Part shown: piece after piece, positions 1 through 33,572 of the stretch | Position numbering within the stretch: position 1 is the first letter of the stretch | Layout of the letters: each line of letters begins with the position of its first letter | NCBI GenBank assembly: GCA_028704155.1 | Contig: JAQVLN010000011.1 | Location: 1-33,572 of the forward strand | Direction of reading: 5' to 3' | Length of the DNA: 33,572 nt | From: Desulfitobacteriaceae bacterium | GTDB taxonomy: Bacteria; Bacillota; Desulfitobacteriia; Desulfitobacteriales; Desulfitobacteriaceae | The notes under the pieces: model-generated | What the model was told of the DNA's origin: nothing | What the model saw: only the letters and a program-made list of their open reading frames with translations | The model's database searches: none | Translations under genes and position numbers: made by a program

Positions 1-573
1 ATTGATGAAACCTGTAAAAATGCCGGGCAATTAAAGCTTGTCTGGACCAGATCCCGCAAAAATACTGTCAAGGTTATTGTCTTAATGGATGTAGGAGGTT
101 CGATGTATCCTTATGTTGACATCTGCAGTCAATTATTTACGGCAGTGCATAAGGCCTCCCATTTTCAGGATCTGAGGTTTTACTATTTTCACAACTGTAT
201 CTATGACCATTTGTATCTGGATGCCACTCATAATACCAGCAGGGCTGTTAAAACTGAAGATGTTATGGCTTTACTCAACCTGGATTATAAAGTAGTTATT
301 GTCGGAGATGCAGCGATGGCTCCCAGTGAGCTTCTGATGATTGATGGTAATATCTATTGGGATCTGCGAAACGACCTGCCGGGTATAATCTGGCTGGAAC
401 GCCTGGCCAGGAAGTTTCCATATAGCGTGTGGCTTAATCCAATCCCGGAGAGGATTTGGGACCGGGTTTACGGTTATGAGACTATCAAAATGGTAAAAGA
501 TATTTTTCCGATGTATGAATTAACTTTGACAGGTCTTGATAAGGCAATTAAGAAATTAATGGTGCGTAAGTAA
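1..573 (+). CDS. VWA-domain (CoxE-like) protein, 5' truncated by the window edge
   Basis: The reading frame is open from base 1, so only the C-terminal ~190 residues are present. A beta strand (VKVIVLMDVGGSMYP) carries a variant MIDAS metal-ion site, DVGGS instead of the usual DxSxS, at bases 70-105. This is the hallmark of the VWA domain of CoxE/YeaD-type proteins, which normally work with a MoxR-type AAA+ ATPase as chaperone pairs. The rest (VVIVGDAAMAPSELL, then IWLNPIPE-like and DRVYGYETIKMVKDIFPMY segments) reads as the end of a Rossmann-like VWA fold. A soluble cytoplasmic protein is likely. The expected ATPase partner would be upstream, outside the window. The stop is 25 bp before the next gene, so the two may be co-transcribed. 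The family call is good; the biological role is unknown. Confidence 0.75.
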   Translation: MDETCKNAGQLKLVWTRSRKNTVKVIVLMDVGGSMYPYVDICSQLFTAVHKASHFQDLRFYYFHNCIYDHLYLDATHNTSRAVKTEDVMALLNLDYKVVIVGDAAMAPSELLMIDGNIYWDLRNDLPGIIWLERLARKFPYSVWLNPIPERIWDRVYGYETIKMVKDIFPMYELTLTGLDKAIKKLMVRK

Positions 574-598
574 TAGAAACAATGAAGGATGATGAGTA

Positions 599-1807
599 TT
601 GAGGGATTGTCCGGAGCAGCGGGTCATTTCCGGAGTCAGAGTGGTTACCCCTGTGAAAGTTCTTTCCGGGGCATCAATAACTATCAATAAAAACTATTTT
701 GTTGAAATAGAAGGTTCTGAAGACCCGATTGCAGGGGAAAAAGAAGACTGGCTCATTCCAGGCTTGATAGATACTCATGTTCATGGGGCAGGCGGAGCCG
801 ATATTATGGACGCCAGGATGGATTCCTTGTTTCAAGTTGCTCAGACGCTTTTAAAATTGGGAACAACGGCTTTTTTAGCTGCAACTATGACTGTAGATGA
901 AAGACAATTAGCGAAGGGTCTGAAAACAGTTAATAGTTTTATCAGGCTTTTCCAGGATATCGATGATAAAGAGACAGCTGCTGCACAGCATAAACTTAAT
1001 GGTATTCGCTATACAGCCGAATGTCTTGGTATTCATCTGGAAGGGCCTTTTATTTCCGGGCGGTTCTCCGGGGCTCAAAAATCTGTATATATTCAGGAAC
1101 CTTCTGTAAGCCTATTGAATCAATTCCAAGCCTGGTCAGGTAATAATATTAGAATTTTAACTCTTGCTCCAGAGCTGGTGGGGTGTGAAAATGTTATAGT
1201 CGAGAGTATTCGCTTGGGAATTATTCCTTCGGCAGGCCATTCTGCCGCTAACTGGCTTGAGGCTCAACAGGCAAAAAGCTGGGGGATAAAGCATATAACT
1301 CATGGATTCAATGCTATGCGTGGTCTGCACCACCGTGAACCGGGACTAATCGGGATGGCTTTAGCAGACGAAGAGATTGCTGTAGAAATTATTGCAGATT
1401 TAGTACATATACACCAATGTATTTTAGATATACTCTACCGGTTAAAAGGAGCAGACAGGCTGATCCTGATTTCTGATGGTATGCGGGCGCTCGGAATGCC
1501 TGCTGGAGAATACGAATTAAGCGGACAATCTGTTAGAGTGAGCCAAGGTGAAGCCAGGCTTACTGATGGCAGTTTGGCCGGAAGTGTTGCTTCCCTGCTT
1601 GACGGAGTTAAAACGATGATTTTTAGGGTTGGGATCCCGATTCCTGACGCTGTCAGGATGGCATCTTTAATACCTGCCAGGCTGTTGGGGATTGAAAAAA
1701 GGACAGGTTCCCTGGAGAAAAGCAAAGAAGCTACTTTCTTAAGGCTGGATCCGGATTGGAACCTTAAGGAAGTTTGGGTATGCGGCAACAATATACCAAT
1801 AAAATAA
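599..1807 (+). CDS. nagA: N-acetylglucosamine-6-phosphate deacetylase-like amidohydrolase
   Basis: A 402-residue protein with the full NagA pattern: an HxH metal site (DTHVHGAGGADIMD, near residue 60), HLEGPFISG with the metal-binding Glu, SAGHSA, HGFNAMRGLHHREPG, the catalytic Asp in LISDGM, and DGSLAGS near the C-terminus. The family hydrolyses GlcNAc-6-P to GlcN-6-P and acetate in amino-sugar and cell-wall recycling. The retained HxH suggests a two-metal enzyme, unlike the E. coli protein. The start is TTG at 599, with AAGGATG about 10 nt upstream. No nagB or PTS gene is nearby; the neighbour is another amidohydrolase 27 bp downstream, so the physiological substrate is less certain than the fold. 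A related N-acyl amino-sugar deacetylase is the main alternative. Confidence 0.85.
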   Translation: MRDCPEQRVISGVRVVTPVKVLSGASITINKNYFVEIEGSEDPIAGEKEDWLIPGLIDTHVHGAGGADIMDARMDSLFQVAQTLLKLGTTAFLAATMTVDERQLAKGLKTVNSFIRLFQDIDDKETAAAQHKLNGIRYTAECLGIHLEGPFISGRFSGAQKSVYIQEPSVSLLNQFQAWSGNNIRILTLAPELVGCENVIVESIRLGIIPSAGHSAANWLEAQQAKSWGIKHITHGFNAMRGLHHREPGLIGMALADEEIAVEIIADLVHIHQCILDILYRLKGADRLILISDGMRALGMPAGEYELSGQSVRVSQGEARLTDGSLAGSVASLLDGVKTMIFRVGIPIPDAVRMASLIPARLLGIEKRTGSLEKSKEATFLRLDPDWNLKEVWVCGNNIPIK

Positions 1808-1834
1808 GATGCAGGGTATTAAGGGGGCCTTTGT

Positions 1835-3166
1835 TTGCGGATACTTTTTAAAAATGCAACTCTCGTAACGATGAATAAACAGCGTGAGATTATAAAGGGT
1901 GACCTGCTGGTAAATGATTCGGTAATTGAAGCAATTGGTCCGGAAATAGTGGTGCCTGCTGAAAGAGTTATCGATTTACACGATGATTTGTTAATTCCCG
2001 GTTTAATTCAGACCCATATTCACCTTTGTCAAACACTATTTCGCGGCTTGGCCGATGATCTGGAACTGCTGGACTGGCTGAAAATTAAAATCTGGCCCTT
2101 GGAAGGGGCCCATGATGCTGAATCTCTCTATGATTCTGCCCAACTGGGAATTGGGGAGCTTTTTTTGGGTGGGACAACTACAATCGTTGATATGGAAACA
2201 GTCCATCAAACAGAACATGCTTTTCAGGCTATTTTGGATAGTGGTTTGAGAGCATTGGCGGGTAAATGTATGATGGATAACCCGAATGCAGATATTCCAC
2301 CTGGCCTGCGGGAGTCAACTGTGGATTCGCTGCAGGAAAGTGTCAATCTTTACGAAAAATATCACGGCCAGGGAAATGGGCGGCTGGAAGTTGCGTTTAT
2401 GCCTCGCTTTGTGATTTCCTGTACTGATCAATTGTTAAAAGAGGTTTCCCGTCTGGCTAAGGAAAAGAATGTTTATATTCATACTCATGCCTCGGAAAAT
2501 TTTGGTGAGACCAAAAAAGTACAGGCCAGATATGGACTGCGCAATATAGCACTGCTTGATCAGGTAGGTTTAACAGGACCGAATATTATTTTGGCACATT
2601 GTGTATGGCTGGACCAGGAGGAAATGGAAATTTTGGTAAACAGTGGAACGAGGATTGTTCATTGTCCTTCCTCAAATCTTAAACTGGCTTCGGGAGTAGC
2701 ACCTGTTCCGGAACTCCTGAAACGAGGGGCAGAAGTGTCTTTGGGAGCGGATGGGGCTCCCTGCAATAATAATCTGGACTGTTTTGTTGAAATGCGTCAT
2801 GCGGCCTTGATTCAAAAACCGTTGCAGGGGCCAATGGTAATGTCGGCTCGACAGGTTTTTGAAATGGCCACTATTGCAGGGGCCAGGGCAATTGGTCATG
2901 AACATGATTTAGGAAGTTTAGAAGTAAGCAAAAAGGCAGATTTAGCAGTGATCAGCAGGGAAGGATTACATACTTGGCCAAACGGGCATACAGACGTTTA
3001 TACCCAGCTTGTTTATCAGGTTCAGGCTTCAGATGTGAGATTAACAATGGTAGACGGGCAGATTGTCATGCATAATCGGCAGCTGTTGACAATTGATGTA
3101 CCCAGGCTCAAACAAAGGTCTGCAGGCAGTCTGGACAGGGTATTAAAAAGGGTTGGCCTGATTTAG
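1835..3166 (+). CDS. Amidohydrolase, MTA/SAH/5'-deoxyadenosine deaminase type
   Basis: A 443-residue metal-dependent hydrolase of the TrzA/AtzA/MtaD group. Visible motifs are the HxH metal site in QTHIHLCQTLFRGLADD, TTIVDME, the HTHASEN metal/substrate motif, LAHCVWLD and the metal Asp in SLGADGAPCNNNLDCF. The last segment followed by EMRHAALIQK is typical of deaminases acting on 5'-deoxyadenosine, 5'-methylthioadenosine or S-adenosylhomocysteine. The likely role is adenosine-to-inosine type deamination of SAM by-products in the cytoplasm, a salvage step useful to an organism rich in radical-SAM chemistry (inference). The start is TTG at 1835, preceded by AAGGGGG at proper spacing. It lies 27 bp behind the NagA-like gene, consistent with one operon. 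Substrate assignment among the three deoxynucleosides, or guanine/s-triazine relatives, cannot be settled from sequence alone. Confidence 0.8.
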   Translation: MRILFKNATLVTMNKQREIIKGDLLVNDSVIEAIGPEIVVPAERVIDLHDDLLIPGLIQTHIHLCQTLFRGLADDLELLDWLKIKIWPLEGAHDAESLYDSAQLGIGELFLGGTTTIVDMETVHQTEHAFQAILDSGLRALAGKCMMDNPNADIPPGLRESTVDSLQESVNLYEKYHGQGNGRLEVAFMPRFVISCTDQLLKEVSRLAKEKNVYIHTHASENFGETKKVQARYGLRNIALLDQVGLTGPNIILAHCVWLDQEEMEILVNSGTRIVHCPSSNLKLASGVAPVPELLKRGAEVSLGADGAPCNNNLDCFVEMRHAALIQKPLQGPMVMSARQVFEMATIAGARAIGHEHDLGSLEVSKKADLAVISREGLHTWPNGHTDVYTQLVYQVQASDVRLTMVDGQIVMHNRQLLTIDVPRLKQRSAGSLDRVLKRVGLI

Positions 3167-3202
3167 CATTCACGATTAATTTCAGATAATGAAAAAACAA
3201 AT

Positions 3203-3235
3203 GTCAGATTGGGAAAATCTGGCTTTCGCTTTTTT
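3203..3235 (+). terminator. Weak terminator-like hairpin after the amidohydrolase pair
   Basis: CAGATT (3205-3210) pairs with AATCTG (3216-3221) around a 5-nt loop, and a T-rich tract follows only after GGCTTTCGC. The delayed T tract makes this a weak intrinsic terminator. It is the only candidate between the deaminase gene and the nfnAB promoter. Confidence 0.3.
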
Positions 3236-3386
3236 AAAGCCAAATACATTTGTATAAAGCTCTTGGGAATATTGCAGGTTTCATGAAAGTAGCTACTGCA
3301 ATGGTGGCACAAGGTATAATCTAAATTGAGCAAGCTTAATATACAGTCAACTCCTGTAACTTCCACTGTAGATACTGCTTTATCAA

Positions 3387-3395
3387 TGATATAAT
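3387..3395 (+). promoter_or_regulatory. Extended -10 promoter for nfnAB
   Basis: TGATATAAT is a TGn extension plus a perfect TATAAT hexamer at 3390-3395, with only a poor -35 (TGTAGA at 3367-3372, 17-bp spacer). Transcription would begin near 3402 and leave a leader of about 40 nt before the TTG start of nfnA at 3441, which has its own strong SD site. Confidence 0.55.
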
Positions 3396-3440
3396 AATAG
3401 ATTGGAAAAGACAGCTTGGATCTTACAAGGAGGAGTAAAA

Positions 3441-4283
3441 TTGTATAAAGTAGCCAATAGAAGGCAACTGGCTCCATCCATTGTTCTGTTTGAGGTGGAA
3501 GCTCCGGAAGTAGCCCAAAAGGTTGAACCGGGTCAGTTTGTCATCGTGCGCACAGATGAAAAAGGTGAAAGAATCCCGCTGACGGTAATGGACTTTGACC
3601 GTACCAAGGGAACCATAACAATCGTTGTTCAGGATGTTGGATATTCTTCAGCTATTATCAATCAAATGACAGAAAGAAGTGCTTTTCTGGATTTTATCGG
3701 ACCATTGGGTGTTCCTACAGAGATCGAAAACTATGGAACCGTGGTCTGCATAGGCGGTGGTTTAGGGATTGCCCCTATTTATCCGATTGCCAGGGCCCTG
3801 AAGGAAGTCGGCAATCAGGTCGTTGCTGTCCTCGGTTCGCGTAGTGCAGACCTGCTGATTCTGGAAGAGGAAATGCGGGCAGTCAGTCATGAAGTGGTTA
3901 TTGCCACAAATGACGGCAGTGCCGGTGTCCAGGGTTTTGTTACCGACGGCCTGGCGTATATCTTAAATCAGGGGAAAACAATTAATGCTGTTTGGGCTAT
4001 CGGGCCGGTGGTTATGATGAAAGCCGTTGCGGAATTTACCAAGCCTTTAGGAATTAAAACTATCGTTAGCATGAATCCTGTTATGGTAGATGGAACCGGA
4101 ATGTGCGGTGCTTGCAGGGTGAGTATTGGTTCAGAAACAAAATTTGCCTGTGTGGACGGACCGGAATTTGATGGACACCTTGTGGATTTTGATTTGGCTA
4201 TGCAGCGTTTGAGTTACTTTAAAGATGAAGAGAACAGGGCGCGGGCCCGTTTGCAATGTAATCATGAAGGGGGGCATCATTAA
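3441..4283 (+). CDS. nfnA: NfnA: NADH-binding subunit of ferredoxin:NADP+ oxidoreductase
   Basis: A 280-residue flavoprotein of the ferredoxin-NADP reductase/PyrK/SudB family. It has an N-terminal FAD-binding barrel (RIPLTVMDFD, and GPLG after an FAD contact region), a nucleotide-binding GGGLGIAPIYPIARAL segment, and a C-terminal [2Fe-2S] motif (GTGMCGACRV, then a third Cys 11 residues later). With NfnB it forms the cytoplasmic electron-bifurcating complex that couples NADH and reduced ferredoxin to NADP+ reduction. A longer in-frame start at 3402 exists, but TTG 3441 lies 7 nt behind AAGGAGGAG and matches the usual family N-terminus, so I chose it. The stop codon overlaps the nfnB start by one base (TAATG), indicating translational coupling. 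A sulfide dehydrogenase role (SudB) is an older name for the same fold. Confidence 0.9.
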   Translation: MYKVANRRQLAPSIVLFEVEAPEVAQKVEPGQFVIVRTDEKGERIPLTVMDFDRTKGTITIVVQDVGYSSAIINQMTERSAFLDFIGPLGVPTEIENYGTVVCIGGGLGIAPIYPIARALKEVGNQVVAVLGSRSADLLILEEEMRAVSHEVVIATNDGSAGVQGFVTDGLAYILNQGKTINAVWAIGPVVMMKAVAEFTKPLGIKTIVSMNPVMVDGTGMCGACRVSIGSETKFACVDGPEFDGHLVDFDLAMQRLSYFKDEENRARARLQCNHEGGHH

Positions 4284-5671
4284 TGAAAGAAAAAGCAACC
4301 CGCCATGAGATGCCTTGTCAGGATCCGGTTATCCGGGCACATAATTTTGATGAAGTTGCCCTTGGTTATAGCAAGGAAACTGCGGTCGCCGAAGCTAAAC
4401 GCTGCCTGCAGTGCAAAAAACCGCTTTGTGTCGGCAGTTGTCCTGTGGAAGTGCTGATACCTCAATTTATTAAAAAAATAACCGAAGAGGATTTTGCCGG
4501 TGCCGGAGAAGTTCTCAAAGAAAAAAATTCCCTGCCCGCAGTTTGCGGAAGAGTTTGCCCCCAAGAATCACAATGTGAAAGTAAATGTGTTTTGGGAATC
4601 AAAGATGAACCTGTAGCTATCGGACGACTGGAACGCTTTGCGGCAGACTATCAGCCGGCTATGGGAAAAAGTAAGGTTTCAGTTCCTGCTCCGACAGGAA
4701 AACGGGTTGCCATAATTGGGGCGGGGCCTGCGGGATTGACCTGCGCCGGTGATTCAGCCAAAAAGGGGCATGCCGTGACGGTTTTTGAAGCCTTGCATGT
4801 GGCAGGCGGTGTGTTAATGTATGGCATTCCGCAATTCCGTTTGCCTAAGGAAGTCGTACAAAGCGAAATAGATAATTTAAAAGCAATGGGAGTGGAAATT
4901 AAAGTAAATACCGTTGTGGGTAAAATTACTTCTGTTGATGAACTGATGGCCGAAGGCTATGATGCCGTCTTTCTGGGCACAGGTGCAGGACTGCCTAATT
5001 TTATGGGAATTCCCGGCGAGAACCTAAACGGGGTCTATTCTGCCAATGAATTTTTAACCCGGGCTAATTTAATGAAAGCCTATCGTTTCCCGGAGTATGC
5101 AACGCCGATAAAAGTCGGAAAACGGGTTGCTGTATTGGGTGCCGGCAATGTTGCTATGGATGGTGCCCGGACCTCCCTGCGGCTGGGGGCGAAAGAAGTT
5201 TACATCGTTTATCGCCGGTCCAGGACCGAAATGCCTGCTCGTGTTGAAGAAGTGGAACATGCTGAAGAGGAAGGCGTAAAGCTCTATTTATTAACTAATC
5301 CGATTAAGCTTAATGGTGATGATCGTGGCTGGGTCAAAAGTATGACCTGCCTGCGCCATGAACTGGGAGAACCGGATGAATCCGGACGTCGCTCACCTGT
5401 ACCGATTCCCGGTTCGGAATTTGATCTGGATGTCGACACAGTTATCGTAGCAATCGGGCAAGGGCCGAATCCCTTGCTTACAAAATCAACCCCTGGACTG
5501 GAACTTAATAAAAGAGGTAATATTGTTGTTGATCCTGAGACGATGGAAACGTCAAAACCAGGAGTTTTTGCCGGTGGAGACATTGTCACCGGAGCTGCCA
5601 CAGTAATTTTGGCTATGGGTGCCGGCAAAAAAGCCGCGGCCGCAATTGATAAATATTTAAAAAATATGTAA
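4283..5671 (+). CDS. nfnB: NfnB: NADPH/ferredoxin-binding subunit (glutamate synthase small-chain family)
   Basis: A 462-residue iron-sulfur flavoprotein. The N-terminal region carries two [4Fe-4S] cysteine sets (RCLQCKKPLCVGSCP and CGRVCPQESQCESKC). An FAD-binding GAGPAGLTCAG motif follows, with a second Rossmann site, VLGAGNVAMDGA, for NADPH, and a closing ATVILAMGAGKKAA helix near the FAD. This arrangement is that of GltD/SudA/NfnB. Paired with the overlapping nfnA, it is best read as the bifurcating NfnAB transhydrogenase rather than glutamate synthase, because no large GltB-type subunit is present. Length is normal. It appears to be the last gene of its operon; about 200 nt of AT-rich sequence without a recognisable gene separates it from the riboswitch. 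Confidence 0.92.
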   Translation: MKEKATRHEMPCQDPVIRAHNFDEVALGYSKETAVAEAKRCLQCKKPLCVGSCPVEVLIPQFIKKITEEDFAGAGEVLKEKNSLPAVCGRVCPQESQCESKCVLGIKDEPVAIGRLERFAADYQPAMGKSKVSVPAPTGKRVAIIGAGPAGLTCAGDSAKKGHAVTVFEALHVAGGVLMYGIPQFRLPKEVVQSEIDNLKAMGVEIKVNTVVGKITSVDELMAEGYDAVFLGTGAGLPNFMGIPGENLNGVYSANEFLTRANLMKAYRFPEYATPIKVGKRVAVLGAGNVAMDGARTSLRLGAKEVYIVYRRSRTEMPARVEEVEHAEEEGVKLYLLTNPIKLNGDDRGWVKSMTCLRHELGEPDESGRRSPVPIPGSEFDLDVDTVIVAIGQGPNPLLTKSTPGLELNKRGNIVVDPETMETSKPGVFAGGDIVTGAATVILAMGAGKKAAAAIDKYLKNM

Positions 5672-5867
5672 TTTTCCTTATTAAACCACGGATATTTTTA
5701 GTCATTATTATCTATATTAGATTTGTGGATGGGATCTGCGTTAAAATATGTTTTAAAGCATAATTAATGACATTACCATATATTGCTAAGGAAATCTACC
5801 GAAAATTATATGTCCTTTAAAAGGATTTATATTTTAAACGGCGAATAATTAGACAATAAATAAGAGT

Positions 5868-6006
5868 AATAGCAAAAAAGCTGAGTCCAGTCATAGGTCC
5901 TGGAACGGGGGATATCCTAATGGGGTGAATCACGTTTACGGAAACGTGTAGGGTAATCACCTTTTGCCCGAATCCGTCAACTAACCTCGTAAGCTTGGAA
6001 AGGTGG
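5868..6006 (+). promoter_or_regulatory. Cyclic di-AMP riboswitch (ydaO-yuaA type)
   Basis: The leader has the conserved blocks of the ydaO class: TGGGGTGAATCACG, a short hairpin, AGGGTAATCACC, and the diagnostic CCGAATCCGTCAACTAACC followed by CTCGTAAGC. The motif is classically found ahead of cell-wall hydrolase genes, and an NlpC/P60 gene follows here. Bases 5958-5964 (CACCTTT) are complementary to the SD site at 5999-6005 (AAAGGTG), and no U-tract terminator separates aptamer and start codon, so control at translation initiation is plausible. The preceding 5672-5867 holds AT-rich sequence with no promoter I can assign with confidence. Confidence 0.92.
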
Positions 6007-6019
6007 AAAAAATTCATTT

Positions 6020-6712
6020 ATGTTTCAACACATACGAAGTAAAGGTATGTGGTTAGGTTTTGTGACTGTTTCGGGATTATTTCTATTTGGTATTATTCCG
6101 TGGGCAAACACACATTCAAACACCACAAATGATCAAATTTTATTCAAAGAGTTATCTGTAAAAGCCAATCAAATTCCAAGTGAACCTTATGCCCAAGTTA
6201 TCCAGGAACAATTCAAATTGACAACAGAAGTCGTGCTGCCGGTCGTAACAGCTGTCCATGATAACCAAAAGACAGTTAAAACTGCTACAACCCCAAAAAT
6301 TCCGGTTCAGACAGCTTTAACTTCAAATTCCAAGGTATCACGCGGCGGCAGTGATAAATCTTCACTGATCAATAATGCCTTAAGCCTGAGGGGGATTCCC
6401 TATGTTTGGGGAGGTACTACCCGCAAGGGTTTTGATTGCTCAGGATTTACACAGTATGTTTTTGGCGGTTCCAAAATATCTTTGCCGAGAACCGCTGCTG
6501 AACAATATAAAGTTGGAACACCTGTCAGCAGGAACCAATTACAACAAGGAGACTTGGTATTCTTTACCACATATGCTCCCGGGGCTTCCCATGTAGGTAT
6601 TTATACTAGCGGTGGAAATTTCATACATGCATCTACTAAAGGAGTAAAAATCTCCAGTTTAAATGAAAGTTATTATGCTACTCATTATATAGGTGCCCGC
6701 CGGGTGAAATAA
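6020..6712 (+). CDS. Secreted NlpC/P60 peptidoglycan endopeptidase
   Basis: A 230-residue protein with an N-terminal hydrophobic segment (about residues 10-28, signal peptide or anchor), a Thr/Lys-rich linker to about residue 110, and a C-terminal NlpC/P60 domain. The catalytic Cys140 lies in GFDCSGFTQYVF, His191 in ASHVGIY and His203 in FIHAS. The family cleaves D-Glu-meso-DAP-type bonds in stem peptides outside the membrane. There are no LysM or SH3 repeats, so wall targeting is not evident. The start is ATG 6020; its SD (AAAGGTGG, 5999-6006) is about 13 nt away, which is long. Control by the c-di-AMP riboswitch upstream fits the known coupling of c-di-AMP to wall and osmotic homeostasis. 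Confidence 0.9.
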   Translation: MFQHIRSKGMWLGFVTVSGLFLFGIIPWANTHSNTTNDQILFKELSVKANQIPSEPYAQVIQEQFKLTTEVVLPVVTAVHDNQKTVKTATTPKIPVQTALTSNSKVSRGGSDKSSLINNALSLRGIPYVWGGTTRKGFDCSGFTQYVFGGSKISLPRTAAEQYKVGTPVSRNQLQQGDLVFFTTYAPGASHVGIYTSGGNFIHASTKGVKISSLNESYYATHYIGARRVK

Positions 6713-6731
6713 GGAAAGTCTGCCATATGAC

Positions 6732-6775
6732 AAAAAGCATAAGCAACAGTTTATACTGTTACTTATGCTTTTTTG
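6732..6775. terminator. Bidirectional terminator between the NlpC/P60 gene and uvrC
   Basis: AAAAAGCATAAG (6732-6743) pairs with CTTATGCTTTTTT (6762-6774), with an additional inner AACAGT/ACTGTT stem and a 4-nt loop. T tracts on the right and A tracts on the left allow termination from both sides. The uvrC stop codon (6763-6765) lies inside the right arm. Confidence 0.85.
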
Positions 6776-8532
6776 TCTTTCTTTGCTTTAAAATGATTAT
6801 ATACTGCCAAAGCAGCATTTAATGGAAGACCTGCATTTTGCAGTTCTTCCAAATCGGCAGAAATAATATTTTCCAGGGATCGGAAATGGAGAAAGAGCTG
6901 CTGGCGTCTTTTGGGGCCTATTCCGGCTATGTGGTCAAGGGCAGAAAAAGTCATACTTTTGGCTCGTTGCTGTCGATGGAAGGTTATGGAGAAACGGTGG
7001 ACCTCATCCTGGATGCGTTCCAGGAAATGAAAGGTTGGTGATTTAGGATTAATCATTATTGAATTACCTGATTCATTGAACAATTGGGCTGTACGATGAC
7101 GATTATCCTTAGCAATTCCTGCAACCGGGATATATAAGCCCAGATTTTGCAAAGCCTCTTTTGCTGCTGATATTTGTCCTTTTCCGCCATCAACCAAAAT
7201 TAGATGGGGCAGAGGGAACTGTTCTCTTAGCAGACGTTTGTATCTGCGTTTAATAACCTGATTAATTGCTGCGGTATCATTTGAGTTTTCAATAATATTT
7301 ATCTTATATTTACGGTAAGCAGATCGCTGGGGTTTGCCGGCAACAAATTGTACCATCCCGGCAACTATATGTGTACCTGCAGTGTTGGAAATGTCAAAAG
7401 CCTCAATTACATCACATTGGGGTATTTTAAGATTATCCTGCAAACCTTGAAGTGCTTGTTCAATTTTGTCTTGCTGGTAACTTTCTAAAGCGACTTGTTC
7501 ATCAAGTGATGTCTGAGCATTGGACATGCACATTTGAACAAGTTCAAGTTTTCTTCCTCGTTGAGGAATAATAATTGGAAATAAATTGCCTAAGATAGTG
7601 TTTTCAAGGGCAGGTAGTAAAATTTCTTCGGGCCATATTGGATTTGCCGAATAATATTGAGCAACAAAAGAAACGAAAGCTTCTTCTTGTTCTTCATAGT
7701 AAGGAAAAGTGAAGTTGTTCCTGGCCAATAACTTACCTTGTCTAATATGAAAAACCTGAATACACATTTGGTCAGAGGTAAAAGCATATCCCAGTACATC
7801 ACGGTCCTTAAAATCTGTTAACGAAATATTTTGTCTTTCTCCCAAACACCTAAGGTCATGAATAAGGTCCCGATATTCCCGGGCTCTTTCAAACTGCAAG
7901 GCTTGAGAAGCTTCTTTCATTTTTTTATCTAATAATTTAATGATTCCTATTTGATTACCGCGTAAGAAACTAATTGCTCTTTTGTGAATTTTTTTATATA
8001 TTTCTTCAGGAATATCTTTAAAGCAGGGTCCCAGACATTGTCCTAAATGATAATAGAGACAAGGTCGGGAGGGTAAATGCCGGCATTTCCGAAATGGGAA
8101 AATTCTATTCAAAAGTGTCGCGGCCTCTTTGGCTGATGCAGCATTAGGGTAAGGACCAAAGTACTTACCGTTTTTTTTATTAATTTGACGGGTTACTAAA
8201 ATACGGGGATGGTTTTCATTAGTAATTGTTAAATAGGGGTAAGACTTGTCATCACGTAAGAGGATATTAAATCTTGGTTTATGTCTTTTGATTAAATTGC
8301 ATTCCAGCACAAGGGCTTCAACTTCTGATTTGGTTACGATTGTTTCAAAATCATTTATTAAACTGACTAACTTTTGAGTTTTAATATCGTGCGAACCGCT
8401 AAAATATGAGCGCACCCTGTTTTTTAAGATTCTTGCTTTACCCACATAAATAATATGACCGGAAGTATTTTTCATTAGATATACACCCGGTTTTTCTGGC
8501 AACAAATTTAGTTTTTGGCGCAGCATCTCCAT
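6763..8532 (-). CDS. uvrC: UvrABC excinuclease subunit C
   Basis: A 589-residue protein with the complete UvrC architecture: N-terminal GIY-YIG nuclease (PGVYLMKNTSGHIIYVGKA), a Cys cluster (CRHLPSRPCLYYHLGQCLGPC), a UVR/UvrB-binding motif around residues 200-235, the RNase H-like C-terminal nuclease (EAFDISNTAGTHIVAGMV and LILVDGGKGQ) and a C-terminal helix-hairpin-helix (LDHIAGIGPKRRQQLF). It makes the dual incision in nucleotide excision repair. ATG 8532 is chosen because AGGTGG sits 6 nt upstream. The gene is alone here rather than next to uvrB or uvrA. I found no convincing LexA/DinR box in the 8533-8697 spacer. Confidence 0.97.
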   Translation of the reverse strand: MEMLRQKLNLLPEKPGVYLMKNTSGHIIYVGKARILKNRVRSYFSGSHDIKTQKLVSLINDFETIVTKSEVEALVLECNLIKRHKPRFNILLRDDKSYPYLTITNENHPRILVTRQINKKNGKYFGPYPNAASAKEAATLLNRIFPFRKCRHLPSRPCLYYHLGQCLGPCFKDIPEEIYKKIHKRAISFLRGNQIGIIKLLDKKMKEASQALQFERAREYRDLIHDLRCLGERQNISLTDFKDRDVLGYAFTSDQMCIQVFHIRQGKLLARNNFTFPYYEEQEEAFVSFVAQYYSANPIWPEEILLPALENTILGNLFPIIIPQRGRKLELVQMCMSNAQTSLDEQVALESYQQDKIEQALQGLQDNLKIPQCDVIEAFDISNTAGTHIVAGMVQFVAGKPQRSAYRKYKINIIENSNDTAAINQVIKRRYKRLLREQFPLPHLILVDGGKGQISAAKEALQNLGLYIPVAGIAKDNRHRTAQLFNESGNSIMINPKSPTFHFLERIQDEVHRFSITFHRQQRAKSMTFSALDHIAGIGPKRRQQLFLHFRSLENIISADLEELQNAGLPLNAALAVYNHFKAKKDKKA

Positions 8533-8703
8533 ATTTCCACCTCGTTATTAATTTTACAGTGTATAACTTGGGGTAGTCAAATTGTTCTTTAGATGCTGAA
8601 CTTACCAATACTTTCTAAATTAGAACATATCTTGGATTGATTTATCGTATATTTGCTTTAGAATGCTTTTCTTGTCAATCTCCCGAGATAGGAGGGCATG
8701 TTT

Positions 8704-9204
8704 ATGCCAAACTTTTGGGGTCGTCCGCCGCGAAATCGTATGGGTCAGGATAGGCAGGCCTTGGTCATTTGGATATTTGTAATTGGAGTTGTTGCTTATT
8801 TATTATTCCCTACATTTTTTAAAGATGTTTTTTCTCGTATGTCCGATCCGGTTGCAGATACAAGCAGCCTTGCGGAGGTAACCTTACCTCCGACTACTGG
8901 CTCTGAACTCGAAAATACGCAGGCTTATCCTACTGTTAGTAATTCACTTTATAATGACCAGGATGAGGTTGCTACCGGCTATTGGGTAATATTTGTTGCC
9001 GAAGGAGAATTTAAACAGCTTTCACTTACAAACGAATCCTATAATTTCTTGCTTGGTTTAATTGAAGATGATCGGAAAGCAGCAGGTCAGAATTCAGTAA
9101 TTCTTACTTTCAATGGTCAGATTCACAAATATCTGGTTAGTGACGAGGTCTATAAAATTATTATTAGTATGGAAACCATCAGCTGTCGGAAACATGGCAG
9201 TTAA
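8704..9204 (+). CDS. Unknown protein with one N-terminal membrane anchor
   Basis: A 166-residue protein of no family I recognise. A basic N-terminus (residues ~6-18, rich in Arg) is followed by one transmembrane helix (ALVIWIFVIGVVAYLLFPTFF), then a Ser/Thr/Pro-rich linker and a C-terminal segment ending in IISMETISCRKHGS. By the positive-inside rule the C-terminal part would be outside the membrane. An ATG at 8698 is only 1 nt from the AGGAGGG (8690-8696) and is too close; ATG 8704 has 7-nt spacing and is preferred. It ends 1 bp from the end of the convergent YdcZ-like gene, with no terminator between them. Confidence 0.7.
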   Translation: MPNFWGRPPRNRMGQDRQALVIWIFVIGVVAYLLFPTFFKDVFSRMSDPVADTSSLAEVTLPPTTGSELENTQAYPTVSNSLYNDQDEVATGYWVIFVAEGEFKQLSLTNESYNFLLGLIEDDRKAAGQNSVILTFNGQIHKYLVSDEVYKIIISMETISCRKHGS

Positions 9205-9205
9205 T

Positions 9206-9652
9206 TTAGCGGAAAAGTAATTTCGCCCCAATGGCAAAGAAAGCGAGGCCCAGGAATTGCCAGTAACTCCAGGGGATACGCTCAATGCCTAATAAACCAA
9301 AATGATCAATCAGTACGGCAGCGCCGACTTGTCCAATGATAATAGCAGTCGTAGCATTGCTGACTCCAATTTTAGGAATGCTTAGTGCGACTAAACTTAT
9401 AATAATAATGCTTAAAAGACTGCCTAAATATAAATGCCAGGGAATAGAAAACCAATTATAGGATAATACTGGGATTTTCCCGAATATTATTACGATAACA
9501 GCAAGCAAACTGCCCAGCAGATGCACGATAAATGTTGTAGCCATTAAAGAAGTTTTTTGGGCCAGAAGCGAGTTAAGTGATCCTTGTACTGCCATACAAA
9601 TACCGGAAAATGCCGCAATCAGGAAAGGTAAAGTTGAAATTTTAGTCATCAC
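9206..9652 (-). CDS. YdcZ/DUF606 family DMT-type small membrane transporter
   Basis: A 148-residue protein that is almost entirely hydrophobic, with five likely transmembrane helices. The family-typical start (AFSGICMAVQGSLNSLLA) and a following HLLGSLLAVIVIIF segment point to the DUF606 branch of the drug/metabolite transporter superfamily, which are half-size transporters expected to work as dimers. IGVSNATTAIIIGQVGAA and an IPWSYWQFLGLAFFAIGAKLL closing helix also fit the family. The substrate is unknown. The gene is monocistronic and tail-to-tail with the preceding plus-strand gene. The 9653-9802 spacer separates it divergently from the small paralogous genes. Confidence 0.8.
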   Translation of the reverse strand: MMTKISTLPFLIAAFSGICMAVQGSLNSLLAQKTSLMATTFIVHLLGSLLAVIVIIFGKIPVLSYNWFSIPWHLYLGSLLSIIIISLVALSIPKIGVSNATTAIIIGQVGAAVLIDHFGLLGIERIPWSYWQFLGLAFFAIGAKLLFR

Positions 9653-9802
9653 TGCTTACCATCCTTTATCTAAAGTTTATAAGATTTATTTTATATGGAC
9701 AAGATCTCCATGTTCGTTAAGAAGTATCAGTATTTGTTAATCAGCTAAAGGGAAAAATGAAATTATAGTAATTCAAAAAAGAGGAATAAAAGAGGTGGCG
9801 TT

Positions 9803-10051
9803 ATGGAAATAGATGTTGATCTTATAAAGCGTGCCCAAATGTTAACCTTCATGGAAAATTCCTTATCTGAAGTTGAGGAAATTCTTTTAAGAGAAGGTTA
9901 TCCGGAGAATCAAGTTAAAACATATATCGGTTCAACTGAAGCTGCACTTGATAGCCTGATGCCGGACAGGACGAAAATCGATCATCAACTTGTTGATAAA
10001 GGATATGACTATAAAACAAAGCTGGAGAAAATTATTGGACTAAAGAAGTAA
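9803..10051 (+). CDS. Small helical protein, paralog A of a tandem pair
   Basis: An 82-residue soluble protein without a recognised family. It is closely related to the protein encoded immediately downstream: about 30 of the first 54 residues are identical, including RAQML and EILLREGYP. The pattern of short amphipathic helices (LSEVEEILLREGYP, then a helix ending in LDSLMP) resembles a small UBA-like or helix-turn-helix fold, but this is only an impression. The C-terminus (HQLVDKGYDYKTKLEKIIGLKK) is unlike that of the neighbour. The start is ATG 9803 behind AGAGGTGG. It shares the operon with the downstream paralog (31 bp gap). Confidence 0.7.
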   Translation: MEIDVDLIKRAQMLTFMENSLSEVEEILLREGYPENQVKTYIGSTEAALDSLMPDRTKIDHQLVDKGYDYKTKLEKIIGLKK

Positions 10052-10082
10052 TTTAAAATCTAATTAATAAAGAGGTGGCGTC

Positions 10083-10457
10083 ATGGAAATTAATAATAAT
10101 CTTGTACAACGGGCCCAGATGCTGCTGACTCTTGAGCATCCCTTATCCCAGGTTAGGGAGATTCTTTTAAGAGAGGGATACCCTGGTGAACAGGTAACGG
10201 AACTTATTGAAGCTACGGAAGAAGTTTTAAATTACCTTATACCGCCGGAGTATGATGAGAATAAAATTGGTATTGACATACTTTTGCCGGGAGAGAAAGC
10301 TGAAGGAAGAAAACCAACGGTAGATATTCTGGTTGATAAGCGGACCGGCAAGCTTAGTTTAATTACTCCTGGTCAACAGGAAACCTGGAAGGTTGCCAAT
10401 GAAATCAGAAAGGCATTGAAAATTCAGAAATATAATCTGCAGAAACATTTCCATTAA
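10083..10457 (+). CDS. Small helical protein with C-terminal extension, paralog B of a tandem pair
   Basis: A 124-residue protein of unrecognised family. Residues 1-54 repeat the domain of the preceding gene (RAQML, REILLREGYP, LNYLIPP). The remainder is a different, beta-rich tail (PTVDILVDKRTGKLSLITPG) ending in a helix with Lys and His (NEIRKALKIQKYNLQKHFH). The translation start region is also duplicated: the 20 nt around the start differ from the upstream copy at one position (see findings). This indicates a local gene duplication followed by divergence of the tails. No signal peptide or membrane segment is present. Confidence 0.7.
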   Translation: MEINNNLVQRAQMLLTLEHPLSQVREILLREGYPGEQVTELIEATEEVLNYLIPPEYDENKIGIDILLPGEKAEGRKPTVDILVDKRTGKLSLITPGQQETWKVANEIRKALKIQKYNLQKHFH

Positions 10458-10521
10458 TAGGGGGGCTTTAAACAGTCTCCTTATTTCATAATTCTTATTC
10501 TTTCTCTAATTCTTAAAATTA

Positions 10522-10530
10522 TGTTATAAT
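10522..10530 (+). promoter_or_regulatory. Extended -10 promoter for the YfcE/DUF2103 pair
   Basis: TGTTATAAT combines a TGn extension with a perfect TATAAT (10525-10530) in a very AT-rich spacer. No good -35 is present, as is usual for extended -10 promoters. Transcription would start near 10537, about 44 nt before the ATG at 10581. Confidence 0.5.
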
Positions 10531-10580
10531 TTTACCAATATTATTAATTATTAAATTATATAGTGGAGGACATATACATA

Positions 10581-11090
10581 ATGCGTGTTGGAGTGCTTTC
10601 AGATACTCACTTGCGTGAAAGTCAATATCTGCCGGGATTTGTATGGGATATTTTTGAAGGGGTTGACTTGATTCTTCATGCAGGGGATATCGTCAGGCAG
10701 GAAGTTATTAATGATTTAGCTGTTTTGGCTCCTGTACGGGCGGTAAGGGGAAACTGTGACGGCCGGGAACTTGCTGATCTTCCAAGCCGGGATATAATTG
10801 ATTTAGCCGGGTTAAGAATAGGCTTAATTCATGGCAACGTTGGTATCGGGAGCACAACACAGGAACGGGCTTTAAATGCTTTTGCAGCAGAATCTGTAGA
10901 TATTGTTGTTTTTGGCCACAGTCATCAGCCTTTTTGGGGATGGATCAACAATATTCTGCTTTTCAACCCGGGTTCTTCAACAGATAAACGCCGGGAAAAA
11001 CATTTTTCATTGGGTACAATTGAATTAATAAATGGCCAAATAGCAGCGAATCATCATTTTTTTAACGGGTCCGGAGAAAAAATAAGATGA
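10581..11090 (+). CDS. YfcE/MJ0936-type metallophosphoesterase
   Basis: A 169-residue calcineurin-like phosphodiesterase. All metal-ligand motifs are present in order: SDTHL (Asp8, His10), HAGDIV (Asp36), GNCD (Asn58), IHGN (His84) and FGHSHQP (His113, His115), with the NPGSS closing motif. The family uses two divalent metals (often Mn) and hydrolyses phosphodiesters; the natural substrate is usually unknown. A GTG 18 nt further upstream is in frame, but it sits inside the GGAGGA SD, so ATG 10581, 10 nt after that SD, is the likely start. The stop overlaps the start of the DUF2103-like gene (ATGA), so the two are translationally coupled. Confidence 0.9.
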   Translation: MRVGVLSDTHLRESQYLPGFVWDIFEGVDLILHAGDIVRQEVINDLAVLAPVRAVRGNCDGRELADLPSRDIIDLAGLRIGLIHGNVGIGSTTQERALNAFAAESVDIVVFGHSHQPFWGWINNILLFNPGSSTDKRREKHFSLGTIELINGQIAANHHFFNGSGEKIR

Positions 11091-11662
11091 AATACCGTAG
11101 GCATAAAGTAAAACGTGAACATGGAATTATTGAAAAAGGTCTCAACTGGCTGGAGGATCTGGAGGACAATCCAGAGGTCACAGATATTATTCCGGGTGTT
11201 ATAGAAATAAGCCGTTCCCCGGAAAGAGGAATTATTTATAAATATGAAACTACTACAGGCTGTAAACTGCTCTTAAAAAGTAATGGTTCTATCCAGGAAG
11301 TTTTTGTTGTTACTAAAAACCCTCAATCAGTCCGAAAGTGGGTGGAGGATCATTTTCCGCTTCATAAACAAACTAATTTGCCGGTAAATCCGGTAAAGCG
11401 ATCTGAGTCTAATTATCAAAAAGATCCGTTGTTAATAAAAGATAATCCCCCATTATTTACTGCCGGGAACTTAAATAAACAGTGCGGTTACAGACGAAAA
11501 ATACAAAGTGATTTTATCCCGGCTTCTCAGTTAAAATCCGGATCTGATAATTTTTATCTGGAAGATCATCTTGAAAAAGATGTCTTTCAGGCTTTAAGGA
11601 ACTTACAGAAAGATTTAAAATCATTTACTCCTAAAAAGAAAAAAGAAAAGCCTTCAAAATAG
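11087..11662 (+). CDS. DUF2103-like protein with a long basic tail
   Basis: A 191-residue protein. Residues 1-90 resemble DUF2103, a small predicted metal-binding family of archaea and cyanobacteria: KREHGIIEKGLNWL, PEVTDIIPGVIE, GCKLLLKSNGSIQEVFVVT. I recall this pattern but could not check it. Residues 95-191 are low-complexity and charged, ending in a Lys-rich tail (FTPKKKKEKPSK) that may bind nucleic acid. The gene overlaps the metallophosphoesterase stop by 4 nt, so joint function is likely. The final codons form the left arm of the terminator. Function is unknown. Confidence 0.65.
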   Translation: MKYRRHKVKREHGIIEKGLNWLEDLEDNPEVTDIIPGVIEISRSPERGIIYKYETTTGCKLLLKSNGSIQEVFVVTKNPQSVRKWVEDHFPLHKQTNLPVNPVKRSESNYQKDPLLIKDNPPLFTAGNLNKQCGYRRKIQSDFIPASQLKSGSDNFYLEDHLEKDVFQALRNLQKDLKSFTPKKKKEKPSK

Positions 11663-11678
11663 TAAAAGGCTTTTATCA
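11646..11678. terminator. Bidirectional intrinsic terminator
   Basis: AAAAGCCTT (11646-11654) pairs with AAGGCTTTT (11666-11674) across an 11-nt loop that contains the stop codon of the DUF2103-like gene. T tracts exist on both sides when read from either strand, so it can also end the minus-strand unit at 11724. Confidence 0.75.
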
Positions 11679-11723
11679 ACTGGGGAAGGCTGCAAAAAGT
11701 AAAATCTAACTATGTAGGATATC

Positions 11724-12053
11724 TCAAATGCGGATGCTATCAGCATTACGCTTTTTTTTCGTTTGGGCCAAACGTTTGCGGCTTAACATGGCAGCTACTT
11801 TACTACTGTCACCTATAGATATTCCACGTAAGCGCCATTCCCTAAAAATTTGCCAAAATTCCTGTTCTGATATTCTGCGGCTATACCGCTCCGATTCTTC
11901 ATCATATGGCCAAAAAACATCAATCCAAAGAGATCCGTTATTGCTGAGGACCAAAACAAAATGGACAAGTTCAGGGTTGGGTGATTCTGTATCCTCCATT
12001 TTAATATGTGATAAACCGCTGGGGAAATTTGTGCGCGAATAGGCTAGCTTCAT
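11724..12053 (-). CDS. Unknown 109-residue soluble protein
   Basis: No family is recognised. The sequence has an acidic, strand-rich middle (ELVHFVLVLSNNGSLWIDVFWPYD), an aromatic helix (EQEFWQIFREWRLRGISIGD) and a basic C-terminus (RKRLAQTKKKRN). An almost equally long frame exists on the plus strand across the same bases. The minus frame is preferred because it has a clear SD (AGAGGTGA about 7 nt before ATG 12053) and a more protein-like composition. It is followed by the bidirectional terminator at 11646-11678. It has no operon partner; the nearest gene upstream, the lipoprotein, ends about 150 bp away. Confidence 0.6.
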   Translation of the reverse strand: MKLAYSRTNFPSGLSHIKMEDTESPNPELVHFVLVLSNNGSLWIDVFWPYDEESERYSRRISEQEFWQIFREWRLRGISIGDSSKVAAMLSRKRLAQTKKKRNADSIRI

Positions 12054-12200
12054 TATAAATTCACCTCTGCGACTGAAGTAATGCTCTATTTTCAGATATC
12101 GGGAAAGACTAATTGCTAAATAAGCAAGTGAGCATTCTTAATTATATTATATTAAGCATCTGAATTTTTTACATCTTGCCCAGGTAAATGTTTTTAATTA

Positions 12201-12716
12201 TTATTTGGTAGCGGGTGTGCTTTGCTTAATGTTAAGTTCTTTAATGAAATCAGTATAAGCGGGTTCTAAATCAGGATTGTTAATTCCCTGAAAGATTAAT
12301 GTTTGGTTTAAGATTATTTTACCAATATTAGATCCCCTTACTTCAATTTGAATCGAATTGACGTCTAAGACCACAGGTTGTTGATCAATAATAAAAGTCA
12401 TAGTTTGACTTTCGGGAAAAATGCTTTCCAGATAAACAGTGTCACTGGAAGGCTTCTGCAAATCATCCGAATCCGGAGTATGCAAATCACTAAGGACAAA
12501 TGATGATTCCATTAAAAGGTTACGCATTACTGCGATATTTAAATTCCAGGGGATTTGCAAAGGCTGGTTTTTAATTTCGCCTGTTATTTTAACAGTATTA
12601 ATACTATAGTCATTCTCACCGGTTAAGAAAGGTCTGTTCGAACAGCCAGAAAGAACAGATAGGCAAAATAAGAGGTTTATTAATAATATTAACGGGATAA
12701 TTTTTCTATTATTCAA
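12201..12716 (-). CDS. Putative lipoprotein of unknown function
   Basis: A 171-residue protein with a classic lipoprotein signal: basic start (NNRK), hydrophobic core and the lipobox LSGC with Cys at about residue 25. This predicts diacylglyceryl modification and attachment outside the cytoplasmic membrane. The mature part is beta-rich with no recognised domain (VKITGEIKNQPLQIPWNLN, TMTFIIDQQPVVLDVNS, KIILNQTLIFQGINN). The start is TTG 12716, supported by AGAAGAGG 8 nt upstream. It is divergent from dinG with a 120-bp shared spacer. No neighbouring gene suggests a role. Confidence 0.75.
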   Translation of the reverse strand: MNNRKIIPLILLINLLFCLSVLSGCSNRPFLTGENDYSINTVKITGEIKNQPLQIPWNLNIAVMRNLLMESSFVLSDLHTPDSDDLQKPSSDTVYLESIFPESQTMTFIIDQQPVVLDVNSIQIEVRGSNIGKIILNQTLIFQGINNPDLEPAYTDFIKELNIKQSTPATK

Positions 12717-12836
12717 AGCAAAACCTCTTCTCTTTTTTAGTTAAACGTTATATTCTCTTTATTTTTCCAAAATCCTTCAGCACATTGAATTTTCTCAAGA
12801 AAATATATACAATTTTAGTAGAGAGGGGTCGGATTC

Positions 12837-15629
12837 TTGAAGAGAACCATTACAATTTTCGATCTGGAAACGACTGGGTTGGATATAGCATGTGATGAAA
12901 TCATTGAATTTGGAGCTTGGCGTATTGAAGAGGGAAAACAACCTGTTTGTCTTCAATTTCTTGTTAACCCCCGTAAAGAAGTATCCGAGAGGATCCTGAG
13001 ATTGACCGGGATCAGCAGGGAAGAACTTGGTGCTGCCGGTCTTCTGGAAGAATATTGCGAACAGATCCTGGATTTCTTCAAAGATGCTGTGCTTGTCGGC
13101 CACAATCTTGAGTTTGATTTGGGTTTTTTAGGAAAAGGTTTAAGAAGAAGTTTTAATCAGGAAAAATGGGATACCCTGGAGTTGTCCCGAATTTTTTTTC
13201 CGGCCTTGGGGCATTATCGTCTCTCGGTACTAACTGAAAAATTAGCGCTTGAACTGCCCGAAAATCACAAATTTCATCGAGCCGGAACAGATGCCTGGAT
13301 TACTTGGAAGCTGCTGGAGGCTTGTTGGCAGAAGGGCACAGAATACGACTTAAGTTTTTATGACAGGGCAAAAAGTTTAATAGAGAAAAGTAATAATGCA
13401 GGTTTTTTTAGTTTGCTGCGCAGTAAAATAGCAAAGAGTTTTCCTGATCGCTCAATTCGTACTGATTTAGGAATTAAACCGCAAAATGAAGGTCTGTTTT
13501 CAGGAAAAGCTGTTGATGAAAAAATCCCTGAAGAAACCGAATGGGTACTTAAATGTTTTTCACCGGATGGAATTTTGCATGAAATCCTCACAGGATATGA
13601 AATCAGAATGGGACAAAGAACAATGGCTGATTTAGTCGTCCAGGGTCTTACTCAGTCACGCCATATTGTTGTTGAGGCAGGTACCGGAACAGGCAAGTCT
13701 TTTGCTTATTTGATTCCTGTACTATGGTGGGCAAAAAAAACCGGCCTGAAAGTTGTAGTGGCTACTCATACAATTCCCTTGCAGGAACAGCTTTATAAAA
13801 AGGATTTGCCTGTTCTGGAACGAGTATTGCCTTTTTCCTTTCAGACCGTTTTATTAAAAGGAAAAGGAAACTATTGTTGTTTGAAGAAGTGGGCTGCTCT
13901 GCTGCTTAATCCCTTAGAGCTTTCCGGTGAAGAGCGCATTGCAGCGCTGTATGTCCTTTCCTGGCTCAGGGAAACAGAAACCGGTGATTATCAGGAACTA
14001 CCCCAAGTTCCCGGTGTACGCAAGATTTGGTCAAAACTAAGTGCTGAAACTGAAAATTGTGATCCGGTGCGATGTACTCATGCAGGAATATGTTTTCTTC
14101 TCAGGGTTCGAAAAAGGGCTGAAGATGCTGATTTGGTAATAGTAAATCATTCTTTATTGTTTTCTGATATGAAGACTGACTTTAAAGTTTTACCGGAACA
14201 TTATTATTTGGTGGTTGACGAGGCCCATCATCTTCATCGTTCTGCTTTGGAGCAATTAGGAAGTGAAATATGCCAGGAAAATGTAAAGCGTGTAATCGAA
14301 AAAATATTTCGTTCCCAGGGGCAGTGTTTTTTTACTGTTTGTAAACTTAGACAAGTCCATTTGGCGGCCATGGCACCAACCGTAGCTTGGGATGCCTTTA
14401 CAGCAAAGTTGGAGTGTATCCCGGAAAACTGTCAGCTTGTGCTGTCTCAATTGCAGGAGTTGTTTGGTCTCTTTGCCGGGATAATACACGGTCGGCAATC
14501 ATTGCGTTTGCTTAAAGCATTTAAAAAAGAAAATTGGTGGCATGTCCTGGAGGCGCAGGTAGAGAATATAATCGGCAGGTTTACTCAATTGATCTCAAGT
14601 CTGGCAGGACTTGCTGAAGTTTTAGCTGCCGGGGAAGATTTGAATGAATTAGATGGTTTACGTCGTGAACTTGCCGGTTACCAGAGAGAACTTGAGAGTT
14701 TTAAGGATACGTTTTCTCTTATATTAAATGTGGAAGACCCTTTGAGGGTTACATGGTTGGAACAAAACTATACGCTTTATTTGAAATCTTCGCCTGTAGA
14801 AGTAGGCATGATTCTTAAAGAAAAGATGTTTTCCCGTCTGAGCAGTGCAATATTAACCTCTGCAACACTTAGCATAGCCGATTCCTTTGCTCATTATTTA
14901 GAAGAGGTTGGTTTGGATAAAAATACAATCTCACTTCAGGTTGCTTCACCTTTTGACTATGCAAATCAGATGAACTTCATTGTTGTCAAGGATTTTTGGA
15001 AAAGTCATTCCGAGGAAGCCATTGTTTTTAAAATAGCTGAATTCGTGGCCGGAATCGCCGGAAAGTTTAGAGGACGCACCCTGGTCCTATTCACTTCTCA
15101 TCGGTTATTGAAAGCTACTTATGTTCCTCTGGTTAAACAGTTGGAATCCCTTAACCTAAATTTATTGGCTCAGGGGGTTGATGGCAGCAGGGGTGCAATC
15201 TTAAGTGAGTTTTTGCGCAATCCCGGCAGTGTACTGTTAGGAGCATCCAGCTTCTGGGAAGGTATTGATATCCCTGGTCAGGCCTTATCTTGCGTAATTT
15301 TAGTTAAATTACCTTTTTGGCCGCCGTCATTACCTTTGATTGAGGCACGCTCGGAACTGATTAAATCCCAGGGAAGAAATCCTTTTTGGGAATATATGTT
15401 GCCGGAAGCTGTGATAAAATTTAAGCAAGGGTTTGGAAGGCTGATACGTTCCAAAGCCGACCGGGGAGTTGTAATTCTTCTGGATGACAGAGTAATTAAA
15501 AAACACTATGGTAGTCTCTTTCTTTCCTCACTGCCCCTGAAAACACATATCCGTGGTAATCATAAACAAGTCCTTAAGCAAATCGATGAGTGTAATAAGT
15601 GTAAATCAGGTAATGGAGCGCTTTTCTAA
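12837..15629 (+). CDS. dinG: DinG-type helicase fused to a DEDDh 3'-5' exonuclease
   Basis: A 930-residue two-part protein. Residues 1-165 are an epsilon-like exonuclease: Asp9/Glu11 in FDLETTGLD, Asp94 in VGHNLEFD, and His147/Asp152 in HRAGTD. Residues ~255-930 are an XPD/DinG superfamily 2 helicase: Walker A GTGTGKS (282-288), DEAHH (461-465), GASSFWEGIDIPG and QGFGRLIRS. Cys347/348 and Cys408-x4-Cys413-x5-Cys419 have the spacing of the [4Fe-4S] ligands of E. coli DinG, so an iron-sulfur cluster is predicted. The role is DNA repair, unwinding of R-loops or forked DNA with 3'-5' trimming. The start is TTG 12837 behind AGAGGGG. It is followed 53 bp later by psd. Length is normal for the Firmicute fusion. 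Confidence 0.95.
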   Translation: MKRTITIFDLETTGLDIACDEIIEFGAWRIEEGKQPVCLQFLVNPRKEVSERILRLTGISREELGAAGLLEEYCEQILDFFKDAVLVGHNLEFDLGFLGKGLRRSFNQEKWDTLELSRIFFPALGHYRLSVLTEKLALELPENHKFHRAGTDAWITWKLLEACWQKGTEYDLSFYDRAKSLIEKSNNAGFFSLLRSKIAKSFPDRSIRTDLGIKPQNEGLFSGKAVDEKIPEETEWVLKCFSPDGILHEILTGYEIRMGQRTMADLVVQGLTQSRHIVVEAGTGTGKSFAYLIPVLWWAKKTGLKVVVATHTIPLQEQLYKKDLPVLERVLPFSFQTVLLKGKGNYCCLKKWAALLLNPLELSGEERIAALYVLSWLRETETGDYQELPQVPGVRKIWSKLSAETENCDPVRCTHAGICFLLRVRKRAEDADLVIVNHSLLFSDMKTDFKVLPEHYYLVVDEAHHLHRSALEQLGSEICQENVKRVIEKIFRSQGQCFFTVCKLRQVHLAAMAPTVAWDAFTAKLECIPENCQLVLSQLQELFGLFAGIIHGRQSLRLLKAFKKENWWHVLEAQVENIIGRFTQLISSLAGLAEVLAAGEDLNELDGLRRELAGYQRELESFKDTFSLILNVEDPLRVTWLEQNYTLYLKSSPVEVGMILKEKMFSRLSSAILTSATLSIADSFAHYLEEVGLDKNTISLQVASPFDYANQMNFIVVKDFWKSHSEEAIVFKIAEFVAGIAGKFRGRTLVLFTSHRLLKATYVPLVKQLESLNLNLLAQGVDGSRGAILSEFLRNPGSVLLGASSFWEGIDIPGQALSCVILVKLPFWPPSLPLIEARSELIKSQGRNPFWEYMLPEAVIKFKQGFGRLIRSKADRGVVILLDDRVIKKHYGSLFLSSLPLKTHIRGNHKQVLKQIDECNKCKSGNGALF

Positions 15630-15682
15630 ACTAACCAAAGATGGTACACTAGAGAAAATTAAATGAGGAGGTTAATCTTTAG

Positions 15683-16336
15683 GTGAAACAGTATCCAATT
15701 TCCCGGGATGGATGGCCGTATTTGGCAATATTTTTAGTTCTTATGATTATTTGTTATATTATTTGGCCGCAGCTTGTTATTATTCCTGGCCTGTTTTTTC
15801 TTTTTATTTTATTTTTTTTTCGTAATCCTGAGCGAATTATCCCGAGTGATGAACTGAGCTTGGTATCACCTGCAGACGGTGTCGTTATGGACGTTGAACG
15901 GGTATATGAAGATAAATTTATTATAGGCGAGAGTATCAGAATCAGAATTTTCCTGAGTATCCTGAATGTACATATTAATCGTGCTCCAATGGCTGGGACA
16001 GTTGGTTTTCGGGCTTATCGTCCGGGGCAAATGCTTCCGGCTTTTAAAAGTCATGCTTCCGAACTAAATGAAAAGAATTTTATTGGCATCGAGAATCAAA
16101 ATCTGCGCATATTAGTTACCCAAGTCACCGGATTTATTGCACGAAGAATAGTTTGTTGGGTAAATGAAAATGACGAGCTGGCCAGAGGAGAACGTTTTGG
16201 TCTTATAAAATTTGGTTCTTGTACTGAACTGTTTATGCCTTCTGATGTTAAAGTATTGGTGACAAAAGGTGATAAAGTTATTGGAGGGCAGACTATTTTA
16301 GGGAGAGTGAACGAGAATGAGGGTAGTGAACATTAA
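15683..16336 (+). CDS. psd: Phosphatidylserine decarboxylase proenzyme, short (Psd-A) type
   Basis: A 217-residue enzyme of the short decarboxylase group, with two N-terminal membrane helices (about residues 12-46). Conserved motifs are FFRNPER, SPADG, the VHINRAP segment and the autocleavage site KFGSCTE. Self-cleavage between Gly178 and Ser179 would generate the pyruvoyl group. It converts phosphatidylserine to phosphatidylethanolamine on the membrane. GTG 15683 is preceded by AGGAGG about 11 nt away. The 3' end overlaps pssA by 20 nt, so supply and consumption of phosphatidylserine are made from one transcript in near 1:1 translation coupling. Confidence 0.95.
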   Translation: MKQYPISRDGWPYLAIFLVLMIICYIIWPQLVIIPGLFFLFILFFFRNPERIIPSDELSLVSPADGVVMDVERVYEDKFIIGESIRIRIFLSILNVHINRAPMAGTVGFRAYRPGQMLPAFKSHASELNEKNFIGIENQNLRILVTQVTGFIARRIVCWVNENDELARGERFGLIKFGSCTELFMPSDVKVLVTKGDKVIGGQTILGRVNENEGSEH

Positions 16337-16844
16337 TACAAATATTATTCCGAATATATTTACTTTAGCGAATCTCTTTTTTGGCTTTTTGTCTTTGACA
16401 ATGATACTGGATGGGAAAATAAGTCTGGCAGCAATAATGATCATCTTGGCTGTAATTTTGGATAGCCTTGATGGAAAAGTTGCCCGTATATTTTCCGTGA
16501 GTTCTGATTTTGGCAAACAACTGGATTCTTTATGTGATTTAGTTTCCTTCGGAGTAGCCCCGGCTATTCTGGTTTATAAGGTTTTTCTACAGGAACATCT
16601 TGGTTATTTTGGTCTATTGATTGCTGCTGTATTTACATTATGCGGTGCAGTCCGGCTTGCTCGTTTTAATATCCTCAATGTTACAACTCATTTTGTAGGT
16701 GTACCGATAACTTTCGCCGGTGGTTTTATGGCGTTATTAATGTTATTCTACAAGTTGGTTCCTTGGGGATTTTATCCTGTCATATTAATAATACTGGCAT
16801 TTTTAATGGTTTCGACATTTCGGGTCCCTAAACTTGGTAAGTGA
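16317..16844 (+). CDS. pssA: CDP-diacylglycerol-serine O-phosphatidyltransferase
   Basis: A 175-residue integral membrane enzyme of the CDP-alcohol phosphatidyltransferase family. The signature D-G-x2-A-R-x8-G-x3-D-x3-D is intact (Asp52-Gly53, Ala56-Arg57, Gly66, Asp70, Asp74). It joins serine to CDP-diacylglycerol to form phosphatidylserine, the substrate of the overlapping psd product. Five or six transmembrane helices are expected. The Bacillus/Clostridia type II length is normal. ATG 16317 lies inside the last 20 nt of psd. A terminator follows 50 bp downstream, closing the operon that may begin at dinG. Confidence 0.95.
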   Translation: MRVVNINTNIIPNIFTLANLFFGFLSLTMILDGKISLAAIMIILAVILDSLDGKVARIFSVSSDFGKQLDSLCDLVSFGVAPAILVYKVFLQEHLGYFGLLIAAVFTLCGAVRLARFNILNVTTHFVGVPITFAGGFMALLMLFYKLVPWGFYPVILIILAFLMVSTFRVPKLGK

Positions 16845-16894
16845 TAAGCAAACCAAGACGGCAACAGTGAACTTGTTCAGTAAATAATCTTAGG

Positions 16895-16922
16895 CCAGGG
16901 GTTTATTATCCTTGGTTTTTTT
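16895..16922 (+). terminator. Intrinsic terminator after pssA
   Basis: CCAGGGG (16895-16901) pairs with TCCTTGG (16909-16915; five canonical and two G-U pairs) around TTTATTA, directly followed by seven T residues. It closes the dinG-psd-pssA unit. Confidence 0.75.
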
Positions 16923-17075
16923 ACTGTCATTAGAAAGTATAAATATTGAGTTAGCATAAGCGAAAATTTACCGGCGCAGAACATAGATGGCCAAGCCAAG
17001 TTTTCTTTATGCACATTAAGAGGAACAGCAGCATATAGTATGGCACAAGAAGGCTTACACAGGGGGTAAACTGTC

Positions 17076-17426
17076 ATGGATAGTCAACAAGTTAACTGGC
17101 CCAATGCCGGATTGAGAATTGTTCAGGGTTTAACAACTACACTTGATGCAATTCGACAATTGGATGCCCAAGAAGCTTCATTAGTCATGAAATTGTTAGG
17201 AAAAACGTGTACGAAAATGATGCCCACAGGGACTGGTCACCAGTTCGGTATTGCAATGATTGAAACAAGTGCTCAATTGGCTTTAAAAGAGAAACTGGTA
17301 TTGGAAGATATTCTGAAAATGATCACAACAATCATCAGCAGGTTATATTTCACTGCTCAAACAGAAGAGGAAAAACGTCTTGTAGCCCAACTTGAAGAGG
17401 CTGTGAATAATTATCATATTGGCTAA
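17076..17426 (+). CDS. Unknown 116-residue soluble helical protein
   Basis: No family is recognised. It is all-helical in appearance: LRIVQGLTTTLDAIRQL, a central HQFGIAMIETSAQLALKEKL helix, and a Glu-rich C-terminal helix (TEEEKRLVAQLEEAVNNYHIG). A GTGHQFG-like turn (residues ~50-57) is the only conspicuous motif. There is no signal peptide or membrane segment. ATG 17076 has AGGGGG about 9 nt upstream. It lies 52 bp before spoVM, so co-transcription is possible, but a candidate sporulation promoter sits in the gap. The 230-bp spacer before it (16845-17075) holds only the pssA terminator. Confidence 0.65.
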   Translation: MDSQQVNWPNAGLRIVQGLTTTLDAIRQLDAQEASLVMKLLGKTCTKMMPTGTGHQFGIAMIETSAQLALKEKLVLEDILKMITTIISRLYFTAQTEEEKRLVAQLEEAVNNYHIG

Positions 17427-17433
17427 GGTAACT

Positions 17434-17461
17434 TTATACTCAATTATTAGTATGATACTAG
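17434..17461 (+). promoter_or_regulatory. Candidate sigma-E-like promoter for spoVM
   Basis: TTATACT (17434-17440) and GATACTAG (17454-17461) match the sigma-E -35 and -10 consensus (KMATATT, CATACAMT) at 5 of 7 and 5 of 8 positions with a 13-bp spacer. B. subtilis spoVM is a sigma-E gene, so position and family knowledge make this plausible, but the sequence match alone is weak. Confidence 0.3.
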
Positions 17462-17478
17462 GAAAGGAGGCGGTAAAA

Positions 17479-17544
17479 ATGAAAATATACTATGTCCGGC
17501 TTCCAGGAATTATACTTAATCTTTTGAAAAAGTTCTTTGGATAA
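17479..17544 (+). CDS. spoVM: SpoVM, amphipathic spore coat-anchoring peptide (21 aa)
   Basis: A 21-codon gene starting at ATG 17479, 6 nt after AAAGGAGG. The product begins MKIYYVRLPGII and continues with an amphipathic helix ending in LLKKFFG. B. subtilis SpoVM begins MKFYTIKLPKFLGG, so the shared pattern is MK-[FI]-Y-x-[IV]-[KR]-L-P followed by an amphipathic helix with Lys/Arg. The family recognises convex curvature of the forespore membrane, anchors SpoIVA and the coat, and influences the FtsH protease. This copy is shorter than the 26-residue Bacillus peptide and lacks its C-terminal SFRKD. It is too short for ordinary gene finders. Identification rests on the residue pattern, the strong SD and the sporulation context. 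Confidence 0.85.
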   Translation: MKIYYVRLPGIILNLLKKFFG

Positions 17545-17633
17545 ACTTGTCATAAAAGTTGATGTTCCCTCCTAATATTGTTATAGGCCTGTCTTTGAAC
17601 AGGGATAATAAAGATATTTAAGGAGGGATAGAT

Positions 17634-18080
17634 ATGCAGCATAGTCGTTATCCTTGGCTAATTGGTATTATTTTACTCAGCCTTTTTCTTTTTCTTTCTT
17701 GGAAAACACCCAAAACTGTCATCACAGCTATAGCGAATCCTTTTTTTTCTGATTCACCGCAATTAACAATCCAAAAATTTTGGAACTTCTTAGATTCCCG
17801 TCAGATAGATCTGGTTGAGGGATTAATCAGAAGTGAAGGTACTCCCATTGAGGGAAGAGATCTGGTCAGTGAATTAAAGAAAATTGTAGAGGAAGATGCC
17901 TTACTTAAATTACAAAAGGTCGAGTTTCTTGACCTTCGTAATTCACAAGCGATAATTGTGAAAGTAACGTGGAGTTCTTCACTTAATGAAGTCCAAACCA
18001 AAATGTATTGCTTTGATGTCAGAAAAACTAACCTGGAGTGGCGTATCTGGGGGATTAAAATGTTTAATAATCTATCGTAA
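17634..18080 (+). CDS. Unknown membrane-anchored protein
   Basis: A 148-residue protein with one N-terminal hydrophobic helix (YPWLIGIILLSLFLFLSW), a short linker, and an extracytoplasmic domain of about 115 residues. The domain reads like an NTF2/DUF4878-type fold: LTIQKFWNFLDSRQIDLVEGL helix, then a run of strands (AIIVKVTWSSS, EVQTKMYCFDVRK, EWRIWGIKMF). This is an impression from the helix/strand order, not a confirmed family. The start is ATG 17634 after AAGGAGGG. No terminator or clear promoter separates it from spoVM 90 bp upstream; a CCTGT/ACAGG inverted repeat in that gap is too weak to call. Function is unknown. Confidence 0.65.
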   Translation: MQHSRYPWLIGIILLSLFLFLSWKTPKTVITAIANPFFSDSPQLTIQKFWNFLDSRQIDLVEGLIRSEGTPIEGRDLVSELKKIVEEDALLKLQKVEFLDLRNSQAIIVKVTWSSSLNEVQTKMYCFDVRKTNLEWRIWGIKMFNNLS

Positions 18081-18098
18081 AATTTCTTAATTAATTGT

Positions 18099-18131
18099 TA
18101 AGCGGATGGAACAAAACCATCCGCTTATTCT
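18099..18131. terminator. Bidirectional terminator between the anchored unknown and the ferredoxin gene
   Basis: TAAGCGGATGG (18099-18109) and CCATCCGCTTA (18117-18127) form a perfect 11-bp stem with a 7-nt loop. The ferredoxin stop codon (18125-18127) is part of the right arm. The flanking T tracts (TTATTCTT to the right, AATTAA-type to the left) are only moderate. Confidence 0.8.
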
Positions 18132-18316
18132 TCGATATGTATAGCTTCAACAGGGCACCCATCTGCAGCTTTATGAGCCGCTTCCTCAGAACTTGTTGGG
18201 ACTGGATTTACAAAGGCTTCCGCGAGCCCATCATCATTCATCCGAAATATCTCGGGACAAATTGACGGACAGGCACCACAACCAATGCAGGTATCCTTAT
18301 CAACCTTGGCAATCAT
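18125..18316 (-). CDS. Single-cluster [4Fe-4S] ferredoxin
   Basis: A 63-residue protein with the cluster ligands Cys10, Cys13 and Cys16 in CIGCGAC and Cys54 in GCPVEAI. An extra Cys20 (CPSICPE) is the residue that often forms a disulfide or is free in Desulfovibrio-type monocluster ferredoxins. It carries one low-potential electron in the cytoplasm; NfnAB in this window is a typical partner class (inference). An in-frame start 36 nt further upstream exists, but ATG 18316 lies 6 nt behind AAGGAGG and gives the standard length. The 391-bp spacer to spo0A (18353-18743) contains the promoters of both genes; the ferredoxin promoter could not be assigned. Confidence 0.93.
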   Translation of the reverse strand: MIAKVDKDTCIGCGACPSICPEIFRMNDDGLAEAFVNPVPTSSEEAAHKAADGCPVEAIHIEE

Positions 18317-18633
18317 AAGATCCTCCTTTTCACTTAAGGCTATGTTATCCAAAAGTCAAATTAAATATTCTTTATAATCAACCAACTTACCCGACAACAT
18401 CTGAAATTGTGCGTTCGCTTACGATATTTTTCTCTAATGATACAGTAATTATCTTACGGAACCATAAATTACCTAAACAGGCTGCTTTTCACTTTGTTTC
18501 GATGTGATTATTAATAAGTGCTGATGTTTGGTATTTTTTGCGATAAATAAAATAGATTCATCAGCTCTAAACCCTCTTTTTACAAGTGTTTATTTTCTTG
18601 TCCCGTATTTGCTCTTTACTTATTTTTTAGGAT

Positions 18634-18658
18634 TTCGACATTAGCTATACTATATAAT
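18634..18658 (+). promoter_or_regulatory. spo0A promoter with an 0A box
   Basis: TATAAT at 18653-18658 is a perfect -10. TTCGACA at 18634-18640 is the exact reverse complement of the Spo0A-P binding heptamer TGTCGAA and covers the region just upstream of, or overlapping, the -35. No good -35 hexamer is visible at 17 bp, which is common for activator-dependent promoters. It suggests autoregulation of spo0A. Seven-base matches are expected several times by chance in a window this size, so position is the main argument. Confidence 0.5.
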
Positions 18659-18743
18659 GATAACACTGGTTAAAAGAAACGGACTTGGTGGGAAAGTTTG
18701 TTATAGTGACCGGAAAATATACTTAAGGCAGGATGATGACTGA

Positions 18744-19541
18744 ATGGATAAGAAAATTAAGATTATTGTTGCCGATGATAATCGTAACTTATGTCAGATG
18801 CTTCAGAACTTTTTACAGGAACAAGAAGACCTTCAGGTTGTTGGAATAGCTAATAATGGCTTGGAAGCCTGGGAACTTGTTCAAACCCAGGAACCGGATT
18901 TGTTAATTATTGATTTGGTTATGCCCAATCTGGATGGTCTAGGTGTTTTGGAAAGAATAGCTGCCCGGACAACTATTCCCCGGCCAAAGGTAATTATGTT
19001 AACAGCATTTGGACAGGAATCTTTTACCCATCAGGCTATGATGCTGGGAGTAGACTATTTTATTCTTAAACCTTTTGATTTGGAAATTTTGAGTAAACGA
19101 ATCAGATCTTTGACTCAGGAAACTGTCAATACTTCAAACAATTATACTTCTGCTACAGCTCCCGCGATTACATCGACCGGAAATGGAATTAATATCTCAG
19201 TTGAAGTTACATCAATGATGCATCAGATTGGGATTCCCGCACATGTTAAGGGTTATCAATATATTCGTGATGCAATCTTGCTGGTAGTTGAGGATGTCTC
19301 ACTTTTAGGAGCAGTAACTAAAGAACTATATCCGGCAATTGCCAAGAAGTATGACACTGCACCAAGCAGGGTGGAACGCGGAATACGACACGCTATCGAA
19401 TTGGCATGGGAGAGAGGACATACTGAAACTCTTAAACGTATTTTCGGTTATTCCATGAATATTGAACGTCAAAAACCTACTAATTCAGAGTTTATAGCTT
19501 TATTGTCCGATAAATTGCGGATAATGAGTAAGGTAAGTTGA
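18744..19541 (+). CDS. spo0A: Spo0A, master response regulator of sporulation
   Basis: A 265-residue protein with a receiver domain (Asp11, Asp12, phospho-acceptor Asp57, Thr87, Lys109) and the characteristic Spo0A effector domain. The DNA-binding helix region reads LLGAVTKELYPAIAKKYDT and SRVERGIRHAIELAWERG. Phosphorylation through histidine kinases or a phosphorelay releases the effector domain to bind 0A boxes. The start is ATG 18744 after AGGATGATG. Spo0A usually follows spoIVB in Firmicutes. Here the upstream neighbour is a divergent ferredoxin and the downstream neighbour is a thymidylate kinase, so the canonical linkage is absent from the window. It appears monocistronic. Confidence 0.97.
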   Translation: MDKKIKIIVADDNRNLCQMLQNFLQEQEDLQVVGIANNGLEAWELVQTQEPDLLIIDLVMPNLDGLGVLERIAARTTIPRPKVIMLTAFGQESFTHQAMMLGVDYFILKPFDLEILSKRIRSLTQETVNTSNNYTSATAPAITSTGNGINISVEVTSMMHQIGIPAHVKGYQYIRDAILLVVEDVSLLGAVTKELYPAIAKKYDTAPSRVERGIRHAIELAWERGHTETLKRIFGYSMNIERQKPTNSEFIALLSDKLRIMSKVS

Positions 19542-19680
19542 TATTAATTGACTTTAAGAATGTTCCTTCAGACTTATTTCAATATAAGGTATTTTTGAAG
19601 TTTGTATGTTATTATAAGTTTAATATTTAATTCAATCGACAATGTCTTTAAAAATCTCTTATTTGGCAAGGAGGAAAATC

Positions 19681-20373
19681 TTGAAGGGCAGGCTTATTGT
19701 TATTGAAGCAGGCGATGGAAGCGGGAAAGCAACTCAGACTAAACTGCTTTTTGATAAACTGGTAATGCAAGGTAAGGTACAGGTTAGGAAGGTCGAATTT
19801 CCAAATTATCAAAACAAATCCTCGGCACTTATAAAAATGTATTTAAAAGGAGAATTTGGTGCAGATCCAAACCTGGTTAATCCGTTTGTTGCGTCAACAT
19901 TTTATGCAATTGATAGATTCATTTCCTATGAAAAGGAATGGAAGGATTTCTATCTTAATGGCGGTATTATTATAGCTGACAGATACACTACATCAAATAT
20001 GATTCATCAAGCAGCAAAGATAGCTGATAACCAGGAATATGAGGAATATCTAAATTGGTTATGGGATTTAGAGTTTAATAAATATAAATTGCCCGTCCCT
20101 GATTGTATATTTTTCCTGGATATGCCCCCCCAATACAGCATAAAACTAGTCAATAAACGTCTTAATAAATTTGGAGATAAGACAAAGGATATTCACGAAA
20201 GAAACTCAGAATTCCTTGTTAGTTCTTATAAAAATTCGCTTAAAGTTGCCGAGAAATACAATTGGATTACAATTAATTGCCTTGAAGGTGATAAGATACG
20301 CAGTGTTTTTGATATCCATCAGGACATATACGATATTGTGAAACAACGAATTTTTAATTCTTCCGAAAACTAA
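19681..20373 (+). CDS. tmk: Thymidylate kinase, long Clostridia type
   Basis: A 230-residue nucleotide kinase beginning MKGRLIVIEAGDGSGKATQ. The P-loop GDGSGKATQ has Ala where most bacterial Tmk have Thr, a feature I recall from Clostridia-type thymidylate kinases. Downstream are FYAIDRF, the DRYTTSNMIHQ substrate motif and FLDMPPQYS. It phosphorylates dTMP to dTDP in DNA-precursor synthesis. An ATG at 19642 gives 13 extra residues, but TTG 19681 is 6 nt behind AAGGAGG and gives the family N-terminus. A weak promoter (TTGAAG 19595, TTTAAT 19619, 18-bp spacer) lies upstream. It is followed by a terminator. Confidence 0.88.
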   Translation: MKGRLIVIEAGDGSGKATQTKLLFDKLVMQGKVQVRKVEFPNYQNKSSALIKMYLKGEFGADPNLVNPFVASTFYAIDRFISYEKEWKDFYLNGGIIIADRYTTSNMIHQAAKIADNQEYEEYLNWLWDLEFNKYKLPVPDCIFFLDMPPQYSIKLVNKRLNKFGDKTKDIHERNSEFLVSSYKNSLKVAEKYNWITINCLEGDKIRSVFDIHQDIYDIVKQRIFNSSEN

Positions 20374-20390
20374 ATCAATCAGACTGTCGA

Positions 20391-20428
20391 AGCCCCTGTT
20401 AAACCGCAAGATTTGGCAGGGGTTCTTT
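20391..20428 (+). terminator. Intrinsic terminator after tmk
   Basis: AGCCCCTG (20391-20398) pairs with CAGGGGTT (20417-20424), followed by CTTT. The stem is strong, but the loop is long (18 nt) and the T tract short. Confidence 0.6.
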
Positions 20429-20649
20429 GACGGTTGTAACCTTAGTATTTAGAAAGTATTTAGAAATGCCGGGCTGTATTTTTTGTAAGACTGATACTTC
20501 TTTTAATTCTCCGAAAAAGGCCAGGGATGTGGGTAAGCACTTTCAAGGGGAATAGAAAGAGTGTGCCTGGTACGTTGTTTAGTATAGCTAAAAATAATTA
20601 TGATATAATATATTCGTAATACTGACTCCAAATTTATACTTTCTGATAA
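20429..20649. other. Spacer with no confident gene
   Basis: About 220 bp without a supported gene. A 29-codon frame at 20466 beginning MPGCIFCKTDTSF recalls the N-terminus of small HNH-type proteins but has no SD and stops early; it may be a gene remnant. Bases 20521-20570 can fold (CCAGG/CCTGG outer arms, CACTTTC with GAAA/GTG inside), with no family match. Confidence 0.4.
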
Positions 20650-20680
20650 AAAATAAAAATACCGCAAACCCCTGCGGTAT
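20650..20680 (-). terminator. Terminator of the tRNA-Arg gene
   Basis: On the minus strand ATACCGCA pairs with TGCGGTAT (20659-20666 with 20673-20680) around a 6-nt loop and is followed by a T-rich tract (TTTTTATTT). It lies 14 bp after the CCA end of the tRNA. Confidence 0.85.
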
Positions 20681-20693
20681 CTATCTTTATTAC

Positions 20694-20769
20694 TGGTGCG
20701 CCCGGCAGGATTTGAACCTGCGACCTCCGGCCTCGGAAACCGTCACTCTATCCACTGAGCTACGAGCGC
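20694..20769 (-). tRNA. tRNA-Arg(CCG)
   Basis: A 76-nt tRNA read on the minus strand. Acceptor stem GCGCTCG pairs with CGGGCGC (one G-U), the D arm is GCTC/GAGT with AGTGGATA loop, and the anticodon loop TTCCGAG gives anticodon CCG, decoding CGG arginine. The anticodon stem has one A-G mismatch at its base. The T arm is GCAGG-TTCAAAT-CCTGC. The 3' CCA is encoded. A20 in the D-loop and C35 fit arginine identity. Confidence 0.95.
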
Positions 20770-20876
20770 TAAAAAGAACTGCTTTATTAATTTACTAAAT
20801 GATAGGTCGTTTGTCAAGACAAACTATTATAAAGCTATTATGAATAAGCTTATATAGATTGGTGAGGGTGATTAAA

Positions 20877-21746
20877 ATGCGTTGGCGGCAAATTTATTCT
20901 AAAATTCCCTGGGCTGAAATAAGCCAACTAATTGGTATCATTTTAGGGGCAAGCATAGTTGGTGCTAGCATAAATTCTTTAATTCTTCCGAACCATATAG
21001 CGGATGGCGGAGTAACAGGTATAGCAATAATACTTCATTATCTCTTTGGTTGTCCGGTAGGAATTACAATTTTTTTGCTTAACTTACCTTTGTTTATTAT
21101 GGGATTTAGAATGGTCGGACGAAGGTTTCTGATCTATAGTATTATTGGAGTAGCGGTAATGGCTTTTACCCTGGATACTACCTCGGGTATTGTTGCTTTG
21201 ACTCATGATACTCTCCTTGCTTCCATATTCGGCGGATTTCTTACCGGTATTGGTATGGGATTAATTTTTCGTTCCCAAGGCTCATTGGGAGGTACAGACA
21301 TCCTGGCAGTGTTCTTCAATCGCACAACTCAATTTAGTGTCGGTCAGATATTATTGGGGATGGATGCGGTAATTTTTCTGGCAACAGCTCTTCTTTTTAC
21401 TCCAGAAACTGCCATGTATGCGATGATATATATGTTTATTGCAACCAGAGTGATTGATTTAGTTCAGGAAGGAATTAATCATTCCAAATCTGTTATGATA
21501 GTTACAGGCAAACCTGAGCAAATTGCTCAGGTTATCATGTCAAAACTTAATCGGGGTGTTACATTTATCAGTGGCACCGGTGCTTTTTCCGGACAACCCA
21601 AGAATATTGTTTATTGTGTTATAAGCAGGGCTGAGTTATCACAAATTAAGGATATTGTTCGTGAAAATGATCCGAATTCATTTCTGACTATATCAGAAGT
21701 GCCTGAGGTTGTTGGAGAGGGGTTTTCTTCCTGGAAAGGGCACTGA
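20877..21746 (+). CDS. YitT family membrane protein (DUF161 plus DUF2179)
   Basis: A 289-residue protein. The first ~200 residues hold five or six transmembrane helices with family motifs GGVTGIAIIL and FRSQGSLGGTDI. Residues ~205-285 are a cytoplasmic DUF2179 domain (SVMIVTGKPEQIAQVIM, RGVTFISGTGAFSG, FLTISEVPEVVGEGF). The family is widespread in Firmicutes and its function is largely unknown; transport of a small molecule is suggested. An in-frame TTG at 20859 is possible, but ATG 20877 follows GAGGGTG at normal spacing. It is preceded by the minus-strand tRNA and faces pdaB tail-to-tail. Confidence 0.88.
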   Translation: MRWRQIYSKIPWAEISQLIGIILGASIVGASINSLILPNHIADGGVTGIAIILHYLFGCPVGITIFLLNLPLFIMGFRMVGRRFLIYSIIGVAVMAFTLDTTSGIVALTHDTLLASIFGGFLTGIGMGLIFRSQGSLGGTDILAVFFNRTTQFSVGQILLGMDAVIFLATALLFTPETAMYAMIYMFIATRVIDLVQEGINHSKSVMIVTGKPEQIAQVIMSKLNRGVTFISGTGAFSGQPKNIVYCVISRAELSQIKDIVRENDPNSFLTISEVPEVVGEGFSSWKGH

Positions 21747-21825
21747 AAACAAAATTTGCTTATTTAGGATAAGGAGAGGTTGGTTACGGGAAATTGAGGA
21801 TTAACTTGTTGAATATAATATTCCG

Positions 21826-22608
21826 CTATTCTTTGGATTCCGGGGGCAGGTTACTTTCGGGTGGCCATGTTTCTGAAGACTGCTTTAGTAACTCGCCGAT
21901 CGGTATCAGTGAATAACCTTTAGCTTTCAGTTTTTGAATGACAGCAGGCAAAGCTTGAACTGTATCAGGTGCTGAATCAGAGGCATGGAAAAGAATAATG
22001 TCTCCGGGCTTTGCTCCATTGCCCGGTTTAAGACCGTTTAACACGTTATTAATTACTGCATCAGGACCCGGTCGTTTCCAATCAAGGGAATCAACACTCC
22101 ATTGAATAACTTTATAGCCGAGCCGGTTGGCCGTATCAATTAACTTGTTATCGTAGGCTCCGTTGGGTGCACGGATAAGGTTTATTTTTTGATGTGAGAT
22201 TGCTTCCAAAACCACTTCAGCTGTTTTTATTTCTCGTTCAATTTCATTTGCACTTAATGTATTTAAATCAATATGACGGTTTCCGTGAGAACCAATTTCA
22301 TGACCATCTGCAACCATTCGTTGAACTATTTGTTCGTGTTTACCGGCCCAGGGACTGGATAAGAAAAATGTTGCCCTAATTCCCTCCTCCTTTAAAATAT
22401 CAAGAATCGGAACAGCAGTATTTTCTCCCCAACTGATATCAAAAGTTAACCCAATGGCTTGAGATGAAACATTGGCGGAATAAATTGGTTTAAGCTTGTT
22501 GGAAAATACCGAAATTGCGTTCTCTCTGTAAGCTAAAAGTACAAAAATAAGGATTCCCCATAAAATGAGGCTTCTCCCGGAAGGTTTTTTTAAAACGACT
22601 ATTCGCAT
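21826..22608 (-). CDS. pdaB: PdaB-like polysaccharide deacetylase (sporulation)
   Basis: A 260-residue CE4-fold protein with an N-terminal membrane anchor (about residues 12-28). Motifs are LTFDISWGE (catalytic Asp57), the zinc pair His108/His112 in GSHGNRH, RAPNG, DSLDWK and ILFHAS. The usual TFDDGP is replaced by TFDISW, so the second, metal-binding Asp is absent; this substitution is a feature of the PdaB subgroup as I recall it. B. subtilis pdaB is needed to maintain spores after late sporulation. It acts on the outer face of the membrane. ATG 22608 follows AAGGAGG with 9-nt spacing. Catalytic activity of the subgroup is uncertain. Confidence 0.85.
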   Translation of the reverse strand: MRIVVLKKPSGRSLILWGILIFVLLAYRENAISVFSNKLKPIYSANVSSQAIGLTFDISWGENTAVPILDILKEEGIRATFFLSSPWAGKHEQIVQRMVADGHEIGSHGNRHIDLNTLSANEIEREIKTAEVVLEAISHQKINLIRAPNGAYDNKLIDTANRLGYKVIQWSVDSLDWKRPGPDAVINNVLNGLKPGNGAKPGDIILFHASDSAPDTVQALPAVIQKLKAKGYSLIPIGELLKQSSETWPPESNLPPESKE

Positions 22609-22760
22609 TCTTGATACCTCCTTCGCCTAAACATTATGCATCTTGTAAGAAAATAATGTAATTCCAGCCTTGAGTTAATTAAGAATAAATTAATAATCTT
22701 GTTAAGAAATTAACTTGCAAGATACGCCTGATTGTGTTAAATATAACCTATATCTATTTA

Positions 22761-22883
22761 AGCAGAGCAAAGGCACTTCAAAGCTTAATTTCGAAGGGCC
22801 TAACATAACCTCAATGGTTGATGCAGAACTTCTGCTGATAAATAGCTCAAACCTGATAATTTGGGTTTTGGAGCTATTTTTTT
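22761..22883 (+). promoter_or_regulatory. Structured leader with intrinsic terminator upstream of the TPR gene
   Basis: AGCAGA (22761-22766) can pair with TCTGCT (22831-22836), enclosing a CTTC/GAAG hairpin and an ACC/GGT hairpin. GCAGAA (22823-22828) competes for the same TTCTGC strand. A terminator follows: AATAGCTC (22841-22848) with GAGCTATT (22871-22878), an inner AAACC/GGTTT stem, and seven T residues. The TPR start codon is 54 bp downstream. The layout is that of a transcription attenuator or riboswitch; it fits no class I know. The promoter upstream is not clear (TTGCAA at 22715 is a -35 candidate). Confidence 0.5.
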
Positions 22884-22936
22884 CTGTACCCAAAAACCAT
22901 TGCCTGCATATTATAAGGTTACCGGAGGAGATAACT

Positions 22937-24220
22937 ATGAACGACCAGATTGTAGAGAGATGGCGTGGTTTAATGGAAGAAGGTACCAGGAATCTTAGTA
23001 ATGATAATTATGAAGAGGCTGAAAATTGCTTTACCCGATGTGTTCCTTTAGCACTAGAGTTAATTGTGCCTGAGATATTGGCTTTTACATTACGGCTTTT
23101 AGCGACTGCCAGGCTTCGTTTAGGAAAATTGAGTACTGCAGAAATAGAATTTAAGCAGGCTGCCAGGATTTGTATAGAGATACAGAATCCTAAAGGTATG
23201 GCTGAGGCTTGGGCTGGTTTAGCGAATGTGGCAGTAATACGCGGATCTTTAGTAGAAGCAGTGCAATGGTATGAACGTTCAATTGCTATATATCCCGTTT
23301 CTTCGCCGCGTTTACGTTTAGGGATGCTTTATTCAGACCTGGGACAAGTTTATGCTTCACAAAATAAGCTTGAAAAAGCTGAACAAGTTTTAATTGTTGC
23401 CAAAAAATTATGTCAGGAGAATAATTATCCCAGAGGAGAAGGTGAACTTAACGTTTTACTAGGTGAAATTTCTTTTAGACGGGAGAAGCGAAATTTGGCA
23501 AAGCAATATCTTAGAAATGCCTGCCGGATTTTCACAGTTATTTCTGATAATCAGAATTTGGCTAGTGCCCTGCAGTATTTAGCCTTTTTGCATTATGACA
23601 GTGGAGATTTTAGGGATGCGGTAGAATGCCAGCAAAGATCTGCGATATCGCGGCTGAAATCAGGAGAGAATGAAGAAGGCAGTGATGGCTTGTTTTTTTT
23701 AAGTAAAATAGAACAGGGTTTGGGTGACTATTATGCTGCCAAGGAACATTTGGCCTTATCAATGGAGATCTATGGAAAAAGGGACTTAGGTCTTGCTTTA
23801 CGCTACCAGGCTCTGGCCTGGATATTTATCCAGGAAATGAATTGGCAAAAAGCAGAGAAGAAATTCAGGGAAGCTTTTGAACTATTCCTGGAAATAAAGG
23901 ATACTATAAGAGCAAATGAGGCACAAGAAATATTAGAATATTTAGCAATGGCGCAGAAAATGAATTTAAATAATCAAGCTGCCCGGATTCAGGATTTCGC
24001 TCAATTATTCGAAGACGGTAATCTTACATTAGAAGCTGTTCAAAAGTTAGGTAAACTTTGTGAAAACCGTCATAATTATATTACTGCTTTACAATGTTAT
24101 TGGCAGGCTTTATATATTGCACGCAAGGATAATATTGAAGTTTTGAATATAGAAAAATCAATTCAACGGATATCACGAAAAGTAAGGAAAAAAAACACAG
24201 TTAAAAAAAATAAAATATAA
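22937..24220 (+). CDS. TPR-repeat protein, cytoplasmic
   Basis: A 427-residue all-helical protein. At least six tetratricopeptide-like units run from residue ~17 to ~350, for example YEEAENCFTRCVPLALELI, LSTAEIEFKQAARICIEIQ, LVEAVQWYERSIAIYPVSS, LEKAEQVLIVAKKLC, FRDAVECQQRSAI and WQKAEKKFREAFELFLEI. The C-terminus is basic (ISRKVRKKNTVKKNKI). Such arrays are protein- or peptide-binding scaffolds, often in Rap-like or transcriptional regulators; there is no helix-turn-helix or enzyme domain. The frame is open 222 nt further upstream, but ATG 22937 is 5 nt after GGAGGAG, and the upstream part contains the leader terminator. The partner and role are unknown. Confidence 0.8.
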   Translation: MNDQIVERWRGLMEEGTRNLSNDNYEEAENCFTRCVPLALELIVPEILAFTLRLLATARLRLGKLSTAEIEFKQAARICIEIQNPKGMAEAWAGLANVAVIRGSLVEAVQWYERSIAIYPVSSPRLRLGMLYSDLGQVYASQNKLEKAEQVLIVAKKLCQENNYPRGEGELNVLLGEISFRREKRNLAKQYLRNACRIFTVISDNQNLASALQYLAFLHYDSGDFRDAVECQQRSAISRLKSGENEEGSDGLFFLSKIEQGLGDYYAAKEHLALSMEIYGKRDLGLALRYQALAWIFIQEMNWQKAEKKFREAFELFLEIKDTIRANEAQEILEYLAMAQKMNLNNQAARIQDFAQLFEDGNLTLEAVQKLGKLCENRHNYITALQCYWQALYIARKDNIEVLNIEKSIQRISRKVRKKNTVKKNKI

Positions 24221-24228
24221 GTCAAACT

Positions 24229-24256
24229 TTGAAATTGTTTAAATTTCAGGTAGAAT
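24229..24256 (+). promoter_or_regulatory. Sigma-A-type promoter before the unknown gene at 24291
   Basis: TTGAAA (24229-24234) and TAGAAT (24251-24256) each match five of six consensus bases, with a 16-bp spacer. Transcription would begin about 28 nt before the GTG at 24291. It lies directly after the TPR stop codon, so the downstream gene need not depend on read-through. Confidence 0.45.
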
Positions 24257-24290
24257 AATTATAGGAACGTAAAATTAAGAAAAATGAAGA

Positions 24291-24821
24291 GTGGTGAAGT
24301 CTGAAGTGGCCAGAGAGGACAAAGAACCGCTGGAATGTTTGGAAGAAGTGTACCGTGTTTTAGAAAAGACTCTGCTACATATACAAAAAAACAGGTCGAT
24401 TCATGTGAAAAAACTTGAAACCTGGGCTGAAGACCTTCGCAGCCAAAGACGTGTTTTTGAAGATATTACTTTACCTGCCCGTTTGATCGTTGAATATTTA
24501 ATTGAACTGCAATATAAAACAGGTCAAGCAGCTTTAGAAACGGAGCATTTGAGACTTTCTTCAAGTAACGTCTGTACTGTAAAGGTAGAAGAATTCGGAA
24601 TAATTAAGGTTGTTCTGGGTAATTTAGAAGTTTCTTGGCGTGATTGTGATTACTATTATTACTTTTATCCTGATAAAGCAGAACTTAGGGCTATTGATGA
24701 AAGATTCTCAATTAGATTATTTTTTTCTTCAGATTTTAGTAAACATGTTTCTGCAAGATTAACGGAATTATCTGAAATGCCTAATGTTAAATATATCCAT
24801 CCGCAAATTGAACAATGGTAA
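24291..24821 (+). CDS. Unknown 176-residue soluble protein
   Basis: No family is recognised. The N-terminal half is helical and charged (LECLEEVYRVLEKTLLHIQK, LETWAEDLRSQRRVFED), possibly a short coiled coil. The C-terminal half is strand-rich (TVKVEEFGIIKVVLGN, EVSWRDCDYYYYFYP, FSIRLFFSSDFSKHV). A run of four Tyr in DCDYYYYFYP is unusual. The start codon is uncertain: GTG 24291 and GTG 24294 are both possible and the SD is weak. It stands 15 bp before cobO, so it is probably co-transcribed with it, without an obvious functional link to corrinoid metabolism. Confidence 0.6.
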   Translation: MVKSEVAREDKEPLECLEEVYRVLEKTLLHIQKNRSIHVKKLETWAEDLRSQRRVFEDITLPARLIVEYLIELQYKTGQAALETEHLRLSSSNVCTVKVEEFGIIKVVLGNLEVSWRDCDYYYYFYPDKAELRAIDERFSIRLFFSSDFSKHVSARLTELSEMPNVKYIHPQIEQW

Positions 24822-24836
24822 AGGGAGGTATTTGTT

Positions 24837-25370
24837 GTGGCAAGGTTGGAACAGGGTTTAATACAGGTTTATACAGGGGACAGTAAAGGAAAAACAACTG
24901 CAGCCTTGGGTTTGGCTATTAGGGCAGTTGGACATGGTTTTAAAGTATTTATAATCCAGTTTATGAAAGGCCAAGGTTATTATGGTGAACTTCAGGGGCT
25001 GAAACGGCTGGAACCCGAATGCCAGCTTGAGCACTATGGAGGCAAGGGGTGGGTATATTTAGGTAATCCCAGTCAGGAGGATTTACAGGAAGCCGAAAAG
25101 GCTATGTTAAGGGCGAAGGAGATTATTAGCAGCGGAAAATGGGACATTGTTATTCTGGATGAAATTTTCAATGCAATATGGTTTGAACTTGTTACTGAGG
25201 ATCAAGTACTTGAATTACTGGAATTAAAACCACCCCATGTTGAAATAGTATTGACCGGCCGGAACGCCTCGGACAGAATTAAAGCTAAAGCAGATTTGGT
25301 AACAGAAATGGTCCAGATCAAACACCCTTATGAACAGGGGATTGCCGGTCGTAAAGGAATAGAGTTTTAA
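24837..25370 (+). CDS. cobO: Cob(I)alamin adenosyltransferase, CobO/BtuR type
   Basis: A 177-residue P-loop enzyme. The ATP site is TGDSKGKTTAALG (Lys19, with Ser16 and Thr20/21), followed by VFIIQFMKG, a WDIVILDEIFNAI Walker-B-like strand and TGRNA. It transfers the adenosyl group of ATP to cob(I)alamin, producing coenzyme B12 in biosynthesis or salvage. Length is typical for the short CobO form. GTG 24837 lies 8 nt after AAAGGGAGG. No other cobalamin genes are in the window, so salvage or an unlinked pathway is likely. It is followed by a strong palindromic terminator. Confidence 0.93.
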   Translation: MARLEQGLIQVYTGDSKGKTTAALGLAIRAVGHGFKVFIIQFMKGQGYYGELQGLKRLEPECQLEHYGGKGWVYLGNPSQEDLQEAEKAMLRAKEIISSGKWDIVILDEIFNAIWFELVTEDQVLELLELKPPHVEIVLTGRNASDRIKAKADLVTEMVQIKHPYEQGIAGRKGIEF

Positions 25371-25397
25371 AAGTACAACATTAGATTTTGCTTTTTT

Positions 25398-25430
25398 AGA
25401 ACATCAGATCTGATGTTCTTTTTATTTTTA
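25398..25430 (+). terminator. Intrinsic terminator after cobO
   Basis: Bases 25398-25419 form a perfect 22-bp palindrome (AGAACATCA arms around GATC) followed by TTTTATTTTT. It cleanly separates cobO from the prkA operon. Confidence 0.9.
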
Positions 25431-25449
25431 GGAAATATTTCCATAAGTC

Positions 25450-25475
25450 TCATATTTCCGGACTGGGCATATACT
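25450..25475 (+). promoter_or_regulatory. Candidate sigma-E-like promoter of prkA-yhbH-spoVR
   Basis: TCATATT (25450-25456) matches the sigma-E -35 consensus at all seven positions and CATATACT (25468-25475) matches the -10 at seven of eight. The 11-bp spacer is shorter than the usual 13-15 bp, which is the main objection. In B. subtilis both prkA and yhbH are made in the mother cell, which supports the idea. Confidence 0.35.
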
Positions 25476-25525
25476 TTAATTATAGCCGTAACCTGAGCAA
25501 TGTTAAGAATTTAAGGAGGGCTACT

Positions 25526-27427
25526 ATGGAAGTGATTCAGTGGCTAAGGGATTATAAAGAAAGTAAAGCCGGATTAATTTGGAATGGGACTTTTGGCGAG
25601 TATTTAGAACTTGTAACTAAAAATCCTCATTTGGCAATGCATTCTCATGCCCGGATATATGAGATGATTATGGCAGCCGGAGAAACTAATACTAATGGTA
25701 TTAAAAAGTATAACTTTTTTAGTGATGAACTGTTTGGCATTGATAAGCCTTTAGAAAAGTTAGTTGAGGAATATTTTCATAGTTCGGCCAAACGTTTGGA
25801 TGTTAGAAAAAGAATACTTTTGCTAATGGGTCCAGTAAGCGGTGGAAAATCGACTATTGTCTGTATGTTGAAACGGGGTTTGGAGGAATTTAGTAAAACT
25901 GACAAAGGTGCTGTATACACTATAGATGGGTGCCCAATGCATGAAGATCCTCTGCATTTACTTCCGATAGGCTTACGCTCGCGCTTTGAAAAAGAGTTTA
26001 ACATTAAAATCGAGGGTAATTTGTGTCCAGTTTGCCGAATGCGTCTTGAAGAAGAGTTTGAAAGTGATGTCGAGAGAGTACCTGTTAAACGTATTCTGTT
26101 TTCCGAGGAAGAACGGGTTGGGATAGGAACATTTACACCTTCTGACCCCAAATCCCAGGACATTGCAGATTTAACAGGTAGTATTGATTTTTCAACGATA
26201 ACAGAATATGGTTCCGAATCTGATCCACGGGCCTATCGTTTCGATGGAGAATTGAATAAGGCAAATCGGGGGTTAATGGAATTCCAGGAAATGCTCAAAT
26301 GTGATGAAAAATTCCTCTGGAATCTCTTAAGTTTGTCTCAAGAGGGAAATTTCAAGGCAGGAAGGTTTGCGCTGATTTCAGCTGATGAATTAGTTGTTGC
26401 CCATACTAATGAAAATGAATACAAAGCATTTATCAGCAATAAGAAAAATGAAGCCCTGCAGTCACGGATTATTGTTTTGATGGTTCCCTATAATCTTAAG
26501 GTTAGTGAAGAAGTTAAAATATATCAGAAACTGATCGGTCAAAGTGATATTCAAGGAAAGCATATCGCTCCCCACGGCCTTTGGACTGCCTCAGTATTCA
26601 GTATCCTTTCCCGTATGAAGCCTTCCAAAAAACAGGGAATGGACTTGATTAAGAAGATGCGGCTTTATGATGGTGAAGATGTAGAAGGTTTTAATCAAAA
26701 AGATGTAAAAGACCTCCTGGCCGAAGGAGAAGAATTAGAGGAAGGTATGGCTGGAGTTGATCCCCGTTATGTTATCAACCGTATTTCTACAGCTCTGATA
26801 CGTGATCAGCATTCTTGTATTAATGCAATAGATATCTTGCGGGCTTTAAAGGATGGACTTTCTCAGCATAGTTCAATCACCAGGGAAGAAAAAGAGAATC
26901 TTGTTAACCTTATTGCCCTTGCCCGAAAAGAATATGATGAAGTTGCTAAAAAAGAGGTTCAAAAAGCTTTTGTTTATGCCTACGAAGAATCTGCCAAATC
27001 CTTGCTTAATAATTATCTTGACAATATCGAAGCATATTGTAATTCCAGCAAAATACTTGATCCAATAACCGGTGAAGAGTTGGATGCTGATGAACAGTTG
27101 ATGAGAGGGATTGAAGAACAGATAGGTGTGTCGGAAAATGCTAAAAAAGCTTTCCGTGAAGAAATTCTTATCCGTATTTCCATTTTGGCAAGAAAAGGAA
27201 AATCATTTGAGTATGTATCCCACGAACGTTTGAAAGAAGCTATCGAAAAGAAATTATTTGCTGATCTTAAAGATATTATCAAAGTAACAACATCAGTTAG
27301 TCATCCTGACCAGGAACAATTGCGAAGGATAAACGATGTAACGGATCGTCTGGTAAGTCAGCATGGTTATTGTCCTGTTTGTGCAAATGAAATAGTCAGA
27401 TATGTCGGTTCGCTCCTCAATCGCTAG
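25526..27427 (+). CDS. prkA: PrkA, AAA+ serine protein kinase/ATPase
   Basis: A 633-residue protein with the PrkA layout: AAA+ core with Walker A MGPVSGGKST (Gly102-Thr110) and the domain context LISADELVVAHTNENEYKAF, followed by a C-terminal kinase-like region. Two CxxC pairs (GNLCPVCRMR near residue 170 and HGYCPVCANE near the C-terminus) are conspicuous. Homologues are reported as serine kinase or Lon-like protease in stress and sporulation. In this cluster it acts with YhbH and SpoVR, corresponding to yeaG-yeaH-ycgB of enterobacteria. ATG 25526 follows AAGGAGGG. Yhbh begins 16 bp after its stop with a separate SD. Confidence 0.95.
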   Translation: MEVIQWLRDYKESKAGLIWNGTFGEYLELVTKNPHLAMHSHARIYEMIMAAGETNTNGIKKYNFFSDELFGIDKPLEKLVEEYFHSSAKRLDVRKRILLLMGPVSGGKSTIVCMLKRGLEEFSKTDKGAVYTIDGCPMHEDPLHLLPIGLRSRFEKEFNIKIEGNLCPVCRMRLEEEFESDVERVPVKRILFSEEERVGIGTFTPSDPKSQDIADLTGSIDFSTITEYGSESDPRAYRFDGELNKANRGLMEFQEMLKCDEKFLWNLLSLSQEGNFKAGRFALISADELVVAHTNENEYKAFISNKKNEALQSRIIVLMVPYNLKVSEEVKIYQKLIGQSDIQGKHIAPHGLWTASVFSILSRMKPSKKQGMDLIKKMRLYDGEDVEGFNQKDVKDLLAEGEELEEGMAGVDPRYVINRISTALIRDQHSCINAIDILRALKDGLSQHSSITREEKENLVNLIALARKEYDEVAKKEVQKAFVYAYEESAKSLLNNYLDNIEAYCNSSKILDPITGEELDADEQLMRGIEEQIGVSENAKKAFREEILIRISILARKGKSFEYVSHERLKEAIEKKLFADLKDIIKVTTSVSHPDQEQLRRINDVTDRLVSQHGYCPVCANEIVRYVGSLLNR

Positions 27428-27443
27428 TGAGGGGGGGATGTTT

Positions 27444-28574
27444 GTGAAAGACGGAGTGATTGTAAATCATGATGACTGGGGTTTACATCGTAAAGGATAT
27501 CTTGATCAGAGCCGTCATAAGGAAAAAGTTCAGGAAGCAATTAAGCAGCAATTGGGGGATCTGATTGTTGATGAAAGTATCATTTTATCGGACGGCAAGA
27601 AAGCGTTGAAAATCCCAATGCGTTCTTTAGAAGAATTTCGATTTAAATATGATTTTAATAAAAGGCAACACACAGGGCAGAGTAATCAAAAAGTTAAACC
27701 AGGAGATGTTTTGGGCAAGGATTCCGCTGAAAAAGGTCCGGGAAGTGGAAGCGGAGCAGGGGAAGAGCCTGGCATAGATATCTATGAAGCAGAAATAACC
27801 TATGAAGATTTAGCCGCTATCCTATTTGAACAATTGAAACTTCCCAATCTTGATGACAAAAAACGTCCGTTGATATCTCATGAACGTCCGGAATTTAATG
27901 ATGTCAGAAAAAAAGGCCTTACAGCAAATATTGATAAGAAACGGACTTTGTTAGAGAGTATCAAACGGCAGGCACGCAATCTGGTTAAAACGGACGAACT
28001 AAAGATAACTCCGGAAGATTTACGCTATAAAACCTGGGAAACACGTCCCAGTTACGAGACTAATGCTGTAATTTTAGCGATGATGGACACTTCAGGTTCT
28101 ATGGGGCAATTTGAAAAATATATAGCACGTACTTTCTTTTTCTGGATGGTCAGATTTCTGCGTACAAAGTATGGAAACGTTACTATTCGTTTTCTTTCCC
28201 ATCATACAGAAGCTAAGGAAGTTACTGAAGAAGAGTTTTTCACAAAGGCTGAGAGTGGGGGTACAAGGTGTTCCTCGGTCTATCAGTTGGCCTTAGATAT
28301 AATTGAGAAGGAATATCCGCCGCAGCACTATAACATTTATCCGATTCATTTTACCGATGGTGATAATATTAGTTCAGACAGTAACAGGGCCTTGGCCCTT
28401 ATGACTAAATTAGTGGAGATCAGCCGGGTAGTTGGTTATGGTGAAATATTAAGGACTCATTATTCCAGTACTCTGATGTCAACTTTAAAACGTATAACCG
28501 ACCCAAAATTACGATTAGTAACAATCAAAGATCGCAGTGAGGTTTATCTTGCCTTGAAAAAAGTATTCTCTTAG
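27444..28574 (+). CDS. yhbH: YhbH/DUF444 family protein with VWA-like domain
   Basis: A 376-residue protein: N-terminal VNHDDWGLHRKGYLDQSRHKEKV region typical of YhbH, a Gly/Ser-rich linker around residues 85-110 (GPGSGSGAGEEPG), then a VWA-like domain with DTSGSM, GGTRCSS and FTDGDN metal-site residues. Together with PrkA and SpoVR it belongs to the conserved stress/sporulation cluster; it may be the substrate-binding partner of PrkA. An in-frame ATG at 27402 would overlap prkA, and ATG 27438 abuts the SD, whereas GTG 27444 is 7 nt after GAGGGGGG and matches the family start. Choice between 27438 and 27444 is not certain. Confidence 0.9.
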   Translation: MKDGVIVNHDDWGLHRKGYLDQSRHKEKVQEAIKQQLGDLIVDESIILSDGKKALKIPMRSLEEFRFKYDFNKRQHTGQSNQKVKPGDVLGKDSAEKGPGSGSGAGEEPGIDIYEAEITYEDLAAILFEQLKLPNLDDKKRPLISHERPEFNDVRKKGLTANIDKKRTLLESIKRQARNLVKTDELKITPEDLRYKTWETRPSYETNAVILAMMDTSGSMGQFEKYIARTFFFWMVRFLRTKYGNVTIRFLSHHTEAKEVTEEEFFTKAESGGTRCSSVYQLALDIIEKEYPPQHYNIYPIHFTDGDNISSDSNRALALMTKLVEISRVVGYGEILRTHYSSTLMSTLKRITDPKLRLVTIKDRSEVYLALKKVFS

Positions 28575-28648
28575 AAATCACAGAATTAATCATTATGATT
28601 AATTCCAATGACATGAATTCAGAATGTGATCCGGCTGGGGGGATGGTC

Positions 28649-29998
28649 TTGGATAATGAGATTAAGGAATTAAACGCTGTTGCTCAAGAAATTGAAAAAG
28701 TTGCCCGGAGTCTGGGTTTGGATTTTTTCCCCGTATACTTTGAGGTTTGTCCGGCAGAAGCGTTATACACGTTTGGAGCTTACGGAATGCCGGTACGTTT
28801 TACGCACTGGAGCTTCGGTAAAGCTTTCCACAGGCTTAAAACTCAATATGACTTAAACTTAAGCAGGATCTACGAACTCGTCATTAACTCCAATCCTTCT
28901 TATGCTTTTTTGCTTGAGGGTAATAAGCTTATCCAAAATAAACTGGTTATTGGTCATGTATATGCCCATGTTGACTTTTTCAAAAATAATCGCTATTTTA
29001 AAAATACACCACGGGATATGGTTGAACGAATGGCTGCTCATGCCCAGCAAATTCGCAATTATGAATTACAGTATGGTCAGTATACCGTTGAAAAGACAAT
29101 CGATGCAGTATTCTCCATTCAGGAACATGTTGATCCACGTTCTCATATTGGACGAAGAAAGTTGGATGAGAAAGAAAAGAAGTTGACTAAAAAAAGCAAT
29201 CCCATAAGTTCGGTTTATGAGGATTTATGGTCTATGGCTGAAAAAGAAGCAGAAGTAGAGATTACTAAGAAAGTAGAGTATGAGGATTTACTGCTTTATC
29301 TTATTGAACATGCTCCCAGCCTTCAGGAGTGGCAGCGGGATGTCGTAAGCATGATCAGGGATGAATCACTCTATTTTTATCCTCAGATGGAAACAAAGAT
29401 TATCAATGAAGGCTGGGCAACCTTCTGGCATTCCAGGATTATGCGGGAAATTGGAATTGAAGACGGCGAAACTATAGATGCTGCAATAATGCATAGTCAA
29501 GTAGTTCAGCCTTCGCGCGGAGCTTTAAATCCTTACTATTTAGGTGTTAAGATCTGGGAAGCTTTGGATAAAAAGTACGACCGGGCAACACTTTTTGATG
29601 TTCGGGAAGCTGAAAATGATGTTTCCTTTATCAGGAACTACCTTGACAAAGAAATTATCGAAGAACTGAATCTATTTAATTTTCGCAAAATGGGGGCTCA
29701 ATGGCAGGTAACTGATACGGCCTGGAAAAAGGTCAGAGATAACCTGGCCCAACAATTAGTTCGTGGCGGAAATCCGACCATTGTCGTTTGTGATGGAGAT
29801 TATGGGGATAAAGGAGGCTTGCTTCTCAGGCATTGTCATGAAGGGCTTGATCTGGATTTAAAATATCTGGAAAAGACATTGGCTTATGTTCAGTATCTAT
29901 GGGGTAAACCGGCATATCTTGAAACAATCATGGACAACAGGAAGCTGATATTTGAGTGTCAGAATGGTCAGGTGACAAAAACTCAGCAGCAGGATTAG
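28649..29998 (+). CDS. spoVR: SpoVR family protein
   Basis: A 449-residue protein with the SpoVR hallmarks: GLDFFPVYFEV near the N-terminus, HVYAHVDFFKNN, NEGWATFWHSRIM in the middle and a C-terminal nucleotide-like region (NPTIVVCDGDYGDKGGLLLRH). In B. subtilis loss of SpoVR affects cortex formation; the mechanism is unknown. It completes the prkA-yhbH-spoVR operon, separated from yhbH by 74 bp. An ATG at 28595 is in frame but has no SD. TTG 28649 is 6 nt behind GGGGGG, and an ATG at 28643 lies in the same run, so the start is approximate. It is followed by an interrupted hairpin. Confidence 0.92.
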   Translation: MDNEIKELNAVAQEIEKVARSLGLDFFPVYFEVCPAEALYTFGAYGMPVRFTHWSFGKAFHRLKTQYDLNLSRIYELVINSNPSYAFLLEGNKLIQNKLVIGHVYAHVDFFKNNRYFKNTPRDMVERMAAHAQQIRNYELQYGQYTVEKTIDAVFSIQEHVDPRSHIGRRKLDEKEKKLTKKSNPISSVYEDLWSMAEKEAEVEITKKVEYEDLLLYLIEHAPSLQEWQRDVVSMIRDESLYFYPQMETKIINEGWATFWHSRIMREIGIEDGETIDAAIMHSQVVQPSRGALNPYYLGVKIWEALDKKYDRATLFDVREAENDVSFIRNYLDKEIIEELNLFNFRKMGAQWQVTDTAWKKVRDNLAQQLVRGGNPTIVVCDGDYGDKGGLLLRHCHEGLDLDLKYLEKTLAYVQYLWGKPAYLETIMDNRKLIFECQNGQVTKTQQQD

Positions 29999-30056
29999 GA
30001 GATGTCGACAAATGATATCTTCTTCTTTTTTGATAAAAAGAAAGGGTTTTTCGATT

Positions 30057-30102
30057 ACTTGCTAGAATGTATTAAAGGTTTTGTACCTTTAATACATTCT
30101 AG
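30057..30102 (+). terminator. Terminator-like hairpin of the spoVR operon, interrupted by a small element
   Basis: ACTTGCTAG begins a 22-nt left arm (30057-30078). After a 7-nt loop, the right arm runs 30086-30102 for 17 nt and its last five bases plus a TTTT tract are found only after the 129-bp element, at 30236-30243. The remaining 17-bp hairpin is still strong but is no longer followed by T residues. Confidence 0.8.
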
Positions 30103-30231
30103 GAGCCTGTTGCAAAAGTAGTTTCACTGAAAGTTGATGTCCGTATTTAGTACAAATGGCATATTTATAACACTATATATTGTGGCTTTTAAGACGTGCA
30201 AAATTGATTTCTGGTGTTATGAAACAGGCTC
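30103..30231. mobile_element. MITE-like non-autonomous element, 129 bp
   Basis: Terminal inverted repeats GAGCCTGTTGCA and its partner (GAGCCTGTTTCA when read inward from the other end) match at 11 of 12 positions. The element is flanked by direct copies of CTAG (30099-30102 and 30232-30235), a 4-bp target-site duplication. It has no coding capacity. Ends of the type GCCTGTTGCA are seen in several IS families, but which transposase moves it cannot be told here. Confidence 0.75.
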
Positions 30232-30292
30232 CTAGCAAGTTTTGCAATAAATATTGTTGATGTTAAGCAAGTTGTTTATTAAAGGAAGTGGT

Positions 30293-30913
30293 TTGAATTT
30301 GGAAGTTATTCTGATGCAGTTAGGACAGTTTATTATAGAGTTAATCTCGGGCTTGGGTTATGTTGGTGTATTTTTAGCAATGGCGATTGAAAGTGCCTGT
30401 ATTCCTTTACCAAGTGAAATCATATTGCCTTTCACAGGCTATATGGTCTTTTTAGGACATTTTGATCTCAGATATGCAACTTTAGCTGCCGTACTCGGTA
30501 ATTTATTTGGAGGATTGGTTGCTTATTATATTGGCGTTTGGGGCGGGCGGCCCTTTCTTAAACGTTATGGGCGTTATTTCCTAATAAATGAAAGAGAATT
30601 GGCCTGGACAGAGCGGCTTTTTGCCAGACATGGGGAAATAACAGTATTTATTGGGCGGCTGTTGCCAGTAATTAGAACGTTTATTTCACTTCCGGCCGGA
30701 ATTGCCCGTATGAATGTCTTTAAGATGTCCTTATATACAATATTAGGCGCCTTACCCTGGTGTTTTATCTTAATTCTTGCCGGCAAAAAATTAGGGGAAA
30801 ATTGGGACAGCCTAAAGTCATATTTCCATCATTTCGACTTGATTATTGGGGTCATAATAATTCTTGGTTTAGGTTACTGGTTATGGCAGCGTAAAAAAAA
30901 GCAAAAAAAATAA
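30293..30913 (+). CDS. DedA family membrane protein
   Basis: A 206-residue integral membrane protein of the DedA/SNARE-associated family. It has the ESACIPLPSE motif on the first re-entrant segment, GNLFGGLVAYYIGVWGGR, and the conserved GRLLPVIRTFISLPAGIARM block with its essential Arg residues. Relatives act as lipid scramblases or undecaprenyl-phosphate/phosphatidylethanolamine transporters, and as membrane-potential-related proteins. The C-terminus is Lys-rich (RKKKQKK). A longer frame (from 30254) has no SD; TTG 30293 is 5 nt after AAGGAA. The promoter may be provided by or lie near the upstream element, since no clear one is visible after it. Confidence 0.88.
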   Translation: MNLEVILMQLGQFIIELISGLGYVGVFLAMAIESACIPLPSEIILPFTGYMVFLGHFDLRYATLAAVLGNLFGGLVAYYIGVWGGRPFLKRYGRYFLINERELAWTERLFARHGEITVFIGRLLPVIRTFISLPAGIARMNVFKMSLYTILGALPWCFILILAGKKLGENWDSLKSYFHHFDLIIGVIIILGLGYWLWQRKKKQKK

Positions 30914-30984
30914 TCTTACAATAAACTGGTATATATCCTGCTCAATGGGTATAATCAGAACGGAATTTTAAGGAGGGATTAGTT

Positions 30985-31416
30985 TTGACAAAAGGTAAAA
31001 TAGAAATGGCAAGCGGTAAAATGATTATAATTGAATTTTTCGAGGAGGCTGCGCCCGGTACTGTTGCAAATTTTGTTAAGTTAGCTAAATCCGGCTTTTA
31101 TAATGGTTTGACTTTTCATAGGGTTGTTCCGGGATTTGTAGCACAAGGCGGTTGCCCCCGGGGTAATGGGACCGGTGGTCCGGGATACAAAATCAAATGC
31201 GAGACAAAGGGGAATCCTCATAAGCATTTGAGGGGGGCCTTATCTATGGCCCATGCCGGTAAGGATACTGGGGGAAGTCAATTCTTTATCTGTTATGAAG
31301 CATTTCCTCATTTGGATGGAATTCATACTGTGTTCGGTCAAGTAGTTGAAGGAATGGATGTTGTCGATCAAATTAAGGCCGGCGATGAAATGAAATCCGT
31401 GATAATTGAGGAGTGA
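30985..31416 (+). CDS. Cyclophilin-type peptidyl-prolyl isomerase
   Basis: A 143-residue cytoplasmic cyclophilin. Active-site motifs are [29 protein letters not shown] and [12 protein letters not shown]. It catalyses cis-trans isomerisation of X-Pro bonds during protein folding. The protein is a short bacterial form with no signal peptide. TTG 30985 lies 7 nt behind AAGGAGGG. It appears to be an independent gene between dedA and the LysR regulator, with 71 bp upstream and 84 bp downstream; no terminator is obvious in either gap. PpiB is the usual Firmicute name, but paralogs exist and the symbol is left open. Confidence 0.95.
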
Positions 31417-31452
31417 GCAGGGTACGGGTTAATCAGGATTGCGCTCGATATG

Positions 31453-31474
31453 AAACTTGTTGTTAACCAAGTTT
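31453..31474 (+). promoter_or_regulatory. Inverted repeat, candidate LysR operator
   Basis: AAACTTG (31453-31459) and CAAGTTT (31468-31474) are perfect inverted repeats with an 8-bp spacer, ending 26 bp before the LysR start. The size and position fit a LysR-type autoregulatory site; a weak RNA hairpin is the alternative. Confidence 0.4.
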
Positions 31475-31500
31475 TCTTCAGGGATATTTGGAGGTAGGAA

Positions 31501-32433
31501 ATGTTAGATCTCATGCGTCTTTTTGTTCAGATAATAGAAGAACAAAGTTATTCAGCTGTGGCGCGCAGATTGGGAATCAGTCAACCGGCAGTCTCCAATC
31601 AAATGAGAGTGTTGGAACTTAAAGTTGGTTCCAAATTACTTTATCGAAAAGGCAAGGGGATCGCATTAACTGCCAAAGGAGAGATAGTTTTCCAATATGC
31701 TGAATTGATGCTCGGAAATTATTCCAAAATGTTTGATGAACTTGGGGGATTAGAAGATGGATTTCGCGGCAAGGTTCATATTGGGGCTTCTCACATACCC
31801 GGCGAATATTTACTGCCTGCGAGGTTTGCTGCTTTACAACTGGAGTTTCCGGCAATCAGGTTTAAGCTTTCAATTGATGATAGCCTGGAAATTACATATA
31901 AGCTAATTGCCAATAATCTTGATTTTGCAGTAGCAGGTGCCGTTTATGATCCGGAAAAAATACGGTCTGATTTTTGGATCAATGATGAATTAATGCTGGT
32001 AGTTGCTAAAAATCATCCCTTAGCTGTAAATAAGGAAATACATTTAGAAGATCTGTGCTATTATCCTATGGTCATCAGTGAACCTGATTCCGGACATCGA
32101 CGTATTTTAGATGAGGCCTTGACCAAGGCCGGTTTGCAAACCGGGGATTTTCCTATCGGATTGGAAACAGGCAGTACTGAGGCAGTTAAGAATGCCATTC
32201 GTTCCGGACTAGGTTATACTTTTATTTCCAAGCATGCTCTCCAGACATATGACAAGGAACAACTTTATATTTGTCGCGTGGAAGAATTGAATTTAGTTAG
32301 AAATTTTTATTTATTAAGTTTACGTAACAAACCATTATCTCCTGCAGCAAACATTATTTACCGAAGTTTGACTGAGAACACAATGAAGGATTTTCGTCCG
32401 GGGGAGGAAAACTTTGCAGTTATTTGTCAGTGA
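31501..32433 (+). CDS. LysR-type transcriptional regulator
   Basis: A 310-residue regulator. The winged helix-turn-helix is at residues ~3-62 (SYSAVARRLGISQPAVSNQMRVLE), followed by a linker helix and the periplasmic-binding-like effector domain beginning FRGKVHIGASHIPGEYLLP. The IGAS.IPGEYLLP block recalls the CysL/selenium-metabolism-associated branch of LysR proteins, so a sulfur or oxyanion ligand is possible (inference). ATG 31501 follows TTGGAGGTAGG. The gene overlaps the DnaA-like gene by 20 nt (32414-32433), so both proteins come from one transcript and are translationally coupled. A candidate operator precedes it. Confidence 0.92.
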   Translation: MLDLMRLFVQIIEEQSYSAVARRLGISQPAVSNQMRVLELKVGSKLLYRKGKGIALTAKGEIVFQYAELMLGNYSKMFDELGGLEDGFRGKVHIGASHIPGEYLLPARFAALQLEFPAIRFKLSIDDSLEITYKLIANNLDFAVAGAVYDPEKIRSDFWINDELMLVVAKNHPLAVNKEIHLEDLCYYPMVISEPDSGHRRILDEALTKAGLQTGDFPIGLETGSTEAVKNAIRSGLGYTFISKHALQTYDKEQLYICRVEELNLVRNFYLLSLRNKPLSPAANIIYRSLTENTMKDFRPGEENFAVICQ

Positions 32434-33385
32434 TTTTAATTCTTTAGTATATAAAACTATCTATAGTTATGATCTTGTCAACTCTCCTTCAGTAATCTTG
32501 ATTTACGGACCTTCGGGTTCCGGAAAAACTACAATGTTAGAATTTCTTTACCAAAGGATCTCTAATAAAAAGGTTTCGGCGGAGTTTATTAATGCCCGGG
32601 CTTTTGCTCAAAGATATGCTTATGCAGCTCAAAATAATTTATTAACTTCTTTTCGGGAACGTTACCGCTCACCCAAATTATTATTTATGGATGACCTGCA
32701 ATTACTTGCCGAAAAGACTAAAACTATAGGGGAACTGTTTTATACATATGAATATATAATTGAACAAGAAGGGAAAATGATTATTTGTCTTGAGGCTGAT
32801 TTCCCGGCTCTTGGTTTTTTGGGTGAAGGTCTGGCTTCAAGGTTTTCAGGTGGTTTAACTTTAAAAATCAGGCAGCCGTCAAATGAGGAAATAGAAAGGT
32901 TTATAGAATATTATCTTAATTCAAGAAATTTATATATGGAGCAAGAAGTTATTAGTGCCTTAACCGGTATGGAATGTAATCTTCAAATGGTTGTAAATAC
33001 TATTAATGACTTTATTGAATTTACTGGATTAAAGGGTACCGGTTTTGATCTGGAGAATTTTCAGGAATTTTTAAGTAAATCGGAGGAAGCCAACTTACGC
33101 AAATTGGAGTTTTGCAATATTATCAGAGTAACTGCTGAGATCATGAATACAACAACTGATGATCTGCTTGGGTCAAGACGCACACCAGGAATATCCGAAG
33201 CCAGGCAACTAGCTATCTATGTTATTCGTTTACTTTGTAAATGTTCTTATCCTGAAATTGGGCGTTATTTTTCGCGTGGTCATGGGGCAATGATTTATGC
33301 CTGCCGACAAATGGAAAAGAGAATAGCCGGGGATTCTGATTTGAAAAGAAAATTTGATGCGATCAATAAGTTTTTTCAATCCTGA
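32414..33385 (+). CDS. DnaA-like AAA+ protein (paralog lacking domains I-II)
   Basis: A 323-residue protein resembling DnaA domains III and IV only. Walker A GPSGSGKTT (32-40), Walker B LLFMDD (89-94) and the box VII-like SRF (142-144) are present. The sensor II Arg (DnaA NIRELEGAL) is replaced in NLQMVVNTI. The C-terminal DNA-binding domain is clear (ARQLAIYVIRLLCK, SYPEIGRYF), but the signature GGRDHTTVxHA reads FSRGHGAMIYA: Arg and His remain, Asp and the two Thr are lost. It is not Hda, which has no domain IV. Expected to bind DNA with altered or reduced specificity. TTG 32414 follows GGGGAGGAAA. Role is unknown; a replication or transcription regulator coupled to LysR is possible. Confidence 0.85.
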   Translation: MQLFVSDFNSLVYKTIYSYDLVNSPSVILIYGPSGSGKTTMLEFLYQRISNKKVSAEFINARAFAQRYAYAAQNNLLTSFRERYRSPKLLFMDDLQLLAEKTKTIGELFYTYEYIIEQEGKMIICLEADFPALGFLGEGLASRFSGGLTLKIRQPSNEEIERFIEYYLNSRNLYMEQEVISALTGMECNLQMVVNTINDFIEFTGLKGTGFDLENFQEFLSKSEEANLRKLEFCNIIRVTAEIMNTTTDDLLGSRRTPGISEARQLAIYVIRLLCKCSYPEIGRYFSRGHGAMIYACRQMEKRIAGDSDLKRKFDAINKFFQS

Positions 33386-33441
33386 TTCGAGGATAATTTA
33401 AACTTATTATGCATTTGGATTAGTTAGTTTTAATATATTCC

Positions 33442-33467
33442 GGAAGTGAAGAGCTTCCTTTTTATTT
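33442..33467 (+). terminator. Intrinsic terminator after the DnaA-like gene
   Basis: GGAAG (33442-33446) pairs with CTTCC (33454-33458) around a 7-nt loop, followed by TTTTTATTTT. The stem is short, but the T tract is good. Confidence 0.65.
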
Positions 33468-33486
33468 TACATTATTTATTTATACT

Positions 33487-33519
33487 CCAGGTAATATATT
33501 AAATGCCAGGTAATATATT
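33487..33519 (+). repeat. Tandem direct repeat of 14 bp
   Basis: CCAGGTAATATATT occurs twice, exactly, at 33487-33500 and 33506-33519, with a 19-bp period. A third partial copy, TAATATATT, lies at 33431-33439. The second copy abuts the SD of the next gene, so the repeats could be operator sites for it. Confidence 0.85.
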
Positions 33520-33531
33520 GGAGGTGAAAGA

Positions 33532-33572
33532 ATGCCGGAATCAATCAAGAAAATGGCTGTCAATTTATTTAT
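33532..33572 (+). CDS. Start of an unidentified gene, truncated by the window end
   Basis: ATG 33532 follows TTGGAGGTGAAAG with good spacing and opens a frame of 13 codons (MPESIKKMAVNLF) to the window edge. The N-terminus is too short to identify. It is preceded by the tandem repeats and separated from the DnaA-like gene by a terminator, so it is probably transcribed separately. Confidence 0.65.
   Translation, partial: MPESIKKMAVNLF

Follow-up and report, generated by a model that had tools for sequence, protein, structure and literature searches.

A putative short RNA ending at an intrinsic terminator in front of a TPR protein gene of a Desulfitobacteriaceae bacterium

Introduction

The window, as the whole 33,572-nucleotide stretch of DNA analysed here is called, stems from a Desulfitobacteriaceae bacterium and carries a TPR protein gene, which is preceded by a foldable region and a terminator. 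The original prediction described this region as a switch-like leader RNA, in which two mutually exclusive pairings share one TTCTGC strand ahead of the terminator. This raises the question of whether the region controls the TPR gene as its leader or is an RNA in its own right. The reading that we favour, and whose chances of being correct we regard as even, is that of a short, separately terminated and lineage-specific RNA, which lies 5' of the TPR gene's own promoter and is not the leader of TPR.

The TPR gene and its probable promoter

The following features describe the gene, its probable unit and the promoter box:

22886 to 22915, + strand: promoter box, sigma-K-like, in front of TPR (GTACC at 22886-22890, spacer of 15, GCATATTATA at 22906-22915)
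22937 to 24220, + strand: gene of the TPR protein, 427 amino acids (from the ORF and protein comparison)
24291 to 25370, + strand: probable rest of the unit, consisting of an ORF (24291-24821) and a corrinoid adenosyltransferase gene (24837-25370)
25398 to 25419, + strand: terminator-like hairpin 3' of the unit (from a scan)

The TPR protein was matched in 50 of the 61 genomes searched, the window's own included, and the loci of the best 30 matches, again with that of the window, were taken for the upstream comparison. A scan of genome contigs with the TPR protein found nothing. The genome G001, which belongs to the same genus and is 92% complete, has no TPR match and only deacetylase paralogues of about 30% identity; the ORF located 3' of TPR in the window is preceded there by a different gene, and the nearest relative therefore gives no alignment. 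The ATG at 22937 lies 54 bp behind the end of the terminator's T-run at 22883, exactly as originally described. The reading frame of TPR extends back without a stop to TTG 22715; an N-terminal extension of TPR or a leader peptide was nevertheless rejected, because in the other loci both the ribosome site and the start lie close to where the window has its ATG. Since the gene upstream of the TPR gene is divergent, a transcript should start locally.

Within the last 90 bases examined, which include 12 bases of the match, the window and 28 of the 29 other loci have a GCATA box at a like place, preceded in each of them by a C-rich -35-like element. In the remaining locus, L029 of genome G007, the box is located further upstream, before an insertion; about 190 nt are inserted between promoter box and ribosome site at this locus, and no Rfam family matched it at the gathering cut-off. 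The sigma-K consensus of B. subtilis, as given in the available part of the source, consists of a -35 element KCACM and a -10 element GCATANNNTA (PMC3416734), and the accessible portion of a study on C. difficile assigns -35 motifs with ATA to sigma-E and those with AC to sigma-K (PMC3789822). Measured against the B. subtilis motif as excerpted, GCATATTATA of the window fits the sigma-K -10 element at every defined base and GTACC agrees with four of the five -35 positions, which, together with the spacer of 15, gives a candidate promoter of the sigma-K type (PMC3416734). Where the box is present outside the window (28 loci), the -10 element always ends in G and not A, and the -35 elements of these loci mostly depart from the sigma-K AC motif in the form in which the excerpt presents it (PMC3789822), which leaves the sigma factor uncertain.

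The -35-like element begins three bases past the end of the terminator T-run. As the promoter box is thus located 3' of the terminator, a transcript starting there would lack the RNA. Transcription starting 3' of 22883 had been named from the outset as an argument against a leader, and the presence of a conserved sigma-K-like box at this very place leans against a switch leader. Judged from the sequence, TPR can probably do without this leader, at least during sporulation.

The terminator and the fold before it

The region 5' of the promoter box contains the following elements:

22708 to 22754, + strand: weak candidate for the region in which the RNA starts (TTGCAA at 22715-22720, TGTG at 22733-22736, TAAATA at 22738-22743; proposed by eye)
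22754 to 22760, + strand: 5' strand of the P1 extension, CUAUUUA, candidate antiterminator (predicted to pair with 22839-22845)
22761 to 22767, + strand: 5' strand of P1, AGCAGAG (pairs with 22830-22836 in the RNA ending at 22884)
22771 to 22801, + strand: hairpin P2 (tested pairs at least 0.92 in seven transcripts)
22804 to 22823, + strand: hairpin P3 (in the minimum free energy fold of the P1 state; slightly different in the other state)
22823 to 22835, + strand: alternative 5-bp hairpin of the original prediction (assessed by pairing probability at different RNA ends)
22830 to 22845, + strand: 3' strand of P1 and its extension (22840-22845 doubles as the base of the terminator 5' arm)
22840 to 22883, + strand: intrinsic terminator, hairpin 22840-22879 and T-run 22877-22883 (from fold energy, shuffles and the comparison of 30 TPR loci)

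The terminator, which had been placed at 22841-22883, is present as a stable hairpin with a U-run directly after it, as is typical of intrinsic (rho-independent) terminators. Segment 22840-22886 folds with -16.5 kcal/mol, a value reached by one of 200 shuffled sequences (z -4.46). When the 330 nt upstream of TPR were compared across the 30 loci, after removal of the N letters from L016, the window's terminator was the sole strong one, with -16.9 kcal/mol vs. -6.6 kcal/mol for the next best. The longer segment 22756-22884, which includes the terminator, reaches -38.5 kcal/mol (z -3.92), and none of 200 shuffles was as stable; for segment 22756-22842, which lacks it, z is -2.26. Only the terminator is strongly non-random, and most of the fold significance of the region comes from it. 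Simple pattern scans for terminators do not list the hairpin at 22840-22883, probably because its stem has a bulge.

A convincing promoter for the RNA was not found, and the consensus promoter scans do not list 22708-22754. Imperfect direct and inverted repeats, ATCTTGTAAG, ATCTTGTTAAG and CTTGCAAGAT, are located at 22640-22724 of the window in the divergent promoter region and are possibly an operator. A 24-amino-acid ORF with a GTG start (22734-22808) was considered as a leader peptide and rejected, as a ribosome site is absent by eye.

According to the reading of a separate RNA, a short transcript would be made now or would have been made formerly, starting somewhere in the AT-rich divergent region at about 22700-22754 and with its end at the intrinsic terminator (22883). 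TPR itself would be transcribed separately from the putative sigma-K-like mother-cell promoter at 22886-22915, with a start near 22922, and the terminator might keep upstream transcription out of this sporulation promoter. The RNA of about 130 nt would then be a lineage-specific small RNA or a by-product. Four points speak against this proposal: without a convincing promoter, the RNA may be untranscribed; the departures of the other loci in the -10 and -35 elements make the sigma factor uncertain; in one gene, a sporulation promoter can coexist with an attenuated vegetative one, so that a regulated leader is compatible with the downstream box; and an extended form of P1, which is described below, would compete with the terminator.

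Search for relatives of the RNA

Two covariance models, R1 and R2, which were built from one sequence and could thus miss distant relatives, gave no credible homologue in 120 relatives or in 73, 82 and 398 genomes of the order, class and phylum, respectively. These four sets overlap and include the window's own genome; stricter filters applied above 40 genomes, and in the phylum search at most ten candidates per genome were scored among the matches listed. Four weak R1 matches (E 0.03 to 0.6) were rejected by eye: two appear to be located within coding sequence, and the others fall in a simple hairpin or in AT-rich DNA. The best weak match, in genome G035, came up again in the order search (R2, E 0.2) and in the class search and is not credible. 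Just past this R1 match, on the minus strand of L036, TTAGGATGTTAGTAGG forms short tandem copies after an apparent coding end. Using blastn against 61 genomes, the window's own included, two other weak matches of 25-30 bases were obtained (L003 of G001 and L004 of G050), and the one in G001 was discarded as a relative because it lies, by eye, inside coding sequence. Two tight exact pattern scans of viral contigs gave no match, nor did the scans of plasmids and phages. The upstream stretches of the 29 other TPR loci were also read by eye, and an RNA of this kind is present in none of them. Covariation in orthologous leaders had been set in advance as a test of the leader; with the RNA absent upstream of the orthologues taken, there is no covariation to find.

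The upstream region of the window differs from that of its relatives in a further respect. A block TTCGAC-N5-TGTCTA is found in 29 of 29 other upstream stretches and is absent from both strands of the window. In genome G009, it is located (L303 3937-3954) beside a gene for a small divergent membrane protein (L303 3645-3920). Such a gene precedes TPR in divergent orientation in G009 and, as read by eye, in further relatives; it is missing from the window, and a search of the window's genome, run without a positive control, gave no match to the membrane-protein gene of G009. These differences, together with the failure to find a relative of the RNA, favour an alternative to the separate RNA, namely a plain terminator and a chance fold left after a rearrangement, with P1 to P3 having no function. 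It is also consistent with the part 5' of the terminator being only marginally stabler than shuffles (7 of 200 at least as stable; 12 of 200 without P1). However, the predicted probabilities of P2 and of the terminator are high, and the strength of the latter points to some transcription entering it. We consider a mere chance fold unlikely, though still to be reckoned with.

Alternative pairings and the terminator

Whether the region could act as a switch depends on the pairings that compete within it. The repeats AGCAGA (22761-22766), GCAGAA (22823-22828) and TTCTGC (22830-22835) are located where they had been reported, with TTCTGC as the shared strand. GCAGAA and TTCTGC are one base apart and their full pairing would leave a one-base loop; owing to this gap, only GCAGA and TCTGC can pair, forming 5 bp around the loop ACT. 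In RNAs with a 3' end at 22884, the predicted probability is 0.93-0.99 for P1 and 0.01-0.07 for the 22823 hairpin (starts 22735, 22748 and 22756), and forcing the hairpin in 22748-22884 costs 2.3 kcal/mol. At 3' ends 22890 or 22936, the hairpin rises to 0.90-0.98. In RNA reaching 22890 or beyond, the 22761 strand pairs with bases 3' of the terminator, also in the minimum free energy fold of 22735-22890. In the predicted fold of the readthrough RNA, bases 22880-22890 occupy the P1 5' strand at 22762-22767, which frees TTCTGC for the small hairpin. At the earlier ends 22852 and 22862, the probability of the hairpin depends on the start: 0.28-0.41 for 22735, 0.06-0.08 for 22748 and 0.85-0.90 for 22756.

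The predicted terminator fold is indifferent to this exchange. The terminator pair tested has a probability of 1.00 in nine of nine transcripts reaching 22884 or further, and four terminator pairs remain at least 0.90 whichever of the two pairings is forced. As the terminator forms with either pairing, the two pairings do not gate termination in these folds. Strand-sharing of this kind (6 bp plus 5 bp) is found in 5-18% of shuffles, depending on the region: 113 of 2000 for 22735-22840, 103 of 2000 for 22756-22842 and 363 of 2000 for 22735-22890; it is also found in 41 of 632 tiles of the window's plus strand. The exchange between P1 and the 22823 hairpin is a fair prediction of the folding model, and the originally proposed pairings are indeed exclusive and favoured in RNAs of different length; neither of them prevents the terminator, and the pair is, as modelled, no terminator switch.

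A better switch candidate, which the original prediction missed, could be an extension of P1. CUAUUUA at 22754-22760 is predicted to pair with UAAAUAG at 22839-22845, which lengthens P1 by 7 bp outward, and the last six bases of the latter strand (22840-22845) are the base of the terminator 5' arm. This suggests a rival to the separate RNA: an attenuator, perhaps an orphan riboswitch, with a three-way junction of P1, P2 and P3, whose P1 extends 7 bp into the terminator 5' arm. If a ligand or protein held P1 in its extended form, the terminator would become weaker, TPR, the ORF and cobO would be switched on, and the readthrough RNA would refold into the 22823 hairpin; the predicted change of state in RNA past the terminator is in line with this. 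Step-by-step folding of an RNA starting at 22748 also agrees with such a mechanism, since the extended P1 has a probability of 0.55 at 3' end 22844, of 0.84-0.98 at the sampled ends 22846-22874 and of 0.18 at 22876, with the handover to the terminator between 22874 and 22878; at full length, the two states are 4.9 kcal/mol apart. However, the probability of the extension varies with the start of the RNA and, for 3' ends 22852 and 22862, is 0.58-0.70 with start 22735 and only 0.04-0.06 with start 22756. Furthermore, the inner terminator stem is predicted to be still able to form beside the extended P1.

A 14-pair helix was reached in 17 of 1000 shuffles, and arm pairing and ensemble energy were jointly at the observed values in 4 of 1000 (start 22748) or 9 of 1000 (start 22735). 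Singly, they are less unusual, as arm pairing alone was reached in 14 (22748) or 80 (22735) and energy alone in 36 (22748) or 44 (22735) of 1000 shuffles. Of 2092 overlapping tiles taken from both strands, 213 contain a helix of at least 14 pairs. The same level was reached by 14 of 123 other low-GC terminator-like hairpins, and by 56 of 349 without the GC limit; these controls were picked mechanically from the window and other loci, including 80 loci (L160-L239) serving as background DNA; many are perhaps not true terminators, and many stem from unrelated bacteria. This measure was maximised over registers and upstream lengths, at all sites alike. By a simpler one, which uses one fixed arm register, the site scores 0.65 and ranks third of ten in the window. 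The extended P1 thus appears moderately unusual when compared to shuffles and not unusual when compared to real terminator-like hairpins.

The attenuator is further weakened by the lack of a homologue, and hence of covariation, by the TPR gene's own conserved box downstream and by the failure to find a good promoter for a leader. Taken together, we consider it rather improbable. What stands of the switch-like leader is a folded RNA with an intrinsic terminator; the pairings named for it do not gate this terminator, and a switch could operate via the extended P1. In its most elaborate form, the attenuator would be an orphan riboswitch seen in one genome so far, in which the extended P1 antiterminates the unit of TPR, ORF and corrinoid adenosyltransferase directly 5' of a sigma-K-like promoter, thereby combining a ligand-gated vegetative start with a sporulation start; this version is highly doubtful.

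Known RNA classes

None of the 4227 Rfam families reached its gathering score at this site, in agreement with the statement that the RNA could not be placed in a known riboswitch class. At E up to 10, two matches were obtained, with 18.3 and 15.5 bits vs. cut-offs of 43 and 47. The motifs GCAAAG and GGCCTAA bear what we take to be a faint likeness to the c-di-GMP-I class, and c-di-GMP was the ligand whose exclusion had been proposed. This check was run at the level of the covariance model: c-di-GMP-I (RF01051) gave no match at E up to 10 with permissive filters in 22600-22960. As a positive control, a c-di-GMP-I riboswitch was detected elsewhere in the same genome with 46.5 bits. A clear c-di-AMP riboswitch (87.7 bits) is present in the window at 5869-6010 on the + strand, just 5' of an ORF starting at 6020. 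The detection of these two riboswitches indicates that the scans were working. Despite the faint motifs, membership of a known riboswitch class, with c-di-GMP-I as the first candidate, is thus very improbable, as neither this model nor any other family matched while true riboswitches in the genome and the window were found.

Comparison with known systems

If the region gives rise only to a terminated RNA, as the reading of a separate RNA holds, it would be an ordinary lineage-specific intergenic feature, and the comparison of loci points to TPR as a conserved sporulation gene that carries a promoter of its own. Should the extended P1 gate readthrough, an orphan switch would precede a gene of the sporulation type, and a ligand search would be worthwhile.

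With c-di-GMP-I riboswitches (RF01051), the region presumably has no more in common than short scattered motifs, and the model is unmatched. In the adenine riboswitch of the pbuE type, P1 competes with the terminator. The predicted fold resembles this type in its three-way junction and in the strand that its closing P1 has in common with the terminator 5' arm; it differs in that no homologues, conserved junction or known ligand have been found for it, and the gene 3' of it carries a promoter box of its own. Firmicutes also have intergenic small RNAs that are terminated intrinsically. Although a conserved copy of the candidate RNA was not found, it resembles these small RNAs in being about 130 nt long and foldable and in ending at a strong terminator. 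As to the promoter behind the terminator, the 28 other loci differ from sigma-K mother-cell promoters, as far as the available part of the source describes them, in a -10 element ending with G and a -35 element mostly off the consensus (PMC3416734). The window itself resembles the mother-cell promoters described there in its -10 element of the type GCATANNNTA, its KCACM-like -35 element and the short spacing between the two (PMC3416734).

Follow-up and report, generated by a model that had tools for sequence, protein, structure and literature searches.

Within the IS1182 family, insertions of the staphylococcal elements IS1272 and TnSha1 at terminator hairpins have been documented (PMC4923244, PMC5678879), and IS1272 enters hairpins without duplicating its target and deletes part of the hairpin in doing so (PMC5678879, PMC4923244). 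Bacterial MITEs, among them MITEAba12 with 1-22 copies per genome, are reviewed in PMC10969869. The element described here is likewise short and non-coding, with terminal inverted repeats, a target duplication and tens of copies, some within genes, but it differs from elements such as MITEAba12 in having its own sequence, a strict CTAG target and unusually uniform copies. Its ends are of the GRG-NCTGTTGCAAAA type, as in the IS1182 family (NF033551) and its non-autonomous derivatives; unlike IS1182 elements, it is 129 bp long without a transposase, and its putative helper was seen with a CTAG on the left side only. IS1272 replaces or partly deletes its hairpin and follows no rule of sequence; the present element, by contrast, duplicates CTAG without any loss and for the most part disregards hairpins.

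We analyzed a 33,572-nucleotide stretch of DNA (the window), which is contig C82 of a Desulfitobacteriaceae genome of 2.26 Mb in 185 contigs. The element (30103-30231, plus strand) lies between spoVR, which encodes a SpoVR family protein (28595-29998, plus strand; open reading frame and profile, 60-72% identity to relatives), and a dedA/UptA-like gene (30299-30913, plus strand; open reading frame and profile). Comparison with relatives, whose dedA genes start TTGGAAGC... downstream of an AGGAGG-like site, places the dedA start probably at the TTG at 30299. Window sequence and repeat search locate one CTAG at 30099-30102 and the other at 30232-30235, with 129 bp between them that carry no open reading frame of at least 60 aa. 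The left terminal inverted repeat GAGCCTGTTGCAAAA (30103-30117, plus strand) and the right one GAGCCTGTTTCATAA (30217-30231, minus-strand reading; repeat search and end comparison) agree at 11 of their 12 outermost positions and at 13 of the outermost 15, confirming the 11-of-12 repeats of the original prediction.

That prediction also held that the empty site can still be read, and this proved correct. When the element and one CTAG are taken out, joining 30102 to 30236, the sequence becomes ACTTGCTAGAATGTATTAAAGG-TTTTGTA-CCTTTAATACATTCTAGCAAGT, a perfect 22-bp stem with a 7-nt loop, which fold prediction of the joined sequence renders as 23 pairs and a 5-nt loop. The left arm ACTTGCTAGAATGTATTAAAGG occupies 30057-30078 (plus strand; sequence, repeat search and fold), and the first 17 nt of the right arm, CCTTTAATACATTCTAG (30086-30102, plus strand), still pair. 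Displaced by the insertion are the right-arm base CAAGT (30236-30240, plus strand) and a short TTTT tract (30240-30243, plus strand) whose first T doubles as the final stem base. The stem thereby loses its lowest five pairs, leaving an 18-bp hairpin (30062-30079/30085-30102) of about -25.7 kcal/mol, compared to about -35 for the empty site. In a shuffle test of 30057-30106, 0 shuffles folded as well (z -7.8); together with the many genomic copies reported below, this shows that the arrangement did not arise by chance.

The 137-bp CTAG-element-CTAG unit, searched against its own genome for the further copies that had been proposed as a check, gave 45 BLAST matches, of which 19 were 100% identical, corresponding to roughly 35-50 near-identical copies. 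We tabulated 33 distinct full-length sites and observed a CTAG on each side in 33/33, in agreement with the proposed insertion and CTAG duplication. A second subfamily, 88-92% identical to the window copy, has more symmetrical ends, with 14/15 positions of the inverted repeats matching. The element is thus a MITE by all structural criteria tested, namely size and coding capacity (roughly <600 bp, non-coding), terminal inverted repeats, target-site duplication and dispersed copies. It represents a new family of a known, ordinary kind of element and leaves the general understanding of MITEs unchanged. Its transcript can self-fold at -28.7 kcal/mol, which is not exceptional (z -1.4), and an Rfam search returned two matches only, with E up to 1 and both far under the family gathering scores.

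A further ~15 copies are partial, nearly all of them broken at contig ends and most after 114-123 bp, as a short-read assembler behaves at a near-identical repeat. In this genome ~15 contigs start or stop inside the element, so that this short repeat accounts for part of the fragmentation of the assembly. Tandem copies have a single CTAG in common, as expected if the CTAG adjoining an element is itself a target. One tandem pair, on contig C121 (L039:1447-1716), begins with a mosaic-looking copy whose left half resembles the second subfamily and whose right half resembles the main one, which suggests recombination or gene conversion between subfamilies. On contig C155 (L037:1309-1368), beside a tandem pair, we noted an IS-like end or palindrome, GGGGACTGTTGC...GCAACAGCCCC, that also abuts CTAG and may belong to a related element of IS1182 type sharing this target.

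Several copies have split genes, and each of the three sites tested for this gave a recognizable gene. A PHO4 phosphate transporter is divided into a left piece matching profile positions 1-38 and a right piece matching 40-266; an MBL-fold Lactamase_B gene is divided by another copy into pieces matching 4-86 and 123-196; and at a third copy a profile search recognized the left piece as a Nudix domain, interrupted at the Nudix box. As the insertion adds 133 bp (129+4), the reading frame is shifted. We weighed the possibility that in-gene copies are spliced or excised elements; given the 133-bp frameshift, and with the three split genes not obviously essential, simple disruption is enough. A copy on contig C41 (6209-6345, L016) splits an ABC-transporter ATPase gene whose two sides join imperfectly (DEPTAGL / LEEYVLV...); the sequence suggests that a stretch of perhaps ~80 codons is missing, possibly deleted when two copies within one gene recombined. 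This Desulfitobacteriaceae genome records a young burst of a CTAG-specific MITE: its empty sites are legible by eye, and several genes were split only recently.

The spoVR-dedA gene order is kept across the family. The element was absent from 22/22 relative spoVR-dedA spacers examined, as judged on relatives that are ~60-72% identical in SpoVR, with matches there of 9-15 bp that were not significant; the same 129 bp as ancestral sequence at this site, the finding named in advance as refuting an insertion, was thus not encountered. The spacer in the window measures 318 bp, which falls to 185 bp when the insertion is discounted, and compact spacers of relatives are mostly 144-304 bp. Among 60 other genomes searched, the element occurred only in the same-genus genome G001, as one 85% copy with CTAG at each side; searches of G001 for spoVR and for dedA gave 0 matches each. 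Plasmid records contained no match to the element or to the IS 5' end described below, and viral contigs no match to the terminal inverted repeat. The window insertion is real and recent.

A candidate source of mobility is a longer element beginning GAGCCTGTTGCAAAAG(T/C)AG, to whose 5' end we observed nine matches in this genome, some of them very short. These IS 5' ends and the MITE are identical over the first 15-19 bp, a stretch that takes in the left terminal inverted repeat. Most of the well-preserved ends have CTAG just before them, one has CTGG, and their open reading frame starts MLGKQ(D/N)QQ. One 5' end, at C105:412-600, has an internal deletion and is joined to an IS1182 DDE segment, which matches NF033551 at profile positions 250-303 (E 2e-11, 43.5 bits against a cut-off of 270) and also Pfam DDE_Tnp_1. 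Every NF033551 match in the genome fell under the family cut-off, the assembly has no intact IS1182 transposase with these ends, and a search by inverted-repeat pattern found no right end of the IS in this genome. The helper is therefore known only by its left end and by fragments, and its assignment is good but incomplete. Contigs C70, C90 and C91 stop 124-142 bp into this longer element, which would fit an intact IS in multiple copies that the assembly collapsed and the binning left out. From the sequence, the mobilizing source of the MITE is most likely an IS1182-family element, and its intact right end would be expected to resemble ...GGTGTTATGAAACAGGCTC or ...TTTTACAACAGACTC.

In other genomes, the IS 5' end gave a single weak 42-bp match, in G001. 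Detection of inverted repeats around the IS1182 transposase genes of relatives yielded mostly noise but also a few plausible ends that resemble those of the MITE (GGGGCTGTTGCAAAAC, GGGTCTGTTGACAAAC) and flank these genes, and recognized no CTAG duplications there; a literature search for a link between IS1182 and CTAG found none. At two loci in relatives, L189 and L198, IS1182-type transposase genes are bordered on both sides by one and the same long sequence of near-perfect inverted-repeat or hairpin form, for example TAAGAAGCACCCATTTCTATGGGTGCTTC, perhaps a duplicated target palindrome.

Near-identical CTAG-flanked insertions occur in many copies, split genes, are absent from relatives and have ends in common with an IS that bears part of an IS1182 DDE domain. 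We consider it highly likely that the element is a recently active MITE, moved in trans by an IS1182-family transposase and targeted to CTAG, and that the hairpin was hit by chance. The transposase would recognize the element's ends in trans and put the element into CTAG, with TCTAGA preferred, duplicating four bases; cut-and-paste with a 4-bp stagger is the presumed route. The CTAG at this locus would have chanced to sit in the right arm of the hairpin 3' of spoVR, so that the five lowest pairs were split off and the hairpin was a bystander, probably a chance target. The idea that the 129 bp are instead ancestral spacer sequence lost by relatives has almost no probability: dozens of near-identical copies stand elsewhere with the same CTAG flanks, several of them splitting genes, the hairpin is perfect only without the element, and no relative examined carries it.

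How the target is chosen allows more discussion. CTAG is scarce in the window, with 16 occurrences where a second-order Markov model predicts 39 and base composition 117. At the 25 sites that do not adjoin another copy (non-nested sites), T before CTAG and A after it make up 48% of flanking positions, compared to 19% at background CTAGs (Fisher p 8e-5), so TCTAGA is favored; as read from these sequences, the target rule is CTAG itself, preferably as TCTAGA. A transposase that recognizes hairpins, with CTAG secondary and the window insertion revealing the rule, would recall the insertion of IS1272 and TnSha1 into hairpins and terminators (PMC5678879, PMC4923244), and perfect stems of 8 bp or more do lie within 15 nt of CTAG at 4/25 sites versus 1/108 background CTAGs (Fisher p 0.004). 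However, CTAG falls inside a stem arm at the window site alone (1/25 sites versus 0/107 background), about half of the sites are in long open frames without a hairpin, and once the comparison is limited to sites that do not lie in such frames, the excess falls short of significance (3/12 versus 1/26, p 0.08), since terminators are themselves intergenic. The suggestion in the original prediction that CTAG within palindromes is the target rule is not supported by this stem-arm count and the lost excess. IS1272, moreover, makes no duplication and partly deletes its hairpin, whereas the window insertion duplicated 4 bp with no loss of sequence. We regard a primarily hairpin-recognizing transposase as improbable. 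A weak effect of hairpins on targeting may exist; a helper that reads CTAG aided by nearby hairpins, with MITEs favoring transcript 3' ends, would stand midway between insertion by sequence and the insertion by structure of IS1272, and we consider it unlikely. With CTAG as the preferred target, IS1182-type elements would contain both a sequence rule, in which CTAG is duplicated, and the structure rule of IS1272.

Alternatively, the insertion could be regulatory, converting a terminator into read-through or a new 3' end and coupling spoVR and dedA expression, an explanation we consider very unlikely. In its favor, the T tract is displaced from the stem, as had been pointed out in the original prediction, and the element's RNA is able to self-fold, but that fold is unexceptional and the same element is found at dozens of loci unrelated to this one. 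The further claim of read-through from spoVR to dedA is weakened by the surviving 18-bp hairpin, the weak T tract and an intact second terminator-like hairpin upstream (29997-30023, plus strand; followed by TCTTTTTTGA; 1 found versus 0.2 expected in shuffles), which overlaps the spoVR stop, has the better T tract and is unaffected by the insertion. Whether the interrupted hairpin is a terminator is itself uncertain, because its stem is A/T-rich, its T tract has just 4 residues, one of which belongs to the stem, and the hairpins of relatives at this position are without a T tract. A search of 29900-30400 for sigma-70-type promoters gave no match; in relatives, a conserved promoter-like stretch is common ahead of dedA (...GGTCTATGGTAAAATACCCACGG). 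Judging from the sequence, a strong read-through effect into dedA is unlikely. Hairpins at the equivalent position occur in many relatives, and in Desulfosporosinus-type genomes (spacers L105-L120) one of them, AAAGCAGATGTTAGAAATAACGTCTGCTTT, is kept just 3' of spoVR, again without a T tract; this conserved hairpin is possibly an mRNA 3' stabilizer.
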